Source: a virus. Taken from it: DNA of 55,412 nucleotides. The notes below the pieces were generated by a model. It had not been told where the DNA came from and did not search any database. It was given only the letters and a program-made list of their open reading frames with translations. Shown in pieces: positions 1 to 55,412 of the stretch (the first letter of the stretch is position 1; each line of letters opens with the position of its first letter). Where the stretch lies: IMG/VR virus record IMGVR_UViG_3300030616_000028, positions 1-55,412 of that record. One strand, written 5' to 3'. A program made the translations under genes and the position numbers.

Positions 1-180
1 GCACTCGGTCGGTCGCGTCCCTACGTGCGCAAGCAGCTGGAACAGGCCGACCCCAAACTGTCATTGCTCCAGGAGATCGCCGACGTGCTCGCGTGCGATC
101 CCAACGAGCTGCTGAAGGAGGTCACCCCGGAGGAGTACGGCGCGGCGTTCATGCCGCACTTCGACGACGACGAAGACTAG
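1..180 (+). CDS. C-terminal part of an XRE-like helix-turn-helix protein (5' truncated)
   Basis: The frame is open from the left edge and ends in TAG at 178-180. The visible 59 residues include a segment around SRPYVRKQLEQ and LQEIADVLACDPNELL, which matches the last helices of Cro/CI (XRE) domains, where a helix ending in an A-D-x-L-x-x-x-P-x-E-L-L pattern is typical. An acidic tail ending in FDDDDED follows. Lying upstream of the recombination genes, it could be an early-region regulator. The DNA-recognition helix is mostly outside the window, so the family call rests on the C-terminal half only. Confidence 0.6.
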   Translation, partial: ALGRSRPYVRKQLEQADPKLSLLQEIADVLACDPNELLKEVTPEEYGAAFMPHFDDDED

Positions 181-214
181 ACGCGGCGCAGCCAATAGCC
201 GCAACGGAGGAGGC

Positions 215-1408
215 ATGACCAAGAACCAAGCAAGGCCGAAGGGACGGTTCACGCCGCTGATGCTTCGCGCCCTCGCTCTCTGCCCCAAGCGGTTCGAGAT
301 CGAGTACGTGCAGAACTACCGGCGCAAGAGCAAGCACGAGCCACCGTGGCCGCCCAACATCAAGACGATCCTGCACGATGCTCTCCGCGAGCGCGACTTC
401 GCTACGATGCGAGGCTTGTCCTCAGTACGTACGCGCGCCGCTGCCGTGAGCGTCATTGAGGCGTATCGTCAGGAGCTATTCGAGGCCATCGGCCCCGTCT
501 CTCCGCAGGAACGGGAACAGCTCGCCGCCCTAGTCGCCACGACGTGCGATGACGCAGCGGCGATCCTCAGCCACTTCGAGCGCGTCAGCGGTCGCCGCGA
601 CCCGACGTTCATGCTCACGGAGGAGGGAAGGCCGCTCGTCGATCTGGTCGTCGAGGAGAGGCTCGACGACGACTACACCTACGCCGACCGCATCGATGCC
701 GTGCTCGACCGCAGCGAGGCCCATCTCCCTCCCGCCGTGCTCGTGCGGAGGTTCACATCGAACGCCGATCCCGGCGAGGTCATCAGGGAGGTCGAGATGG
801 ATCTGAACCTCCCCGGCATGGCGTGGATCGCGTCGAGGGCAGCGAAGCAGAAGGTCACCACGGCCGTCATCGAGATCGTGCGGACGAAGCCGCCCTCGAT
901 CCCCGAGACAATTCAATGCAGGAAATGCAAGGGTACGGGAACGATCGACCAGCGGAACGAAGATGGCACCTACGAGGAGGGCAAGGTCAATCTCGTGCCG
1001 TGTCCAGATTGCGGCAGTACAGGCATAGGTGGCATGAGCAAGAAGGCGTGCGATACCACCTACGAGCTTTGGGTGGAGGAAGCGCAGCGGCACGGCCTCG
1101 ACATCGAGGTCGAGAAGGGTCGTTGTGCGAGCACCGTGCAACGGCTCATCAGCCGCGGCGAGACGTTCGTCTACTGGACCACCATCGACATCTCGGAGGA
1201 CGCGATCCGCGATTGGAAGCGCGACACGGGAGAGCTGATCGACTTCTCGCTGTACTGCGGCGAGACGAGGAACGTCTGGAGGCGCAACCCCGCAGCGTGC
1301 GTCCTCCGTTCGGGGCCGTGTCCGTACCGACGGACGTGCGCGCACCAGGATGACGAAGACGCTGCATGGTTCACCGTGAACGACGACGCCTACCCAGGAC
1401 TGGGTTGA
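215..1408 (+). CDS. PD-(D/E)XK nuclease of the Cas4/RecB-like type with a DnaJ-type zinc-finger insertion
   Basis: This 397-residue protein starts behind a GGAGG box. The N-terminus has the S/T-x-L-x-x-x-x-x-CPKRF-type motif (C23) seen in RecB/Cas4-like nucleases. Acidic residues at 158-161 (DRID) and the IEIVRTK stretch at 219-225 are candidates for the metal-binding D and E-x-K positions. Cysteines 348, 362, 369 and 375 at the C-terminus, together with C23, suit the four-cysteine iron-sulphur cluster of this family. An unusual insertion at 235-266 reads CRKCKGTG...CPDCGSTG, the zinc-finger signature of DnaJ. It lies directly upstream of YqaJ and RecT genes, so a role in end processing during replication or recombination is inferred. 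The exact catalytic residues are uncertain. Confidence 0.65.
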   Translation: MTKNQARPKGRFTPLMLRALALCPKRFEIEYVQNYRRKSKHEPPWPPNIKTILHDALRERDFATMRGLSSVRTRAAAVSVIEAYRQELFEAIGPVSPQEREQLAALVATTCDDAAAILSHFERVSGRRDPTFMLTEEGRPLVDLVVEERLDDDYTYADRIDAVLDRSEAHLPPAVLVRRFTSNADPGEVIREVEMDLNLPGMAWIASRAAKQKVTTAVIEIVRTKPPSIPETIQCRKCKGTGTIDQRNEDGTYEEGKVNLVPCPDCGSTGIGGMSKKACDTTYELWVEEAQRHGLDIEVEKGRCASTVQRLISRGETFVYWTTIDISEDAIRDWKRDTGELIDFSLYCGETRNVWRRNPAACVLRSGPCPYRRTCAHQDDEDAAWFTVNDDAYPGLG

Positions 1409-1421
1409 AAGGAGACAGAGC

Positions 1422-2648
1422 ATGAACGCGAAACTCGAATGGTTGAAGAGAAGGCAGATCCTCGGGGTCGGCTCGTCCGAGTCGCCGGTCCTCGCGCTCG
1501 GGGAGGTCTACGGACACACGCCGGTCGATCTGTACATCGGGAAAAAGAAGACGCTCACCGAGGACGACTTGCTCAGCAGCAAGACTAACCCGCACCTTCG
1601 GCGAGGCCACACGTACGAGCCTCTGGCTGCCGCCATGTTCGAAGCCCAGACGGGCATCAAGGTCTACGCCCCTGTCACGGACGACGAGAGGTACAACACC
1701 TTCCAGGTCTCCGATCCGAACTCGCCGCTGTTCGCGGACTTCGACGGATTCTGCGAGGACGGATGGGTGCTTGAGATCAAGTCACCGATGCAGCGAGTTG
1801 CGGACTCGTTCCGTTCATCGGGCGTCCGCGATAGCTACCTCGTGCAATGCCAGCACCACGCCCACTGTGCGAACGTCTGCGAGCTGCCGTTCCTCCCCGA
1901 TCCCAAGAAGTGGCTCGGCAAGGTCAAGGGTACGAGGCTCGTCATCTACGAGTGCGAGAACGTCGCCCTTCAGATCATCGAACTGCCCATCGACGAGGAG
2001 ATGATCGAGGTCATCAAGCACAACGCGACTCGCTTCTGGAAGGAAGCCGTCGAGCCGGGTGTCCCTCCCGCGACGAAGACCTACAAGCAACCGGCGAAGC
2101 GGCCGGCCAGGGCGAAGTACACGCAGCTCGAAGGCGAGGCCTGGAACGATGCCGTCAACACCCTCAAGCTAGCAAAGGAACGAGAGGTCGCCGCGGCAAA
2201 GGCGATGGACGCAGCGAAGCGGCGGATCGCGGGGGTGATGGAGGAGGCCAAGCTCGACGCCGTGCAGGTCGGTCCGCACAAGTTTCTGTACCGCGAAGTG
2301 GCTGGCCGAAAGTCCTTCGACAAGAAGGCACTCCAGGCCGACTATCCCGACCTCGACCTGAAGAAGTACGACAAGCAGGGCGAGCCGCGCATGCAGTTCA
2401 ACTACTACGGCCCGAAGGACAAGAAAAAGGCCGACGCAGGGAACGAGAACGAGAGCCAGATCATCACTATCCAGACGGAGCTGGAGGACTTCGCTGGGAG
2501 GGACCACGACATCGAGGTAGGGATGGAAGAATTCGACGAGCTCCGCGCCCGCGCCGATCTCTATACGGCGATGTTGGAGTTGGAGCTTGAGGACATTCAC
2601 AGCGCGATCGAGAACGCAGCCAAGGCGATCGTGCCGAAGTTGGACTGA
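1422..2648 (+). CDS. YqaJ/lambda-exonuclease family viral recombinase
   Basis: This 408-residue protein begins 13 bases after the previous gene. Family hallmarks are visible in order: GVGSSE near residue 15 (substrate-binding start of the fold), RGHTYEP at 61-67 with the conserved glutamate, FADFDG at 104-109 (metal-binding aspartate), LEIKSP at 117-122 (E-x-K) and LVQCQHHAH at 140-148 (family glutamine). YqaJ proteins are 5'-3' double-strand DNA exonucleases that expose 3' single strands for an annealing protein, which here is the RecT gene next door. The C-terminal third is charged, probably coiled-coil, and longer than in lambda Exo (226 residues). Confidence 0.9.
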   Translation: MNAKLEWLKRRQILGVGSSESPVLALGEVYGHTPVDLYIGKKKTLTEDDLLSSKTNPHLRRGHTYEPLAAAMFEAQTGIKVYAPVTDDERYNTFQVSDPNSPLFADFDGFCEDGWVLEIKSPMQRVADSFRSSGVRDSYLVQCQHHAHCANVCELPFLPDPKKWLGKVKGTRLVIYECENVALQIIELPIDEEMIEVIKHNATRFWKEAVEPGVPPATKTYKQPAKRPARAKYTQLEGEAWNDAVNTLKLAKEREVAAAKAMDAAKRRIAGVMEEAKLDAVQVGPHKFLYREVAGRKSFDKKALQADYPDLDLKKYDKQGEPRMQFNYYGPKDKKKADAGNENESQIITIQTELEDFAGRDHDIEVGMEEFDELRARADLYTAMLELELEDIHSAIENAAKAIVPKLD

Positions 2649-2674
2649 GGTCCGCAACGAAGGAGAGGCACCAC

Positions 2675-3916
2675 ATGGCACACGAGACGTACGAAGCAGT
2701 CAAGAACCGCCTGGAGAGCGAGGGCATTCGCGAGATGATCGCCGGCTCGCTCGGCTCCCCGGCCGAGGTCGATGCGTGGATCAACGCCGTCCTCGCCACC
2801 ATCGGAACCGACAAGGAGATCCTCAAGGCGACACCGCTCTCGATCCTCGGCGCCGTCCTCGAGGCCGCTTCCCTCGGACTGCGGTTCGAGGGGCCGCTCG
2901 GGGAGGCCTATCTGGCGACGAGGTCGAAGCGCGAGAAAGACGACCACGGCCGTTGGGGATGGTCGCAGCCCGAGGCCCAGCTCCAGATCGGATACCGAGG
3001 ACTCATGAAGCTCGCGCGGCGTGACCCGCGAGTGCGGAAGATCGAGGCGATTCTGGTCCACGCGAACGACGCGTTCGAACACCGGCTCGGCTCGGACCCG
3101 TTCCTTCACCACACCTGGGACGTGCGCAAGCCGCGCGGCCCGATGGTCGCGGTCTACGCGGCGATCCGCTACAACGACGGCTTCTACGACTTCGGCCAGC
3201 CGTTCTCGATGGATGCCGTGATGCGGCACCGGGAGAACATCCTGGCCGACAAGCGTATCCGCGTCGAGCACAACGCTGACGGCAGCGAGCGGTTCGTCAA
3301 GGTCTGGGACGACGGCGAGAAGGAGATGACCCCGGCGCAGATCCGCCGCCTCCCGTGGGTTGCCTACCTCGAAGCGATGGCCATGAAGACGGCCGTCCGC
3401 TGGTCCGCGAAGTACTGGGATCTCGACCCCGACTTCGACCGCGCCACCGCGCTCATCTCCATCGACGAGTCGGGCCGCAGCCAGAAGCTGGAGGAGATTG
3501 CCCGCCGCATCATCCCCGAGGATGCCAAAGGCCAGGAGAACGGCGAGCCGGCTGCGAGCCGCACCGTGCAGGGCGCGGCCCTGATGAGGCAGGGCAGCCT
3601 CCGCGATCAGATGCTTCGGGAGAGCGGCCTGGGACAGGGCGACAACGAAGGCCCGCCCTCCGAGGAGGCTCCGCACCCCGAGGAGGAGAACGACGAAGAG
3701 CACGCCAGCCAGGGCGCGGAGAACGAAGGCCAGGAGAACGAAGGTCAGGAGGCCTCGCCCATGAGCGGGATGAGCGAGGAGGAGAAGCAGGCCGCGCTCG
3801 AGCTGGAGAGGCAGGAGGCCGAGGCGTTCGAGGAGGAGCAACGCCGCCTTGCCGAGGAGGCCGACCGTCCGCGTAACGGGCAGCGGCGCGGGGGTCGGCG
3901 CGGCTCGAAGAAGTAG
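2675..3916 (+). CDS. recT: RecT family single-strand annealing protein
   Basis: This 413-residue protein has the RecT core in its first ~270 residues: PLSILGAVLEAASLGLRFEG near 50, LQIGYRGLMKLARR near 100, then VYAAIRYNDG and KYWDLDPDFDRAT, all typical of RecT/Bet-like annealases. It would coat the single strand produced by YqaJ and anneal it to a complementary strand. The remaining ~140 residues are strongly acidic and glutamine-rich, ending in a basic GQRRGGRRGSKK tail. This extension is absent from the Rac prophage protein (269 residues) and may mediate protein contacts. The start follows an AAGGAGAGG box. Confidence 0.9.
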   Translation: MAHETYEAVKNRLESEGIREMIAGSLGSPAEVDAWINAVLATIGTDKEILKATPLSILGAVLEAASLGLRFEGPLGEAYLATRSKREKDDHGRWGWSQPEAQLQIGYRGLMKLARRDPRVRKIEAILVHANDAFEHRLGSDPFLHHTWDVRKPRGPMVAVYAAIRYNDGFYDFGQPFSMDAVMRHRENILADKRIRVEHNADGSERFVKVWDDGEKEMTPAQIRRLPWVAYLEAMAMKTAVRWSAKYWDLDPDFDRATALISIDESGRSQKLEEIARRIIPEDAKGQENGEPAASRTVQGAALMRQGSLRDQMLRESGLGQGDNEGPPSEEAPHPEEENDEEHASQGAENEGQENEGQEASPMSGMSEEEKQAALELERQEAEAFEEEQRRLAEEADRPRNGQRRGGRRGSKK

Positions 3917-3919
3917 CCG

Positions 3920-5017
3920 ATGACCAAGCGACGAAGAACGTTCGCGATGGTCGAGCCGTACATCTGGGAGGACCCTGTATTTCGGTCGCTCCCCGAGTCG
4001 GCCCGATTCCTGTTCGTCCACCTCTTGACCTCTCCACGGTCGACGCGGTGCCCTGGCCTCCTCAAGGCATCGCCGATGATCGTGATGACGGACATCGGGT
4101 GGGACCGACCGCAGGACGGCGAGCTTCGATGGGCTGACGAGGAGGTACTCACGCGCGCGCTGAAACGGACGCGCTCCGCCTTCAAGCAGTTGGAGGCGAC
4201 CAGGCACCGCAGCGGCGTGCCGTGGGTCCTCGTCGATCACGGGAACAACCTGATTGCCCTTCCTCGTCGCGTCGCACACCTACTCCCCGACAACCGCAAC
4301 ATCGTCCAAGGCTGGCTGAACCAGCTACGCGAGATCCCTCCGTCGCTCGGGCGCGATGCGTGGCTCATCAGCACCTTCAGAATCCTCCGCGTTGCCTTCG
4401 GCCGCGATGACCCCCGGCTCAACCTGATGACCTCGGAGTATCGCACCGCACTGGAGCGCAGCGGAGCACAACTATCCGAATTTGCTGACGAACGTGAAAC
4501 GGTTACCCCAAACCCTTCCCCGAACGGTTCGGTGCGGGGTTCGGCAAAGATCTTAGATGGGAGATCGGAGATGGGAGATCTCTTAGTACAGACGGATCTG
4601 GCAATAGAGAAAAAGCACAGTAGGTCAGACGCACCGCGGCGCGACGAGCGCGCCCCGGCCTCCTCCTTCCCTCCTCCTGATGCTTCGGATCGGCTGCGAG
4701 CCATCTTCAAGGCCATGACCGAAGTGACGTTCCTCGTTCCTGGGAAGGGAGAGCAGACGATCTGGCAGAACGCAAAGCGCCCCGAGGCCCTCGCGACGAA
4801 GCTCGACGAATCATGTCCTGGCGTCAACGTGCCCGCGCTCATCGGGAAGCTCGGCGGCTGGACCTTCGCCAACCCGAAGCGCAGCAAGAGGGACCTCGCG
4901 CGGTTCGTGTGGAACGCAGCCAGCCGCGAGCAAGACAACCCACGTTCACCAGCAACCCAAGAGGCGTATAGACACGGCACCGATCTCGCCCAGAAGGTGA
5001 GAGGCCGAAGGAAGTGA
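3920..5017 (+). CDS. putative replication initiator / replisome organiser
   Basis: This 365-residue protein has an N-terminal domain (VEPYIWEDPVFRSLPESARFLFVHLLTSP) resembling the winged-helix region that opens many phage replisome organisers. A polar linker follows (about 185-255), then a C-terminal domain with LARFVWNAAS near the end. It lies between recombination genes and a DnaB-like helicase, overlapping the latter by 4 bases (GTGA), the usual place for an initiator or helicase loader. The linker is encoded by iteron-like DNA, as in lambda gene O. No ATPase motif is visible, so a DnaC-type loader is unlikely. Recognition is by architecture and context. Confidence 0.55.
   Translation: MTKRRRTFAMVEPYIWEDPVFRSLPESARFLFVHLLTSPRSTRCPGLLKASPMIVMTDIGWDRPQDGELRWADEEVLTRALKRTRSAFKQLEATRHRSGVPWVLVDHGNNLIALPRRVAHLLPDNRNIVQGWLNQLREIPPSLGRDAWLISTFRILRVAFGRDDPRLNLMTSEYRTALERSGAQLSEFADERETVTPNPSPNGSVRGSAKILDGRSEMGDLLVQTDLAIEKKHSRSDAPRRDERAPASSFPPPDASDRLRAIFKAMTEVTFLVPGKGEQTIWQNAKRPEALATKLDESCPGVNVPALIGKLGGWTFANPKRSKRDLARFVWNAASREQDNPRSPATQEAYRHGTDLAQKVRGRRK
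4520..4586. other. candidate replication origin: iterons and dyads inside the initiator gene
   Basis: A perfect dyad CCGAAC-G-GTTCGG (4520-4532) is followed by a second GGTTCGG at 4538. Three 14-bp iterons then begin with AGATC at 4548, 4562 and 4576, and the 12-mer AGATGGGAGATC is exact at 4555 and 4569. The following ~45 bases are AT-richer than the surroundings. Iterons plus an AT-rich stretch inside the initiator's linker region is the lambdoid O-gene arrangement. Origin function is inferred. Confidence 0.45.
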
Positions 5018-6477
5018 GAATGGAAGGACGGATACCACCCTACGACGCCGAAGCAGAACAGGCATGCCTCGGCGCGGTACTACTCAACAACGATGCCTTG
5101 CCCATCGTGCGGACGATTCTCCGTGGTCCCGAGGACTTCTACCTCGAGGCGAACCGCATCATCTTCGCGGCGATGACCGAGCTGACCAGGAAGGGTTCGG
5201 CCGTCGATGCGGTGACGCTCGGTGGGCTACTCAAGGAGAACGGAGATCTGGAGAAGTGCGGAGGGCCGATGGTCATGAGCAAGCTGACCGACTCGGTCGC
5301 GACGGTAGCGAACGTCGGCCACTACGCGAAGATCGTCCGCGACCGCGCCTCGGTGCGCCGGATGATTTTCGCTGCACAGCAGATCGTCGCTGATGGATTC
5401 GGGCGACGCATCGAGGACGTCCCTACGTACCTTGCTGACGCTAGGAAGGCAATCACGGTTGCCTCGGCGACCGACGCCGGCGACGGCCCCGTGCAGCTCA
5501 AGGATGACCTCCATCGGGTGTTCTCGGAGATCGAATCTGGGAAGATGCCCGGAGGCCTGGTCGGGACAGGCATCGACGTCATCGACGAGCTGACTGGAGG
5601 ACTCTGGCCCGGGCTACTCACGATCATCGGTGCGCGGCCCTCGATGGGGAAGTCGGCCTTGTGCCTCAACATCGTGACGAACTGCGCACTCCAGGGTCGC
5701 CCCGCCCTCTACGTGCCGACCGAGGACGCGCGGGAGTACGTCGTCATGCGGGAGCTCGCCCGCTTCGGCAACGTGGACCTGAACGACCTCATGCTCCGCT
5801 CTGTCCACGATAGCGACTGGAAGGGACTCATCGACGGCATGAACAAGCTGCACGATCTCCCGCTCTGGGTAGACGACACGCCTGGCCTCTCCTCGGATCG
5901 CATCGCGCAGATCGCGGCCTTGCACAAGCAGGTCCACGGCCTCGACCTCCTCGTCGTTGACCACCTCGGGGAGCTAACGGATGATGGGGACAACCAGACG
6001 CAGTCTGTCGAGAACGCGGCGAAGGGACTCCGCGACATTGCGAAGGAGCTACAGATCCCCGTGCTCCTCGCATGCCAGCTCAACCGGCAGGTCGAGAACA
6101 GGAAGGACAAGCGGCCGACGCTGTACGACCTCCGTCAGAGCGGAGCCATCGAGCAGATTGCTCGCGTCGTGTGGTTCATGTATCGTCGCGGCTACTATCG
6201 TCAGGGATGTGAGGATGACCCCGATACTCAGCTCATCGTCGCCAAGGCGACGCACGGCAAGACAGGTACGATTCGGCTCTGGGCAGACATGGCGCGAATG
6301 TACCTCCGAGGATGGGACACGAGTACGGACGGCGTGTTCCCTGACGAGGACAGCAGCGGCTACGCTCCGCCCCCGAAGCAAGGCGGGAGCAGCAGCGATC
6401 ATCGCAATGGATTTTTCGACAACACTGGCCCCCCGTCTCGGGTAGGCGGGGGCAAGCATTGGACAGACGACTACTGA
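5014..6477 (+). CDS. dnaB: DnaB-like replicative DNA helicase
   Basis: This 487-residue protein has both DnaB parts. An N-terminal collar domain starts DAEAEQACLGAVLL, and a RecA-like motor has Walker A GARPSMGKSA at 206-215, Walker B LLVVDHLGE at 312-320 and ACQLNRQVENR near 353, which carries the Q-x-N element of motif H3. The hexameric helicase unwinds DNA ahead of the phage or host replisome. The GTG at 5014 overlaps the upstream stop (GTGA). An ATG at 5020 is an alternative and changes only two residues. The length is close to bacterial DnaB (~470). Confidence 0.95.
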   Translation: MRMEGRIPPYDAEAEQACLGAVLLNNDALPIVRTILRGPEDFYLEANRIIFAAMTELTRKGSAVDAVTLGGLLKENGDLEKCGGPMVMSKLTDSVATVANVGHYAKIVRDRASVRRMIFAAQQIVADGFGRRIEDVPTYLADARKAITVASATDAGDGPVQLKDDLHRVFSEIESGKMPGGLVGTGIDVIDELTGGLWPGLLTIIGARPSMGKSALCLNIVTNCALQGRPALYVPTEDAREYVVMRELARFGNVDLNDLMLRSVHDSDWKGLIDGMNKLHDLPLWVDDTPGLSSDRIAQIAALHKQVHGLDLLVVDHLGELTDDGDNQTQSVENAAKGLRDIAKELQIPVLLACQLNRQVENRKDKRPTLYDLRQSGAIEQIARVVWFMYRRGYYRQGCEDDPDTQLIVAKATHGKTGTIRLWADMARMYLRGWDTSTDGVFPDEDSSGYAPPPKQGGSSSDHRNGFFDNTGPPSRVGGGKHWTDDY

Positions 6478-6493
6478 GGAAAGGAGACAGGGC

Positions 6494-7810
6494 ATGGCCA
6501 AGGCAAAGGCGAAGAAGACCGCCGCGAAAAAGAAGGCGACCACAAAGAAGGTGACCACGAAGGAGGCGGCGCAGAAAAAGCAGACCGAGGCACCGGAGGA
6601 GAAAACCACACCGGAGGAGAAGACCACCGCGAAGGATAGCAAGCCGCCCGAGAACGGAGTGCCGACAGAGGAGACGAGGATCTTGGCGTGTCAGTGCGGC
6701 TCGACCAAGTTCGACGTGAAGAAGCGCACCAGGACATCCGTCTCGCTCGTCTGCTCGAAGTGCGGACTGCGGTCGTCGGTCAAGGGCAACGTCGCGACCG
6801 TGCGCGTTCGTCAGCAGGAGATCCAGTACGCCCTCTCGCACACCGTCGTCTCGCCCGACGACTCCCCCGACGAGGGTGGCGCGGCACCTGGCGAGAAGAC
6901 CGGCGACGGCACCGGCCCTGTCGGTGGCGGGTACGTGACGCTTCGCTTCCGTGTCTCGAAGGAGGTTCGCGACACCATCGTCAACAAGGCGACGGAGTTG
7001 GTCCGCATCCAGAATTGCGGTGAGGACCAGTACCGCGAGCAGACCTGGCAGGGACACGCGCTGGAGTACATCTGTGCGGACTACATCTCGGGAGTCCCAC
7101 ACGAGGCGCTCCAGATCTACGACGCGATGGAGGCCGCTGCCGAGGAGGCCTATCGCTTCGCGGAGCAGGACGGGAAGAAGGAGCCGAGCGCGCGCAAGAT
7201 CCGCGACCTTCGCGCCCGTGTCCGCGACAAGCTCGCCGTTGAGTCGGGCTACCTTGACCCCTCGTTCCTCGGGGACGATGCACGTCAGCTCGACCTCCCC
7301 GACGGTGGTGAGGAGCAGGACGACGCGGAGGACGATCTGGAAGACACGGAGAACGACGGAGAGTTCGTCGAGGAGGAGGAGCCGCAGGCGGAGGCTGTCC
7401 CCGACTCTGGCCGTCTTCTCCGCGCTGTGCAGGCTGCGCTCGAGACGTACCACGAGGAGGCGAGCGGCGCAGGGATCGAGGAGGACGGACTGCCCGAGTT
7501 CGTCGTGCGCGATGGGGATACCCCCACCGATGACCTCGTCGAGAGGTGGACCAAGAGCGGTGGATACCTCCTTCGAATCCTCGGTGACGAGAGGACGGTG
7601 GATGAGAACGGCGCTCGCCCCTCCGTGTGCGTGTGGATCGCCAGCGAGCCGCCGGAACTTTCGCTGGACTTCGGCATCGAGTACGATGACGTAACGGACG
7701 AAATTCTCGGCGACGGTTCCTGCGAGGCCGTAGAGCTGCTGCCGCCCGACTACGCCGAGATCGAGCAGTGGGAGCAGCCGCACTTCGCGGATAGGAGGGA
7801 GACGCTGTGA
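6494..7810 (+). CDS. unknown protein with lysine-rich tail and zinc ribbon
   Basis: I do not recognise this 438-residue protein. Residues 1-55 are an Ala/Lys/Thr-rich, histone H1-like tail (KAKAKKTAAKKK). A zinc ribbon follows at about 68-96 (CQCG...CSKCG). A segment with YVTLRFRVSKEVRDTIVNKA and WQGHALEYICADYISG looks like a folded DNA- or RNA-binding domain. The middle is strongly acidic (EEQDDAEDDLEDTEND) and the C-terminus ends in a mixed alpha/beta-like segment. It sits behind the helicase with a GGAAAGGAG site, suggesting a DNA-associated role, but no function is assigned. Confidence 0.6.
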   Translation: MAKAKAKKTAAKKKATTKKVTTKEAAQKKQTEAPEEKTTPEEKTTAKDSKPPENGVPTEETRILACQCGSTKFDVKKRTRTSVSLVCSKCGLRSSVKGNVATVRVRQQEIQYALSHTVVSPDDSPDEGGAAPGEKTGDGTGPVGGGYVTLRFRVSKEVRDTIVNKATELVRIQNCGEDQYREQTWQGHALEYICADYISGVPHEALQIYDAMEAAAEEAYRFAEQDGKKEPSARKIRDLRARVRDKLAVESGYLDPSFLGDDARQLDLPDGGEEQDDAEDDLEDTENDGEFVEEEEPQAEAVPDSGRLLRAVQAALETYHEEASGAGIEEDGLPEFVVRDGDTPTDDLVERWTKSGGYLLRILGDERTVDENGARPSVCVWIASEPPELSLDFGIEYDDVTDEILGDGSCEAVELLPPDYAEIEQWEQPHFADRRETL

Positions 7811-8226
7811 ACGAGGACAAGAGAGACACGGTTGTACCGGAGGCCGAGGACGGCGCCGGCGACGCGAAAACGACGGACGACACGGCCAAACCCGAGACTC
7901 GGGAGGCGCAGATCAAGAGGCGCGTCATCGGCGCCATGCAGGACGAGATCGACCGCCTCGACGAGCTCGCGTCCGAGTGCCTCGCTGCGGATAACACCGA
8001 GGGCCATTGCCACGCGCTGGAGTCCCTCGCCGCGGTAAAGGCAAGGGGCGAGGTGTACTGCATCCAGGTCGAGATGGCCATGCAGACCGCCGCGCTCGCG
8101 ACGATCATCGGAGGACAGCAGCGGGCGAGGCAGCAACAGCCCGTCCCTGTGGAGAGCGACGGCCAGCTTGCTGACCTCCTCAAGCGAGGCTCGCGACCAG
8201 GAGAAGGGAAACCGGCCGGCGACTAG
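7807..8226 (+). CDS. unknown small acidic/helical protein
   Basis: The GTG start overlaps the preceding stop (GTGA), so it is probably translationally coupled. The product has 139 residues: an acidic, disordered-looking N-terminus (about 1-35), a helical middle (RRVIGAMQDEIDRLDELA), a hydrophobic helix (AMQTAALATIIGG) and a Gln-rich stretch. No domain is recognised. The coding evidence is the uninterrupted frame, the coupling and the codon use with G/C third positions like its neighbours. Confidence 0.55.
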   Translation: MNEDKRDTVVPEAEDGAGDAKTTDDTAKPETREAQIKRRVIGAMQDEIDRLDELASECLAADNTEGHCHALESLAAVKARGEVYCIQVEMAMQTAALATIIGGQQRARQQQPVPVESDGQLADLLKRGSRPGEGKPAGD

Positions 8227-8271
8227 TTCGTGGTACACTTCGTCGGGAACTACAAAGGAAGGAGGCTAGCG

Positions 8272-9186
8272 ATGGCTGTCGAGAAAAAGCTGGCGCTCGC
8301 CGGAGAACCGTTCAACGCGGACAACGCGCTCATCATCGGCAACTGCGCGATCGACATCGGCACGCGGGTCATCAAGTGGTACGAGGATGATGGGTTCAGC
8401 CAGTACGACACGAACCGCTCCGTCGTGACCAGCGAGGACCTCAAGACCGGGGAGGTCAAGACTCGCGTCATCCAGGGCAAGCGGTACTCTCCGCGAGCGG
8501 GAGGGATTGGCGGAATCCGCCAGGTGTTCCTTCACCACTCGGGAGCGGACCGCGCCGACCCTGCGATCATGCGCGAGGTGCTCCACAACCAGCGCGGCCT
8601 CTCCGTGCAGTTCGCGATCGAGGACGACGGGAGGATCTATCAGTTCCTCAATGCCGTCGAGGTAGCCTGGCACGCTGGCAAGGTGCACAACCGCATCAGC
8701 GTCGGCGCCGAGTGCTGCCTCTGGCCGGACGCGGAGAAGCGACCGAACTACTACTCTGCCGCGAACAGGAAGCGCACGGGGAACCTTCCGCACAAGACGA
8801 AGGTCGAGACGCTTCAGGGGCGCAAGCGGACCGTGTTTTGCTTCCCCGCTCCCCAGGTAGAAGCCGCAGCGCGGTGGGCCGCTGGCCTCTGGGTCGCGAT
8901 CTGCATGGAGGGAGGTCGGAGGAAGGGCGACTACAACGTCGGCTTCAACCCCCCGGTCCCGCTGCAGCAGATGTTCAAGATGGCGCCGAAGTTCCCGAGG
9001 AACGTAAACGGGGAGATCCCGCGCAAGGTCTTCGGGCGACACGCGGATCACGTCGGCCTGATCGGGCACCTCCAGTGCTCGAAGCGGAAGTGGGACCCGG
9101 CCGGGTTCCCGTGGGAGGAGTACGAGCAGAGAGTCAGCCACCTGTTCTGGCAGTTCGCGGAAGGGTGGCCTATCGGAAGGAGATAG
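8272..9186 (+). CDS. N-acetylmuramoyl-L-alanine amidase (endolysin, amidase_2/PGRP fold)
   Basis: The 304-residue protein shows the T7-lysozyme-like zinc site: H88 in VFLHHSG, H266 in GHLQCSKRKWDP and D275, with K273 in the position of the catalytic lysine. WHAG at 133-136 and VQFAIEDDGRIYQF are family landmarks. It would cleave the amide bond between muramic acid and L-alanine in peptidoglycan. I chose ATG 8272 because AAGGAAGGAGG lies just upstream. The frame is open from GTG 8230, which has no good ribosome site. An extended -10-like TGGTACACT (8231-8239) lies upstream but lacks a -35. The first 80 residues are not a standard cell-wall binding domain. Confidence 0.85.
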   Translation: MAVEKKLALAGEPFNADNALIIGNCAIDIGTRVIKWYEDDGFSQYDTNRSVVTSEDLKTGEVKTRVIQGKRYSPRAGGIGGIRQVFLHHSGADRADPAIMREVLHNQRGLSVQFAIEDDGRIYQFLNAVEVAWHAGKVHNRISVGAECCLWPDAEKRPNYYSAANRKRTGNLPHKTKVETLQGRKRTVFCFPAPQVEAAARWAAGLWVAICMEGGRRKGDYNVGFNPPVPLQQMFKMAPKFPRNVNGEIPRKVFGRHADHVGLIGHLQCSKRKWDPAGFPWEEYEQRVSHLFWQFAEGWPIGRR

Positions 9187-9187
9187 C

Positions 9188-10012
9188 ATGCGACACGTTC
9201 TTACCTATGCATTCATCGGTATCGTGGCGGCAGTATTCTTGCTCGCTAGCTCGACGGATCGAGGGGAGGCAGAGACGCGCCCCTGGATGGTTGAGCGGCC
9301 CGAGCCGCCCCTGGTCTTCGACGAGCATTGCTGCTCATGCGACGAGGCTGCGGCCCTCGACCTCGAGGCCCCCGTCGAGACGGTCGAGCAGCCCGAGTAC
9401 ATGGTCAGCGAGGAGCGAATGGTCGAGGAGGTCGTGCAGCTCTGGGAGATGTGGTTCGACGATCAGAATGCCAAGGCCTCCGACCCGCGGCGCGAGGACT
9501 TCTACAGGTTCGCGGAGTACGTCGTCGAGGCAGTCCGCATGTACCAAGATGGGCCTACCGACATCGGGGGCCAACTACCCGGCGCGAAGAACGACCACCT
9601 CGTCGTCGGTTACATGATCGCGAAGGAGTCCTCGGTGACTCCCGATGCGGTCAATGATAGCGAGAACGGGCGCGGTGAGGTCTGCCTGATGCAGCTACAC
9701 GGGAAGGCCCTCGCTGGCTACGCGCCCGAGAAGGTGCTCCACAATCCCAAGCTGTGCGTCCTCCTCGGCACGCGCTGGATGACTCACTTCTTGCCGAAGT
9801 GCCAGCAGGACGGCGCGGGAGGGATCTTCGGCAGCGAGTTCGCGTGGGAGGACGCCGACTGGATCGGGCCGCTCTCGCTCTACGCTGGAGGACCGAGGGC
9901 ACAGAGGAAAGACGGAAGCTGCGCGCAGTACGGCACGATCCGCGAGAGGATCGACGCTGTGCGGTTCTACCGCAGCCGCATCGACAAGGCGCTGGAGTAT
10001 TGGGAGGAGTGA
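9188..10012 (+). CDS. membrane-anchored or exported lytic transglycosylase (SLT-like)
   Basis: This 274-residue protein starts right after the amidase stop. An N-terminal hydrophobic segment at 6-21 (TYAFIGIVAAVFLLAS) is a signal peptide or anchor. The catalytic region has GYMIAKESSVTPDAVN with E147 as the candidate catalytic glutamate, then GEVCLMQLHGKAL in place of the usual G-x-x-G-L-M-Q motif and a terminal helix with YRSRIDKAL. Such enzymes cleave the glycan strand of peptidoglycan. With the amidase it forms a two-enzyme set attacking peptide and sugar bonds. It could act in lysis or entry; its position beside the endolysin favours lysis. Confidence 0.75.
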   Translation: MRHVLTYAFIGIVAAVFLLASSTDRGEAETRPWMVERPEPPLVFDEHCCSCDEAAALDLEAPVETVEQPEYMVSEERMVEEVVQLWEMWFDDQNAKASDPRREDFYRFAEYVVEAVRMYQDGPTDIGGQLPGAKNDHLVVGYMIAKESSVTPDAVNDSENGRGEVCLMQLHGKALAGYAPEKVLHNPKLCVLLGTRWMTHFLPKCQQDGAGGIFGSEFAWEDADWIGPLSLYAGGPRAQRKDGSCAQYGTIRERIDAVRFYRSRIDKALEYWEE

Positions 10013-10013
10013 C

Positions 10014-10310
10014 GTGGCGGAAGCTCTGATCGATACCGTTGACCGCTTGCTCGAAGCTGCCCGACCAGGGGGCCTCGCGCACAGGCGCTTGCTCAAGTAC
10101 CGCGAGCAGCTCGAGCGCAACGTCTTCCTCGGCCCATCGATCCTCCGCTACATCAGGGAGCTCGTCGCGAAGATGGAGGACGACATCGAGTGCCGGTTCC
10201 TATCCGAACTCGGGCTGTGCAAGAAGACGAAGCTGACGTGCAAGCACGTCGACGACAACAGGGCGTGCAAGCTCTACGAGGCCGAGCGCCCGCACCGTAG
10301 GAGGAGATGA
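10014..10310 (+). CDS. unknown 98-residue protein
   Basis: GTG start immediately after the transglycosylase stop, preceded by GGGAGGAG. It is helical and charged, with cysteines at CRFLSELGLCKK, TCKHV and RACKLY that could form a small metal site, and it ends in an arginine run. The family is not recognised. The 4-base overlap with the next gene suggests coupled translation. Confidence 0.5.
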   Translation: MAEALIDTVDRLLEAARPGGLAHRRLLKYREQLERNVFLGPSILRYIRELVAKMEDDIECRFLSELGLCKKTKLTCKHVDDNRACKLYEAERPHRRRR

Positions 10311-10687
10311 TGGCAACGAAGCAGAAGACCGTGATCGGGATCTACCGACACGATGCCGCAGCGAAGGACGGGGAGGGTGCCTCGCGCATGGTGGAGCGCG
10401 TCGAGATCGATATTCCTGTGGACGAGTTCACGCGGAAGAAGGGATGGAAGGATCGCGTTCGGGAGGAGGCGGCGAAGCGCGGCTTCAACGTGCTCGCCGT
10501 GAGTGCCGTTCACAGCGGCGCCGACCTCGACGTGAACATCACGATGACCGTGGACAAGAAGCCGACCTCGTTCGGTCAGCGCCGTCGTGCCGTGACCCGT
10601 GGCGGTCGTCCTGTCGACGGCCCGATCAAGACCGGCAAGACGATGGCTGCGAAGCGAAGGGCGGCGCGCGAGACGCCGGAACGCTGA
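10307..10687 (+). CDS. unknown basic protein
   Basis: 126 residues, starting at an ATGATG that overlaps the previous stop. Residues 8-90 read like a compact alpha/beta fold (TVIGIYRHDA, VERVEIDIPVDEF, LAVSAVHSGADLDVNITMTV). The C-terminal third is strongly basic (GQRRRAVTRGG, AAKRRAARETPER), suggesting nucleic-acid contact. No family is recognised. Confidence 0.5.
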   Translation: MMATKQKTVIGIYRHDAAAKDGEGASRMVERVEIDIPVDEFTRKKGWKDRVREEAAKRGFNVLAVSAVHSGADLDVNITMTVDKKPTSFGQRRRAVTRGGRPVDGPIKTGKTMAAKRRAARETPER

Positions 10688-11499
10688 TGGACTGGCTCGA
10701 CCTATTCTCCTCGGAGGAGTACGAGTTGCCCGCCGAGATGGCACCTGGCGATCAGTTCGTCGGCGGCGCTGGATTCCCCGACGCAACGGTCAGGTCCTCT
10801 GAGTTGCTCTACCCTCGACGGACTCTCGTGCAGCGTGCCGACCTCGACGTCACTGACGGAGTGGGGGAGAAGCAGCAGAAGATCCGCGTGTACCGTACCC
10901 TCGTCGAGCTGGAGGACGGAGAGATCGTCGAGGTGAACCGCCGCGCTGTGCCTGGGGCCGAGGAGGAGTCTGCCGACGAGAGCCGCTGTGCGGCCTGTCT
11001 CGAGGAGATACCCGAGGGGCAAGCGGTCATCCACGACGGGAAGGCGTACCACCGTCGCTGCATGGGAGGAGAGGATGATGCTGATGATTCTGATCGGAGG
11101 ACTCGGGCTGGTGCTCGTAGTCATCGCCCTCGGAGATCTCGCGAAGACGGGGATGGACAAGAGGGGAATGGAGCACCACCCGCGACTCAAGCGCCGAGGA
11201 CGATAACGCGGACCAGGAGCGACGATGGGATCTCCGTGTCGCACCTCGTCTCCGTAGTCGAGATCGACGATGACCGCGAGGCCGTCACGCTCTGGGCGCG
11301 GGAGTACGGAGCGCGGAGTGGAACCGTCGTCGGCCGCTGGCCGAGTGGACTCTTCAACGGCGAGCTACCGATGGACCACGACGTCAAGTACATCGACGAG
11401 AAGTTCTACGCATCGGACGGCCTGGTCACGGCCTCGGATCTGCGGATCTGGAACAGGCTATACAAGGCTGCGATGCGCGAGCTGCGCCCGGTGCGATAG
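10687..11499 (+). CDS. unknown protein with central treble-clef zinc motif
   Basis: The ATG overlaps the upstream stop by one base. The 270-residue frame has three parts: an N-terminal region, a zinc-knuckle-like CAACLEEIPEGQAVIHDG...HRRCM at about 100-129, and a folded-looking C-terminal domain (HLVSVVEIDDDREAVTLW to the end). Between them, residues ~130-180 are a low-complexity Arg/Asp/Gly stretch (DRRTRAGARSHRPRRS) that looks like out-of-frame translation, and exactly there a second frame encodes a small membrane protein (11075-11206). Either this is one protein with a disordered linker, or a frameshift or lost stop merged two genes. In the latter case the downstream gene would begin near GTG 11236. 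Confidence 0.45.
   Translation: MDWLDLFSSEEYELPAEMAPGDQFVGGAGFPDATVRSSELLYPRRTLVQRADLDVTDGVGEKQQKIRVYRTLVELEDGEIVEVNRRAVPGAEEESADESRCAACLEEIPEGQAVIHDGKAYHRRCMGGEDDADDSDRRTRAGARSHRPRRSREDGDGQEGNGAPPATQAPRTITRTRSDDGISVSHLVSVVEIDDDREAVTLWAREYGARSGTVVGRWPSGLFNGELPMDHDVKYIDEKFYASDGLVTASDLRIWNRLYKAAMRELRPVR
11075..11206 (+). CDS. nested small single-pass membrane protein (candidate)
   Basis: A 43-residue frame lies entirely inside 10687-11499 in another reading frame. It begins ATGATG right behind GGGAGGAGAGG, one of the better ribosome sites in the region. The product is MMLMILIGGLGLVLVVIALG followed by a basic, charged tail (DLAKTGMDKRGMEHHP...LKRRGR), a classical one-helix membrane protein with positive-inside tail. 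It lies in the lysis neighbourhood, so a holin, antiholin or regulator is possible. The short length makes coding status uncertain. Confidence 0.4.
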   Translation: MMLMILIGGLGLVLVVIALGDLAKTGMDKRGMEHHPRLKRRGR

Positions 11500-11526
11500 C
11501 GCACGGGCCGGAAGGGGTTGAAGTAG

Positions 11527-12027
11527 ATGGCAATCAAGGACGACATCATCGCTGCGATCCAAGCAGTCGCAGACGCCTCGGGGAGCGGCAACATCAGGAT
11601 CTCGCTCGGCGCTCCAGGCGACCACGTTGAGAACAGCATCGGGGAGACACAGCCGACCGGGGCCGCGTGGCTCCCAGAGCCGAAGACCTGGCCCGTCATC
11701 ATCGAGGGCATCGCGGAGTGGCTCACCGCACAGAACGTCGGCGGTCCTCCGAAGTTCATGACCGTGCAGCAGCGGTCTACGAGCGGGAACGTCAACAGCG
11801 GAGTCGACCTCGTCGAGTTGACGGCCGCGGGCATCACCGTGAGCCTCCCAGATCCGACGAGCATCCCGCCATACACCAAGGTCGTAGCCAAGAGCAAAGG
11901 ACACGCGGGGAACTTCGTCAACGTGCAGGGAGGAGCGAACATCGACGCCGGTCCCATCATGGGATTCGGAGCACCGTACGATGCGCTTCGCTTCTACTCC
12001 GACGGGACGCAATGGTGGACGTGGTGA
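11527..12027 (+). CDS. putative virion-associated protein with a tail-fibre-like C-terminus
   Basis: 166 residues, with a weak upstream ribosome site. The C-terminal half alternates short strands and polar turns, ending in AGPIMGFGAPYDALRFYSDG then TQWWTW. An ending of the type (x)YxSxxFxSDGTxWxx is common at the C-terminus of phage structural and fibre proteins, where it forms a beta-stranded tip. The N-terminus is a short helix (DDIIAAIQAVADA). The neighbouring lysis genes do not explain it. The exact role is unknown. Confidence 0.45.
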   Translation: MAIKDDIIAAIQAVADASGSGNIRISLGAPGDHVENSIGETQPTGAAWLPEPKTWPVIIEGIAEWLTAQNVGGPPKFMTVQQRSTSGNVNSGVDLVELTAAGITVSLPDPTSIPPYTKVVAKSKGHAGNFVNVQGGANIDAGPIMGFGAPYDALRFYSDGTQWWTW

Positions 12028-12686
12028 GCCTCGCAAAGTCCAAACCGTTCCGCTCTCGTGCCTTCCTCCGCTTTTGCCACGAGTTCATGGCGCCAGCTCC
12101 GTGCTGCGTCTGCGAGCAGCGCCCGTGGGTACAGCTCCACCACTTCGGGGATGACGGAGGGAAGGGAATGAAGCCGAGCGACACGTCCTCGGCGCGGGTC
12201 TGCGTGGAGTGCCACAGCAAGTACGACCTGAAGCGGAGAGGCCTCATCAAGTCGGGGTACGAGGACGTGCTGGATCGCTTTCAGCACGACGCGCTCATCC
12301 TCCTTCGGGAGTACGTGCGGCACCTGGAGTCGTACAAGCGTAGGAGCCTACCCGCAGAGCGGTGCGGCGGGTGCGCGTTCTGTCGAGACGGTGAGTGCGA
12401 AGCGAAGCTCGAGCACGTCGAGCCACCGAACGAGTGCGCCCTCGATGAGCTGAACATCTGGCTCGTCACGGAGGCCCAAGGCCTCGGTCCAGATGAGCAG
12501 CGAGACTGGCTGCTATCCTGGTCCAACCGGCGCTCGGCCAACGTGCTCTCGTTCCTCGCGGAGCCGATGCTGGAGATCGCCACGGAGACGAGCGACGAGT
12601 CCTCGCGCTTCGTAGCCAAGCGCGCGCTGCGGACAGCGTGCCTGGGAGGGGCAGATGGGAAAGACGAAGATCGATTGGTGCGATGA
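12024..12686 (+). CDS. HNH-like (DUF968-type) putative nuclease
   Basis: I chose the GTG at 12024, which makes a GTGA overlap with the previous stop. An ATG at 12012 is equally in frame. The N-terminal part has CCVCEQRPWVQLHHFGDD, then SSARVCVECHSKYD: two CxxC pairs flanking an HH, the pattern of a DUF968/HNH-type fold. A further cysteine cluster (CGGCAFCRDGEC) follows near the middle. Phage members of this fold are thought to act as endonucleases or resolvases. The C-terminal helical region is not recognised. The 3' end overlaps the next gene by 32 bases. Confidence 0.5.
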   Translation: MSLAKSKPFRSRAFLRFCHEFMAPAPCCVCEQRPWVQLHHFGDDGGKGMKPSDTSSARVCVECHSKYDLKRRGLIKSGYEDVLDRFQHDALILLREYVRHLESYKRRSLPAERCGGCAFCRDGECEAKLEHVEPPNECALDELNIWLVTEAQGLGPDEQRDWLLSWSNRRSANVLSFLAEPMLEIATETSDESSRFVAKRALRTACLGGADGKDEDRLVR

Positions 12687-13545
12687 GAGCATCAACTTCA
12701 TAACCGGGTGCAAGCACGGGTGCGAGTTCTGCTACGCGAAGCGCACCGCAGAGCGAAACGCCCGCATGGGATCGAAGCGGTACGTCGACGCACAGGAGTA
12801 CGGAGGCCACCCGTTTCGGCCGACCTACCACCACGACATCATGGAGCGCGAGCTCGCTCGTCTCTCGCGTGCGACCAGGCCGCGCGTGGTCTTCATTGGG
12901 TCCATGTCGGACCCGGCGCAGAACGCCGACTGGATGTACCTCGACGGCACGGGGAGAGGAGGCGGGCACCAGCTCGCAGGATCGGTCTGGGTGCAGGAGA
13001 TGATCGCGGCGTTCGCGCGGAGGCTCCCGAAGCACACGTTCATTCTGCTGACGAAGGCCCCGAAGAACCTGATCTCGGGGTGGCCCAGCAACGTCGTCGT
13101 CGGGACCAGCGTCACGAGCAACATGGATGCCAGCCGCGTGATGGACCTCCGTGCCAGCGTGGTGAGGCCGCGGTACGACGAGGCGGGACAGATCATCGAG
13201 GGCAGTGAACCGAGGCCACCGTTGCTCTGCGCCAGCGTGGAGCCGCTGCTCGATCCCGACTTCGCTGAGGACACGTTCCTCGAGGGGTTGGACTGGGTGA
13301 TCGTCGGCGCTCAGACCGGTCCGAAGGCGAGGCTCGGACGCGTCACCGGCTGGGAGCGAGACGAGCATGGCGTGGCCCACGACAAGACCGCGGGGCAGTT
13401 TATCGCCGGCGCCGCGAAGCGGATCGTCGAGTGGTGCGCGCCGCGTGGTGTGCCGTGCTTCGTCAAGGAAAACCTGACCCGGATCGAGCCGGGCTACAAC
13501 TGGCCGCACCAATACCCAGCGGCTTTCGAAGGGAGAGGAAGATGA
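12655..13545 (+). CDS. phage Gp37/Gp68 family (DUF5131) protein, radical-SAM-like
   Basis: This 296-residue protein opens with TKIDWCDESINFITGCKHGC and continues EFCYAKR. C19, C23 and C26 form a C-x3-C-x2-C motif followed by Y-A, the signature of the Gp37/Gp68 family, which resembles radical SAM enzymes. Further family landmarks are VVFIGSMSDP, FILLTKAP, VGTSVTS, SVEPLL, DWVIVGAQTG and GVPCFVKE. The substrate is unknown in the family. The cluster motif suggests an iron-sulphur enzyme. It starts with GGGGCAG-ATG inside the end of the HNH-like gene. Confidence 0.85.
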   Translation: MGKTKIDWCDESINFITGCKHGCEFCYAKRTAERNARMGSKRYVDAQEYGGHPFRPTYHHDIMERELARLSRATRPRVVFIGSMSDPAQNADWMYLDGTGRGGGHQLAGSVWVQEMIAAFARRLPKHTFILLTKAPKNLISGWPSNVVVGTSVTSNMDASRVMDLRASVVRPRYDEAGQIIEGSEPRPPLLCASVEPLLDPDFAEDTFLEGLDWVIVGAQTGPKARLGRVTGWERDEHGVAHDKTAGQFIAGAAKRIVEWCAPRGVPCFVKENLTRIEPGYNWPHQYPAAFEGRGR

Positions 13546-13934
13546 CCGAGAAAGACAGAGCCGTGCTGGCCCACGCCTACGAGAAGAAGTGGCACGAGAG
13601 CAAGAAGTTCGTAGCGTTCCTCCTGATGGAACTGCTCCTCGCAGCGATGGCGATCATCGCGCTGTTCACGCAGCCGCAACTCGGCTGGCCCCTCGCCGCG
13701 TTCATGCTCGGCGTCGTCATCACGATGGGCTGCATCGCCCTCGTGTTCAACGGCTTCCAGGCGAAGCTCGACATGTACGTCCGCGCGATGGCTCTGACGG
13801 GAGGAGTCCCGAGGGAGATCAACAAGCGCATGGAGATCGTGCCGCCTCCGAAGGACGTGAAGCCGACGCTCGCAGATCCGACTGTTATCAGCGAGAGGCC
13901 ATTTGCTGGGCCTCCAGATGAGGAGGAGATCTGA
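13542..13934 (+). CDS. two-helix membrane protein, holin candidate
   Basis: 130 residues. The ATG overlaps the preceding stop and follows GGGAGAGGAAG. Two hydrophobic segments are clear: about 22-40 (FVAFLLMELLLAAMAIIALF) and about 48-67 (LAAFMLGVVITMGCIALVF). They are separated by a short TQPQLGW loop, with a charged N-terminus and a long hydrophilic C-terminus. Small phage proteins with this topology beside lysis genes are often class II holins, and the two genes that follow are spanin-like. No holin family is recognised from sequence alone. Confidence 0.5.
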   Translation: MTEKDRAVLAHAYEKKWHESKKFVAFLLMELLLAAMAIIALFTQPQLGWPLAAFMLGVVITMGCIALVFNGFQAKLDMYVRAMALTGGVPREINKRMEIVPPPKDVKPTLADPTVISERPFAGPPDEEEI

Positions 13935-14338
13935 TGTGGTGGATACCGAGCTGGAAGCTACTCAAGGACGCGTGGCCAGCCTTCGCCCTGGTCGGCGGCG
14001 CGATCCTCGTCGTCGTTCTCGGCGTAGTCTTCGGCGCGTCTCGCTGTGCCTCGACGCCCGAGCCGCTGCCCCAGCCCGACTACTTCGACGACGTGAAGCA
14101 GCAGATCCTCAACGACGTGGCTGCGGCCGAGAAGGAACGCGCCGAGAGGATCGCCGCGCTGGAGGCAGAGCTGTTCCAGTTGCGAGATGAGATCGCCGCG
14201 CTCGACGAGGAAATCGAGCGCAGCGTACAGGAGAGGAAGGAGATTCACCATGCGCTCAGCAATGCTCGTTCTATTCGTGACATCGATCGCATTCTCAAGC
14301 GCGGTATCCCAGGCGTCAGCGGACGAGCCGACGAGTAG
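13934..14338 (+). CDS. membrane-anchored coiled-coil protein, inner-membrane spanin (Rz)-like
   Basis: The 134-residue product has one N-terminal transmembrane segment (about 17-37, AFALVGGAILVVVLGVVFGA) and a heptad-rich coiled coil from about 52 to 115 (NDVAAAEKERAERIAALEAE, then LFQLRDEIAALDEEIE). This is the topology of Rz i-spanins. The next gene starts 89 bases before this one ends, in the +1 frame, and encodes an exported protein, recalling the overlapping Rz/Rz1 pair. C38-like cysteine SRCAS after the helix is not a lipobox. Context after a holin candidate supports a late lysis role. Confidence 0.5.
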   Translation: MWWIPSWKLLKDAWPAFALVGGAILVVVLGVVFGASRCASTPEPLPQPDYFDDVKQQILNDVAAAEKERAERIAALEAELFQLRDEIAALDEEIERSVQERKEIHHALSNARSIRDIDRILKRGIPGVSGRADE

Positions 14339-14804
14339 CGAGGAGGCCTCCGAGGGCCAGGACCGCGTTCGCCCCGAGCACCTGATCGATGTGCCTCTGG
14401 GCATCATCTTGGAGCCGCGCGATGGGCAGGGCCGTCGCACCGTCTTCCGTCCCGAGCAGGAGTACAAGTGCTTCGCCGTGGAGGAGTGGTCGGCGATGGG
14501 CAATCTCATCACGGACTACCGCTGGCTTTGGTACTACGCGATCCGCATGGAGACGAAGGTTAAGCTGCACGAGCAGGAGATCACAAACCTCCAGCTACAG
14601 CTTCACGTCTTCGAGGAAGCGCACGACTCGACGCAGCGTGGCCTTGAGTCGATGACCGCGCTGCTCGACAAGGAGCATGACGCGCGGCTCCGTGCGACGT
14701 CGACGCGGACGCTGGAGCTTTGGGGGTGGAGGATCGGGACCGTCATCGGACTGGTCGCAGCGGGAGCCTTCGGCGCCGCGTGGGGAGTGGAGCGAGGACG
14801 ATGA
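14250..14804 (+). CDS. exported protein with C-terminal membrane helix, possible spanin partner
   Basis: ATG 14250 follows AGGAGAGGAAGGAG inside the preceding gene. The 184-residue product has a signal peptide (MRSAMLVLFVTSIAFSSAVS, cleavage likely after QASA), a mostly helical middle with coiled-coil tendency (HEQEITNLQLQLHVFEEAHD) and a C-terminal transmembrane segment near 158-178 (WRIGTVIGLVAAGAFGAAWG). Signal plus C-terminal anchor resembles unimolecular spanins, but no lipobox cysteine is present. The overlap with the Rz-like gene favours a paired function. An unrelated envelope protein is possible. Confidence 0.45.
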   Translation: MRSAMLVLFVTSIAFSSAVSQASADEPTSSEEASEGQDRVRPEHLIDVPLGIILEPRDGQGRRTVFRPEQEYKCFAVEEWSAMGNLITDYRWLWYYAIRMETKVKLHEQEITNLQLQLHVFEEAHDSTQRGLESMTALLDKEHDARLRATSTRTLELWGWRIGTVIGLVAAGAFGAAWGVERGR

Positions 14805-15478
14805 AATATTGGGAGCGAGTCGAGGAGGGTTTCAACCGCGACGGCGTTGCGACCCTGACCCACAAATACACGATCGAGGACCGCGAGAGTCATCAGCACG
14901 ACTTCTACCTCAAGATCGGCTGGTGGAGAGGAAGGCCGATCTGGGTAGACGTCACGAAGGCCAGGCACTCCAGCGAGGGACTCAGCGACACGTTCGACGT
15001 GCCGTCCTCGGCGCTTCCTCTCATCGTAGATCTGCGGAGGCGTCTCATCGACCTGACGCGCTCGTCTCTCGAATTGATCTGCCGCGAGGCCTCACTACTA
15101 CTCTCGACGCGGCGGTGCTCTCTCGAGGAGATTGCCGAGCTTTGGCGAGTCGTGAAGACCGAGCCGGCAGGACACTGCGAACAGGCGAAGGACCCCAACA
15201 CGGGGACCAGGGTTTCGGGTCCGGTCGATGCCGCTGCGAAGCTGATTCAGTTGAAGCAGAAGGAGTGGGAAAAGAAGATGGCACACACGTACACGGAGGA
15301 GCAGATCGAGCAGCTCCTCGAAGACTGTCGCCAGGCGGCGGAGGACCGCCCCGACGAGTTCACGGCCTGGGAGCTTCAGTTCATTGAGGACGCGGCGGAC
15401 GCGAACGAGACGACGCATCTGACCGAGGCCCAGGTCGAGAAGCTCGAACAGATCTGGGAGGAGCGAGAGTGTGGTTGA
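14801..15478 (+). CDS. TSCPD-like domain protein with charged C-terminus
   Basis: ATG 14801 overlaps the previous stop (ATGA). Residues 20-135 show ...DFYLKIGWWRGRPIWVDVTK, SSALPLIVDLRRRLIDLTRS, SLEEIAELWRVVKTEPAGHC and VSGPVDAAAKLI. The order of strand, helix, S-x-x-x-x-L, E-L and P-x-G-x-C resembles the TSCPD domain found in some ribonucleotide reductases and in stand-alone phage proteins. The last ~75 residues, beginning MAHTYTEEQIEQLLEDC, are acidic and helical and might also be made separately from the internal ATG near 15279. Function is unknown. Confidence 0.45.
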   Translation: MKYWERVEEGFNRDGVATLTHKYTIEDRESHQHDFYLKIGWWRGRPIWVDVTKARHSSEGLSDTFDVPSSALPLIVDLRRRLIDLTRSSLELICREASLLLSTRRCSLEEIAELWRVVKTEPAGHCEQAKDPNTGTRVSGPVDAAAKLIQLKQKEWEKKMAHTYTEEQIEQLLEDCRQAAEDRPDEFTAWELQFIEDAADANETTHLTEAQVEKLEQIWEERECG

Positions 15479-16022
15479 GCCGACGTACGATTGGGGGGCG
15501 AGCGTAGGGATCTCCGACCAGGAGTTGATCCCTGACTACCTGATGGGGAAGGACGAGCTGATGGAGGCTACGCCCGAAGCGACGGTGCGGTTCAACTCCG
15601 TGCTCATCTGCCGCATCGTCGGAGGGAAGCTCGACGCCATCGCGTGCGACCACCCTCGGCACGGCTCGCACCCTCGACTGAGGGAGTCCTACGAGAAGCT
15701 CAATCGAATCCTCTCGAAGCTGAAAGTGGAACGAGTGGACGGTCCGTGTCCGAAGTGCGGAGGCGAGGGCTGGCTGAAGACGAACACCGCCGAAGCGCGG
15801 CACGTCGTGCTGCTCTCCCTCACGTTCGGGATGTGGCGAGGAGTCGCGTTCACTCCTCGTGGCTTGCAGCCGGGATCGGCCGCTGATACAATGGGAACGC
15901 TCCTGACGGGCCAAGCGCCCGTCGGTGCCTCTTCCGGCCCGGGTGGGATGGCTGCTCCTGCCCGGGCCAATTTACAGGGGCAAGGCAAAGGAGAAGGCAA
16001 TGGACAAGGCAAGGGTGAGTGA
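15471..16022 (+). CDS. unknown protein with CxxCxG motif; 3' third overlaps a promoter and hairpins
   Basis: The GTG start overlaps the previous gene. The first ~120 residues look folded, with CPKCGGEGWLKT at about 93-104 (half of a DnaJ-like zinc motif). The last ~60 residues (GTLLTGQAPVGASSGPGG and an ending rich in Gln-Gly-Lys repeats) are low complexity. They are encoded by DNA that also carries a strong promoter-like sequence (15864-15892), two GC hairpins and the next gene's ribosome site. That region probably evolved as regulatory DNA read through by this frame. Confidence 0.5.
   Translation: MVEPTYDWGASVGISDQELIPDYLMGKDELMEATPEATVRFNSVLICRIVGGKLDAIACDHPRHGSHPRLRESYEKLNRILSKLKVERVDGPCPKCGGEGWLKTNTAEARHVVLLSLTFGMWRGVAFTPRGLQPGSAADTMGTLLTGQAPVGASSGPGGMAAPARANLQGQGKGEGNGQGKGE
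15864..15892 (+). promoter_or_regulatory. sigma70-type promoter with extended -10
   Basis: TTGCAG (15864-15869), a 17-bp spacer and TACAAT (15887-15892), with TG one base upstream of the -10 (TGATACAAT). This is one of the best matches to a sigma70 promoter in the window. The predicted start is near 15899, about 100 bases upstream of ATG 16000. It would drive the 16000 gene and probably ssb and followers. Confidence 0.6.
15903..15968 (+). other. two strong hairpins in the leader after the promoter
   Basis: Stem 1 pairs CTGACGGGC (15903-15911) with GCCCGTCGG (15917-15925) around a CAAGC loop. Stem 2 pairs GGCCCGGG (15936-15943) with CCCGGGCC (15961-15968) around 17 bases. No T-tract follows stem 2, so a classical terminator is not indicated. 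Position between promoter and ATG 16000 suggests a regulatory leader or mRNA-stabilising structure. Confidence 0.45.
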
Positions 16023-16449
16023 GCACCAGGCCAGCGCGGGGGACGTCCTCGTCGAGGTCTTCTGCTCGAACGAGAAGCGGGCTGTCGGTACGCTCCCGGT
16101 ACCGTCGGAGAGGGACCGCACGATCACATCACGCTCGGTGTGGTCTGGCTTTCGGCCGGTGTCGGAGGAGTACCGATTGCCGCGCAAGATGCAGGGTGAC
16201 GGCGTCGTCCTCTCGTGCCCTCGTTGCGGAGCGAAGCTCTGCATCAAGGGAGAGACGAAGGCGGCGACGGAGGACAGCCGAGACGGGGCGAAGCTCACGC
16301 GACTTCGAGAGGAGGCGCGGCGCCGCGCACTCGACACGGCGAACATGATGGAGGAGGGAGCGGTCGACGTTCACCTCCCCGCGGCCGGACTCGATCCTGG
16401 CCTCATGCCGATCACGCTCGGCAAGACCAAGATCGAGGCCAGCCGATGA
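16000..16449 (+). CDS. unknown zinc-motif protein
   Basis: ATG 16000 follows AAAGGAGAAGG. The 149-residue product has CPRCGAKLC in the middle (half of a zinc ribbon, other ligands unclear), a basic helix (LTRLREEARRRALDTANMM) and a C-terminus AGLDPGLMPITLGKTKIEA. It is the first gene behind the promoter at 15864. The family is not recognised. Confidence 0.5.
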   Translation: MDKARVSEHQASAGDVLVEVFCSNEKRAVGTLPVPSERDRTITSRSVWSGFRPVSEEYRLPRKMQGDGVVLSCPRCGAKLCIKGETKAATEDSRDGAKLTRLREEARRRALDTANMMEEGAVDVHLPAAGLDPGLMPITLGKTKIEASR

Positions 16450-16769
16450 ACGGAAAGTCGGTGGAAGCCATGACGGCCGACGAGCTACGCGCAGAGAACG
16501 CGCGCCTTGAGCGCGAGCTTCATACTGCGCTCGAACAGAACGACCGCCTTCGGCGTCGAGCCGAGAAGGCAGAGTCGAACTACGCCTCCGCGCAGGAGTA
16601 CGCCGACCAATTGAAGGCTGGCTCCTACGACGAGGAGGCCGTGAAGGTCCCGCGCTTCGAGTTCGAGCTTCCTGGCGTCATCAAGATCAGCCTCGTCGGC
16701 GCCGATGCCATTCGTGCGTTCCACATGGATCTTCCCGCTTCCCTCCAGACTGAAATCGGCACAGGGTAA
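16446..16769 (+). CDS. unknown protein with N-terminal coiled coil
   Basis: ATGA overlap with the previous gene; 107 residues. Residues 8-50 form a clear coiled coil (MTADELRAENARLERELHTA and LEQNDRLRRRAEKAE). The rest (VKVPRFEFELPGVIKISLVG) reads like a short beta-rich domain. It is the last gene before the structured ssb leader. No function assigned. Confidence 0.5.
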   Translation: MNGKSVEAMTADELRAENARLERELHTALEQNDRLRRRAEKAESNYASAQEYADQLKAGSYDEEAVKVPRFEFELPGVIKISLVGADAIRAFHMDLPASLQTEIGTG

Positions 16770-16929
16770 AACCTCTTTTTCCACTCGCCCCGCAGTTGTA
16801 GAATTTGAATTGCGACCGTTCCTTGGCGGGGCGGGCTAGCCGACACCGACGCGGATACTTTCCCCGCCAGGACAGGCAGTTACGAGCCTCACGGCTCAAG
16901 CATCGGGCGAGGCCCGAGGGAGGTTCCGC
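16770..16929 (+). promoter_or_regulatory. non-coding, strongly structured leader upstream of ssb
   Basis: This is one of few real gaps. Three hairpins follow each other: a 10-bp stem CTTGGCGGGG (16822-16831) with CCCCGCCAGG (16862-16871), enclosing the palindrome GGCTAGCC (16834-16841); GAGCC-tcac-GGCTC (16884-16897); and TCGGGC-gag-GCCCGA (16903-16917). The ribosome site GGGAGG follows directly, so stem 3 could mask it. A TAGAAT at 16799-16804 could be a -10, but the -35 is poor. Post-transcriptional control of ssb is inferred. Confidence 0.5.
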
Positions 16930-17412
16930 ATGTCAGTGAACAAGGCAATCCTGATTGGTCGGCTCGGGAAAGATCCCGAGTTGAGCTACACCCAGAGCGG
17001 CACGGCTCGCTGCCGCTTCTCGCTCGCGACGAACGAGGTCTACTACGACAACAACAACCAGAAGCAGGAGAAGACCGACTGGCACAACATCGTCGTGTGG
17101 GGCAAGCAGGCGGAGAGCGCGGGCAAGCACCTCTCGAAGGGCCGCGAGGTCTATATCGAGGGCAAGATCGAGACGCGCTCCTGGGAGGACCAGCAGACCG
17201 GCCAGAAGAAGTGGATGACGGAGGTCAAGGCGCAGCGTGTCGTGTTCCTCGGAGGTCGCGGTGACAGCCAGGGCGGAGGCGGAGGTGGCTACGGCGGCGG
17301 CGGCGGCAGCGGCGGCGGCGGCGGCTACGACGGCGGGCGCGGAGGTGACGACGGCTACCCGCCGAGCACCCCGCAGGGACCAGGCCCCGACGACGACGAC
17401 ATCCCGTTCTAG
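16930..17412 (+). CDS. ssb: single-stranded DNA-binding protein
   Basis: This 160-residue protein opens with the SSB OB-fold signature (VNKAILIGRLGKDPELSYTQ, then SGTARCRFSLATNEVY) and has DWHNIVVWGKQAE, KGREVYIEGKIETRSWE and a strand with QRVVFLGGRG. A glycine-rich linker of about 35 residues follows. The tip is DDDDIPF, the canonical acidic SSB tail that docks host and phage replication and repair proteins. The linker DNA is a run of GGCGGC-type repeats, a likely site of length variation. A phage-encoded SSB fits the YqaJ/RecT and DnaB set of this genome. Confidence 0.95.
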   Translation: MSVNKAILIGRLGKDPELSYTQSGTARCRFSLATNEVYYDNNNQKQEKTDWHNIVVWGKQAESAGKHLSKGREVYIEGKIETRSWEDQQTGQKKWMTEVKAQRVVFLGGRGDSQGGGGGGYGGGGGSGGGGGYDGGRGGDDGYPPSTPQGPGPDDDDIPF

Positions 17413-17422
17413 GAGGGGCACG

Positions 17423-17728
17423 ATGCGAGAGGACGAACTGAGAAAATACGCGGAGTGCTCCGTGTGCAAGAAGAAGATCGGACACGCTGGCCTCCCGATC
17501 TTCTGGACGATCCGCATCGAGCGGCACGGCCTCGACCGAGCGGCGCTCGAGCGGCAACAGGGACTCACCATGATGCTCGGCGGGGAGGCCGCGCTGGCTC
17601 GCGCCATGGGACCGGATGAGGAGATGACCACGCTGCTCATGGACCCGGTCGTTGCGTCCGTCTGTGAGCCGTGCAGCCTGAAGCAGATCTGCATCGCGCA
17701 AATTGCGGAGGAGGTGGGCAATGGGTAA
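17423..17728 (+). CDS. unknown cysteine-rich protein, probable zinc binder
   Basis: ATG follows TAGGAGGGG right after ssb. The 101-residue product has CSVCKKKIG near the start and CEPCSLKQIC near the end, flanking a helical core with a methionine-rich stretch (GLTMMLGGEAALARAMGP). The two CxxC pairs probably form one zinc ribbon split by the helices. No family name; it is likely co-transcribed with ssb. Confidence 0.55.
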   Translation: MREDELRKYAECSVCKKKIGHAGLPIFWTIRIERHGLDRAALERQQGLTMMLGGEAALARAMGPDEEMTTLLMDPVVASVCEPCSLKQICIAQIAEEVGNG

Positions 17729-18137
17729 AGGCATCTACCTCTCCGAGAAGCACGGGGTCAACCCGGCGATCCCTCGATGCTACTTCTGCTTGGAGCCGAA
17801 GAACGAGGTCGTGCTGGCCGGCCGCATGAAGGGCGACGTGGAGGCCCCGCGCGATGCCGTGTGGGACATGGAGCCGTGCGACCAGTGCGTCGAGTACATG
17901 GAGCAGGGGGTCATCCTCATCAGCGTGAACGAGTCGCAGACGACCGACCCTCGTAACCCCTACCGCACAGGAGGGTGGGTCGTCATCAAGGACGCGGCGA
18001 TCGAGAGGATGCTGGAGGAGGTCGCGGCGCGCGGGATCTTGGAGTCGCGGTTCGCCTTCGTTCCCGACCAGGTGTGGGACGCTCTCGGACTGCCGAGGGA
18101 CGGCGCGGTCGAGTCGGCCGCAGGGAGCGACCTATGA
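17721..18137 (+). CDS. conserved phage protein with zinc-ribbon cysteines
   Basis: 138 residues. The start MGKGIYLSEKHGVNPAIPRC followed by YFCLEPKNEV and DMEPCDQCVEYMEQGV (two CxxC pairs) matches a recurrent phage hypothetical family of unknown function. The C-terminal half (IERMLEEVAARGILESRFAF) is helical. It overlaps both neighbours by 4-8 bases. Confidence 0.6.
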   Translation: MGKGIYLSEKHGVNPAIPRCYFCLEPKNEVVLAGRMKGDVEAPRDAVWDMEPCDQCVEYMEQGVILISVNESQTTDPRNPYRTGGWVVIKDAAIERMLEEVAARGILESRFAFVPDQVWDALGLPRDGAVESAAGSDL

Positions 18138-18799
18138 CGCGGCGAGCCTTCGACAACTACTCGACCGATCCCGGCCTCGCGCGGTGGGCGATCCGCAACG
18201 CGATGCGGCTCGCGTCGATCCCCAGGCCGAGCGAGGCTACCATCCTCGAGCCGTGTTGCGGAGATAAGGCACCGTTCGCGACGGCGGGTCGCGAGCTCGG
18301 CCTGGCCGGCTGCGGCTACGATATTCGCGAGGTGGCGCCGCCCGTCGATAGCGGGGTGCTGTACGCCTCAACCTCCGTCGAGCGGTTCCGCGACGAGCTT
18401 TGGAGCGGCCAGCCGTTCGACATCATCGCGACGAACCCTCCCTTCAACATCGGGGAGTCCGTCATCCGTGAGTCGTTGGAGATGCTCGCGCCTCACGGGT
18501 GCGCTGGCTTCCTGACCAAGATGGCGTTCCTCTCGACGCAGAAGCGATCCGAGCTGTTCGTCGTGAGGCCCCCGTGCGAGGTCTGGATTCTCCGTGCGCG
18601 TCCTTCCTTCACGGGAGACGGCGGGACCGACGTCGCGCAGGAGTACGCCTTCACCTTCTGGTACGGGAGCGGAACCGACGCACAGCTCCAGGCTTTCGGC
18701 ACGCGCAAGACGCACCTGTACTGGCTCGACAACGGCAGGCTTATGACCTCGGGATCACGGAAGCGCGTGCGGGTCCAGAAGGGAGGCGAGAAGGAATGA
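18134..18799 (+). CDS. DNA N6-adenine methyltransferase-like
   Basis: 221 residues. Motif I is ILEPCCGDKAPFA (37-49), where LEPCCG takes the place of the usual D-x-F-x-G-x-G. Motif IV is ATNPPF (99-104), the N-P-P-F form specific to amino-methyltransferases acting on adenine (or glutamine). LYWLDNGRL near the C-terminus is of unknown role. No target-recognition domain is evident, so this is probably a stand-alone modifying enzyme, for example protection against host restriction. It overlaps both neighbours by ATGA. Confidence 0.7.
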   Translation: MTRRAFDNYSTDPGLARWAIRNAMRLASIPRPSEATILEPCCGDKAPFATAGRELGLAGCGYDIREVAPPVDSGVLYASTSVERFRDELWSGQPFDIIATNPPFNIGESVIRESLEMLAPHGCAGFLTKMAFLSTQKRSELFVVRPPCEVWILRARPSFTGDGGTDVAQEYAFTFWYGSGTDAQLQAFGTRKTHLYWLDNGRLMTSGSRKRVRVQKGGEKE

Positions 18800-19140
18800 G
18801 CCAGGAGCAACAGCTTGGACTCCCGACGTTCGATGACATCACGGCGGCAGACCCCTCACCGATGGCCGAGGCCTTCCGTAAATTCCACCGCGAGAATCCT
18901 TGGGTGTACCGAGAGCTTCGTAGGCTCGCGCTCGACCTCGCGAACCGCGGTCGGAGGAGGTACGGGATCGCGGGGCTGTTCGAGGTTCTCCGCTGGCACC
19001 GAGCGATGTCTACGGACGCTGACGATGGGTTCAAGCTCAACAACAACCATCGGGCGTTCTACTCCCGAATGCTGATGGCGAACGAGTCCCGGCTCGAGGG
19101 GTTCTTCGCGCAGCGGAAAAGCGAGGCAGACGATGACTGA
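18796..19140 (+). CDS. conserved phage protein (FHRENPWVY / FEVLRWHRA family)
   Basis: 114 residues. The core (FRKFHRENPWVYRELRRLAL, GRRRYGIAGLFEVLRWHRAM and FKLNNNHRAFYSRMLM) is a pattern I recognise as a common phage and prophage hypothetical family often encoded near DNA metabolism genes. It is highly basic and helical, consistent with nucleic-acid binding. Function is unknown in the family. Confidence 0.7.
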   Translation: MSQEQQLGLPTFDDITAADPSPMAEAFRKFHRENPWVYRELRRLALDLANRGRRRYGIAGLFEVLRWHRAMSTDADDGFKLNNNHRAFYSRMLMANESRLEGFFAQRKSEADDD

Positions 19141-19366
19141 GCAGGGGGTGTTCTATTTCATCCCGCAGACGGGGCAAACATCGGACCGCCCGATGCGGTC
19201 GAACTTCTACGTCTACAAGTTCCCAGGCTCTTGCTGGGACCGTGTCGAAAAGGAGGTGGCGAACGCGAAGTTCGGGAGCGGCGGCTACGTCTACGAGCGC
19301 GAAGTCATCGAGTGGTTCGAGGGCCAGGATCTCGGGTGGAATCAGAAGGAGGGATTGCCGCAATGA
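19133..19366 (+). CDS. unknown 77-residue protein
   Basis: It starts inside the end of the preceding gene and overlaps the next by ATGA. Aromatic-rich and beta-like (GVFYFIPQTG, NFYVYKFPGSCWDRV, GYVYEREVIEWFEG). No motif is recognised. Coding is supported by the tight overlaps on both sides. Confidence 0.5.
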   Translation: MTEQGVFYFIPQTGQTSDRPMRSNFYVYKFPGSCWDRVEKEVANAKFGSGGYVYEREVIEWFEGQDLGWNQKEGLPQ

Positions 19367-19800
19367 GCAGGTCGAAGATCAAGAGGTCTGGTTCGCACAA
19401 GAAGAAGGTGCGCGGATACCGGCAGACCAGGAACGTCGACGCGTGGAACCGAGGGCAGTTACGCCGAACCATGCAGGAGCAGGCTCGCCGCCGTCGGTTG
19501 ACGAAATTGGATGGAGATACAGGTGAGGAGTACATCCTCGCACGACTCGCTCTCGCCGACAAGGAGCAGAGTGAGGAGTACAGGGCGGGGCTCGACGAGG
19601 CACTCGCTGACGTGCCCCAGGAGGCTGAGGAACAGGCGGAAGCCATCCGGGGATACCTCCAAGCCTGGGTCGACGAACGACGACTGGTGCCGATTCCATG
19701 CGGCCGTGGCGAGCGTCCGAGTTGCCGGGTCTATGAGGGGCGGGAGGAGAACCGGGTCGTCGTGATGCGCCAGGATGACCCCGACGCGGGGCCTCAGTGA
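19363..19800 (+). CDS. unknown basic protein, end of the rightward operon
   Basis: 145 residues. The first 45 are strongly basic ([20 protein letters not shown]), followed by an acidic helical middle. The last 7 bases overlap the end of the convergent minus-strand gene, so no terminator space exists between the two. No family recognised. Confidence 0.5.
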
Positions 19801-20768
19801 TCGTCGCACTCCCCGTTCGGGTACAGCCGCTCGCAGAAGTAGCGGACGGTGGCTTCCATCCCGTCTTCGAGGTCCGTGAGGGGAGACCACCCAAGGACTT
19901 CGCGAGCGCGAGAGATGTCCGGGCAACGCTTCCTCGGGTCATCCTGCGGGAGGGGATGCTCGACGACTTCGGAGGTCGTGCCGGTCAGCTCGATGACCAG
20001 GTCAACGAGATCACGGATGGTGCTCTCGCGCGGGTTACCGAGGTTGACCGGCCGGTGCGCGTCCTCTCCCTCGTACTCCATCAGCTCAATGAGTCCTCGC
20101 ACGAGGTCGTCGACGTAGCAGAAGGATCGCGTCTGGGAGCCGTCGCCGTAGATGGTGATCGGCTCGCCGCGGAGTGCCTGGACCGAGAAGTTGGAGACGA
20201 CCCGGCCGTCGTCGATGGCCATGCGCGGACCGTACGTGTTGAAGATACGCGCGATGCGGACCTCGACGCGGTTCTGCTGGCGGTAGTCCGTGAGCAGCGT
20301 CTCGGCGCACCGCTTCCCTTCGTCGTAGCAGGAGCGAGGGCCGACCGTGTTGACGTTCCCCCAATAGGCCTCGGGCTGCGGGTGCTCCGTCGGATCTCCG
20401 TAGACCTCCGACGTCGAGGCCTGAAGGATTCGAGCGCGTACCTGGCGAGCAAGCTCGAGCATGTTGTACACGCCGATCACGTTCGTCTGGATCGTCTTCA
20501 CGGGATTATACTGGTAGTGGACCGGGGAGGCGGGGCAGGCAAGGTTGTAGATCTGGTCAACGTCGATGATGAGCGGCTGGATGATGTCGTGCCGAATGAA
20601 CTCGAAGTGCGGGTCATCGAGGAGGTGCGCGATGTTCTCCCGACGCCCCGTGAACAGGTTGTCGACGCAGATGACCTCGGCCCCTCGTTCGAGCAACTGC
20701 TCGCAGAGATGGGAGCCAATGAAGCCCGCGCCGCCCGTGACCAGAATTCTCTTGCGCCCGTTTCCCAT
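19794..20768 (-). CDS. UDP-glucuronate decarboxylase (UDP-xylose synthase), extended SDR
   Basis: The 324-residue product has the NAD-binding GGAGFIG at 12-18 and the UXS signatures [20 protein letters not shown] (75-94), [10 protein letters not shown] (117-126) and [16 protein letters not shown] (143-158) with catalytic Y148 and K152, then [10 protein letters not shown] and [16 protein letters not shown]. This set distinguishes UDP-glucuronate decarboxylase from dTDP-glucose dehydratase. The enzyme makes UDP-xylose and CO2 from UDP-glucuronate. The start at 20768 follows AGGGTTCAC. A longer upstream frame exists but lacks a site and homologous sequence. It is the only minus-strand gene, with its own promoter, and looks bacterial in origin. 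Confidence 0.9.
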
Positions 20769-20796
20769 GTGAACCCTCCGTTTCCAATTGCGACCC

Positions 20797-20825
20797 ATCA
20801 TACCGCGCTCGATCCGAGAGAGCAA
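20797..20825 (-). promoter_or_regulatory. promoter for the UDP-glucuronate decarboxylase gene
   Basis: Read on the minus strand: TTGCTC (20825-20820), a 17-bp spacer and TATGAT (20802-20797). The predicted start near 20790 gives a leader of ~20 bases containing the ribosome site. Separate transcription of one opposed gene is typical of a moron-like cargo gene. Confidence 0.55.
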
Positions 20826-20839
20826 TCGGAGGCTTCGCC

Positions 20840-21931
20840 ATGAACAGAGGAACACGGCAGCGTCTCGATGCACTACGGCGGCTCGCCGCCGATCCTGGCG
20901 CGACGGAGGCCGAGAAGGAGAACGCGCGGAGGAGGATCGCCGAGCACGAGGAGAAGTACGGGTCAGATCCTCGGCGCAGTAACGCAAGCGGCGATCGGTT
21001 CTACGTCGGCAACGTGCGCGAGTCCGACGACGGGAGCTTCACGGTCGACTTCGGGTATCGTCCTCCATCCTCGTCGTGGGATGCGTTCTGGGCAGCGGCA
21101 GTTGGGTTCGGTGACGCAGTGCGGAACGCGTCGCGACAGACGGCGGACTTCCACCGGGCGGCGAGCGAAGCGGCGAGCGGGTTCGGAGTCCCTCCGTTCC
21201 ACTACAACGCTCGGTGCCACACGGTCGACCCCGAAGGGAACTTCCGCGGGACGCGGCTCAGTGACTTCGCGATGTACGTGCTCGACCGATGGGAGAAGCA
21301 CTCGGCGCGGCCTGGTCCTTTTGGGAAGGCTGGGCACGTCATGACGGCGCCGCCGTGGGATGACTCCGCGAAGTTCTCATGGCTCTGTCCGTCGTGTGGC
21401 TCGAAGGTCGAGTACAGCGTCGGGTGGAAGGAGGCAGGCTACGCGAGGAAGGAGCCGGCCGCGATGGACGAGATCCTTCGACGCCTCTTCGCGATCTGGG
21501 ACGGCTACTCGGACAACCGCTGCGCGAGGTGTGCGCGGCACACGCATGTCGACCCCGTCGTAGGAGGAGAGACACCGTCGAAGCGGGACGCGGATTGGTT
21601 CCTCGAAGACCATGAGCGGCGCCGTGCGAAGCGCCAGCCTGGTCCGTTCGGTTGGGTGGGAGAAGTCGGGCATTTGTACGACGTCGTAGCAGCCGCGACG
21701 TTGTTCGGTTGGGCATGCCCAGAGTGCGGTCACCTCGTCTCCTTCCGCATCAAGGACAAGACGATGTGGAAGGCGGAAGGGAACCGCAGATTTCGGAACA
21801 ACCTGTCGAGGCGTCTCGCGGACTACCTCGACGGCTACGAGGACAACCGCTGCCGGCGATGCAAGAACCGCGCAGCAGAGCAAAGGAGAGGCAATGGAGC
21901 AGGTAGCAGCAATCGTTCAGGCCGAGAGTGA
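20840..21931 (+). CDS. unknown protein with duplicated zinc-ribbon module
   Basis: 363 residues; ATG after ATCGGAGG. The N-terminus ([20 protein letters not shown] then [11 protein letters not shown]) resembles the DUF2786-type helical start. Two similar modules follow: [20 protein letters not shown]...[16 protein letters not shown] (about 180-233) and [12 protein letters not shown]...[18 protein letters not shown] (about 291-350). Each has CPxCG, a linker, a Y-D-G-Y-x-D-N-R-C motif and a final CxxC, so each should bind one zinc. Each module is preceded by a PGPFGxxGHV-like lead-in. Internal duplication is evident. Function unknown. Confidence 0.55.
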
Positions 21932-22292
21932 TTTCGTCGACCGCGAGATCGTGACCTTCAAGTGGCTGCGTCCGTGCAGCGGGGCGCGCGAGAGGTGGTT
22001 TGCCGCAGCGAAGGTCGCGCAAGCTCTGAGCGGTGGGAAGTACTGCAGCGGGGATCTCGTCACGGTCGGCTTCAACGAGCACGCGGACAAGATCCTGATG
22101 GCCGCGCCCGGTCGCAGCCGCATCGTCGCGAAGGTGGAGCTCGGCCCCGACGATGCGCGAGACGTCATCGCTCGTCTCGGGTGGAGGGTCCTCCAGGTCG
22201 ACGTCCCCGAGGACGCCGACGGGCAGTACCACCAGACCCCGTACCAGCTCATCCTCGACGGGATCGCGGAGAGCACGGAGGCCCCCCGATGA
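21894..22292 (+). CDS. unknown 132-residue protein
   Basis: ATG 21894 follows AAAGGAGAGG inside the end of the previous gene. It has an alpha/beta-like pattern (REIVTFKWLRPCSGARERWF, CSGDLVTVGFNEHADKILMA, SRIVAKVELGPDD). No motif recognised. It overlaps the next gene by ATGA. Confidence 0.5.
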   Translation: MEQVAAIVQAESDFVDREIVTFKWLRPCSGARERWFAAAKVAQALSGGKYCSGDLVTVGFNEHADKILMAAPGRSRIVAKVELGPDDARDVIARLGWRVLQVDVPEDADGQYHQTPYQLILDGIAESTEAPR

Positions 22293-22918
22293 CCGTCGAC
22301 GTACGCGAGGCCACGAGGCTGTTCAAGTCCGTCGCCTACCCGGCGATCGACAAGTGGTGCGAGTTCGCAGAGAATGGCGGCGGCTTCGGCTGCAAACCCG
22401 GCTGCTCGATGTGCTGCTACAACGTCGTCACGCTCTCGTTGCTCGAGGCCGCGGTCCTCCTCTCGAACCCGAAAGGGAAGCTCTTGATGGAGGCCAATCG
22501 CGAGCGGGTAGTGGAGACCGCCAATCTGTTCTTCGCGCGGAAGCCCGAGACGAAGCTCGGCCCCTGGCGAGCGCGAAGTGAGCCGTGCCTGTTCCTCGAC
22601 GCGGACGACCGCTGCTCGGTCTACGAGGACCGGCCGTTCAACTGCCGTACCCACATCGCGGTGAAGCCGTGCGACCCGACGCGAGACGGCAACCACTACG
22701 TCGACCCCGAGGACGCAACGCGCCTCGGCTTTGAGCTGGGGATCATGGCCGAGAACGACCTCGGCATTCCGTTCACGGTTGCGCCGATGCCCGTGGCCCT
22801 GGTCACCGCCGACGCAATGATGATCGGGGGAGTCGAGGCCATCAAGAAAGCCTACGCCAACACGCCGTTCCTGCGGTGCGATACCGCGGCGATGTTCTGG
22901 TCGTACATCGAGCTTTGA
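22289..22918 (+). CDS. YkgJ-family cysteine-cluster protein
   Basis: 209 residues. FGCKPGCSMCCYNVV (about 32-46) and CLFLDADDRCSVYEDRPFNC (about 98-117) give the C-x3-C-x2-CC ... C ... C-x-V/I-Y-x-x-R-P-x-x-C pattern of the YkgJ/UPF0153 family, thought to bind zinc or an iron-sulphur cluster. The biochemical role of the family is not established. Here it sits among DNA-metabolism and zinc-ribbon genes. Confidence 0.8.
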   Translation: MTVDVREATRLFKSVAYPAIDKWCEFAENGGGFGCKPGCSMCCYNVVTLSLLEAAVLLSNPKGKLLMEANRERVVETANLFFARKPETKLGPWRARSEPCLFLDADDRCSVYEDRPFNCRTHIAVKPCDPTRDGNHYVDPEDATRLGFELGIMAENDLGIPFTVAPMPVALVTADAMMIGGVEAIKKAYANTPFLRCDTAAMFWSYIEL

Positions 22919-22931
22919 GAGGAGGAGCGAA

Positions 22932-23456
22932 ATGAAAGCACTAACCCTATGGCCCGAGTGGGCGTGGGCTGTCTCCCGCCTCGGCAAGAACGTCGAGAAC
23001 CGCCCGCGGCGAACGAAGATGGAGCCGGGTACTGTCTTCGCGATCCACGCCGGCGCAAGCTGGGGAGGATCGGACACGGGATACAAGCGGCTCGACGAGG
23101 TCTTCGCACCGGTCGACGAGACGGCTCGGCGCGCTGGCTGGCGCATCGGAGTCCACCTCGCGAGGAACGTCGTGCAGGGCTACAACATCAACGCGCCGCT
23201 GACCTTCGAGGACAGCTTATTCGCTGACGTGCACACGCGCGCAGTCGTTGCCGTCGCGAGGTTCGGAGGACTCCTCGAGCCAGGCCGCGACGACCCAGAG
23301 AAATGGCCGTGGTGGGATCAGCAGTATCACGGCTACATCCTCTCGGAGATCTTCGTGCTTCCGCATGCTGTCGCCTCGCTGGGGCAGCAGGGTTTCTGGA
23401 ATCTGAAGGAGGTTCCCGAGGAGCGCGTGCAGCGGCAGATCCAGGGCTTCGTATGA
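22932..23456 (+). CDS. ASCH-domain-like protein
   Basis: 174 residues behind GAGAGGAGGAG. The start MKALTLWPEWAWAVSRLGKN then VENRPRRT, with VFAIHAGASW, AVVAVARFGGLLEPG and a C-terminal LSEIFVLPHAVASLGQQGFW, follows the ASCH pattern (first strand with W-P/Q-x-W-A, then V-E-N-R-x-R/W). ASCH domains are a PUA-like RNA-binding or nucleotide-acting fold, common in phages and of unknown phage role. Confidence 0.7.
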   Translation: MKALTLWPEWAWAVSRLGKNVENRPRRTKMEPGTVFAIHAGASWGGSDTGYKRLDEVFAPVDETARRAGWRIGVHLARNVVQGYNINAPLTFEDSLFADVHTRAVVAVARFGGLLEPGRDDPEKWPWWDQQYHGYILSEIFVLPHAVASLGQQGFWNLKEVPEERVQRQIQGFV

Positions 23457-23485
23457 GCTACTTAGCACTGGGCAAAACTCCTTCC

Positions 23486-23501
23486 GTTTGTAGCCACAAA
23501 C
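23486..23501. promoter_or_regulatory. perfect palindrome upstream of the RuvC-like gene
   Basis: GTTTGT-AGCC-ACAAAC lies in the 61-bp gap between the ASCH and RuvC-like genes. A TATGGT follows at 23505-23510 as a possible -10 without a convincing -35. The dyad could be an operator or a small hairpin. Confidence 0.35.
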
Positions 23502-23517
23502 CAGTATGGTGATCCGC

Positions 23518-24027
23518 ATGGATGTCATCGTAGCTATCGACCCCGGCGCGCGTTCTGGTTGGGCGGTTCTTTCCGTCGAGCCGAACCCGAAATTGCTGTT
23601 GAGCGACAGCGTTGCGTGGCCAAAGCCTGGGACCAAGAAAGACCTCCCGGCGAACACGGTCAGCGCGGTCGTAGACTCCCTCCTCGATACCCTCCGTCGG
23701 TTCGAGCACACCGTCGTCGGAGTAGGCATCGAGGATCAGTTCCTCGGGGTCAATCCGCAGAGCATGAAGAAGCTCGTGCGGAACGGCGGGCGGTGGGAGG
23801 AGGCATGGCGCCGGCACGGCTATGAGGTCGAGTGGGTTTACCCGCAGAAGTGGCAGACGGCCGAACTCGGCACGGCGCGGATCGACCGCTCGGAGGTGAA
23901 GCGCCGCTGCAAGGTGAAGTCCCTGAACCTCTGGGGCAAGAAGCTCAAGGAAGACGAGTCCGACGCGGCAATGATCGGGAGGTACTTGGCGATCCGCTGC
24001 GCGTACCGGAGGCTACGGCAGCAATGA
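23518..24027 (+). CDS. RuvC-like Holliday junction resolvase
   Basis: 169 residues from ATG 23518 (GGTGATCCGC upstream); ATG 23506 is an alternative. The RNase H-like catalytic set is complete: D8 in VAIDPGARSGW, E72 in GVGIEDQFLG, and D146/D149 in EDESDAAMIGRY. QKWQTAELG fits the usual P-x-x-W segment before the final helix. It would resolve four-way junctions and branches before packaging, consistent with the YqaJ/RecT recombination system. Confidence 0.85.
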   Translation: MDVIVAIDPGARSGWAVLSVEPNPKLLLSDSVAWPKPGTKKDLPANTVSAVVDSLLDTLRRFEHTVVGVGIEDQFLGVNPQSMKKLVRNGGRWEEAWRRHGYEVEWVYPQKWQTAELGTARIDRSEVKRRCKVKSLNLWGKKLKEDESDAAMIGRYLAIRCAYRRLRQQ

Positions 24028-24296
24028 GCCGCGAGCGCATCAGACTGGAGCGACAGTGTCCGTTCTGCGGAGGGGCGATCCAGATCTACGAGACGACGGA
24101 CCAGAAGCAGGAGGCGGCTGGCCTCGTCTACCTCGGTACTCGGTGCGTACCGTGTAACGCGAGGATCGATGCGGCGGGGATTGGTAGCGAGGAGGCCATT
24201 CGAGAGATGGACGAGCGGCTGGAGAAGCGGCGCGGGACACGCCCGGAGGACCACCGCATCAAGGTGCGGCCGCAGCGAAGGAGGAGGCGGCGATGA
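24024..24296 (+). CDS. small zinc-ribbon protein, Lar-like
   Basis: 90 residues with ATGA overlaps at both ends. CPFCGGAIQIYE and TRCVPCNARI give two CxxC pairs of a zinc ribbon. The opening C-P-F-C-G-G is that of restriction-alleviation (Lar)-type proteins, but the rest is not diagnostic. It ends in RPQRRRRRR. Confidence 0.55.
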   Translation: MSRERIRLERQCPFCGGAIQIYETTDQKQEAAGLVYLGTRCVPCNARIDAAGIGSEEAIREMDERLEKRRGTRPEDHRIKVRPQRRRRRR

Positions 24297-24451
24297 CCAG
24301 GCGCGGGAACCGTTCTGTCACGCTCCGTCTTCGGGTCACTGAGGAGGAGGCAGAGCGCCTTCGGTGGCTCGCCGAGCGAGCTGGTCTCACGCTCTCCGAG
24401 TACCTCCGCCGACGAGGCCTTCTGAGGTCAGTGAGCAAGGAGTCGAAGTGA
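24293..24451 (+). CDS. small ribbon-helix-helix-like protein
   Basis: A 52-residue frame bounded by ATGA overlap upstream and GTGA overlap downstream. The sequence RSVTLRLRVTEEEAERLRWL, then AERAGLTLSEYLRRR, has the RHH pattern: a short basic beta strand (VTLRLRVT), helix 1, G-L-T/S turn and helix 2 with L-S-E-Y-L. Such proteins dimerise and bind operators. Arc/CopG and mobilisation-type RHH cannot be separated here. Confidence 0.6.
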   Translation: MTRRGNRSVTLRLRVTEEEAERLRWLAERAGLTLSEYLRRRGLLRSVSKESK

Positions 24452-24624
24452 ACGAAGAGAAGCACGAAGCGAAGTGTCCGTACTGCGGGGAATGGTCCGA
24501 GGTCGAGTGGTTCGCCGAGCTGCCGCCGGGAGGGTTCTGGTGGAAGGAGAGCGGGTGCTGCCCGAAGTGCGAGGCCATCGTCCTGGTCGAGTCCGAGTGC
24601 GAGTTTCGGAGAGTCGCAGCATGA
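24448..24624 (+). CDS. small zinc-ribbon protein
   Basis: 58 residues from GTG 24448 (GTGA overlap, GCAAGGAG upstream). CPYCGEWSEVEW and CCPKCEAIV give two CxxC pairs separated by an aromatic-rich loop (PPGGFWWKESG). Role unknown. Confidence 0.55.
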   Translation: MNEEKHEAKCPYCGEWSEVEWFAELPPGGFWWKESGCCPKCEAIVLVESECEFRRVAA

Positions 24625-24974
24625 GCCAGCTCACCCTCGGGCTTGACCCTCCGAAGGAGCTTCGCCGCGGTCGCGCGCCGAGCAAGGCGGCGCCGCCGAA
24701 GACCGACGGCCGCGATCCGCACGAGGTCCTCGAGGAGTGGTGCGAGGCAGAGGAGTGCTTGCTTTTTTTGTGGGGAGAGAATCCGAACATCTGCGCGGCG
24801 CGGTCGCACTCGTCGAACGATCCCGGCATCGACCGCTGGGTACAGCGGAAACGCGCCGAGGAGATTCTAGCGCGTCACGGGTACACCCACCACGCGAACC
24901 AAGTCAGCCCTGATGCACAGGGACGGCAGCGGCGCGGCCGAGTCTACTGGAGAAAAGGCCGCGCTCGAACGTAG
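24621..24974 (+). CDS. unknown 117-residue protein
   Basis: ATGA overlap with the previous gene. The middle (EVLEEWCEAEECLLFLWGEN) is helical and the C-terminus is basic (RRGRVYWRKGRART). No motif recognised. A T7 run at 24761-24774 inside the gene (CTTGCTTTTTTTGTGG) stands out in this GC-rich DNA. Confidence 0.5.
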   Translation: MSQLTLGLDPPKELRRGRAPSKAAPPKTDGRDPHEVLEEWCEAEECLLFLWGENPNICAARSHSSNDPGIDRWVQRKRAEEILARHGYTHHANQVSPDAQGRQRRGRVYWRKGRART

Positions 24975-24989
24975 AAAGGAGTCCGTACG

Positions 24990-25154
24990 ATGGGACAGGA
25001 AGCAACAGTCACACAGCTCGACGAGCGGAGGGAGAAGGCCGAGCGGGCGAGGAAGGCGCTCGAACCGAAGACGATGGTCTGGAAGTGCTCCAACTGCGGG
25101 GCCTCCGTGTCCGCAGATCAGAAGCAGTGCTCGGAGTGCGGAGCGGCGAGATGA
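24990..25154 (+). CDS. mini zinc-ribbon protein
   Basis: A 54-residue frame with GAAAGGAG upstream and an ATGA overlap with the next gene. A charged helix (DERREKAERARKALEPK) is followed by WKCSNCGASVSADQKQCSEC and GAAR, a canonical zinc ribbon with CxxC knuckles. Confidence 0.55.
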   Translation: MGQEATVTQLDERREKAERARKALEPKTMVWKCSNCGASVSADQKQCSECGAAR

Positions 25155-25375
25155 GCGGGCGCGATCTCGAAGGGCTGACCGCTGCGGAGGGCAAGATCGT
25201 TCCGTCGCGATCCACGCCAGGAAAGATCTCGCTGCGGGCTGCGGACGGCACGAGCATCCGTGACGCCCTCGACGAGGCGGGCTTCGAGGCTGGGGAGGTA
25301 GTCATCGTCATCCCGGCCGCGAGGTACGACGACCTCATCGCCATCGAGGACGAGGCGATCCAACGGAGGCGATGA
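25151..25375 (+). CDS. unknown 74-residue protein
   Basis: ATGA overlaps at both ends support coding. The sequence has one beta-helix-beta-like unit (KISLRAADGTSIRDALDEAG and EVVIVIPAARYDDLIAIEDE). No family recognised. Confidence 0.45.
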   Translation: MSGRDLEGLTAAEGKIVPSRSTPGKISLRAADGTSIRDALDEAGFEAGEVVIVIPAARYDDLIAIEDEAIQRRR

Positions 25376-25599
25376 TGCGAGTCATCACCAGGGTCGATCT
25401 CGAGCGTGCGCTCGGTGCGTGGTGGCTTCTCCTTGAGCATGAGGAGAACGCGCAACCAGGCTACGTCGAGGTCAGGCTGCGGCGTCCGTGGCGCTGGCTC
25501 GGGCAGCGGTTCCATCGGTGGGTAGCTCGGCACGTCATCGACGTGGTCGATCGCTGCGACCTGACGATCGGTGTTGGGTTCGTCGTGGTGTGGAGGTAG
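25372..25599 (+). CDS. unknown tryptophan-rich small protein
   Basis: 75 residues, starting at ATGATG over the previous stop. Rich in Trp and Arg (RALGAWWLLLEHEENA, RRPWRWLGQRFHRWVARHVI), ending in a hydrophobic strand (LTIGVGFVVVWR). An amphipathic, possibly membrane-associated helix is likely. Function unknown. Confidence 0.45.
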   Translation: MMRVITRVDLERALGAWWLLLEHEENAQPGYVEVRLRRPWRWLGQRFHRWVARHVIDVVDRCDLTIGVGFVVVWR

Positions 25600-25601
25600 C
25601 G

Positions 25602-26009
25602 ATGCAACTCGGCCTCGACCTACTCGGGAAACCGGAGCGCGGGGAGGAGCACCGCGGCCCGATCCAGGACGACGACGGAACGGGCTGCGACTGCTGTGCC
25701 CAACGTCTTCGCTGCGGCGTCTGCGGGGAGCGATACCTCGGCCGCTTGTACGCCTACTACTACGCCTACGACACGGCCGACGAGGACGGCTACTGCATCG
25801 GGCGCAACGGCCTGTTCGGTGACCTTCCAGGGCCGTGCTGTCTCCCCGAGGACGAGGAACTGTTCGAGCGCGTCCTCGCGGAGGGATACCCCGACGACGA
25901 GCTCGTGCGGAGCGGTGAGCGTGTCCTCGGTCCGTGGGGCGTCTTCGTCGGACGGATCTGGATACCGAAGACCTGGCCGACCGGCCCGAAGCCGTGGAGT
26001 CAGAAGTGA
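25602..26009 (+). CDS. cysteine-rich unknown protein
   Basis: 135 residues. CDCCAQRLRCGVCGERY at about 29-45 is a dense metal-binding cluster, followed by a tyrosine-rich stretch (YLGRLYAYYYAYDTADEDGY). The C-terminal half has ELFERVLAEGYPDDELVRSG and a Trp-rich end. No family recognised; zinc binding is likely. Confidence 0.5.
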   Translation: MQLGLDLLGKPERGEEHRGPIQDDDGTGCDCCAQRLRCGVCGERYLGRLYAYYYAYDTADEDGYCIGRNGLFGDLPGPCCLPEDEELFERVLAEGYPDDELVRSGERVLGPWGVFVGRIWIPKTWPTGPKPWSQK

Positions 26010-26019
26010 GGAGGAGAGG

Positions 26020-26511
26020 ATGAGAAAGCTCTCGTACATCTGGACGCTACCCTGGGATCTCGTCGTGTGGCTGACCGCAGTTATCGTTGCGCTCTCCACG
26101 CGCGGGAAGCTCGCTTGGCAGGACCTCGGCGTCTGGGCTGTGCTCCCGCCTCGGTTCGGCACGAACGCGACCTGTCTGGGCATCACGCTCGGTCACGGAG
26201 GAGTGCTGCAGGACCACTCGTTCGGGACGAAGGAGGATACGACGCGGACGGAGCGGCACGAGGGAGTGCACGTCGAGCAGTACGAGGCGATTGCCCTCGC
26301 GGGATTCGTGCTCGGGCTGATCGTCTTCTGGACCTTCTTCGGCCTCGGGCACCTGACAGCCGGTGTACTCGTCGGAGGCCTCGTCTGGGTTGGGGCATTC
26401 CCCGCAGTCATCGGCGCCGGCCACATCGTTGCTCTCGTGCGTGGAGAGCCGATCTATTGGGGCGCGGTCCACGAGGAGGCAGCGTACGCGATCACAGATG
26501 ATGAGGAGTAG
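26020..26511 (+). CDS. membrane protein with zincin-like HExxH motif
   Basis: 163 residues; ATG follows GAGGAGGAGAGG. The motif RHEGVHVEQYE puts H80, E81 and H84 in an HExxH arrangement, with E89 close by and a second cluster HEEAAYAI (151-158) near the C-terminus that could supply the third ligand. Hydrophobic segments lie at about 8-25, 90-108 (AIALAGFVLGLIVFWTFFGL) and 115-140. I infer a small membrane metallopeptidase or an inactive relative. Whether the HExxH is catalytic cannot be told from sequence. Confidence 0.5.
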   Translation: MRKLSYIWTLPWDLVVWLTAVIVALSTRGKLAWQDLGVWAVLPPRFGTNATCLGITLGHGGVLQDHSFGTKEDTTRTERHEGVHVEQYEAIALAGFVLGLIVFWTFFGLGHLTAGVLVGGLVWVGAFPAVIGAGHIVALVRGEPIYWGAVHEEAAYAITDDEE

Positions 26512-26557
26512 GAGAAACAGCGCCGCAGCCGCGTGCGCTACGTAGGAAGGAGAAGCT

Positions 26558-27034
26558 ATGGATGAGGCAAAGAGCAAGAACTGGACGGGGTTCAGCAGCT
26601 ACGAGTACGGGCAGAAGGTCTACACGGTGCGCCCGTGGCCGAGCTGGGGAGAGGTCCTCTCGCCAGGGCACGAGAAGCTCATCGACAGGGTCCACCTCGA
26701 CGAGGTGATTTTCCTCGCGCCGTGCAAGTACCCTGGGAAAGACGAGGTGCGGGAGGTCCGCGTGGCGAACGCGTCGGGAGCCAGCTACGAGCTGCCGGTC
26801 GAGTGCGTCTTCGCCACGCCCGAGGCCGCGACCGGGTGGGCGCTGAAGGCCGTGCGCGAGATGAGAAAGGATCTCGAGGTCCTGACGAACCGCTACAGCA
26901 ACCTCGCGAATGAGTCGCGGAAGATCCCCGATCAGGACAGCGACGACCACGAGAACCCGATCCACGGGATGTTCGACGCGGCGATCCGCGACACGACTGG
27001 AGCCGACCCGTCGAGAGGGGAGGGCGAGCAATGA
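26558..27034 (+). CDS. unknown 158-residue protein
   Basis: ATG after GTAGGAAGGAG, ATGA overlap downstream. The N-terminal half is beta-like (KVYTVRPWPSWGEVLSPGHE, REVRVANASGASYELPVECV); the C-terminal half is a helix then an acidic tail. No recognised domain. Confidence 0.5.
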   Translation: MDEAKSKNWTGFSSYEYGQKVYTVRPWPSWGEVLSPGHEKLIDRVHLDEVIFLAPCKYPGKDEVREVRVANASGASYELPVECVFATPEAATGWALKAVREMRKDLEVLTNRYSNLANESRKIPDQDSDDHENPIHGMFDAAIRDTTGADPSRGEGEQ

Positions 27035-27654
27035 TCTACCGTGAGCAGTTGAAGGTCGCGCAGGGGGAGATCGCCGCGCTGAAGAAGGAGTTGGCCGCGC
27101 TGAAGAAGCAGACCAAGGCGCGGGGAACTGCTATCGCCTACGGCCTCGACAACGAGACGGATCTCCAGAAGCGGCTCGATGCGACCGAGGCCCGCGTTCG
27201 CCGCTGGCACCGCCGCTGCATGGAGGCGCGGTGGGCTGCCCTGGTCCTCTATCGCTGTGCCTCCTCGTGGGTTCCCGACGAATCCCCAGATGCCCTGGAG
27301 GAGGCGATCAAGATCGTAGCGAGCACGGCGCCGAACTGGAAGACGCCAGCGATGACGGTTCCGATCCTCGGCCTGCCTGGGAAAGCTCCGTACGTGCTGT
27401 TCCTGGGGAACCAGTGCGAGAGCTGTAGCGGGGAGGATGACCTGCCCCTCGACGAGCATGACTGCGGCGGCTACCTGTACTTCGATGCCGAAGTATTCTC
27501 CTACCACTTCGAGTGCGAGCGCAACACGGATCACGACGAGCAGATCGAGGGGCGCTGGGACGATCCCGACAGCGGGTTCTGGTACACGAAGGAGGAGGTC
27601 ATCAAGGCCGCGCAGCGGCAGCGCACCAAGATGGAGTCCAGCAGCGATGGATGA
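27031..27654 (+). CDS. unknown protein with N-terminal coiled coil
   Basis: 207 residues. Residues 3-55 form a coiled coil (QGEIAALKKELAALKKQTKA). The rest contains NQCESCSGEDDLPLDEHDCG and an aromatic C-terminal region (GYLYFDAEVFSYHFECERNT, SGFWYTKEEVIKAAQ). The cysteines could bind zinc. Probably translated in concert with its overlapping neighbours. Confidence 0.5.
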   Translation: MIYREQLKVAQGEIAALKKELAALKKQTKARGTAIAYGLDNETDLQKRLDATEARVRRWHRRCMEARWAALVLYRCASSWVPDESPDALEEAIKIVASTAPNWKTPAMTVPILGLPGKAPYVLFLGNQCESCSGEDDLPLDEHDCGGYLYFDAEVFSYHFECERNTDHDEQIEGRWDDPDSGFWYTKEEVIKAAQRQRTKMESSSDG

Positions 27655-27895
27655 GGGATGGTTCAAGTCGGACACGCCAGGCGCGCGCAAGGTCCACTTC
27701 TTCGCCGCCGGCGACGTGCTCTCGGCGTGTCACCTGATACGGCGGCGCGAGGGCGAGTGGCCGACTTCGGATGGGTGGGAGGAGCGCGGCGGTATCCTCA
27801 TGCCGCCGATGGGATTCTTAACCGCTGTCGTACGTGCTGAGGACGAGCCACGTTGCCGACTCTGCCGTGCGGCGCTTCTACCGGAGGAGGGGTGA
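27647..27895 (+). CDS. unknown 82-residue protein with terminal CxxC
   Basis: It overlaps the previous gene by 8 bases and the next by one (TGATG). The sequence has ARKVHFFAAGDVLSACHLIR and a terminal PRCRLCRAALLPEEG, a single zinc-knuckle-like CxxC. Function unknown. Confidence 0.45.
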   Translation: MDEGWFKSDTPGARKVHFFAAGDVLSACHLIRRREGEWPTSDGWEERGGILMPPMGFLTAVVRAEDEPRCRLCRAALLPEEG

Positions 27896-28314
27896 TGGGC
27901 ATCGTCAAGCAATGCCGCGAATGCGGCGAGGACGTGCGGCCCTACGACTTGGCCGAGCGCCCGCTGTGCGAGGCGTGCATCAGCGAGCTGGAGGCCAGCA
28001 TCAACAACGCGCTGTCCCACCTGTGGACGGTGTGCGAGGCGTGGGAAGACCGTGGCTCCGGCGACCCCGGGCACACGGAGGTCAGCGCGGCGGTGCGCAG
28101 GGCGCGCGAGTACATGCGCGGCGCCGCCCACCCTTGGCACCCCATCGGCAGCGCGCCCAAGGACGGCACCGCCATCCTCGGCGCCGAGCCGGGCTGCGGC
28201 ATGGCCGTCGTGAAGTGGATGGCCAGCGCCAAGGGGTGGACCGACGCGCACGGCGGGTTCCTGCACCCGACGCACTGGATGCCGCTGCCAGAGTGGCCGG
28301 GCAAGGAGGGGTGA
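27895..28314 (+). CDS. zinc-knuckle protein, first copy of a duplicated module
   Basis: 139 residues. The start MGIVKQCRECGEDVRPYDLA then ERPLCEACISELE is nearly repeated at the start of the next gene, so one arose by tandem duplication. Four cysteines in two CxxC pairs make a zinc ribbon. The C-terminal half (HPWHPIGSAPKDGTAILGAE, FLHPTHWMPLPEWP) has the W-x-P-I-x-x-A-P-x-D-G-T pattern of the DUF551-like phage domain, which ends in ...THWMPLP. Role unknown. Confidence 0.65.
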   Translation: MGIVKQCRECGEDVRPYDLAERPLCEACISELEASINNALSHLWTVCEAWEDRGSGDPGHTEVSAAVRRAREYMRGAAHPWHPIGSAPKDGTAILGAEPGCGMAVVKWMASAKGWTDAHGGFLHPTHWMPLPEWPGKEG

Positions 28315-29126
28315 TGGGAATCGTCAAGAAATGCCGCTCGTGCGAGGAGGAGGTCCGCCCCTACGACCTCGCAAACGAGCCGCTGTGCGAGGGGTGTTCT
28401 CGGCTCATCGAGGATGAGGCGAAGGAGCTTCGGGAGAAGTCGCTACGTCAGCAAGCCGAGATCCGCCAGCGGGAGACGGCGGGGATCTGCATCGAACAGA
28501 CCGCACGGAGCCTCGGTTGGTCGGAGGAGGCCAACACCCCGCCTTGGTCCTGGGTCAGGGACGAGGTGGACCGGCTGCGGACCAGGCCGCTTTTCGAATC
28601 GTGGAAGCGATGGAAGGAGCGGGCCGAGGCTGGGGAGATGGCAGCGAACACGCAGACGGCGAGGGTCGTCGAGGCCGAGCGCGAGAAGGAGCGCGCACAC
28701 CAGGCCCTCCGCGTTGCCGAGGAGCGAGAATTGGCTGCACTCGCTGAACTCGACGAGGCGCGGGCGAGGTTGGAAGCGGTGCGCGCGCGCGTGCTGCGGT
28801 ACATCGATGACGACTCAGACAATTCGGCAGAACTGAGCGGGGACATACTCGACAACATCCTCGACGCCTCCCCGAGCGCCCCGCCGAAGTGGACGAGCGA
28901 GCCGCCGACGGAACCTGGGCGCGCTCTAAACCGTGCGTGCCTGCTGATAGCTGAGTGCATGGGGAGTTGCCCTCTCGATCGGTTTGACGCGGTGCCGTGG
29001 GATGCCGATGAATGTTCCGAGGGCTGTCAATCCAAACTGGAAGCCGAACAGCAGATCGCCTCATGTTGGCGTCGGTACTTCCTAGCTGATACCGAGCCGA
29101 GCGGCGACGCGGAAGGGGGCGAGTGA
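28314..29126 (+). CDS. zinc-knuckle plus coiled-coil protein, second copy of the module
   Basis: 270 residues, joined by TGATG to both neighbours. The N-terminal module MGIVKKCRSCEEEVRPYDLA then NEPLCEGCSRLIE parallels the preceding gene. A long coiled coil follows (about 95-165, KERAHQALRVAEERELAALA). The last 70 residues hold further cysteines (CLLIAECMGSCPLDRF, ECSEGCQSKL). Possible scaffolding or host-takeover role; nothing specific is recognised. Confidence 0.5.
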   Translation: MGIVKKCRSCEEEVRPYDLANEPLCEGCSRLIEDEAKELREKSLRQQAEIRQRETAGICIEQTARSLGWSEEANTPPWSWVRDEVDRLRTRPLFESWKRWKERAEAGEMAANTQTARVVEAEREKERAHQALRVAEERELAALAELDEARARLEAVRARVLRYIDDDSDNSAELSGDILDNILDASPSAPPKWTSEPPTEPGRALNRACLLIAECMGSCPLDRFDAVPWDADECSEGCQSKLEAEQQIASCWRRYFLADTEPSGDAEGGE

Positions 29127-30343
29127 TGGGCAAATACGCGTCAAGAGTACCCGATACTGACAAACTGAGGGTACTCTGGTCTGCTCGCGGTGGTGGCCCA
29201 GAACTGGTCGGTGCTCTCGAACTCCTCGATGAGATTGATAGGGAGCGCGCCCGCGCAGAGCAAGCCGAGCGCGAGCGGGACGCTGCGCGTCATGCGAGCA
29301 CCTGCTGGGAGGACAACTACAACACGATGCTTGATGCTGCTGCCACAGCCGAGTGCGAGCGGGACACCGCGCAGATCGCCCTCGCCAATGTCAGCGACAC
29401 CCTCGTCGACTCCGGCGTCGAGGTGCCGAGCGACCCGTCTAAGTACGGTGAGGCGGTGCGGGTACTGACGGCGGAGCTGCGCGCTGAGTTGGAGCGGTTG
29501 CGGGCCGTGATCTGTTCGCGAGAGGAAACCGACGCCGTGGTTATTGCAGACGTGAGCACCCGCGCCGAAGCAGCCGAGGCCCGCGTCCGCGAGCTGGAGG
29601 CTGAGAACGAAGATCTGCGAAAAAAACACAACGCGGAAAACACACTGCGGCTTGCACTCAAAAACGAGTTGAAAGGCTTGAAGGCCGAGCGTGACGAGCT
29701 GGAGACCGAGGTGGAGCGGTTGCAAAAGCGTCCCACGAGCGAGGAATGGGATCTGCTCGTTGACCGAGACGCGCGTCACGCAGGCCACGTCAACCGGATG
29801 CAGTCGATGATTGACGAGCGGGAGCGCAAGCTCGATGCGGTGCGCGCGTTGGATTGGGAAAATATAGAGTACCGTATCTCAGTCGGCATTGATGCGGCGG
29901 TTGGGCACCGTGACAAAGAGGCTGCAGACACGTTGTCCAAACTGCTAAAGAGTATCCGGCATGTTCGCGCCATCCTCGACGCCGAGCCGAGCGACGACTC
30001 GACCCCACCGGCTGGCGCAATGAAGGAGGCGCAGCGAAGGCTCGCAGCGATCCGCGATGCGATGGAGACGTTCTGCTCGGGAGCGGACGGCTTTGGCTGC
30101 GGCACGGCAGATCCCTCGGGTCAGTCAGAGGGGTGCTCGGGGTGCGCGATGCAACCGGTTCGCGCTCTCGTCACCGCGCCGTTCTCCGAGATTCCGCGAT
30201 GCACCTGGACGGAGGACGACGACGGAGTCTTCCAGACCTCATGCGGCGGGTCCTGGGAATTCACCCACGACGGGCCGGGGGAGAACCGCGCGAAGTTCTG
30301 CCCGTACTGCGGAGACGAGATCTGCATCGGAGCCTCACGCTGA
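29126..30343 (+). CDS. long coiled-coil protein with C-terminal zinc ribbon
   Basis: 405 residues from ATG 29126 (TGATG; GTG 29123 is an alternative). Residues ~30-230 are coiled-coil (AEAAEARVRELEAENEDLRK, KGLKAERDELETEVERLQ). The C-terminus (FQTSCGGSWEF...AKFCPYCGDEI) is a zinc-ribbon tail of the kind often seen at the end of phage hypotheticals. The coding DNA around 29.6-29.8 kb is visibly less GC-rich than the neighbours. Function unknown. Confidence 0.5.
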   Translation: MGKYASRVPDTDKLRVLWSARGGGPELVGALELLDEIDRERARAEQAERERDAARHASTCWEDNYNTMLDAAATAECERDTAQIALANVSDTLVDSGVEVPSDPSKYGEAVRVLTAELRAELERLRAVICSREETDAVVIADVSTRAEAAEARVRELEAENEDLRKKHNAENTLRLALKNELKGLKAERDELETEVERLQKRPTSEEWDLLVDRDARHAGHVNRMQSMIDERERKLDAVRALDWENIEYRISVGIDAAVGHRDKEAADTLSKLLKSIRHVRAILDAEPSDDSTPPAGAMKEAQRRLAAIRDAMETFCSGADGFGCGTADPSGQSEGCSGCAMQPVRALVTAPFSEIPRCTWTEDDDGVFQTSCGGSWEFTHDGPGENRAKFCPYCGDEICIGASR

Positions 30344-30687
30344 TGCCGTGCACCCCGTTCAAGACCAAGGACGGCGAGGGATGGGGCTACGTCTGCACGA
30401 GGACTCCCAAGCACCTCGAGCTGTGCGAGTGCTGCGGGAACCCCGCCTCGAAGCTGTGCGACTTCCCGCTCTCGGGATCTCGCGCCGGCGAGACGTGCGA
30501 CCGGAAGCTCTGCTCGGACTGCGCGACGGAGGTCGATGCGACCCGGCTCCCCGAGCGGCTCGACCTCGGTGAGCACCCCGGCGTGATCCCAGGAGGTCCC
30601 TCCGACCGCGTCGTCCTCCTCGAGGGAGACACCGTTGACGTCTGCCCTGCTCACGCTCGCTGGATTCGGGCGAAGGAGAAGGAATGA
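30343..30687 (+). CDS. cysteine-rich unknown protein
   Basis: 114 residues with TGATG and ATGA junctions. Cysteines at YVCTRTPKHLELCECCGNPA, KLCDFPL, ETCDRKLCSDCATEV and VDVCPAHARW give a probable double zinc-binding fold of HIT/treble-clef type. No family recognised. Confidence 0.5.
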   Translation: MPCTPFKTKDGEGWGYVCTRTPKHLELCECCGNPASKLCDFPLSGSRAGETCDRKLCSDCATEVDATRLPERLDLGEHPGVIPGGPSDRVVLLEGDTVDVCPAHARWIRAKEKE

Positions 30688-31232
30688 AGCGGCTGTTCTA
30701 CCACCCCGAGAGCGAGAGTTATCTGTGGTCCGCGCCCGAGGATCTCGGGGAGGGAATCGACGCGGCGCTGTGCGAGGACGTGACCGGGCAGCGGGAGCAC
30801 GAGCAGCGGGCCTGGCGCCAAGGAGTCCGCGCCGTGATCTGCCCGTACTGCTTCGGCGAGGCCGAGCTCACGGACAGCGCGGAGGTCTACGACGGTCGAA
30901 GCTACGGACCCATCTGGCTGTGCCGTCCCTGCCAAGCGTGGGTGGGGGTCCATAAGAACGACGACTTGGCGCGGCCGCTCGGCCGTCTCGCGGACGCCGA
31001 ACTGCGGGAGTGGAAGAAGCGGGCGCACGCGGCCTTCGACCCACTCTGGAAGCGGAAGATGCAGCGGGACAACTGCTGGGCGAAGGAGGCGCGCGGCGCC
31101 GGGTACCGCTGGCTCGCCAAGTCCATCGGGATTCCGTTCGAGGAGTGCCACATCGGGATGTTCGATGTCGGCCTCTGCCGGCGCGTCGTCGAGATCTGCT
31201 CGGCGGTCGGACAGGGAGGGGCGCGGCAGTGA
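30684..31232 (+). CDS. DUF3268-type zinc-finger protein
   Basis: 182 residues. The core VICPYCFGEAELTDSAEVYD, WLCRPCQAWVGVHK, then PLGRLADAELREWKKRAHAA and FDPLWK is the characteristic DUF3268 pattern (zinc ribbon followed by P-L-G-x-x-A-x-x-x-L-R-x-x-R...A-H...F-D-P-L-W). Members occur in many phages and plasmids; a DNA-related role is supposed but unproven. The C-terminus has a further helical region with GMFDVGLCRRVVEI. Confidence 0.8.
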   Translation: MKRLFYHPESESYLWSAPEDLGEGIDAALCEDVTGQREHEQRAWRQGVRAVICPYCFGEAELTDSAEVYDGRSYGPIWLCRPCQAWVGVHKNDDLARPLGRLADAELREWKKRAHAAFDPLWKRKMQRDNCWAKEARGAGYRWLAKSIGIPFEECHIGMFDVGLCRRVVEICSAVGQGGARQ

Positions 31233-31768
31233 CCCACGACGACCTCATCAAGCACGCTCGCCGCTGGCTCCTTCGGCCCTTCCGCAGGAACGATTCGTGG
31301 GCGACGAACCGCGGCGCGTGCTCGCTCGTGATCACGGATATGACTAGCGCGAGCAGAGAGACACCGGACGCGATCGGCTGGTACGGGGGCAACTCGGTGC
31401 TCGTCGAGTGCAAGGCCAGCATCTCGGACTTCAAGGCGGACCAGCGGAAGTTCTTTCGGCGCGACCCCGAGTACGGCGTGGGCGACTGGCGATACTACCT
31501 CACCCCGAAAGGACTCCTTCAGGTCGGTCAGCTCCCCGATGGGTGGGGACTCCTCGAGGCCTCGGACACGGGGAGGATCTTCGTGCGGCGTCTCTCCGAG
31601 AAGTTCACGGTCAGCATTCGCGACGAGCGCCACATCCTGCTCTCGCTCATCAGGCGGCTGGACGTGAAGTCGGACGGGAAGCACGTCAAGATCCGGGCCT
31701 ACGCTATCGACGACGGTCGGCCCCCTCGGGCGACGGCCGTCCTAAACCGGAAGCGGACGGCCGAGTGA
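31229..31768 (+). CDS. PD-(D/E)XK nuclease-like protein
   Basis: 179 residues from a GTG overlapping the previous stop. TPDAIGWYGGNSVLVECKAS followed by ISDFKADQRKFFR has the D-x(n)-E-x-K motif (PDAIG...LVECK) and the S-x-x-D-F-x-x-D-x-R pattern of small restriction-like or MmcB-type DNA-repair nucleases. The next strand YYLTPKGLLQ fits the fold. A role in DNA repair or restriction is inferred; the target is unknown. Confidence 0.7.
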   Translation: MTHDDLIKHARRWLLRPFRRNDSWATNRGACSLVITDMTSASRETPDAIGWYGGNSVLVECKASISDFKADQRKFFRRDPEYGVGDWRYYLTPKGLLQVGQLPDGWGLLEASDTGRIFVRRLSEKFTVSIRDERHILLSLIRRLDVKSDGKHVKIRAYAIDDGRPPRATAVLNRKRTAE

Positions 31769-31780
31769 TGGTGTCTATAC

Positions 31781-31808
31781 TTGACGGCCGCTGCGGCTCT
31801 GGCATGAT
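31781..31808 (+). promoter_or_regulatory. promoter for the lipoprotein gene
   Basis: TTGACG (31781-31786), a 16-bp spacer and CATGAT (31803-31808), in the 87-bp gap before ATG 31856. TGTCTATAC (31772-31780) abuts the -35 and recurs at 32353, so it may be an operator. Confidence 0.5.
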
Positions 31809-31855
31809 GGAGGCATCCGATGGGAATCCGTAACACCAGCAGACAGGAGGAGGAG

Positions 31856-32269
31856 ATGAGGATCACGTGGAGGACCCTCGTCGGCATCCTGGTCTTGGCC
31901 CTGCTCGCGGTCGTGCTGATCGCGTGCGGGGCGGAGGACCCGAAGCCGACCGACGAGAAGGCGAAGGTGGACGCCGGCAAGAAGGCGCTGGCCCCCGCCG
32001 CGGCTCCCGAAGTGAAGCCGCAGCCGAAGGACGTCAAGGAGACCGTTCCGACCAGCGTGGACAAGGACACGGGGAAGCCGCAGGCGGCTCTCGGTGCCGA
32101 CGTGCTCGAGTGCTTCACGGTACGCGCTGCGGCGCTGTCCGAACGTAGCTCGTTGTCCGTACTGAGAAGCAACTACCAGAGCGAGGAAACACCGGAGCCG
32201 GAAGTCGTACTGCTCTGGCGCAACGTGCGCTCGGCCAGCTCCCCGATCCATCGGTGGATTCGAGCTTAG
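31856..32269 (+). CDS. phage-encoded lipoprotein
   Basis: ATG 31856 follows GGAGGAGGAG; an upstream ATG at 31820 lacks a site. The 137-residue product has a lipoprotein signal: RITWRTLVGILVLALLAVVL then IAC, with lipobox L-I-A-C and Cys24 as the lipidated residue. After a Lys/Pro/Ala-rich linker (about 25-75) comes a short C-terminal region with no recognised fold. Its own promoter and surface location suggest a cargo gene such as superinfection exclusion or an o-spanin-like component. The function is not evident. Confidence 0.6.
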   Translation: MRITWRTLVGILVLALLAVVLIACGAEDPKPTDEKAKVDAGKKALAPAAAPEVKPQPKDVKETVPTSVDKDTGKPQAALGADVLECFTVRAAALSERSSLSVLRSNYQSEETPEPEVVLLWRNVRSASSPIHRWIRA

Positions 32270-32312
32270 TGAGAGCACCCGAGTCCGCCCCTCCCATACC
32301 CGACGATCCCAC

Positions 32313-32342
32313 TTGACACCGACCGAACCCCACGCGTATATA
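32313..32342 (+). promoter_or_regulatory. sigma70-type promoter for the RHH / small-terminase operon
   Basis: TTGACA (32313-32318) is a perfect -35. An 18-bp spacer separates it from TATATA (32337-32342). The predicted start near 32349 lies just upstream of ATG 32352, so the leader is almost absent unless the start is further upstream. Confidence 0.6.
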
Positions 32343-32351
32343 CAGGGGGTG

Positions 32352-32555
32352 ATGTCTATACGCGAACGGGTCCGAACGAAGCAGCTCAACATCCGGGTCA
32401 CGCCCGAGGAGCTGGACACGTTCAAGAAGGCAGCGGAGCAGAACAACGTCTCCGTGACCGAGCTCGTCGTCCAGGCGACCCTCGACAAGATCAACGACGA
32501 ACGGATGGTGTTCAAGGGAACGCTGCGCCGCATGCGGGAGGCAGGGGAGATATGA
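32352..32555 (+). CDS. ribbon-helix-helix transcriptional regulator
   Basis: 67 residues. TKQLNIRVTPEELDTFKKAA, then EQNNVSVTELVVQATLDKI, is a textbook RHH: beta strand QLNIRVT, helix 1, the N-x-S-V-T-E-L turn and helix 2. RHH dimers insert the strand in the major groove. GGGGGTG precedes the ATG. It starts right at a promoter and its first codons contain TGTCTATAC, also found upstream, so autoregulation is plausible. Confidence 0.7.
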   Translation: MSIRERVRTKQLNIRVTPEELDTFKKAAEQNNVSVTELVVQATLDKINDERMVFKGTLRRMREAGEI

Positions 32556-33229
32556 CCGCGAAGAAGAAGACCAAGGCCCCGAAGAAAACTGGCGGTTCGG
32601 CCAAACCGACATCGAAGGGACGGGTTACCAAAACAGGGCGCAAGCCAGATCCAAAGGCGGCGAAGAAAAAATCGGCACCGCAGCGGCGGAAGAAGTCCCC
32701 GAACATCAAGGCCGAGACGTACAACGCGCTCCAGACGGCGTACTTCGAGAGGCAGTCCATCGAGGGTGCGGCGAAGACGGTGGGCGTGACGAAGAACACC
32801 GCCCGATACTACATCGACGGACCAGGCAAGCCCGAGGTCGGGATGGTGCCGATCAAGCAGCTCTGGCTCGACGTGCAGATGGAGGCGCAGGAGAAGCGGC
32901 AAATGACGCTGCTGCGGTTCCACGAGGAGCAGACGAAGGAGCTGGAGGAGGTCCTCAATACCGTGTCGGCCGAGTTGAAGCTCATCCGTGCCTCCGTGCT
33001 GCGGCGGGTCAAGCGGTTCAAGGACAGCGGCGGGGTAGACATCGAGACGGGCGCGAGCCTCGGTCAGGCGCTCAAGAGCTACGAGCGCGTTTCGCGTCTG
33101 ATGGAGCGGTTCCTCGGCGCACCGGACGCAACGCTCGAGCACCGCGGTGAGGACAGGTACCGGCACTGGACCGACGAGGAGATCGTCGAGTTCGCCGAGA
33201 CGGGGAAGCTCCCCGATCATGCGAGGTGA
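32552..33229 (+). CDS. HTH protein, candidate small terminase subunit
   Basis: 225 residues. A lysine-rich tail (1-50) precedes a helix-turn-helix (NALQTAYFERQSIEGAAKTV, GVTKNTARYYIDG), then a long helical region (KELEEVLNTVSAELKLIRAS) able to oligomerise, and a C-terminal HWTDEEIVEFAETGKLP of the kind that ends many TerS proteins. TerS recognises phage DNA and loads it on TerL. It lies 6 kb from terL, farther than usual, so a separate DNA-binding role is possible. Confidence 0.45.
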   Translation: MTAKKKTKAPKKTGGSAKPTSKGRVTKTGRKPDPKAAKKKSAPQRRKKSPNIKAETYNALQTAYFERQSIEGAAKTVGVTKNTARYYIDGPGKPEVGMVPIKQLWLDVQMEAQEKRQMTLLRFHEEQTKELEEVLNTVSAELKLIRASVLRRVKRFKDSGGVDIETGASLGQALKSYERVSRLMERFLGAPDATLEHRGEDRYRHWTDEEIVEFAETGKLPDHAR

Positions 33230-33471
33230 TGATGAGCAAGCACATCCAGCTACTCGACGCGGCGCTCGGGGTGACTACGTCGCAACGCGGGAGCGAGTGT
33301 CAGGCCGATGCGGATAGCCTCCCTGGCTCCCCGCCTATCGGGACTGGGATCAACGGGGAGACGGCCCGTGCGGACCTGTACGCGCACCTCCTAATCGACG
33401 TCGTGCTGTCCAACCCTGGTGAAGGGTACGGGGACATCATCGCGCGACTGATTCGGGAGGAGGTCCGATGA
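33226..33471 (+). CDS. unknown 81-residue protein
   Basis: It starts at an ATGATGATG overlapping the previous stop, so the exact start is uncertain by two codons. The C-terminal half is helical (RADLYAHLLIDVVLSNPGEG). It overlaps the next gene by ATGA. No family recognised. Confidence 0.4.
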   Translation: MMMSKHIQLLDAALGVTTSQRGSECQADADSLPGSPPIGTGINGETARADLYAHLLIDVVLSNPGEGYGDIIARLIREEVR

Positions 33472-33683
33472 CCTCGATCCCAATGCCGCCCGTAGTTGCC
33501 TCGGAGGACGTCCCAGAGGGCTGTGTACTCCTCGTGAGCGGGCTTCGGGAGTATTCCCCTGGGGAGGGAGATACACCGAACCACGAGGTTCCTGGGACTC
33601 GCTACGAGGACGAGGACGGGAGGGAGAAGGTGCTCGGCTTCCTCGATGCGGCGAGGGCCATCGACTGCGGTGTGGGGAGGTGA
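33468..33683 (+). CDS. unknown 71-residue protein, last before the repeat array
   Basis: ATGA overlap upstream and GGGAGGAGG site. The sequence is mixed (EDVPEGCVLLVSGLREYSPG, REKVLGFLDAARAIDCGVG). Its stop directly abuts the first unit of the tandem array. Confidence 0.4.
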   Translation: MTSIPMPPVVASEDVPEGCVLLVSGLREYSPGEGDTPNHEVPGTRYEDEDGREKVLGFLDAARAIDCGVGR

Positions 33684-34522
33684 GAGATCTTGGGAGCATT
33701 GAGACAAGTTGCTCAGTCCGCGTCAGTATCCCCGTTCCGGGGAGCTTCGTCGGTTCTGGCCGGCGGCGCGGGCGCGGGGACTGAGGGAACTTGGGCGTGG
33801 TGTTACAGTACGGACAATTCCGTACAGTATCCCACTACGAGGGCGGTTCAGCGCGGCTCGGCGCTTTGGGCGCAGCGCGGTAGTGAGGGATCTTGAGGGC
33901 ATTGAGGACAGTGTTCCAGGTTGGCACAGTATCCCCGCGCTCGGGGGGCGTAGCGCGGCCTGGCCTCCTCGGACCCGTGCGGGGGTGGGGGATACTGAGG
34001 ACAGTGGGACAATACCCTCAGGTTGCTACAGTATCCCGCGGCTCGGGGGTCCTCCGGGGGCCTTCTCCTCCTGAATCAGCGGCGCGGTGTCGCGCACTGA
34101 GGGATCTTGAGCAGGGTGAACAAGGTGGCTCAATGGCCCACGCCGAGGGCGGTCCTCCGGGGGTGGCTCGCCGGGAACCTGGGAGGGACTGTCGGATCTT
34201 GAGGTCATTGAGACAATGCCTCCAGGTTGCTACAGTACCCGGCCCATCGCTCGCCTCGGCGCGGCCTGGCCTCCTCGGAGAGCGGAGGAAGTGCAGCGGA
34301 TTGAGGGAAACTGGACAGGGTGTACAGGCTGCGACAGTATCCCCCAAACCCGAGGACCCGAGAGGGCAGATTCTCCCCGAAGCCGCTCGGCGGGGTGAGG
34401 GACTGAGGGCCACTGTAGGGACTGTCTCAATGGTGACAGTCCGCGACAGGATCTTCCAGGGGCGCGAGGAGGCTCGTGGTTCGTCGGAGGGTCCGGGGGG
34501 ATAGCCCAGGGAGGGGCAGAGG
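33684..34522 (+). repeat. ~102-bp-period tandem array of eight units, apparently non-coding
   Basis: Each unit has a ~48-bp core resembling GGATCTTGAGG...TTGAGA-N17-TACAGTATCCC and a GC-rich ~54-bp remainder. The core starts at 33685, 33786, 33888, 33990, ~34102, 34194, ~34297 and ~34399. The CAGTATCCC tail or its counterpart lies at 33724, 33825, 33927, 34029, 34131, 34233, 34335 and 34447, exactly 102 bp apart from unit 2 to 7. In unit 6 the core is TTGAGA-N17-TACAGT with TGC before the -10, a good extended -10 promoter. CATTG-aga-CAATG (unit 6) and GTACGG-acaatt-CCGTAC (unit 2) are dyads. Unit spacers also resemble each other (CCTGGCCTCCTCGGA in units 3 and 6). A 203-codon frame with TTG start crosses units 3-8, giving degenerate 34-residue repeats with atypical codons. 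Confidence 0.75.
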
Positions 34523-35689
34523 GTGAACAACGAAGGAACAGCCTGCAGCGAGGCCCAGGCGAGGAACCAGGACGGGGTCATAGGCGAGGCCGAGCTACTC
34601 GACCGCCTTCGCTCGGCCAAGCGCGTCTTCCTCCTCGAGCCGCAGTACGGTCGGAAGTATCTGCCGCTGGGCCTGGCCAAGATCGCGACCTTCGTCAAGC
34701 AGAACGGCGGCCGGGTCTGGTTCGGGCGGAAGTACCTCGGCCCCCCGGTCGACCTCATCTGTGCCACCTCGCTGTTCACCTACGACTCCGCGAAGGTCCT
34801 CGCCTCGCTACGTAGCGCCGGCTCAGTAGCGAAGGACACGCCCATCATCGCGGGAGGGATCTACGCCTCGCTCATGTGGCGCCACCTCCTCTCAGAGATG
34901 GGCGACCGCGTCCTCGTCTTCCGAGGGTTCTCGAAGGTCCTCGACGAGCTCGTCCCCGACTACTCGTTGCGGTGGGGGATGGAGAAACCGTGGCCGTCGT
35001 TCTCGTTCACCTTCACGAGCCGCGGCTGCCCGAACCGCTGCGCGTACTGCGCCGTGTGGAGGATAGAGCAGGAGCCGTGGATCAACCCGCGCTGGCGCGA
35101 CCACATCCTACTCGAAAAGCCGTGCGCGATGATCTCCGACAACAACTTGAGCGCGGCTCCTCCCGAGCACCTGTACGCCGTGCTCGACTTCCTCGAGAAG
35201 ACGCAGCGGAAGGTGGTCTTCGACAACGGCTTCGACGTGAAGCACATCACCGACGAGATGGCCGCGCGCCTCGCACGTCTCCGCTTCGTCCGCACGGGGA
35301 TGAGGACAGCCTTCGACCGCATCGAGGAGGACGGCACATTTCAGATCGCAATCGAGCGGCTCATCGCCGCCGGCGTGAAGGCCTCCGACATCATGGTCTA
35401 CTCGCTGTTCAACTACCGCGACAAACCGCGCGAGGCGATGTACCGACTCAGCCAGATCCACCGCCTCGGCGCGAAGCCGTACCCGACGATGTACACCCCT
35501 CTCAACCAGAGTGCCCCACGGAGGGAGGAGCACCACGTTGGGAAGCACTGGACGTGGCCGCTCGTGCGGGCCTTCCGCGCGTACTGGCTGTTCGCGGGAG
35601 TCTACTCGAAGCACGACTTCGAGGAGTGGGCGAGAGGGCAGGACAAGATCGAACTGAGCGAGGAGGATTGGGCCGCATGGCACGCGTAA
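34523..35689 (+). CDS. radical SAM enzyme with cobalamin-binding-like N-terminus
   Basis: 388 residues from GTG 34523 behind GGGAGGGGC. C169, C173 and C176 in TSRGCPNRCAYCAVW form the C-x3-C-x2-C site for the 4Fe-4S cluster. DNNLSAAP and GMRTAFDRIEEDGTF are consistent with the following barrel strands. The N-terminal part (FLLEPQYGRKYLPLGLAKIA, VDLICATSLFTYDSAKVL, IIAGGIYASL) follows the B12-binding-type Rossmann pattern of many radical SAM methylthio- and methyltransferases. The substrate is unknown. It opens the block that leads to the ParB-like and TAGT-like genes. Confidence 0.8.
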   Translation: MNNEGTACSEAQARNQDGVIGEAELLDRLRSAKRVFLLEPQYGRKYLPLGLAKIATFVKQNGGRVWFGRKYLGPPVDLICATSLFTYDSAKVLASLRSAGSVAKDTPIIAGGIYASLMWRHLLSEMGDRVLVFRGFSKVLDELVPDYSLRWGMEKPWPSFSFTFTSRGCPNRCAYCAVWRIEQEPWINPRWRDHILLEKPCAMISDNNLSAAPPEHLYAVLDFLEKTQRKVVFDNGFDVKHITDEMAARLARLRFVRTGMRTAFDRIEEDGTFQIAIERLIAAGVKASDIMVYSLFNYRDKPREAMYRLSQIHRLGAKPYPTMYTPLNQSAPRREEHHVGKHWTWPLVRAFRAYWLFAGVYSKHDFEEWARGQDKIELSEEDWAAWHA

Positions 35690-36714
35690 AGCAGGAGAGG
35701 ACCGAGGCGAAGGTATGGGGGTACGGTGAGCCGCCGAAGCCGCCGAAGATCATCAACCCGATAGGGCCGACCTCGCCGTGGGTATGGGCTATCGAACCGA
35801 CGCACGGGTGCAACCTGCGCTGCGGTCACTGTAGCTGCCGACTCGACCCGTTGCCGAAGCAGTACCACTTCATGGACGAGGCGACGTGGGAGGCGACCTG
35901 GAAGATCATCGCGGCGCTCTGCCCGACGCGCCGTGTTGACCTCGTGCTCGGCGGTGAGCCTACTCTCCACCCGGGCCTCCCCGAGTTCTTGTCCGTAGCG
36001 CGGGAGATCTCCCCGCTCTCGCAGATTCAGATCACGACCAACGGAACGCAGATCCTCAAGGGGCGGTGGACCTATCGCCAGCTCATCGAGGCCGGGGCCA
36101 ACATCGTCTACACGGATATGTACGGCTCGCGGGAGAAGTACATCGCCCTCGCTCATGATGCGGGGTATCCGTTCTATGAATACTACGATGCGCCCGAGGG
36201 TGCCTGGTCGCCGTGGACCTATCACGGGCCGCGCCTCAAGATGGTCGTCCTCCAAGAGCAACCGGAGAACTGGCCCGAGAGCCGCTTCCGCGCGGGGCTG
36301 ATGGGCACGTGGTACAACCACCTCGATTGGGAAGCCGCAGCACGCTTCGGACTCAAGGAGGTTACGAAGCCGCCCGCGCGCCGCTGCAACCAGCCGTTCC
36401 TCTACGTCCCGGTCGACTCGCGGGGTCGCTACCTGCTGTGCTGCCAGGACAACACGGGGGAGTCGACGAAGGAGAACTTCGGCACGGTCCACGACGGCCT
36501 CGACGGGTTCAAGCGGTACTGGTACGGAGACACGATGCAAGCGGTACGGCGCCGCCTGCGGGAGAAAGACCGGGAGAATGCATCGGACTACTGCCGGCGC
36601 TGCTGCGTCACGTTCTCGCGGTGCGACTTCAAGCACTGGAAGGACGAGGAAGTGAACCACGTCTGGGACGGCGAGAAGTGGACTCGGGTCAGCGACAAGA
36701 AGGGAGCGGAGTAG
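35677..36714 (+). CDS. radical SAM enzyme with SPASM-like C-terminal domain
   Basis: 345 residues; ATG overlaps the previous gene by 13 bases. IEPTHGCNLRCGHCSC places C45, C49 and C52 in the radical SAM motif. GGEPTLHPGL is the G-G-E-P SAM-binding element and ITTNGTQIL the next strand. The C-terminal region has RRCNQPF, LLCCQDNTG and YCRRCCVTFSRCDF, a SPASM/Twitch-like auxiliary-cluster domain. Such enzymes modify peptides or small substrates. Being adjacent to another radical SAM enzyme it probably acts in the same pathway. Confidence 0.85.
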   Translation: MARVKQERTEAKVWGYGEPPKPPKIINPIGPTSPWVWAIEPTHGCNLRCGHCSCRLDPLPKQYHFMDEATWEATWKIIAALCPTRRVDLVLGGEPTLHPGLPEFLSVAREISPLSQIQITTNGTQILKGRWTYRQLIEAGANIVYTDMYGSREKYIALAHDAGYPFYEYYDAPEGAWSPWTYHGPRLKMVVLQEQPENWPESRFRAGLMGTWYNHLDWEAAARFGLKEVTKPPARRCNQPFLYVPVDSRGRYLLCCQDNTGESTKENFGTVHDGLDGFKRYWYGDTMQAVRRRLREKDRENASDYCRRCCVTFSRCDFKHWKDEEVNHVWDGEKWTRVSDKKGAE

Positions 36715-37529
36715 TGCCGAGGAACGACAGGCTGGAGTACGTCCAGCACGGTAGCGTACCGGGCAGGTTCAAGGCCATCGTCGGGAGGACGGGCAAGCCG
36801 GTTCTGACTAGCATGACGGTGTGCCGCTCGATACCTCTCCAGCACGGCGACGTCGTCGTCGACCTCGGGGCCTACGTCGGGCAGTACGCGCTCGCTGCGG
36901 CTCGCCTCCCCGTAAAGAAGGTGATCGCGTACGAGCCGACACCGGACACCTACCGCATCCTGGCTGAGTCAGCGCAGCCGAACCTCGAGGTCGTCAACGC
37001 GGCGGTGGTAGCCGACGAGCGCGAGTCGGTGGACTTCTACATCTCGGCCGGGATCGGCGTCTCGAACAGCGTGGTTCTCAAGCGCGGGAAGGAGAGGCGG
37101 GTGACCGTTCCCGCGGTGAGCTACGAGGAGGCGGTTCGCGGCGCGACCGTCGTGAAGATTGATGTCGAGGGAGCCGAGTACACCTACCCCATCGTCCAGC
37201 CATCGCTGCGTGCCATCATGATCGACTTCCACCCGATACGCGGGAGGAGGTGGGTCGAGCGGGCGCAAGAGATCATGTCCGAGATCGAAGCGGCAGGGTT
37301 CACCCCCGTCGTCGTCCCCAAGTTCAAGAGTGGGTTCGACTCGGACACGGCGGCGAGCTTCGTGCGGGACCTCCCCGTTGAGGGAGGGTTCGAACCCATG
37401 ATGAGCGGCGAGATGTGCTGCGGCTGCGGAGCAGAGATCCGTGGCGATGGACGCTCGCTCTGCTCGTCGTGTTGGGAGTTGTGGTCGAAGAAGCACCGCG
37501 AGGGATTCACCCTTGCGTCGGAGAAGTAA
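36714..37529 (+). CDS. FkbM-family methyltransferase with C-terminal zinc ribbon
   Basis: 271 residues from GTG 36714, sharing one base with the previous stop. DVVVDLGAYVGQYALAAARL (about 43-62) is SAM motif I, IAYEPTPDTYRIL is motif II, and VVKIDVEGAEY is the FkbM signature. The last ~45 residues add CCGCGAEIRGDGRSLCSSCW, a zinc ribbon not typical of the family. FkbM enzymes methylate hydroxyls, often on sugars. In this block a modified base or sugar is a plausible acceptor. Confidence 0.85.
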   Translation: MPRNDRLEYVQHGSVPGRFKAIVGRTGKPVLTSMTVCRSIPLQHGDVVVDLGAYVGQYALAAARLPVKKVIAYEPTPDTYRILAESAQPNLEVVNAAVVADERESVDFYISAGIGVSNSVVLKRGKERRVTVPAVSYEEAVRGATVVKIDVEGAEYTYPIVQPSLRAIMIDFHPIRGRRWVERAQEIMSEIEAAGFTPVVVPKFKSGFDSDTAASFVRDLPVEGGFEPMMSGEMCCGCGAEIRGDGRSLCSSCWELWSKKHREGFTLASEK

Positions 37530-37534
37530 CCAGC

Positions 37535-37548
37535 ACGCCGCACGGCGT
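37535..37548. promoter_or_regulatory. perfect palindrome upstream of the ParB-like gene
   Basis: ACGCCG-CA-CGGCGT lies in the 41-bp gap between the FkbM and ParB-like genes, just before the ribosome site GGAAAGGAAAGG. It could be an operator or a hairpin tuning translation. Confidence 0.35.
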
Positions 37549-37570
37549 CGGGAAAGGAAAGGACAGGCAC

Positions 37571-38338
37571 ATGGCTCAGAGCAAGAAGACCCCCGAGGCG
37601 AGTGGGGTGAAAGTCTACTGCGCGCACGACAAGGTCGTCGACATCACGACCATCGTCCCGAACCCCCGGAACCCCAACAAGCACCCCGACAACCAGATCG
37701 AGCTGCTCGCCAAGATCATCATGAACCAGGGCTGGCGGAATGCGATCACGGTGTCGACTCGCTCGGGCTTTATCGTTCGCGGTCACGGTCGCTACGAGGC
37801 CGCGAAGCAGATGCAGGTCGACGAGGTTCCCATCGACTTCCAGGACTACGCCTCGGACGCCGAGGAGTGGGCCGACCTCATCGCGGACAACCGCATCGCG
37901 GAGCTATCGAAGATGGACAGCGCCGGCCTCAAGGATCTGCTCAACGAGATCGACACGGGCGACTTCGACATGGACCTCACGGGGTTCGACCACAACTCGC
38001 TCGAGAACCTGATGACGCACGACGGCTACTTCGACGCGAACGACCCCGACGCCGAGTGGGAGGGGATGCCCGAGTGGGGGCAGGAGGACACGCGGCCGCA
38101 CCGCTCGATCATCGTTCACCTGAAGGACGAGCAGGCCGTCGAGGATTTCAAGAAGCTCGTCGGGCAGGACTTCTCGGACGGGGCGAAGTGGATCTTCTGG
38201 CCCGACGTGGACATCGACCACGTGCGAGGAGAGCGGTGGGTGTCCGAGGACGAGTTGCCCGAGGACTACGATCCCGACGCGGAGGGCAGCGAGGAGGAGG
38301 AGGAAACGGCCGACGACGCGGACGACCAGGAGGAGTAG
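37571..38338 (+). CDS. ParB-like nuclease-fold protein
   Basis: 255 residues. ITTIVPNPRNPNKHPDNQIE and LLAKIIMNQGWRNAITVS, then GFIVRGHGRYEAAKQM, is the N-terminal ParB/Srx fold with the G-H-x-R motif. EWADLIADNRIAELSKMD follows. The rest differs from chromosomal ParB: no HTH is visible, and the C-terminus is very acidic (GSEEEEETADDADDQEE). In phages, stand-alone ParB-fold proteins beside terminases and modification genes are common, and this fold can bind CTP or act as a nuclease. The exact activity is unknown. Confidence 0.8.
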   Translation: MAQSKKTPEASGVKVYCAHDKVVDITTIVPNPRNPNKHPDNQIELLAKIIMNQGWRNAITVSTRSGFIVRGHGRYEAAKQMQVDEVPIDFQDYASDAEEWADLIADNRIAELSKMDSAGLKDLLNEIDTGDFDMDLTGFDHNSLENLMTHDGYFDANDPDAEWEGMPEWGQEDTRPHRSIIVHLKDEQAVEDFKKLVGQDFSDGAKWIFWPDVDIDHVRGERWVSEDELPEDYDPDAEGSEEEEETADDADDQEE

Positions 38339-38339
38339 C

Positions 38340-39221
38340 ATGCAGCCTCGCTTCCCGCTCTACATTCCATCGAAGGGACGGCACGAGTACCTCATCACAA
38401 TGAAGGCGCTCGACCGCATGCGCGTCCCCTATCGCGTCGTCGTCGAGCCGCAAGAGGCGGAGGCGTACGCGAAGGCACTCGGCGACGAGAGCAAGGTGCT
38501 CGTGCTCGACATGGAGTACAAGCGCACCTACAAAACGTGCGCTACCGACGGCGACCAGATGAGGACCGGCGCGGGCGCTGCACGGAACTTCATTTGGGAC
38601 CATGCGATCTCCGAAGGTCACGAGTGGCACTGGGTCATGGATGACAACATTCGGAAGTTCTACCGGACGTGGAAGAATCGCCAGGTCGCCCTCGGCGACG
38701 GCACGGGCTTCCGCTTGATGGAGGACTTCTGCCTTCGCTACGAGAACATCGCGATGGCTGGCCCAAACTACTTCATGTTCGTGCCTCGCAAGGTGAAGGT
38801 CGGCCCCGTCGTTTTCAACACGCGGATCTACTCGTGCAACCTCATTCGGAACGACGTCCCGTTCCGCTGGCGCGGGAGGTACAACGAGGACACGATCCTG
38901 TCGCTCGACATGCTGAAGGCGGGGTGGTGCACAGCGCAGTTCAACGCCTTCCTTCAGGAGAAGCTACGCACGCAGTTGGTGAAGGGCGGCAACACGGAGG
39001 AAATCTACGGCGGCGGCACGTTGCCCAAGTCGCAGATGTTGGTCGACCAGCACCCCGACGTCGCGCGCCTCCAGTGGAGGTTCGGGAGGCACCATCACTA
39101 CGTCGACTATCGGCCGTTCAAGAGGAACAAGCTGCGGCGGAAACCAGACGCGGAGATCCCCGAGGGGACGCACGACTACGGCATGCGTCTGGTGCCTCGG
39201 GAAGTAGCGGAGAATCGGTGA
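38340..39221 (+). CDS. TAGT/GREB1-like glycosyltransferase (TET-associated type)
   Basis: 293 residues. PLYIPSKGRHEYLITMKALD at the start, VVVEPQEAEAYAKAL, GAARNFIWDHA (R82, N83) and HWVMDDNIRKFYRT with D101-D102-N103 are the landmarks of the TAGT family: a GT-A-like fold with a D-D-N metal site. Members are found with TET/JBP oxygenases in phages and are predicted to glycosylate hydroxymethylated bases. No TET-like gene is visible in the window, so the acceptor base is open. It directly precedes terL with a 4-base overlap. Confidence 0.7.
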   Translation: MQPRFPLYIPSKGRHEYLITMKALDRMRVPYRVVVEPQEAEAYAKALGDESKVLVLDMEYKRTYKTCATDGDQMRTGAGAARNFIWDHAISEGHEWHWVMDDNIRKFYRTWKNRQVALGDGTGFRLMEDFCLRYENIAMAGPNYFMFVPRKVKVGPVVFNTRIYSCNLIRNDVPFRWRGRYNEDTILSLDMLKAGWCTAQFNAFLQEKLRTQLVKGGNTEEIYGGGTLPKSQMLVDQHPDVARLQWRFGRHHHYVDYRPFKRNKLRRKPDAEIPEGTHDYGMRLVPREVAENR

Positions 39222-40834
39222 ACGCGGTAGCCCAGGATGCGGAGGTCGCGCCGAGTCTTTCTCGGCAGTACGCGCCTCCTCGGGGACACCTCCCGAGGAT
39301 CACTCGGGCCTCGTACCTTGAGACCAAATCCCGTTCGAAGCTCATCGAGAGGGCCGAAGCACTACGAAGGCGGCAGATCGAGAAAGCGAGGGAGTCGGCG
39401 TCGGCGTTCATGGAGTACTGCTTCGTCGACGAGGCTGACGGCTCCCCGTACAAGCAGCAGTGGTTCCACGACGAGTGGCACCACGCCTGGGACCGCTACC
39501 AGCGCGTGATGGTCATCGCGCCTCGCGACCACGCGAAGACGAGCAACGTCGTCGGTCGGACCATCTGGGAGCTGGGGAACAATCCGAACCTCCGAGTCAA
39601 GATTGTCTGCGCCTCCGACGGCCGTGCGAAGGAGAGGCTGTTCGAAGTAGACCAGCACATCAGGACGAACCCCCGCGTCCTCGAAGTGTTCCCTCACCTC
39701 CTCCCCGATCCAGACGCACCGTGGAACGCACACCGCCTGGTCCTCCGGCGGACGGCGCGGCACAGAGACGCATCGGTCGAAGCTCTCGGTATCACCTCGA
39801 CGGCAACGGGCGGTCGTGCGGACCTCCTCATCGCGGACGACGTCGTGGACCGCCGCAACGCGCTGTCCTTCCCCGCGCTCCGTGAGCAGATCAAACAGGC
39901 GTGGCGATCGGACTGGACGAACCTCCTCGAGCCGGACTCCCGCGTCTGGTACATCTGCACACTTTGGTCGCCGTCGGACCTCTCGCACGAGCTGATGGAG
40001 AACAAGGCCTATCGGGTCCTTCGGTACGACATCGATGACGACTTCGGCTCCATCTGGCCGGCGAAGTGGAGCGAGTACCATCTCCGCATGCGGTACGAGG
40101 AGATTGGGAGCATCGAATTCAACCGCGCGTTCCGCAACCAGGCCATCGACACGGAGTCGGCGCTCGTGCAGCCAGAGTGGTTCGCCTTCGCGGACCTCCG
40201 CGAGGACAAGCGGTTCGCTGAGATCATCGAGAGCGAGGCGGCGATCTTCCTCACCTCCTACGACCCCGCGGGGACGCCGAACCCGAGGGCGAAGAAGAAC
40301 AACGACCAGGACTTCACGGGCGCTTGCATCGGCGCGGTAGACCGGGAGCAGGGGAACGTCTACATCGTCGACGCATGGCACGAGCGCATGAGCGTCAAGG
40401 CACTCGCGGACAGGATCTTTGCGGAGGCCCAAACCTACCAACCTTGGCAAGCTCTCATCGAGAAGGTGGGACTCGCAACGGTGGACGAGTGGGTCATAAA
40501 CGAGCACCCTGAGATGATGAGCCTCGTGAAGGTAACGAAGCCGCGTGTCTCGAAGCAGATGCGGCTCCTCGGCACGACCCCGTTGCTGGAGAAAGGCAAG
40601 ATCATTTTCTCCTCTCACCTTGACCCGAACGGGGAGCTGTTCGATGGGCGGCGCGGGTCCTTGGTGGACGAGCTGATTGAATTCCCGTTCGGGAAGCACG
40701 ACGACATGGTGGACGCGTTCTCTCAGATGATCGGTGCGGCCCGGGCGCACTTCCTTGACGTGGACGCTGACGGAGGTGAAGATGTACCAGAGATCCACTT
40801 CGGCGACGAGGGCGACGATGAGTACCCGTTCTGA
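39218..40834 (+). CDS. terL: terminase large subunit
   Basis: 538 residues from GTG 39218 (GTGA overlap). The ATPase half has VMVIAPRDHAKTSNV (Walker A variant, about 97-111) and ADLLIADDVVD (Walker B, about 201-211). The RNase H-like nuclease half has LTSYDPAGTPNP with the first metal-binding aspartate and GKHDDMVDAFSQ near 494 with the last. TerL cuts concatemeric DNA and drives packaging into the prohead. The long N-terminus (~80 residues before the ATPase) is polar. Packaging strategy cannot be deduced. Confidence 0.92.
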   Translation: MNAVAQDAEVAPSLSRQYAPPRGHLPRITRASYLETKSRSKLIERAEALRRRQIEKARESASAFMEYCFVDEADGSPYKQQWFHDEWHHAWDRYQRVMVIAPRDHAKTSNVVGRTIWELGNNPNLRVKIVCASDGRAKERLFEVDQHIRTNPRVLEVFPHLLPDPDAPWNAHRLVLRRTARHRDASVEALGITSTATGGRADLLIADDVVDRRNALSFPALREQIKQAWRSDWTNLLEPDSRVWYICTLWSPSDLSHELMENKAYRVLRYDIDDDFGSIWPAKWSEYHLRMRYEEIGSIEFNRAFRNQAIDTESALVQPEWFAFADLREDKRFAEIIESEAAIFLTSYDPAGTPNPRAKKNNDQDFTGACIGAVDREQGNVYIVDAWHERMSVKALADRIFAEAQTYQPWQALIEKVGLATVDEWVINEHPEMMSLVKVTKPRVSKQMRLLGTTPLLEKGKIIFSSHLDPNGELFDGRRGSLVDELIEFPFGKHDDMVDAFSQMIGAARAHFLDVDADGGEDVPEIHFGDEGDDEYPF

Positions 40835-41441
40835 GCCAGCGACGCTCGTGGACGTCGACACGGGTTCGGCGTTCCGCAGGCACGAAACAGATGACGCGGT
40901 CATCACGACCGAGGTCATTCCCCACCCGCTGCGACAGCTCTCCGACGCGGCCTTCGTCTCGCTGAAGGAAGTCGAGGTCGGAGTGAACGACGAGGGGTGG
41001 GAGGAGGTGCTCGGGCTGCGGCTCACGATCCCTGGCGGCTGCGAGCTTGACGTAGACCCGGCCGAGCTCGAGCGGGCGCTGGAGGACATCGAGGATTGCG
41101 ACACGGATTGGGAGGACGCGATCACGAAGCGGCCCGATCTGTTCGGGCTGCGGCCACGCGACGACCAGGACGCTCGGTTCGACCTCCTCGTGCCGTGTGT
41201 CCTCAACGACGTGGACCTCCCGGTCGCATCGGTCCTCGTGAGCCTCCGCTCGCTGCGGGAGAACTTCCAGCGGATCGAGATCGGGGACGGGCGCAGCGCG
41301 AAGGTGACCGACAAGGAGAAGCGGCCCCCGTCGACGTGCCGGCACGACATCTCGAAGGGTGGTGAGCGGGGCTGCCGCGGCTGCCTTCGGCGCATGTGGA
41401 TGGTCCGTCACGCGGCACGGGAGGAGCGAGATGAGCAGTAG
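40818..41441 (+). CDS. unknown protein between terminase and portal
   Basis: 207 residues; it begins 17 bases before the end of terL. Beta/alpha-like text (AFVSLKEVEVGVNDEGWEEV, LGLRLTIPGGCELDVD) and a terminal cysteine group (STCRHDISKGGERGCRGCLR) that may bind zinc. No family recognised. Confidence 0.5.
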   Translation: MSTRSEPATLVDVDTGSAFRRHETDDAVITTEVIPHPLRQLSDAAFVSLKEVEVGVNDEGWEEVLGLRLTIPGGCELDVDPAELERALEDIEDCDTDWEDAITKRPDLFGLRPRDDQDARFDLLVPCVLNDVDLPVASVLVSLRSLRENFQRIEIGDGRSAKVTDKEKRPPSTCRHDISKGGERGCRGCLRRMWMVRHAAREERDEQ

Positions 41442-41973
41442 CGAGAAGAAGGCCTCGCCGCCACGCGTGCGGCTTGCGAAGCACATCGACCTGACGAAGG
41501 CGAAGCCGGGGTGTCGGAAGTGCAACGGCCGAGGGATCACGGGCTACCGCCGCGCCGACCTCGGTGACGGAGAGGGAGAGCGGCAGATCCCCATCATCTG
41601 TCGCTGCGTCACGCGGGGAGGAGGAGTCGCGCCAGACGAGCTCGACCGTGTCCTCGCAGAGGCGAAGAAGTACATCGACGACGGGACCTTCCACGAGCAT
41701 GTCCTCGCGGACTTCCACGCGGCCCCGGACGAGCAGAAGCCGCGCATCGTTGCCGCCTTCCTCCGCGACCAGGTCGACGAGCGGAAAGCTCCCGAGTCGA
41801 AGGAGGCGATCGAGAAGGTGCTCGACCTGATGCAGCGGCGCAAGGATTGGCAAGACCTACGAGTGGCCGCGACGCGGATCTTGATGAGGGAGGCGTCGGA
41901 CCCGCTCGCTTCGGATGAGTCGAGGGACCTGGCACAACGCGCGATGGTGAAGGCCCGCGCGAGCATGAACTGA
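41431..41973 (+). CDS. unknown protein with DnaJ-type zinc motif
   Basis: 180 residues, overlapping its upstream neighbour. GCRKCNGRGITGYRRADLGD...PIICRCV at about 27-60 carries a CxxCxGxG plus CxC, like one zinc module of DnaJ. The rest is helical (APDEQKPRIVAAFLRDQVDE, LMQRRKDWQDLRVAATRIL). A packaging or head-assembly accessory role is possible from position only. Confidence 0.5.
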   Translation: MSSSEKKASPPRVRLAKHIDLTKAKPGCRKCNGRGITGYRRADLGDGEGERQIPIICRCVTRGGGVAPDELDRVLAEAKKYIDDGTFHEHVLADFHAAPDEQKPRIVAAFLRDQVDERKAPESKEAIEKVLDLMQRRKDWQDLRVAATRILMREASDPLASDESRDLAQRAMVKARASMN

Positions 41974-41985
41974 GAGGAGAGGCAA

Positions 41986-42303
41986 ATGGCATTCCCCGAG
42001 ATCAGAGTCTACGAGTTTGACGAGAACCCCGCTGGGTCGCTACCGCTCGGAGCAGGGCACGAGCACGACGTCCGGCAGATGTCGGAGAAGGGATACGAGT
42101 TCGAGACTGCTGTCGGCTGCGCGGCGGTCTTCACGCTCGAAGGTTCCGTGAGCGGCAACGTGTGGTCCGCAATCCAGGCTGGCCTCGGCGCCGCCGATGC
42201 CCAGGGAACGATCCCCGCGCACTACAACTACGTCCGCGTCAACGGGACGGCCGCAGGAGTCTTGAACGGCGCACGGCTCCGCATCGCCGGCAAGGTCCTC
42301 TGA
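41986..42303 (+). CDS. small conserved-looking protein upstream of the portal
   Basis: 105 residues behind GAGAGGAGAGG. It is beta-rich with balanced turns (EIRVYEFDENPAGSLPLGAG, GYEFETAVGCAAVFTLEGSV, VRVNGTAAGVLNGARLRIAG). Its fold could suit a head-decoration or joining role, but no family is recognised. It overlaps the portal gene by one base. Confidence 0.45.
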   Translation: MAFPEIRVYEFDENPAGSLPLGAGHEHDVRQMSEKGYEFETAVGCAAVFTLEGSVSGNVWSAIQAGLGAADAQGTIPAHYNYVRVNGTAAGVLNGARLRIAGKVL

Positions 42304-44252
42304 TGCCGGGAGCCGCGAAAAAGGGCAAGAGTGACCAAGGGCGGGGAGGGGCAGACCTCCGCACGCTCTTGGCCAAGGCAGCGGTGATGACCGGCCGGGA
42401 GATCGACGAGTCGGCCGCACTCGTCGCCATGAATTCGCGCCGCGAGGTCTACGGCAGTGAGGGAGCGGTGGAGCCTCCGTACGACCCCGAGTCGCTCCTC
42501 AACTACATCGAGTTGACCCCGCACCTCGCCCCGAATATCGCGGCCTACCAGACCAACGTCGAGGGCTACGGATACCAGGCGCTCGCCATCGAGTCGTGGA
42601 TGGATGACCTCGACAGTGAGGAGGCGTGGGAGGCCGTCCGCAACGCGCTCCAGATCGAGCGGTGGGCCGAGGAGGAGGAGGCCGCGCTCGAGAGCGGTGA
42701 GGCCGAGAAGCAGGACGAAGCGGAGGGCGAGCCAGACGACACGGAGACCGACCCCGATCTCGACGGGGAGGGAGGCACCCCTGTCGACGACGAAGACGGC
42801 GAGGTGACCGACGAGGAGGTCGAGGCCGTAATCGAGAAGCTGAAGGTCCAACTACGGCGCGAGCAGTTCATATTCGAGGCGTTCTTCAAGAACTGCTGCT
42901 CGACGATGAGCTTTATCAAGCTGCGGCGGATCACGCGCTACGACATCGAGGGCCACGGCTGGGGTGCCTGGGAGATGCTGAACGACGGCTACGGCCGGCT
43001 CAAGCGGCTCAACTACATCCCCGGCTACACGGTGCGCCCGCTGCGTGACGAGGGCGAGCTGGTGGAGGTCACGGAACCCGATCCCGTGACGCCTCTTTCG
43101 GAGGGGCGCGAGGTCACGGTCCACCGTCGCTTCCGCCGCTATGTGCAGATCGTCGGCGACCGCAAGTCGTTCTTCAAGTCGCCGGGAGATCCGCGCGTCA
43201 TCAGCCGCACGACGGGAAAGGTCTACGACTCCATCCAGGAGATGCGCAAGCCGCAGGACCAGGACGGCGAGGGCAAGGATGCGAAGGAGGCGACTGAGCT
43301 GATCTACATCCCTCTGCACGACCCTCGAACGCCGTGTCCTCCTCCGCGATGGATCGGGAACCTGCTCGCCGTGCTAGGCGTACGCGAGGCTGACGAAACC
43401 AATTTCTTCTACCTCGACTCGTCAGCTATCCCTCCGGGCATCCTGTTCGTCGCAGGCGGGAAGGTCCCACGCGACATGAAGGACAGGCTCGAGCAGCGCA
43501 TGACCCAGGAGTTCGGAGGGAGCGAGAACCGGCACAAGATCCTCGTCGTCGAGGCGCACCCCATGAAGGCGGCGAAGAACGACGACCGCACGCTGATGCC
43601 GACGCTCGAATTTGAGTCGCTGCGGGACGCGCACCAGAACGACGCCACCTTCACCAACTACGACGAGCGCAGCGCGGATCGGATCGGTGCATCCTTCCGC
43701 CTTCCTCCGATGCTGCGCGGGTACACGCCGAAGAACCTCAACCGCGCCACCGCGGTCGCTGCCCTGGCCTTCGCCGAGCAGCAGGTCTTCGAGCCAGAGC
43801 GCGAGGACATCGACTGGGTGGTGAACAAGTACATCATGCCGCGCATCGGGGTCGTGCTGCACAAGTTCCGCAGCAACTCACCGCCGACTCGTAGCCCGGA
43901 GGAAATCGCCGAGCTCATCAAGGTCGCGGCGCCGCACGGCGGCTTCCTCCCGCACGAGATCCGCTCGCTGCTCGCGGACGCGCTCAACCGCTCCCTCGCC
44001 AAGGTCGAGGAGGAGTGGTCGCGCTGGCCGATGCCGATGACCCTGGCCGGGATCGGGGAGGGCGGCATGGTCACCCCCGACGAGAGCGACGAGGAGCGCA
44101 CGGCCTCCCTCGCGGAGCTGACGGCTCGGGTCGAGCAGATGCAGACGCGGGTCGAGACGATCCTCACCGAGGAGCTTCGTTCGGCAGGGTTCGACATGGA
44201 CGTCAAGGCCTCGCTCAAGGATCTCGACGAGCTGGAGGTCGAGGATGAGTAG
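42303..44252 (+). CDS. portal protein (PBSX/Mu-type)
   Basis: 649 residues. Portal landmarks: PPYDPESLLNYIELTPHLAP near the start, YNVEGYGY-like TNVEGYGY, GHGWGAWEMLNDGYGRLKRL, LIYIPLHDPRTP, NFFYLDSSAIPPGILFVAGG, FGGSENRHKILVVEAHPM, DERSADRIGASFRLPPMLRG and a C-terminal coiled coil (LAELTARVEQMQTRVETIL). The dodecameric portal is the DNA gate of the head. An acidic insertion at about 118-165 is unusual for the family. Order terL, portal, MuF, protease, capsid is canonical. Confidence 0.9.
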   Translation: MPGAAKKGKSDQGRGGADLRTLLAKAAVMTGREIDESAALVAMNSRREVYGSEGAVEPPYDPESLLNYIELTPHLAPNIAAYQTNVEGYGYQALAIESWMDDLDSEEAWEAVRNALQIERWAEEEEAALESGEAEKQDEAEGEPDDTETDPDLDGEGGTPVDDEDGEVTDEEVEAVIEKLKVQLRREQFIFEAFFKNCCSTMSFIKLRRITRYDIEGHGWGAWEMLNDGYGRLKRLNYIPGYTVRPLRDEGELVEVTEPDPVTPLSEGREVTVHRRFRRYVQIVGDRKSFFKSPGDPRVISRTTGKVYDSIQEMRKPQDQDGEGKDAKEATELIYIPLHDPRTPCPPPRWIGNLLAVLGVREADETNFFYLDSSAIPPGILFVAGGKVPRDMKDRLEQRMTQEFGGSENRHKILVVEAHPMKAAKNDDRTLMPTLEFESLRDAHQNDATFTNYDERSADRIGASFRLPPMLRGYTPKNLNRATAVAALAFAEQQVFEPEREDIDWVVNKYIMPRIGVVLHKFRSNSPPTRSPEEIAELIKVAAPHGGFLPHEIRSLLADALNRSLAKVEEEWSRWPMPMTLAGIGEGGMVTPDESDEERTASLAELTARVEQMQTRVETILTEELRSAGFDMDVKASLKDLDELEVEDE

Positions 44253-44490
44253 CGGCCTGTTCAAGACCGACGAGAGCATCGCCGTCGGCTCGTACTGGAT
44301 CAACCTCGCGCTCGACGAGGACGGGACCCCGCACCCGATGCGGCGCGTCCGCGTGGAGTCCATCGACAACACGGGGATCATTCGGGTCGTCTCTGGCATC
44401 AGCGGCCTCGGTGGGATGGAGCGGTACGTCTCGGCCGAGACTCTTCGACGCGAGTACCGCGCCGACCAGGAGGAGAACGATGGCAGGTGA
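44245..44490 (+). CDS. unknown 81-residue protein
   Basis: It overlaps the portal by 8 bases and the next gene by 11. Beta-rich (GSYWINLALDEDGTPHPMRR, VRVESIDNTGIIRVVSGI), SH3-like in rhythm. A head-associated role is inferred from position only. Confidence 0.45.
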   Translation: MSSGLFKTDESIAVGSYWINLALDEDGTPHPMRRVRVESIDNTGIIRVVSGISGLGGMERYVSAETLRREYRADQEENDGR

Positions 44491-45001
44491 AGCCAACTTT
44501 TTCCCCGACGAGATACCGTCCATCACGGTCCCGTTGCCGTTGCCGATCCCGGTCCCGCGCCAGCCCGACCTCACGGAGTTGACCTTCACCTTCGCGAAGA
44601 TCACGGAGCGGCAGTACGGAGGCGGGGAGGGACCCGACACGATGGCGGCTGCGGAGTACGAGGCGACGTGCGAGGTAGACACGATCCGATCCGGCGTCCT
44701 CGCGAACGTCAAGACCGGGAAGGTGGAAACCGCGCTCGGGCTAATCGTCAACTCGGCCGCGAAGTACGCCGCGCTCATCTACGCCTACCAGAAGCAGGAC
44801 CCACCGCAGCCTGTACCGCCGAACCCCGGCGCGTTCTCTCCGCTCTCCTCCTACGCGCTGACGACGCTCGACGGCACGGCTGCGTACCGTGGTTTCTGTG
44901 CGGGCATCCACTCCCTCGATCCCGACCTCGTCGCGACCGTCGATGTCGAGTTCGGGCCGCTGTGGTCGAAGGGCGGCAGAGGAGGAGGTGAGGAACGATG
45001 A
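44480..45001 (+). CDS. unknown 173-residue protein in the head module
   Basis: ATG within the end of the previous gene. A Pro-rich beta N-terminus (SITVPLPLPIPVPRQPDLTE) then a helical region (GVLANVKTGKVETALGLIVN, SAAKYAALIYAYQK). Overlaps the next gene by ATGA. No family recognised. Confidence 0.45.
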   Translation: MAGEANFFPDEIPSITVPLPLPIPVPRQPDLTELTFTFAKITERQYGGGEGPDTMAAAEYEATCEVDTIRSGVLANVKTGKVETALGLIVNSAAKYAALIYAYQKQDPPQPVPPNPGAFSPLSSYALTTLDGTAAYRGFCAGIHSLDPDLVATVDVEFGPLWSKGGRGGGEER

Positions 45002-45363
45002 GTGAGTGGTACGACGGCCCGTACAAGGTGCTCGATGGGGTCGACCAAATGGCTCGTCGTCCGAGGCCTGGTCGCGGGGACATCATCGCGCATCGGAGCG
45101 GCGCTCTCGTCCTCCGTTGCCCCGCGTGCAATGCTCTCCAGTTCACACGCGGCACGGTCTTCAACGCGAAGGAGTCACCGACCATCGACCGCCCGATCCA
45201 TTGCGGCTCGGGACACTGCCAGAAGTGCGGCGTCTGGTTCTCGATCAAGAACGGCCGCGCGCTCCCTGCCAAGGCCCCGGAGAAGACGAAGCTGAAGATC
45301 CCCGAGAAGCTCGCACGCGCCGGTGTGCACGAGGCCCCACCGCGCCCCGAACCAGAGAGCTGA
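44998..45363 (+). CDS. zinc-ribbon protein in the head module
   Basis: 121 residues. VLRCPACNALQFTRGTVFNA and HCGSGHCQKCGVWFSIKNGR form a probable zinc ribbon; the C-terminus is basic and Pro-rich. It precedes the MuF-like gene with a one-base overlap (TGATG). Function unknown. Confidence 0.5.
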   Translation: MSEWYDGPYKVLDGVDQMARRPRPGRGDIIAHRSGALVLRCPACNALQFTRGTVFNAKESPTIDRPIHCGSGHCQKCGVWFSIKNGRALPAKAPEKTKLKIPEKLARAGVHEAPPRPEPES

Positions 45364-48300
45364 TGCTCGCGCCGTACTCCACTCCCGCCTCGGGCTTTAT
45401 GTCGCTCGAGCCGATAGCGGACCTCGGGGAGGACGCAGTCGTCGCGCTCTGGCGAGCAGGAGTGCGGAGAGGCTCGCCCCCGGCCCGGGCAGAGGGCCGC
45501 GCACTCCTCATCAACGCTCCTTCGGGGCCGAAAGCGGTCAGGCTTTCACGGAGCAGCCTCCAGGAGGCGCGGAGGGAGGCGGTCAAGGCTCTGCCCTATG
45601 GGGAGGTCATACTGCTCGAAGCTACGGCCAGGGCGAGGTGTACGCTTTTCAGGCGAGTAGAGGTCATCGAGGCTTTCAGACAGGGAGATGAGCCGGCACA
45701 CGCCGAACTCGTTGGGTCATCGGGCCTCATCATCAAGAAGGCCCTCTCGCCCGCGGACCCGGTCGACAACCGCATCATTTCCGAGAGGCTAGCGAGCCAG
45801 CTCCAGCACGCCGAGCGCAAGGTCTTCAAGCCGATGCTCGACGACTACCTGAAGAAGCGGAAGATCGATTGGGGGAGTCTCGACTCGCGCGGGATCAGCA
45901 GGGAGTTGAACGCGGTCCGCACGGACATGCACAAGATGATGGGCGGCGCAGCGACGAAGGCCATGCCGACGTGGAAGACGAGCATCGAGACGACGCTGAA
46001 GGGAGTCCACAAGGCAACGCGCCAGGCAATCCGCGACAACTTCCTTCCGAGCGTCGGGATCTCCCTCGACCAGCCCGACCTCCGCGCGATCCAAGCAGTC
46101 GCGGACCAGAGCGGTTGGTGGATGCGGGACGCTGCCGGGAGGAGGTCTACGACGCTGACGAACCAGGGTCGCGCCATCGTGCAGCAAGGACTCAAGGACG
46201 GCCTCGGGAGGAACGAGATCGGGCGTGCGCTCCAGCGAGGACTTCCGCAGGCGTACCAGCGCATGGGCCAGCACTACTTCAACACGGTCGCGGCCGCGGC
46301 GGTGAACCGCGGGCGGTCGTGGTCGGAGGTGAGCGGCTACATCGAAGTCGGTATCGAGCAGCTCGAGGTGATGGCGGTCATCGACGAGCGCACGACGGAG
46401 ATCTGCCGGTGCCTCGATGGGACCATCGTCGAGACGCGCGTAGTCAGCCAGCAGCTCGTAGGAGCTATGAACGTCGCGGACCCCGAGGACATCAGGACCG
46501 CTGCGCCGTTCCTCAAGGAGGTCGTGAACCCCAACACGGGGGTCAAGAGTATCGTCTCGGCAGGGAGCGGCGCGAAGATCGCAGACGTAGTGAGGAGCGG
46601 CTACGGACGCGCCGATGACCGCGGGCAATTCAACTCGTACCTTCAGAACAAGGACCTCGCCCAGCAGAACATCGGGGTGCCTCCGTACCACCATCTCTGT
46701 CGGTCGTGGACCGTGCCGATCAGCTCGACGGTCTCCGTGCCGAGGGGACAGGTGCCGAGAGCGATGGGGCCAGGCACACCGCCGAGGATCGGAGGACCGC
46801 CGAAGCCGCCCAAGGCACCGAAGCGGCCGAAGCCTCTCACCCCGCTTCCCTCGACGCCGCAGACGGGGTTGGCTCCGTCGCGACCGATCCAGGGTGTCCC
46901 CCGAGGGACGCCGAGCAACCCTGCCCTGGTCGGGCGCGAGCCGGACCCAGATCTGTACCCGTTCCCTGCGGACTTCCTCGAGGCCCAAGCACCGCCTGGA
47001 ATGGTGTCTCAGCTACGCTCTGGGAGGACGACGTTGAAGCAGGGCGACGTTGCGCTGTTCCGTCCCTACCAGACGGACGCTGCGACCGCGAGAATACGCG
47101 CGAGCTCGAAGTCATGGATGCGGGTATCGGAACCACCCGGAGGGTATGCTCGGCTCGTCCGCGAGGGGAGGCTGTACGACAACATCTCGAAGCAGCTGAA
47201 GGTCGTGACCAACGACGTCGGCGTCGCGCTCAACGTCAAGGTGGCGAACTCGGAGTTGATGCGCGAAGTGGTCCTCGCCGAGGCGAAGGTCGCTGGCGGC
47301 GTCCGCGTCTACAACGTGCGAGAGCTACAGCTCAACAAGCAGCGATTCTTGCGGTTCGATCACAACAAGAAACGGGCCGCGAAGTCGGGCCTCGATAAGC
47401 TCCGTCGCGCGAAGACGCCGAAGGACATCGAGGCGGCGTTCCAGCAGCTTGAGAAAAAGGGATTCATGAGGCGCAGCGACAAGCCCGACCTCTGGTTGGG
47501 CGGGTCCTCTCCGCAGCCACTGGCGAGGCCTAAACCGAAGCCGCGCGTCGAGCCGAAGCCGAAGCCCAAACCGAAGCCGAAGCCGAAGCCCAAACCCTAC
47601 GAGCCGACCGTGCGCCCGAAGCCGAAGCCGACGACTACGGAGATCACACCGACAGGGCGGGTCGTAGCTCCGAAACCGAAGCCTCGCTCTCCGGCTGTCT
47701 CTCCCGCGGAGACGAAGCCCGGACTCCCTCCTGGGGTGAAGGCCAAGGACTATTCGGAATACGGCCTCGTCGAGGGAGAGCACCTAATCAAGCAGGTGTC
47801 GAAGCGCATCGAGATCGAGACGGCAAAGCTCGAGGAGTACATGGCCGCGCAGCGGGTGAAGATGGGGCGCGAGCTGACGAGGAAGGAAAAAGGCAAGGCC
47901 ATCAAGTCGTACTTCCGCGAGCAGCTTGGGAAGGACGCCACGCTGGCTGACGCCCAGCTCATCAGGCGGCAGACGCGAAGGCTATCGAGGCGCGACGCCG
48001 ACGCAGCGCGCAACCGCGCGTACCACGAGGTCAGGAGCGACAAGCACCCCTCGCTCCGTGATTATGTGAAGCCTGCCGAGTTTGAGATCATCGAGGGGCA
48101 AGAGTCGGTGAAGCTCTGGCAGAACGCGCTCGAATTCTACAGCCCTCGCGTACAGGCTGCACTACTCGAACAGAAGCTCCCGACGATCGTCACGCGGAGA
48201 GTCGCTGCGACCAGGAATGCCGGGGCGACGAACTTCGGTAGCGGAGGCCTCATCCAGATCGCCGGGAAGACGATCCGGCAGATGGAGCACCTCGCCAAGC

Positions 48301-48593
48301 ACGAGATCACCCACTCGATCGATATGCTCGGCAGATCGAACGAGGCGGCGCGGATCGCAAGGAGTCGTTGGGCGCACGCGAAGCAACCCCAAGGGGACGA
48401 CTTCCGGTTCCTGAAAGGGAAGTGGGGCGACAAGTATTGCGGCCGGGTATACAAGAGCGGCGACACGGAGATCAACACCGTGATGGCCGAGGCCTTCTCA
48501 GCAGGGAAGGAGACGACGCTCGGGAAGCTCTACGAATCGAACCCCGAGCACGTTGGTTTTTATCACGCATACGTGCGAGGAGCTTTCCTATGA
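45363..48593 (+). CDS. MuF-like head protein fused to a C-terminal zincin-type domain
   Basis: 1076 residues. The first ~450 resemble phage Mu gpF / SPP1 gp7 head morphogenesis proteins: QGLKDGLGRNEIGRAL (about 275), AVNRGRSWSEVSGYIEVGIE, VMAVIDERTTEICRCLDGTI (about 338-357) and VPPYHHLCRSWTVPI (about 438). A Pro-rich linker (460-515), an unrecognised middle (550-690), a KPKPKPKP repeat linker (about 720-765) and a C-terminal domain follow. That domain contains HLAKHEITHSIDMLG with H980, E981 and H984, and MAEAFSAG near 1040 as a possible third ligand. This layout is that of MuF-linked polymorphic toxins. A protease effector delivered with the DNA is inferred; a structural protease is the alternative. 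Confidence 0.75.
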   Translation: MLAPYSTPASGFMSLEPIADLGEDAVVALWRAGVRRGSPPARAEGRALLINAPSGPKAVRLSRSSLQEARREAVKALPYGEVILLEATARARCTLFRRVEVIEAFRQGDEPAHAELVGSSGLIIKKALSPADPVDNRIISERLASQLQHAERKVFKPMLDDYLKKRKIDWGSLDSRGISRELNAVRTDMHKMMGGAATKAMPTWKTSIETTLKGVHKATRQAIRDNFLPSVGISLDQPDLRAIQAVADQSGWWMRDAAGRRSTTLTNQGRAIVQQGLKDGLGRNEIGRALQRGLPQAYQRMGQHYFNTVAAAAVNRGRSWSEVSGYIEVGIEQLEVMAVIDERTTEICRCLDGTIVETRVVSQQLVGAMNVADPEDIRTAAPFLKEVVNPNTGVKSIVSAGSGAKIADVVRSGYGRADDRGQFNSYLQNKDLAQQNIGVPPYHHLCRSWTVPISSTVSVPRGQVPRAMGPGTPPRIGGPPKPPKAPKRPKPLTPLPSTPQTGLAPSRPIQGVPRGTPSNPALVGREPDPDLYPFPADFLEAQAPPGMVSQLRSGRTTLKQGDVALFRPYQTDAATARIRASSKSWMRVSEPPGGYARLVREGRLYDNISKQLKVVTNDVGVALNVKVANSELMREVVLAEAKVAGGVRVYNVRELQLNKQRFLRFDHNKKRAAKSGLDKLRRAKTPKDIEAAFQQLEKKGFMRRSDKPDLWLGGSSPQPLARPKPKPRVEPKPKPKPKPKPKPKPYEPTVRPKPKPTTTEITPTGRVVAPKPKPRSPAVSPAETKPGLPPGVKAKDYSEYGLVEGEHLIKQVSKRIEIETAKLEEYMAAQRVKMGRELTRKEKGKAIKSYFREQLGKDATLADAQLIRRQTRRLSRRDADAARNRAYHEVRSDKHPSLRDYVKPAEFEIIEGQESVKLWQNALEFYSPRVQAALLEQKLPTIVTRRVAATRNAGATNFGSGGLIQIAGKTIRQMEHLAKHEITHSIDMLGRSNEAARIARSRWAHAKQPQGDDFRFLKGKWGDKYCGRVYKSGDTEINTVMAEAFSAGKETTLGKLYESNPEHVGFYHAYVRGAFL

Positions 48594-48946
48594 GCAAGCC
48601 GAAGTACGAGGGCAAGATGGTCGTCATCGACGCGGACAAGGAGGTCGTCGCAACGCTGCGGTGGCTCGGTGACACGACCAGCGGAGAGGGCACATGGGAC
48701 GAGATCCCAGACGAGAGAATGGCCAGGCGGATCACGGACGCGATTGCGCGCAACGCAGACCTCGCCGAGGTCGACTACTCGGAGATGCTCCGAGACGGCG
48801 TAACCGTTCGTGGATGGGAAGGGTTTTCGGGGTATCTCCAAGCACTCGATGATGCACTCAGCGGCATCGGTTTGGAGGTCGACCTCGACCGGATTCAATG
48901 GCCTGTCGATCCCGAGGTTTTGGCGAGGGCAAACACACCGAGTTGA
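48590..48946 (+). CDS. small acidic protein downstream of the MuF-zincin gene, immunity candidate
   Basis: 118 residues, ATGA overlap with the MuF gene. Acidic with a helical middle (DERMARRITDAIARNADLAE) and a closing GWEGFSGYLQALDDALSGIG. No family is recognised. In MuF-toxin loci the gene directly downstream often encodes the cognate immunity protein, which is the only basis for that suggestion. Confidence 0.45.
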   Translation: MSKPKYEGKMVVIDADKEVVATLRWLGDTTSGEGTWDEIPDERMARRITDAIARNADLAEVDYSEMLRDGVTVRGWEGFSGYLQALDDALSGIGLEVDLDRIQWPVDPEVLARANTPS

Positions 48947-48972
48947 CAGTCCTATCGGAACGAGGGTACGTT
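48943..48972 (+). promoter_or_regulatory. promoter-like site upstream of the 48980 gene
   Basis: A perfect -35 TTGACA (48943-48948) overlaps the stop of the preceding gene. An 18-bp spacer separates it from TACGTT (48967-48972), a weak -10. A start about 7 bases downstream would fall at ATG 48980, giving a leaderless mRNA. No clear ribosome site precedes this ATG. Confidence 0.4.
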
Positions 48973-48979
48973 TGTAGAA

Positions 48980-49348
48980 ATGGAAGTGCTAATCCCGAAG
49001 TCACTAGGTGGCTCAAAAGCAGGTCCCTTCGCCGAGCTGATGCTCTCCGAGAAGCAGATGGCGAGGGCATTCCTGATGTTCCAGCGGGTCCTCAAAAACT
49101 CGTTCGACGAGGACGAGCGGCAGATGGGCAAGGCCTTCCGGGAGCGGGTCCAGACAGGGGCAGAGTTGAAGAGGCGTGCCGACATGATGGCGCGTTGGTT
49201 CCGCGTGTTCCGTGGCGACCTCGGCTACTCGCTCGCGAAGATCGAGGCAGAACTCGGGCGCGCGTTGCGCTGTGAACTGGATGGAGGAATCTACACGCCG
49301 ACACAGGGTCGGGCGACCTACGGCGTGCCGGAAGGAGACACCCAATGA
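48980..49348 (+). CDS. unknown basic helical protein in the head module
   Basis: 122 residues. Two long helices dominate (MLSEKQMARAFLMFQRVLKN, GKAFRERVQTGAELKRRADM). It overlaps the next gene by ATGA. The missing ribosome site and the promoter-like sequence just upstream suggest leaderless translation. Function unknown. Confidence 0.45.
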   Translation: MEVLIPKSLGGSKAGPFAELMLSEKQMARAFLMFQRVLKNSFDEDERQMGKAFRERVQTGAELKRRADMMARWFRVFRGDLGYSLAKIEAELGRALRCELDGGIYTPTQGRATYGVPEGDTQ

Positions 49349-50235
49349 CGAAGCAGTTTTTGCAGGCCGTGAAGCGTCAGACCACCCTCGCCGCGAAGGT
49401 AGCTTCGGGCGAAGCCACTACCGAGGAGAAGGCCGAGCTGGAGAAGCTCAACGCCGCGATCAAGGCCGCGACGTCCGACGGCGACGACTCCTCGACCGAG
49501 ACGACCCTGAAGGCGATGCCCCTCGCCGACTTCAAGGCCTGGCACGACCAGGCGGTGAAGGCCGTCGAGGACGGGAAGATCGAGCTGCTCCCGCTCATCA
49601 AGCGGAACCTCGCCGCGGTGAAGCAGCAGGGGGTCACGGACAGCGACGGCATCGTCGCGGTCGAGATGCCCGTGGAGAAGTCCGCCGAGGACGTGATCTC
49701 CGCGCTCGAGGCCCGCATCGCCGCGCTGGAGTCCGCAGGGACCGAGACGCCGGCCGAGGAGACCGACAAGGGCGACAAGCCGACCGCCCAGGCGCTCGCG
49801 CTGGAGGCCATCGACACCCTGCTCGCCAAGTACGGCAAGCTCAAGGCCTCCATCGAGGCCGGGTCGTTCTCGAAGGACGAGCTCGCCTCCGCCTTCGACG
49901 GCGATTGGGCGCTGAAGGACCTCATCTCGGACGCCGCGGCTGTCATGGCCAAGGCCGAGGAGCTGAAGGCCGCGATCGAGGACGTCGTCCCCGAGATGGA
50001 GAAGCTCGACAAGGGAGGCCCGGAGGACGGCGAGGAAGGCTCGGAGGACGAAGGGAGCGGCGACGAGGGTGAGGAGTCCTCGGACGGCGATTCCGACGAC
50101 GAGGGAGCCGGAGAGGGAGCCGAGAAGAGCGGCGCTTCGGAAGCGTGGAGCGGAGGCCGTGACCTGGCCCCCGTCGCGACCGCCGAGGAGCAGGCCCAGG
50201 CCATCAAGGCGGCGAAGGAAAAACACGGCTTCTAA
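49345..50235 (+). CDS. acidic coiled-coil protein, candidate scaffolding protein
   Basis: 296 residues with an AAGGAG site. The N-terminal 230 residues are helical with Ala/Lys/Glu repeats (SGEATTEEKAELEKLNAAIK, EDVISALEARIAALESAG). Residues ~230-270 are a nearly pure Asp/Glu/Gly/Ser stretch, then a short helical end (EEQAQAIKAAKEKHGF). Located between the MuF and protease genes, it fits a head scaffold or internal protein that the protease would remove. Confidence 0.45.
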   Translation: MTKQFLQAVKRQTTLAAKVASGEATTEEKAELEKLNAAIKAATSDGDDSSTETTLKAMPLADFKAWHDQAVKAVEDGKIELLPLIKRNLAAVKQQGVTDSDGIVAVEMPVEKSAEDVISALEARIAALESAGTETPAEETDKGDKPTAQALALEAIDTLLAKYGKLKASIEAGSFSKDELASAFDGDWALKDLISDAAAVMAKAEELKAAIEDVVPEMEKLDKGGPEDGEEGSEDEGSGDEGEESSDGDSDDEGAGEGAEKSGASEAWSGGRDLAPVATAEEQAQAIKAAKEKHGF

Positions 50236-50256
50236 AACCCGCCTCGGAGGTGACTC

Positions 50257-51285
50257 GTGGATATCGGCATCTTCACTTCGAGCCGGGAGAACGACGACGG
50301 CGCACCGATCTCGTTCTTCGGCTACGATGACGAGCAGTTGCTCGCGGCGCTGTACAAGGCAGCCGCAGCCATCACCGGCCCGGGCCTGGCGTCCTTCGAC
50401 CCCGACCCCGGCATGCGTGTCAAGAAGGTAGGCGAGATCTCGATTCACTCCGTCGAGGACGAGGCCGTCTACGTCATCCAGGCCGACGAGGCAGCGAAGC
50501 CCGAAGGCGGGAGGACTCCCCCCGGCGCGAACGGCACGTGGGCGATCCAGTCGCTCATCTTCTCGAAGGACCACTTCGACCTCGCCTCGGCGCGGCAGTG
50601 GGTCAAGAACCACGACGGCTTCGGTGACTACGGCGTCGACGAGACGAGCACGTCGTACCGCTTCCGGCAGTACGACCCGCAGCACTTCTCCGAGTACCGC
50701 ACGATCACCATCGACACGGGCATCAGCGCCGCCTACGGCAAGATCGACAAGGAGACCGAGCGCACGGAGGACGATGCGACGAAGTCCCTCGCGGAGTCGA
50801 TCATGCGGTGGGAGGCTGTGCACGGGGTCAACAAGAGCATCATGGCCGCTGGCCTCAAGGTGCTCTGCGAGACAGCGATCGTTCAGAAGGCCGAGGACGG
50901 TGCCGAGGAACGCTTCGTGATGTCCCTGGTCCTCGAGCCGAACGACGGGAAGGATGGCGCTCCGCTCAAGCCCGATACCCAGGGCGACATCTACTCGGCC
51001 GAGGATGTGCGGAAGGCCGCGCACGCGTGGATGGAATACCACGGCGCGGTCGACCTGAGCCACTCTTGGAAGGCCCTCGGGAAGGAGAAGGTGCGAGTGC
51101 TCGAAAGCTACCTCGCGCCGTGCGACTTCAAGATCGGTGAGGGCGAGAACGAGTACAACATCGTCAAGGGAACGTGGATGCTCGGCGTCCGCGTCGCCGA
51201 CGACGGGCTGTGGAAGGCCGTGCAGGACCACGAGATCGGTGCGTTCAGCATCGGCGGCACAGCGATCCGCGAGCAGGTCGAGTAG
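50257..51285 (+). CDS. XkdF-like prohead protease
   Basis: 342 residues from a GTG behind GGAGGTGAC. The C-terminal ~150 residues carry the XkdF pattern: VMSLVLEPN, DTQGDIYSAEDVRKAAHAWM, VDLSHSW (catalytic His candidate, about 267), VLESYLAPCDF, VKGTWMLGVRVADDGLWKAV and GAFSIGGTA (Ser candidate, about 330). It would mature the prohead by cleaving scaffold and capsid N-termini. Residues 1-200 are an extra N-terminal domain with DHFDLASARQWVKNHDGFGD, the pattern often seen in front of such proteases. Confidence 0.85.
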   Translation: MDIGIFTSSRENDDGAPISFFGYDDEQLLAALYKAAAAITGPGLASFDPDPGMRVKKVGEISIHSVEDEAVYVIQADEAAKPEGGRTPPGANGTWAIQSLIFSKDHFDLASARQWVKNHDGFGDYGVDETSTSYRFRQYDPQHFSEYRTITIDTGISAAYGKIDKETERTEDDATKSLAESIMRWEAVHGVNKSIMAAGLKVLCETAIVQKAEDGAEERFVMSLVLEPNDGKDGAPLKPDTQGDIYSAEDVRKAAHAWMEYHGAVDLSHSWKALGKEKVRVLESYLAPCDFKIGEGENEYNIVKGTWMLGVRVADDGLWKAVQDHEIGAFSIGGTAIREQVE

Positions 51286-51294
51286 GAGGACCAG

Positions 51295-52596
51295 ATGAGC
51301 GCACGCACGAGGATCAACAAGGCCGGTGACGAGGGCAGCTCGAAGGTCTTTCGCCTCACCGACATCGAGCCCGAGTTCGTCAGCCTGGTCCGCGCCGGCG
51401 CGAACCGCCAGCGTTCGTTCCAGGTCATCAAGGCCGACGGGATGCTCGTCTGCGACTCGTGCGGGTACAAGGTCGCGCAACCCGAGGACGGCACGACGCA
51501 GATGGCGTGTCCGAAGTGCGACGGCGGGACCATGAAGCTGGTGCAGAGCGAGAAGGACGACGACCCGATCCCCGAGGACTTCGACGAGGACGGCTTCGTC
51601 GAGTACCTCGCCAAGCTGACCGGCTCGCCGCGCAACCGCTTCGGGACGCACTCGAGCTACAAGTTCAAGGGCGACTACGCGAAAGCGTGGAAGCTCCACT
51701 TCAGCCAGCACGCGGGAGGGAAACCGGACGCGACATCGACCGGCCCGCTGCGCGGTACCGTGCGGCGCGTCGAGATGATCGCCGGTGCCATGAAGCCAGC
51801 GTGCAAGCTCCCGACGACGGACCAGATCGAGGCTCGCAGCGGCGACCCGTCCCCGCTCACCGGGAAGTACCCCGAGACGCCCGGAGACTACGGGCTGTCG
51901 AAGTGGGACGAGCCGGCCAACGACGCCGACCGCGAGGGCATGAAGTTCAGCTGCGGTGACCTGGAGGTCATCAAGCGAGCGGCGCTCGCGGAGATCAAGC
52001 GGCGCGCGGAGGACGCGGCCGCGGAGGAAAGCAAGAACGGTGACGCCGATGGCCAGGCGCACACCGACAAGACCGGAGGGAACGAAGGCGACGGCGATAA
52101 CGCTGACGGCGGCAGCACCGAAGGAGGAGGGGCCGATCTCTCCTCGTGGCTCGACGAAGCCGGTGCCGAGGTCGAGACGCTGAGCTTGGACATCGCGATC
52201 CAGCGGGCGCTCGACGGCCAATCCGACAGCGGAGCCGCACCCGAAAAGCCTCCGGCGCAAAAGGCGCAGATCGGTGATACGGGCGCGCCTCCCGTGGTGG
52301 CCGAGGGAGAGGCAACGGAGGAAGACGAGAGCGAGAAGGACGCGCAGATCGCCAAGCTCGAGGCCGAGCTCAACAAGGCCAGGTCCGAGCTGAAGAAAGC
52401 GAGGCGAGAGATCACCTCGCTGAAGGCGAAGGCGGCACGACTCGCGAAGGGCGTCGGACAGTCCAGCGTGATGCTCACCGGAGAGGTGACCGCGAAGGGC
52501 ATGCAGCAGTCCGACAACGACAACGAAGGTCCCTCGAAGGGAGCGTTCGCCAGCGGCGGGGACATCGCCGCGTGCGTGACGCAAGACGAGGGCTGA
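51295..52596 (+). CDS. assembly protein with zinc ribbon and coiled coil
   Basis: 433 residues behind GTAGGAGG. The start VFRLTDIEPEFVSLVRAGAN then RQRSF is the typical opening of XkdF-type protease/assembly proteins. A zinc ribbon (CDSCGYKVAQ...CPKCDGG), a lineup FGTHSSYKFKGDYAKAWKLH, a long acidic Gly-rich region and a coiled coil (IAKLEAELNKARSELKKARR) follow. With the separate protease upstream this looks like a split protease/scaffold system; it could be the scaffold. Confidence 0.5.
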   Translation: MSARTRINKAGDEGSSKVFRLTDIEPEFVSLVRAGANRQRSFQVIKADGMLVCDSCGYKVAQPEDGTTQMACPKCDGGTMKLVQSEKDDDPIPEDFDEDGFVEYLAKLTGSPRNRFGTHSSYKFKGDYAKAWKLHFSQHAGGKPDATSTGPLRGTVRRVEMIAGAMKPACKLPTTDQIEARSGDPSPLTGKYPETPGDYGLSKWDEPANDADREGMKFSCGDLEVIKRAALAEIKRRAEDAAAEESKNGDADGQAHTDKTGGNEGDGDNADGGSTEGGGADLSSWLDEAGAEVETLSLDIAIQRALDGQSDSGAAPEKPPAQKAQIGDTGAPPVVAEGEATEEDESEKDAQIAKLEAELNKARSELKKARREITSLKAKAARLAKGVGQSSVMLTGEVTAKGMQQSDNDNEGPSKGAFASGGDIAACVTQDEG

Positions 52597-52619
52597 CACA
52601 GCAACCACGGAGGAACGAA

Positions 52620-53558
52620 ATGGCCACCCCGAACAAGACCATCATGGCGAAGGCCGACATGGAGGTCGCGGACCTCATCGCCGACGGAGGATACCTCCAG
52701 CCCGAGCAGGCGGAGATGTTCGTCGTCGACATGATCAAGGAGTCCGTGCTGATGCGCCTGGTCAACGTCCAGACGACCAAGTCGCACACGAAGCTGCTCG
52801 ACAAGGTCGGCATCACCGGGCGCGTCCTGCGTCCCGGCACGAGCGGACACGCGCTGGCCGCGGCCGACCGCGTGAAGCCGACCACGGACCAGACCACCCT
52901 GACCACCCACCTCATGAAGGCGGAGATCCGCCTGAACGACGAGGTGCTCGAGGACAACATCGAGGGCGGGAACTTCAAGTCGACCGTCATGAAGATGATG
53001 GCCGAGTACGCCGCGCTCGACCTCGACGACCTGCTCGCGAACGGCGACACGGCCTCGGCCGATCCGCTGCTCGCCATGTTCGACGGCATGATCAAGTCGG
53101 CCGTCACCAACATCGTCGCCGGCGGCTCGGTGCCGATCGCGAAGTCGATGCTCAAGGACGCCATCAAGGCGATGCCCTCGGAGTACAACCGCAAGCGCCG
53201 GATGCAGCGGTTCCTGACCTCCGAGGACGCGTGCATCGACTATCACGACTACCTCGCCGACCGCGCGACGGCGCTGGGCGACAAGAAGGTCGAGGACGAC
53301 TCGCCGGACAAGTACGGCAACCGCGCCATCCTGCCCGTGCCGGTCTTCCCCGACGACCTCGGCATCGGCAACGACGAGACGGTCATCCTGCTCATGGACC
53401 CGAAGGACGCGATCTGGGGGTTCTGGCGCAAGATGAAAGTCGAGACGGACCGCGACATCACCACGGGCGAGTGGATCATGGTCATGTCGCTGCGCGCGGG
53501 CTTCCAGTACAAGTGGGAGGACGCGGTCGTCAAGGTCACGGGCGTCAAGACCCAGTAG
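52620..53558 (+). CDS. major capsid protein (HK97 fold)
   Basis: 312 residues from ATG 52620 with a GGAGGAACG site. It has the N-terminal arm and the segments PEQAEMFVVDMIKESVLMRL, VNVQTTKSHTKLLDKVGI, EIRLNDEVLEDNIEGG, ADPLLAMFDGMIKSAVTN, RFLTSEDACIDYHDYL, PVPVFPDDLGIGND, ETVILLMDPKDAIWGFWRKM and TGEWIMVMSLRAGFQYKWED. This is the spine-helix and E-loop/P-domain order of capsid proteins next to XkdF-type proteases. It lies downstream of portal, protease and scaffold as expected. Confidence 0.85.
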   Translation: MATPNKTIMAKADMEVADLIADGGYLQPEQAEMFVVDMIKESVLMRLVNVQTTKSHTKLLDKVGITGRVLRPGTSGHALAAADRVKPTTDQTTLTTHLMKAEIRLNDEVLEDNIEGGNFKSTVMKMMAEYAALDLDDLLANGDTASADPLLAMFDGMIKSAVTNIVAGGSVPIAKSMLKDAIKAMPSEYNRKRRMQRFLTSEDACIDYHDYLADRATALGDKKVEDDSPDKYGNRAILPVPVFPDDLGIGNDETVILLMDPKDAIWGFWRKMKVETDRDITTGEWIMVMSLRAGFQYKWEDAVVKVTGVKTQ

Positions 53559-53573
53559 CCTCGGCCGCAGCGG

Positions 53574-53643
53574 AGCGTGGGAGGCGCGAGCCACCAGGAC
53601 CACGCTGAGTGACTGAAACGAGAGAACGGCGGAAGTACCGCCG
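53574..53643 (+). other. two hairpins after the capsid gene
   Basis: AGCGTGG (53574-53580) pairs with CCACGCT (53600-53606), enclosing a small GGC-gcga-GCC hairpin. CGGCGG (53627-53632) pairs with CCGCCG (53638-53643) around AAGTA. No T-tract follows, so factor-independent termination is unlikely. They may protect the abundant capsid mRNA or set the level of downstream genes. Confidence 0.4.
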
Positions 53644-53658
53644 AACGGAGGAGATGAG

Positions 53659-54012
53659 ATGAGCCTCGGAACCATGACCATCCAGGCCGTGCGCGAGACG
53701 CGCGACGGTGGGCAGGAGCTGCTGATCAGCTGCGCGGGCGACGGCGCCTACGTCGCGGGCGGCACTCCCAACTTCAACGCCTCGCTGCAGGAGGCCATCA
53801 AGACCGCTCACGCGGCCGCGACCGACAAGCTCGTGCGCGGGGCCGAGCAGGTCGAGTGCCTGTACGTCGTGCCCGTGAGGGCCGGCGTGTACGTGCCGAG
53901 CTACGACTACGCGAACGACAAGCTGTTCGTCTACGACAACAGCACCGACGCGGAGTCCGTCGTCGCCAACATGAGCGGCACCACGTTCGAGTTCGTCGCG
54001 GTCTGCAAGTAG
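53659..54012 (+). CDS. small structural protein after the capsid, decoration candidate
   Basis: 117 residues; ATG after ACGGAGGAGATG. Beta-rich with ISCAGDGAYVAGGTPNFNAS, ECLYVVPVRAGVYVPSYDYA and VYDNSTDAESVVANMSGTTF. A short, beta-rich protein directly after the capsid gene is commonly a head-decoration or capsid-stabilising protein. No family recognised. Confidence 0.5.
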   Translation: MSLGTMTIQAVRETRDGGQELLISCAGDGAYVAGGTPNFNASLQEAIKTAHAAATDKLVRGAEQVECLYVVPVRAGVYVPSYDYANDKLFVYDNSTDAESVVANMSGTTFEFVAVCK

Positions 54013-54039
54013 CAGGCGCGCAGGATAGAAACGCGGGGA

Positions 54040-54096
54040 AGCGGCGGCCCTCCGCCCCAGATGCACCCCCCACATCCAGGCGTGGGGGTCGCCGCT
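54040..54096 (+). other. folded RNA element between capsid-region genes
   Basis: AGCGGCG (54040-54046) pairs with CGCCGCT (54090-54096) to close a domain. Inside, CCCCCAC (54067-54073) pairs with GTGGGGG (54082-54088) around an 8-base loop. An alternative GGCGG-ccct-CCGCC (54043-54056) competes with the outer stem, so two conformations are possible. The ribosome site of the next gene lies ~20 bases downstream. Confidence 0.4.
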
Positions 54097-54130
54097 GAAC
54101 TGCTCGGGGCAGAAGCGAAGGAGGAGAGAA

Positions 54131-54703
54131 ATGATCGCAGTCAGACTACAGCCAATCGACAAGCGCCGCGGATTCAAGATGCGGTCGTACACCTCGGCCG
54201 CGACGCGGACGAAGTACACGTCAGGGACTCCGCTGAACCCGTCCGCGTGGCGGATCGTCAAGAGCCAGAAGGAGGTCGAGGAGCTGTCGCAGTTCGCGCA
54301 GTTCGAGGTCCTCGAGTTCGACGATCTCGACCACCTCAAGGAGCACATCCAGCTTGAGATGGAGGGCCGCGCCAGCGAGGGCCTTCCGGCCGTGCGCGCG
54401 AAGGTGCTGCGGACGAGCGGCCAGGGTCCGCGCATCGACGAGCAGGCTGCGGTGCGGAAGCGCGTGACCGACAGGTTGCCCGCCGCCGCCTCGGGGCCGC
54501 AGTCCGATCCGACCAGGAACAACACGGGGCGGAAGCCGACCGCGCCTCCCGAGGAGGAGGAGCAGGTCGAGGAGAAGCCGGCCGCGAAGCCGGCCGCGCC
54601 GAAGGCTCCGAAGAAGGCTCCGAAGAAGGCCCCCAAGCCGAAGAAGGGTGGCTCGAAGAAGTCGACGAAGAGGCGGTCGACGCGACCGGCCGACTCCGAG
54701 TAA
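54131..54703 (+). CDS. unknown protein with lysine/proline-rich tail in the head module
   Basis: 190 residues behind GAAGGAGGAGAG. The N-terminal ~110 residues look folded (SQFAQFEVLEFDDLDHLKEH). The last 60 are low complexity: EEEEQVEEKPAAKPAAPKAP then KKAPKKAPKPKKGGSKKS, similar to the histone-like tail of the protein at 6494. A head-associated role is likely from position. No family recognised. Confidence 0.5.
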   Translation: MIAVRLQPIDKRRGFKMRSYTSAATRTKYTSGTPLNPSAWRIVKSQKEVEELSQFAQFEVLEFDDLDHLKEHIQLEMEGRASEGLPAVRAKVLRTSGQGPRIDEQAAVRKRVTDRLPAAASGPQSDPTRNNTGRKPTAPPEEEEQVEEKPAAKPAAPKAPKKAPKKAPKPKKGGSKKSTKRRSTRPADSE

Positions 54704-54715
54704 TCGGGGGCGGTC

Positions 54716-54988
54716 ATGGGAGGTACACCTGAGCCGCGTCATGCGGCGTACAGAGACACGGGTGACTTGGCCCTCGCGGCCTTCGCCCACATGAACGGCT
54801 TTCGGATCGTGAAGGCCGAGGAAATGAAGCGTGGAAGGATCACGGAGTACAGGTTCACGATCGAGGACCCCGAGGAGCGGTGGGATTCGGTCTGCATCGA
54901 GTACGCCAATTCGGAAGCGCAGAAACACGACGCCTCGGTACGTGCTCTCAAGAGGCTGTGCAAGAGGGCGACGCGCAACGGGCGCTGA
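54716..54988 (+). CDS. DUF5659-like small protein
   Basis: 90 residues. DTGDLALAAFAHMNGFRIVK, ITEYRFTIEDPEERWDSVCI and VRALKRLCKRATRNG fit the DUF5659 pattern (T-x-D-L-x-x-A-A-x-x-x-x-G, F-x-F, then a helix with R-x-L-x-x-L). Its members are small phage proteins of unknown role. The start is an ATG with GGGGGCGG upstream. Confidence 0.5.
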   Translation: MGGTPEPRHAAYRDTGDLALAAFAHMNGFRIVKAEEMKRGRITEYRFTIEDPEERWDSVCIEYANSEAQKHDASVRALKRLCKRATRNGR

Positions 54989-55010
54989 CGCCGGTTAGGG
55001 GAGGCAGCTC

Positions 55011-55412
55011 GTGGCCATCGTCGATCTGAAGTGGGAGGTAGACAGCACGGCGCTCGACGCGCTCCTCACCGCCGGCTACGACGCCTGGAAGGTGGAGCGC
55101 GACAACGGAGGCGGCTCGTGGGTCGAGATCTCCTATCCAACGACGCGTCCGCCCCTGGTCGTCAACGCCTTCCGCTACCTCTACGCCGACCCGTCTGGAC
55201 CAGTCGATGCGGTCTCATTCGAAGCGAACGGCGACTACCGCGCCGTGCCGTACCGAACGAGCGACGGCGCCACCTCTGCTCCGGTGTCCGCAGCCAAGGC
55301 GCGGCGCTGCTACATCACGCCGCAGGACGTCTGGGATGAGGGCTACGTCAACCCTCCGTGGACTCCGAGCAAGGTATGGCGTGGGATTGATCGTGCGACG
55401 GCGACTATCGAC
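55011..55412 (+). CDS. unknown protein, 3' truncated at window edge
   Basis: From GTG 55011 (TTAGGGGAGGC upstream), open for 134 codons to the edge. The sequence is beta/helix mixed (AIVDLKWEVDSTALDALLTA, WVEISYPTTRPPLVVNAFRY, ARRCYITPQDVWDEGYVNPP). A phage head-to-tail connector or adaptor is plausible from position, but the end is outside the window. Confidence 0.45.
   Translation, partial: MAIVDLKWEVDSTALDALLTAGYDAWKVERDNGGGSWVEISYPTTRPPLVVNAFRYLYADPSGPVDAVSFEANGDYRAVPYRTSDGATSAPVSAAKARRCYITPQDVWDEGYVNPPWTPSKVWRGIDRATATID

Follow-up and report, generated by a model that had tools for sequence, protein, structure and literature searches.

An 839-bp tandem array of eight degenerate units fills the entire gap between two genes (33684-34522) in a soil-phage genome, and all eight units, once brought into register, share a mirror-symmetric 45-bp frame, TG-N8-TG-N7/8-TG-N3/4-CA-N7-CA-N8-CA, that is, one TG/CA step per helical turn with the orientation inverted at the centre. 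The phage is represented by a fragment of 55,412 nucleotides (IMG/VR record IMGVR_UViG_3300030616_000028), to the whole of which we refer as the window. Judged from its sequence, the array is best read as a DNA-level platform for protein binding, with about an even chance that it is loaded by the terminase via its small subunit (TerS) in a recognition of the pac/cos type.

Organisation of the array

According to the gene calls made here, no other non-coding stretch of the window is as long as this gap, which as a whole is assigned to no strand and is bordered by a 71-aa ORF upstream (33468-33683) and by a radical SAM gene downstream (34523-35689). Its autocorrelation has peaks at lags of 102, 204, 306 and 408 bp, with an identity of 0.46-0.48 and z of 8 to 12 against dinucleotide shuffles, and further ones at 8-10, 19 and 112 bp; no comparable autocorrelation was found at other places in the window. 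The units in register start at 33678, 33779, 33881, 33983, 34085, 34187, 34289 and 34401, with steps of 101 bp, five times 102 bp and 112 bp, the last unit being shifted by 10 bp, or one helical turn, from the 102-bp register. A sequence-only reading had described a tandem array of eight units with a period of about 102 bp, with counterparts of CAGTATCCC at 33825, 33927, 34029, 34131, 34233 and 34335; the array is real and the counterparts are in place, and autocorrelation and re-registration reveal more order than was first described.

The 45-bp dyads, all given on the plus strand, occupy 33681-33725 (unit 1, which at its start overlaps the stop codon of the ORF before it), 33782-33826, 33884-33928 (unit 3, with an inner step off by 1 bp), 33986-34030, 34088-34132, 34190-34234, 34292-34336 and 34404-34448. 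Their mean pairwise identity is 54.5% at a GC content of 54%, and the spacers between them are 49% identical and 74% GC. Tandem Repeats Finder misses the array because its units are only about 50% alike, and no dispersed copies were found in the window outside this one localised array.

In every unit the frame places TG at positions 4, 14 and 23/24 and CA at 28/29, 37 and 47, so that the steps on either side of the centre are 9-10 bp apart. The dinucleotide columns identical in all eight units are exactly the four outer steps, TG4, TG14, CA37 and CA47, and four invariant columns were given by none of 2000 shuffles, a comparison which is too lenient and overstates the independence of the columns, the units being related by descent through duplication. 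It is these outer steps alone that have been kept, against change at about half of the other positions; the inner TG and CA wobble by 1 bp. The unit profile correlates with its own reverse complement at r = 0.60 (median over shifts 0.00), and TG periodicity in the array exceeds that of every shuffle. The contact motif is roughly YTGAG, with 11 copies in the array against 2.0 in shuffles and 0.9 expected from the window average, and a scan of the window confined full-frame or near matches to the array. The embedded dyads noticed earlier are real, but their centres differ from unit to unit, and the invariant feature of the core is this TG/CA frame, instead of the pair of -35 and -10 hexamers around which the core had been drawn.

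It had also been considered that the array encodes a protein repeat or an expanded structured RNA, and neither suggestion survived. Identity by codon position is 0.482/0.490/0.459 (p 0.85), with no codon-position signal, and stops in all plus-strand frames leave none of them open. The RNAalifold consensus energy is near zero, -1.29 kcal/mol, including a positive covariation term of +0.35; folding of single units is mixed (z = -2.9 to +0.9), and Rfam and tRNA searches of the array returned nothing.

Genomic neighbourhood

Nearly all gene calls of the window are on the plus strand. The array lies 454 bp downstream of a candidate TerS gene (32552-33229, plus strand) and 4.7 kb upstream of the gene for the large terminase, TerL (39218-40834, plus strand; phrog_38, E 1e-74). 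The candidate TerS has an HTH followed by a long helical hairpin; its AlphaFold model shows a confident HTH (pLDDT about 95) and then a long helix, and in several relatives TerL is directly preceded by a gene for a homologue, for instance at 9394-9981 of L030. No PHROG, Pfam or PDB sequence match was obtained for it, and a fold search with the model gave nothing significant, small terminases 4xvn and 6v1i appearing only at E 1.4 and 2.6, so the assignment is made by synteny and architecture. Upstream of it a ribbon-helix-helix (RHH) protein, NikA-like or Arc-like, is encoded (32352-32555, plus strand), with a Pfam NikA-like score of 34.7 bits (cut-off 27) and hits to Arc repressors.

Downstream of the array follow two radical SAM genes, an FkbM methyltransferase, a ParB-like protein, TAGT and TerL. 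The radical SAM genes stand one after the other, and a SPASM domain is present in the second; together with the FkbM-type methyltransferase they occupy 34523-37529 between TerS and TerL; for the second radical SAM gene and the methyltransferase no homologue was found in the relatives examined. Elsewhere in the window we observed an ORF resembling a lipoprotein, with a signal sequence, that precedes the RHH and TerS genes (31820-32269), the second-longest gene-free gap (12028-12654, 627 bp), in which no array was found, and a sugar-nucleotide epimerase/decarboxylase-like ORF on the minus strand of this otherwise plus-strand phage (19794-20768), which has no homologue in the relatives.

Relatives of the phage

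Relatives were gathered via TerL, as 36 loci in IMG/VR. In the nearest of them, L008 and L002 (81% and 79% TerL identity; TerS 64%), the order of TerS, radical SAM and ParB genes is kept and small ORFs or a short gap replace the array, which is absent from the other close loci bearing TerS and from one further locus added by a dedicated TerS search. Searching 3.2 Mb of relatives with a profile of the core gave no hit, annotated phages had no BLAST match to the array or to the right half of the window, and scans of IMG/VR with exact-core, double-dyad and triple-dyad patterns found none either.

Several candidates were set aside. TGAG clusters in L008 (5523) and L350 (11683) look on inspection like coding DNA, and the other repeats found in relatives, non-coding in L085 and L073 and coding in L061, have a different motif. 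That of L085 (G021; 10680-11250) is a quasi-repeat of 5-bp phased NNNCC words with lags of 73/78 bp, about 30 kb from the terminase, and in L073 (G016; 3481-3680) TT dinucleotides recur every 10.8 bp along 200 bp, which makes this segment a candidate for intrinsic curvature. In bacterial genomes the triple-dyad pattern had four matches, all unrelated tandem repeats; one chance match, in L105 (Paenibacillus sp. Root444D2; 7366-7640), is a non-coding 114-bp tandem repeat with internal palindromes.

Only one relative has a comparable array. In the distant G021 (L024; IMG/VR 3300037461_000986), whose TerS is 29% identical, about 22 direct 10-bp repeats, YTGAGCAA or AGGGACGAA (YTGAGC / GGGACG), lie exactly between TerS, which ends at about 9664, and TerL, at 10001. 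This array shares with that of the window a YTGAG half-site every 10 bp and a location between TerS and TerL, and differs from it in having direct repeats, no dyads and no 102-bp unit. Since tblastn found no RHH gene in G021, a helically phased YTGAG array occurs next to terS twice in this phage family, independently of the RHH gene.

Phased TGAG arrays near terminases of other phages

A scan of IMG/VR with the pattern TGAG(N6TGAG)3, that is, four TGAG at 10-bp steps, gave at least 120 stretches, and among the matches listed nearly all are non-coding, which the pattern itself favours, TGA being a stop. In 50 records TerL was searched for with phrog_2 and phrog_38, and the arrays were placed in record coordinates; 19 unrelated records combined a TGAG array, a detected TerL and a length of at least 19 kb. 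Among the matches listed, the array and TerL are at most 2.1 kb apart in 11 of these 19, where 2.8 would be expected (p about 5e-6), figures which are indicative, as the cut-offs were chosen after the distances had been seen and the records are phylogenetically unweighted. Over all distances, among the same matches, the Kolmogorov-Smirnov (KS) p is 2.6e-4 with a circular null and 0.009 with a linear one, for which Fisher's combined p is 0.07.

As a control we took the anagram TAGG, likewise a stop in every frame. It lies within 2.1 kb of TerL in 6 of 34 records (4.8 expected) and within 3.3 kb in 16 of 34 (7.0 expected); among the matches listed, TGAG is closer to TerL than TAGG with a Fisher p of 0.004. 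These data indicate that proximity to terminases is a general tendency of phased decamer arrays, the TGAG ones being the closest; because TAGG too is enriched within 3.3 kb, the association of TGAG with TerL may reflect non-coding DNA near terminases generally. Beside TGAG arrays elsewhere, no general enrichment of inverted CTCA copies was seen. In L127 (about 3100-3250) and L115 (about 6850-6950), upstream of TerL, phased TGAG runs precede a similar segment that contains CTCA (CTCATG...TCTCCTCAAG), which suggests that these loci have dyads as well.

Discussion

Of the three roles offered by the sequence-only reading, that of a protein-binding array is the one which is supported. We infer that TerS (or TerL) is the binder and packaging the purpose; the location of the array, between candidate TerS and TerL, speaks for this, as do the phased repeats of G021 and the association of TGAG arrays with TerL. 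Each 45-bp unit would offer three TG-type half-sites (about YTGAG) and three inverted copies, six contact sites in all, which would face the same side of the helix at intervals of one turn, with the dyad units about 102 bp apart and GC-rich spacers between them. The terminase would load on this array via its oligomeric HTH small subunit, encoded 0.45 kb upstream, whose HTH domains may read one site per turn, and once loaded would mark the phage DNA for packaging; each 102-bp unit may seat one terminase oligomer, and with a dyad the contacts could be made in two opposed sets of three.

The main weakness of the packaging reading is that close relatives with a 53-67% identical TerS lack the array; either such sites would have to be replaced quickly in evolution, or the array has another role. 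Three plus three sites arranged as a dyad do not readily match a ring in which all HTHs point the same way, and the direct, non-dyadic repeats of G021 also count against this reading. How TerS recognises DNA has been called a key question still unanswered, and the model of nucleosome-like wrapping is said to lack support (PMC9611059). For PaP3, TerS has been modelled to bind DNA by lateral interdigitation of adjacent HTHs (PMC7672466).

Among known systems a close parallel is offered by phage T7, and a pac/cos-type array of new architecture, of the same kind as SRL/SRR, is the reading which we favour. Short-repeat arrays beside the terminal repeats of T7 are named SRL and SRR. At the T7 left end, copies of CCTAAAG stand at 13-bp steps next to the terminal repeat. 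The cultured phage LUZ100 has CCTCAAG-like repeats at 12-bp steps (36971, 36983, 36995, 37007 and 37018), shortly before its annotated right terminal repeat at 37100, and in Bordetella phage BB8 CCTAAGG, CTTAAGG and CCTGAGG follow each other at 11-12 bp steps about 200 bp before a terminal repeat that is inferred from identical ends. By comparison these repeats are of other motif and spacing, and of the same kind in the same place. Like those of T7, the repeats of the window are short, imperfect and non-coding and lie beside the packaging region and TerL. The T7 ones, in contrast, are direct heptamers spaced at 13 bp and located at genome ends, whereas the array described here, known from a 55-kb linear fragment, lies inside a longer gene run, and instead of a single CCTAAAG-like motif at direct steps of 12-13 bp it has steps of 9-10 bp in inverted groups of three, six phased half-sites forming dyads repeated every 102 bp. 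The earlier statement that no element like this had been described holds for this architecture, as far as we searched, but not for short-repeat arrays beside packaging ends, which are known from T7.

The array also resembles pac sites in being near terS and terL: in SPP1 and SF6, repeat elements near the terS gene were proposed as TerS sites, while the isolated DNA-binding domain of SF6 TerS has little sequence specificity for the pac repeats (PMC4737164). The SPP1 pac differs from the window array in having three sets of direct repeats over the terS promoters and start, and no 102-bp dyad array.

Other binders and other origins of the array have to be weighed against the packaging reading. 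RHH dimers of the ParR, Arc and omega kind bind tandem or inverted short sites cooperatively, and their arrays resemble the present one in that each element has several short sites, spaced by about a helical turn, which can be inverted. With an RHH gene 1.1 kb upstream in the same gene run, the array could be its operator, for autoregulation, or a centromere-like element for plasmid-like segregation; we consider this rather unlikely, since at least seven relatives that lack the array have kept the gene, and the genome bearing the closest array is without it, so that the two do not co-occur; the array, too, follows the RHH gene instead of standing at its promoter. Moreover, the proteins scanned included no recognisable ParM, ParA or TubZ partner. 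Unlikely, and somewhat more so, is a replication origin, or an array for another phage or host protein (an initiator, a nucleoid protein, or a repressor to be titrated). Iteron-like phased repeats occur at origins too, and one array in one place, with no copies scattered over the window, is as much in keeping with an origin as with a packaging site, but the recognised replication genes (DnaB-like helicase, RecT, SSB) are 16-30 kb away and no AT-rich unwinding element was seen, the spacers being 74% GC.

That the array is a tandem duplication decaying without function would agree with its lack in close relatives and with the low likeness of its units; it seems improbable to us, as exact spacing and a mirror-symmetric frame kept in eight units of eight at such divergence argue for selection. 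Still less probable is a bank of tandem sigma70-like promoters, with extended -10 elements, driving the radical SAM/ParB/TAGT block, as had been suggested at first. Unit 6 does contain TTGAGA-17-TACAGT with an upstream TG (34208-34236), but it is the only unit of the eight to pass a sigma70 scan, in which shuffles give 0.2 sites, and within the core the -35 columns belong to those with the lowest conservation, whereas columns outside the promoter elements are invariant.

If the packaging reading is taken more broadly, phased short-site arrays beside terminase genes might form a widespread and largely unrecognised packaging code, with one site per turn for the HTHs of TerS, a tentative idea with the balance against it. 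The window phage would then have a complex version, in which each of the eight dyads has six sites and every 102-bp unit could seat a terminase oligomer. An invariant contact per helical turn beside terminase genes offers ready-made substrates for testing the turn-by-turn reading of DNA, and the simpler 10-bp-phased versions in unrelated phages are further such substrates. If true, it would make packaging sites predictable from sequence.

Follow-up and report, generated by a model that had tools for sequence, protein, structure and literature searches.

What do the five genes encoded immediately before the large terminase gene of this virus modify: its own DNA, a virion protein or a sugar of the host? 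The window, by which we mean the whole 55,412-base stretch analysed, is an IMG/VR contig in which the final ORF is open, so the record is probably a fragment. From 34523 to 40834 the gene order is RS1, RS2, FkbM, ParB, TAGT and TerL. The features considered here, placed in families by computation, are as follows.

34523-35689, plus strand: RS1, radical SAM protein (phrog_9298, 1.9e-34)
35677-36714, plus strand: RS2, radical SAM protein with a twitch/SPASM C-terminal domain, BtrN-like (PF04055, 2e-11; PF13186, 2e-4)
36714-37529, plus strand: FkbM-family methyltransferase with a cysteine-rich (zinc-ribbon-like) C-terminal tail (TIGR01444, 7.5e-18)
37571-38338, plus strand: ParB-like protein (phrog_498, 7e-41)
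38048-38245, plus strand, limits approximate: KTKSIWFP domain, C-terminal in ParB (alignment of ParB-type proteins; TAGT fusions)
38340-39221, plus strand: TAGT glycosyltransferase, GT-A fold, invariant DDN (PF20691, 2.7e-41; AF2 model)
39218-40834, plus strand: TerL, large terminase subunit, a landmark (phrog_38, 1.1e-74)
19794-20768, minus strand: UXS, UDP-glucuronate decarboxylase (UDP-xylose synthase), candidate donor enzyme (phmmer against PDB)

The original prediction described five adjacent, overlapping genes directly before terL. The coordinates hold, as does the placement, with TAGT overlapping TerL by 4 bases; overlaps of 13 bases (RS1/RS2) and 1 base (RS2/FkbM) are interrupted by short gaps of 41 bases ahead of ParB and 1 base ahead of TAGT. 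Its inventory of cluster families also stands; elsewhere in the window there is a sugar-nucleotide gene, UXS, which it did not list.

The predicted TAGT glycosyltransferase scored 142.2 bits against PF20691 (curated cut-off 27.5), and its acidic metal motif, D101 D102 N103, is invariant in 20 sequences. Its AF2 model (pLDDT 90.5) matches UDP-sugar GT-A enzymes, the best at VIA Z 14.0; no single relative stands out among the leading VIA matches (ties at Z 12-14), so the fold indicates a UDP-sugar GT-A enzyme and nothing narrower. The characterised TAGTs of T2 and T6 are too remote to give a tblastn match to it even at E 10, a point against the DNA reading. FkbM exceeds the cut-offs of both TIGR01444 (65.4 bits, cut-off 37.7) and PF05050 (6e-7), and the motif CCGC...CSSC is visible in its C-terminal tail, in agreement with the predicted methyltransferase carrying a zinc ribbon. 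For ParB the predicted fold is supported by phrog_498 and falls below the Pfam cut-off with PF02195 (2e-4; 21.8 bits, cut-off 26.3), the latter again counting against the model. No ParA was present among the scanned neighbouring genes, and a role in partition was set aside on this ground. The KTKSIWFP domain, named from its consensus in an alignment of ParB-type proteins, is a small C-terminal domain of ParB; phiAS5, POP12, PTm1 and L004 instead carry it as the N-terminal part of a TAGT fusion. Isolates that have a TAGT include Vibrio phage 1.124.O and Aeromonas phiAS5, and Lactobacillus phi jlb1 has a remoter one. ParB proteins with a small C-terminal domain adjoining TAGT are common among IMG/VR phages.

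RS2 exceeds the cut-offs of the radical SAM and SPASM families and has its CX3CX2C motif at C45/C49/C52. The best match of its AF2 model (pLDDT 80.2) is BtrN (VIA Z 19.2, rmsd 3.2 over 233 of 246 residues), followed by SkfB (Z 13.8), SpeY (12.4), BlsE (11.6) and DesII (11.1). Identity to BtrN is 19% and RS2 lies below all NCBIfam cut-offs; in a HMMER alignment its cysteines 237, 255, 306 and 309 align with cysteines 169, 187, 232 and 235 of BtrN. RS2 shares predicted fold and auxiliary-cluster cysteines with BtrN (butirosin) and SpeY (spectinomycin), and differs from them in having additional conserved cysteines at 256 and 316. The substrates of BtrN and SpeY are small aminocyclitols of antibiotic pathways. 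As its closest match is an aminocyclitol alcohol dehydrogenase, sugar editing is likelier than base editing, and we consider RS2 more likely to be a sugar-tailoring than a base-tailoring enzyme. The original prediction, in which radical SAM and O-methylation steps would be new decorations, is amended in this respect, the sugar being the more likely site of RS2 action. SPASM enzymes also include peptide maturases such as SkfB, which counts against a sugar-tailoring cassette; a plain RiPP maturase is disfavoured by the linkage to TAGT and the BtrN fold.

For RS1, PF04055 (1e-3) and the B12-binding family PF02310 (2e-3) were both under the Pfam cut-off, the latter reflecting a weak B12-binding-like segment at the N-terminus (18.1 bits, cut-off 32.1), and TIGR04013 gave 21.8 bits against a cut-off of 251. 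Its CX3CX2C cysteines (C169/C173/C176) are invariant across four aligned relatives. With this motif in RS1 and RS2, and the SPASM domain in RS2, the prediction of two radical SAM enzymes, one of SPASM type, was upheld. A single-sequence scan returned no relatives of RS1, and the 4-sequence alignment returned 292 stretches, the best 80 of which gave 79 loci. RS1 relatives lie directly upstream of a C5-methyltransferase gene in L142 and L146, and of an N4/N6-methyltransferase gene in L143. Methyltransferase motifs were enriched beside RS1 (20 of 295 nearby genes as against 12 of 494 distant ones; p 0.004), in a motif-based count that takes in the near-identical loci L185-L188.

RS2 and TAGT occur together in 18 of 23 records, the window counted, and in all 14 of the records longer than 26 kb. 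TAGT was found within the retrieved locus for 16 of 23 RS2 loci (13 of 18 once near-identical loci were merged), compared with 1 of 79 loci of RS1, an unrelated query represented by the best 80 of its 292 stretches. For the viral loci the count was 15 of 22 (Fisher p 8e-12), among which related loci are not independent. RS2 is located between ParB and TAGT in L102, L103/L109 and L301. TAGT likewise adjoins all three relatives of FkbM (3/3 loci), and the two genes are also neighbours in L032 and L076. The neighbour scan covered 111 hand-picked proteins, mostly from 185 neighbour-family representatives, and its family counts are therefore not rates.

One close relative bears on the target. L141 is syntenic with the window (TerL 78%, RS1 60% and the N-terminal part of ParB 81% identical), and in this single locus a C5 cytosine DNA methylase (PF00145, 1.4e-70) occupies the slot that separates ParB from TerL, and ParB is without the KTKSIWFP domain. 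A DNA methyltransferase in the position of TAGT supports DNA as the target of the cluster, and the relatives, as read from their gene order, show a modular cassette. No degenerate repeats were found upstream of the operon in L140 or L141.

UXS matched UXS1 chains at 1e-122, the next best family reaching 4e-44, and shows 57% identity to the gene that opens a run in L221 with the order UXS-KTKSIWFP-FkbM-TAGT. It is plausible that it supplies UDP-xylose as the sugar donor for TAGT. UXS lies 14 kb from the operon on the opposite strand, and phages often carry such a gene in other settings, both of which were counted against this role; TAGT was present in 6 of 80 UXS loci versus 1 of 79 RS1 loci, a difference that was not significant (p 0.12).

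A profile search of the window that took in 68 further ORFs found no TET/JBP (PF12851), thymidylate-synthase-fold (PF00303) or C5-methyltransferase (PF00145) gene in what may be a fragment, consistent with the original prediction that no TET/JBP or hydroxymethylase gene is present. The same search found PF12851 in G014, a 306 kb RS2 record, at 5.6e-27, and PF00303 in five of six named phages. TET/JBP was absent in 16 of 17 other RS2 records tested, and the thymidylate-synthase-fold gene in all 18 tested, window included. The absence from the window of enzymes that would provide an acceptor hydroxyl counts against the cassette, as does the TET/JBP gene of G014; replacement of TET by RS2 alone was set aside as that record carries both. 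TAGT-only phages mostly lack these enzymes too (PF00303 in 1 of 16 IMG/VR records), making the missing source of the hydroxyl a problem of the whole TAGT group.

The most likely reading of these data is that the DNA is pentosylated and the sugar oxidised and O-methylated; the model in its entirety, an operon acting as a DNA-glycosylation cassette with both tailoring steps, we rate at about even chances. A UDP-sugar, plausibly UDP-xylose from UXS, would serve as donor. TAGT would dock on ParB via the KTKSIWFP domain and move the sugar onto a hydroxyl already present on phage DNA, either of a base or of an earlier sugar. RS2 would then oxidise a hydroxyl of the DNA-bound sugar, much as BtrN oxidises an aminocyclitol, and another hydroxyl of the same sugar would be O-methylated by FkbM. 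RS1 may carry out a further radical reaction, perhaps at the base. Modification would occur late, just before packaging by the terminase, and may protect the DNA from host nucleases. A more tentative version is an oxygen-independent hypermodification lacking TET/JBP and hydroxymethylase, in which the radical SAM enzymes prepare and edit a DNA-bound pentose to yield a keto, O-methylated sugar; this we regard as possible and distinctly less probable.

The cluster might instead glycosylate a capsid or tail protein, with FkbM and the radical SAM enzymes decorating that glycan. It adjoins structural genes, the nearest TAGT folds include protein glycosyltransferases (e.g. collagen galactosyltransferase and GalNAc-T), and the available text on cluster O mycobacteriophages suggests that their capsid is modified by an O-methyltransferase and glycosyltransferases encoded between the portal and protease genes (PMC4351075). 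We consider this unlikely given the cytosine methylase in the same slot of L141, the ParB-type proteins found with DNA modification enzymes in the portions available of PMC12783734, and the use of DNA-borne sugar by TAGTs studied so far, according to the accessible parts of PMC13216743 and PMC13390438. Similarly improbable is that RS1, RS2 or both act on the base, taking the place of TET/JBP without a need for oxygen and making the hydroxyl acceptor for TAGT. The scarcity of TET/JBP and absence of thymidylate-synthase-fold genes in RS2 records argue for it, as do the methyltransferase genes directly after RS1 relatives and the associated enrichment; however, TAGT phages without RS1 or RS2 also miss these enzymes, the best structural match of RS2 is a sugar-like alcohol dehydrogenase, and the enrichment is subject to the motif-based counting of near-identical loci noted above. 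FkbM, UXS and glycosyltransferases are frequent in polysaccharide pathways, and modification of a host cell-wall sugar or polysaccharide, for superinfection exclusion or receptor change, would account for them. This is very unlikely given the position directly before terL with a ParB partner, the exchange with a DNA methylase, and the families of the adjoining genes scanned, which included neither transporters nor membrane glycosyltransferases.

Operons of TET/JBP with TAGT were reportedly predicted by Iyer et al. in 2013, with TAGT accompanied by tailoring genes in phage operons; the window cluster has TAGT and tailoring genes but no TET/JBP. The TAGT of T2 and T6, which shares PF20691 with that of the window, adds glucose to glucosylated hmC, giving gentiobiosyl-hmC on a DNA-borne acceptor, as described in the available parts of two papers (PMC13216743, PMC13390438). 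T-even phages supply hmC with a hydroxymethylase and an alpha-glucosyltransferase, neither of which was found in the window. The original prediction of a DNA hypermodification pathway remains the best reading, strengthened by these TAGTs, the L141 exchange and the association of RS2 and FkbM with TAGT; DNA as the target we infer from context. Arabinosyl-cytosine of the Mosigvirus phages RB69 and NP likewise involves a pentose on phage DNA and sugar-nucleotide genes, with a UXS route discussed for RB69 (PMC6024577). In the sources as available, their hydroxyl comes from a 5-hydroxy-dCMP synthase of thymidylate-synthase fold, the transferase is proposed to be GT-B whereas TAGT is GT-A, and neither radical SAM nor FkbM, both present in the window, is reported. 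According to the accessible text, Shewanella phage Thanatos has a pentose-type decoration, deoxypentose-cytosine, and a UDP-xylose pyrophosphorylase (PMC12838424), but uses another glycosyltransferase and activating enzyme and has a hydroxymethylase-like gene. Carboxymethylcytosine formation by CmoX/CmoY, from the part of PMC12783734 available, also has a ParBc neighbour of the DNA-modifying enzyme and proceeds by C5-carboxymethylation and ligation, unlike the glycosylation predicted here; its 'SPPC' motif is also found in the L141 methylase. In the literature searched, mainly outside subscription journals, we found no keto and O-methylated DNA sugar chemistry and no paper on a phage cluster of radical SAM, TAGT and FkbM. 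Editing of a sugar on phage DNA by radical enzymes and a methyltransferase would probably be a new combination of parts known elsewhere.

If the model is correct, phages would also decorate their DNA by methylating sugars bound to it and oxidising them through radical chemistry, and the ParB-TAGT pair ahead of the terminase would be a general, swappable dock for base-modifying enzymes. RS2 would gain a testable function, and a very common, unstudied phage gene pair would be explained. Such modification would be relevant to escape from restriction and CRISPR, and would matter for the reading of metagenomes, in which heavily modified DNA can be under-sequenced.

Profile matches from Pfam, PHROGs and NCBIfam bore out the predicted families of the six operon genes (34523-40834), which lie where originally placed: two radical SAM proteins (RS1 and RS2), an FkbM methyltransferase, a ParB-like protein, a TAGT glycosyltransferase and the large terminase (TerL). 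The genes overlap or almost abut, and the series continues into terL. RS1 is a radical SAM protein (phrog_9298) with a weakly matching B12-binding-like segment; RS2 is a radical SAM protein with a SPASM match above the cut-off; FkbM matched TIGR01444 above the cut-off and TAGT matched PF20691 strongly above it; ParB had a PHROGs match of 7e-41 and a Pfam match under the cut-off. A third radical SAM-like gene, of the DUF5131 type (PF07505, 2.3e-24), lies away from the operon at 12655-13545. The IMG/VR record of 55,412 bases is the entire window, and the genome is probably incomplete because the final ORF is still open at the record end.

RS2 relatives were found at 22 viral loci, six of them from the initial scan, and on one contig of a Desulfosporosinus MAG. 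A TAGT gene lay within 16 of these 23 fetched loci (13/18 once near-identical loci were merged) and, when whole records were searched, in 18 of the 23 records, window counted; the five records without it are pieces of 4 to 25 kb, and all 14 records longer than 26 kb have it. As background, TAGT occurs in one of the 79 merged loci of the RS1 set (best 80 of 292 stretches), and that locus is related to the window. The RS2 gene is flanked by ParB and TAGT in L102, L103/L109 and L301. The converse association was absent: TAGT is common (at least 595 stretches), and RS2 accompanies it in one of the best 80 TAGT loci. The RS2 of the Desulfosporosinus RS2-TAGT locus is near-identical to that of viral locus L104, a hint of an anaerobe host for L104. 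FkbM relatives adjoin TAGT in 3/3 cases, and FkbM occurs in two more TAGT loci (L032 and L076).

An AlphaFold2 model of RS2 (17 sequences, mean pLDDT 80.2, pTM 0.84) was closest to BtrN, with a Foldseek value of 6.6e-10 and a VIA Z of 19.2 over 233 residues, far above SkfB (13.8). SpeY (12.4), BlsE (11.6) and DesII (11.1), which, going by their structure titles, are sugar, cyclitol or nucleoside-sugar enzymes, followed in the VIA ranking with peptide maturases interspersed among them. In the HMMER alignment, RS2 cysteines 237, 255, 306 and 309 align with BtrN cysteines 169, 187, 232 and 235, presumably the ligands of its auxiliary cluster. No NCBIfam family reached its cut-off with RS2, which therefore represents an unnamed subfamily. 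The TAGT model (20 sequences, pLDDT 90.5) has a GT-A fold; collagen galactosyltransferases and other UDP-sugar enzymes led the Foldseek matches, and the VIA rows were tied at Z 12-14. The predicted structure thus supports a UDP-sugar donor and nothing finer.

A gene that could bear on this donor lies elsewhere in the window:

19794-20768, minus strand: UDP-glucuronate decarboxylase (UXS; phmmer UXS1 1e-122, next family 4e-44)

In known organisms this enzyme produces UDP-xylose. Locus L221 carries, in order, a UXS gene 57% identical to that of the window, a KTKSIWFP domain, FkbM and TAGT. TAGT was present in six of 80 UXS loci, an excess over the RS1 set that is not significant (p 0.12); it is the next gene in L229, L233 and L240 and is separated by a single gene in L230 and L277 (L229, L230 and L233 are apparently close relatives of one another). 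In L301, UXS is divergent from ParB-RS2-TAGT. The ParB-TAGT neighbourhoods of L052 (1-3433) and L050 (6780-9420) contain a second glycosyltransferase-like and a cytidylyltransferase-like gene, with a sugar epimerase also in L052, which suggests different sugars in other phages.

The final third of ParB contains a small domain with a consensus of about K-T-K-x-I-W-F-P. It occurs alone (L006), at the ParB C-terminus (most TAGT loci) or fused N-terminal to TAGT (phiAS5, POP12, PTm1, L004 and L111), and this fusion pattern implies that the domain may physically serve TAGT. Among the best 80 TAGT loci, 73 matched the window ParB and 71 the ParB profile; the most frequent other neighbour in the clustered loci was a family that is terminase-like by eye (37 loci). 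In the isolate Lactobacillus phage phi jlb1 an annotated ParB adjoins a remote TAGT match (E 2e-3).

The nearest syntenic relatives are L140 (TerL 81%), with the order RS1-ParB-RS3-TAGT-TerL, in which RS3 is a third radical SAM protein, and L141 (TerL 78%), with the order RS1-ParB-X-TerL, where X, a C5 cytosine DNA methylase (PF00145, 1.4e-70), starts on the stop codon of ParB and ends on the start of TerL. ParB of L141 has no KTKSIWFP domain. One slot thus accommodates either TAGT or a DNA methylase, and the TAGT-specific domain is lost along with TAGT; although a single locus, this exchange is the strongest evidence here for DNA as the target, which we consider fairly likely. Methylase genes follow RS1 relatives in L142 and L146 (C5, the latter assigned by eye, without a profile scan) and L143 (N4/N6), and methyltransferase motifs are modestly enriched beside RS1 (20/295 near genes versus 12/494 far genes, p 0.004). 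That the cassette instead glycosylates protein seems unlikely; its main precedent is the methyltransferase/glycosyltransferase cluster of cluster O mycobacteriophages, for which capsid modification has been suggested (PMC4351075). RS3 itself (L096, 1333-2709; L140, 5558-6940) was seen only beside TAGT, in 2/2 loci, and its NCBIfam matches, under the cut-off, include DesII and BlsE. Immediately 5' of the window operon lie degenerate direct repeats (33686-34475; period ~102 bp, 62-77% alike), with none at the corresponding position in L140 and L141.

The original gene inventory, which had overlooked UXS, listed no TET/JBP or hydroxymethylase gene; neither targeted searches nor a Pfam scan of 68 additional window ORFs (batches of 24, 26 and 18) detected a gene for a TET/JBP, thymidylate-synthase-fold or C5-methyltransferase protein. 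A DNA methyltransferase-like gene at 18134-18799 (phrog_799, 5.7e-22; NPPF motif) possibly encodes an amino-methyltransferase. Among 40 records, TET/JBP (PF12851) was above the cut-off in one, the 306 kb RS2 record G014, with one weak match in G024; PF00303 was found in six, five of them named phages of at least 107 kb, and PF00145 in five. Fifteen additional records had neither PF00303 nor PF12851 (0/15 each). Most TAGT phages of 20-70 kb, with or without RS2, lack every tested known hydroxyl source. Single absences mean little because many records are fragments; the pattern over many records is harder to dismiss.

In published work, the TAGT of T2/T6 adds glucose onto glucosylated hmC (PMC13216743, PMC13390438), Mosigvirus arabinosylates 5-hydroxy-dC (PMC13390438), Thanatos cytosine bears a deoxypentose (PMC12838424) and carboxymethylcytosine enzymes are accompanied by ParBc proteins (PMC12783734). 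No description of a TAGT with a tailoring set such as this was found in the literature searched. On the likeliest reading, to which we give even chances, the cassette would glycosylate phage DNA with a pentose that is afterwards oxidised and methylated, and would be a hypermodification cassette of the known TAGT type, differing by its tailoring set.
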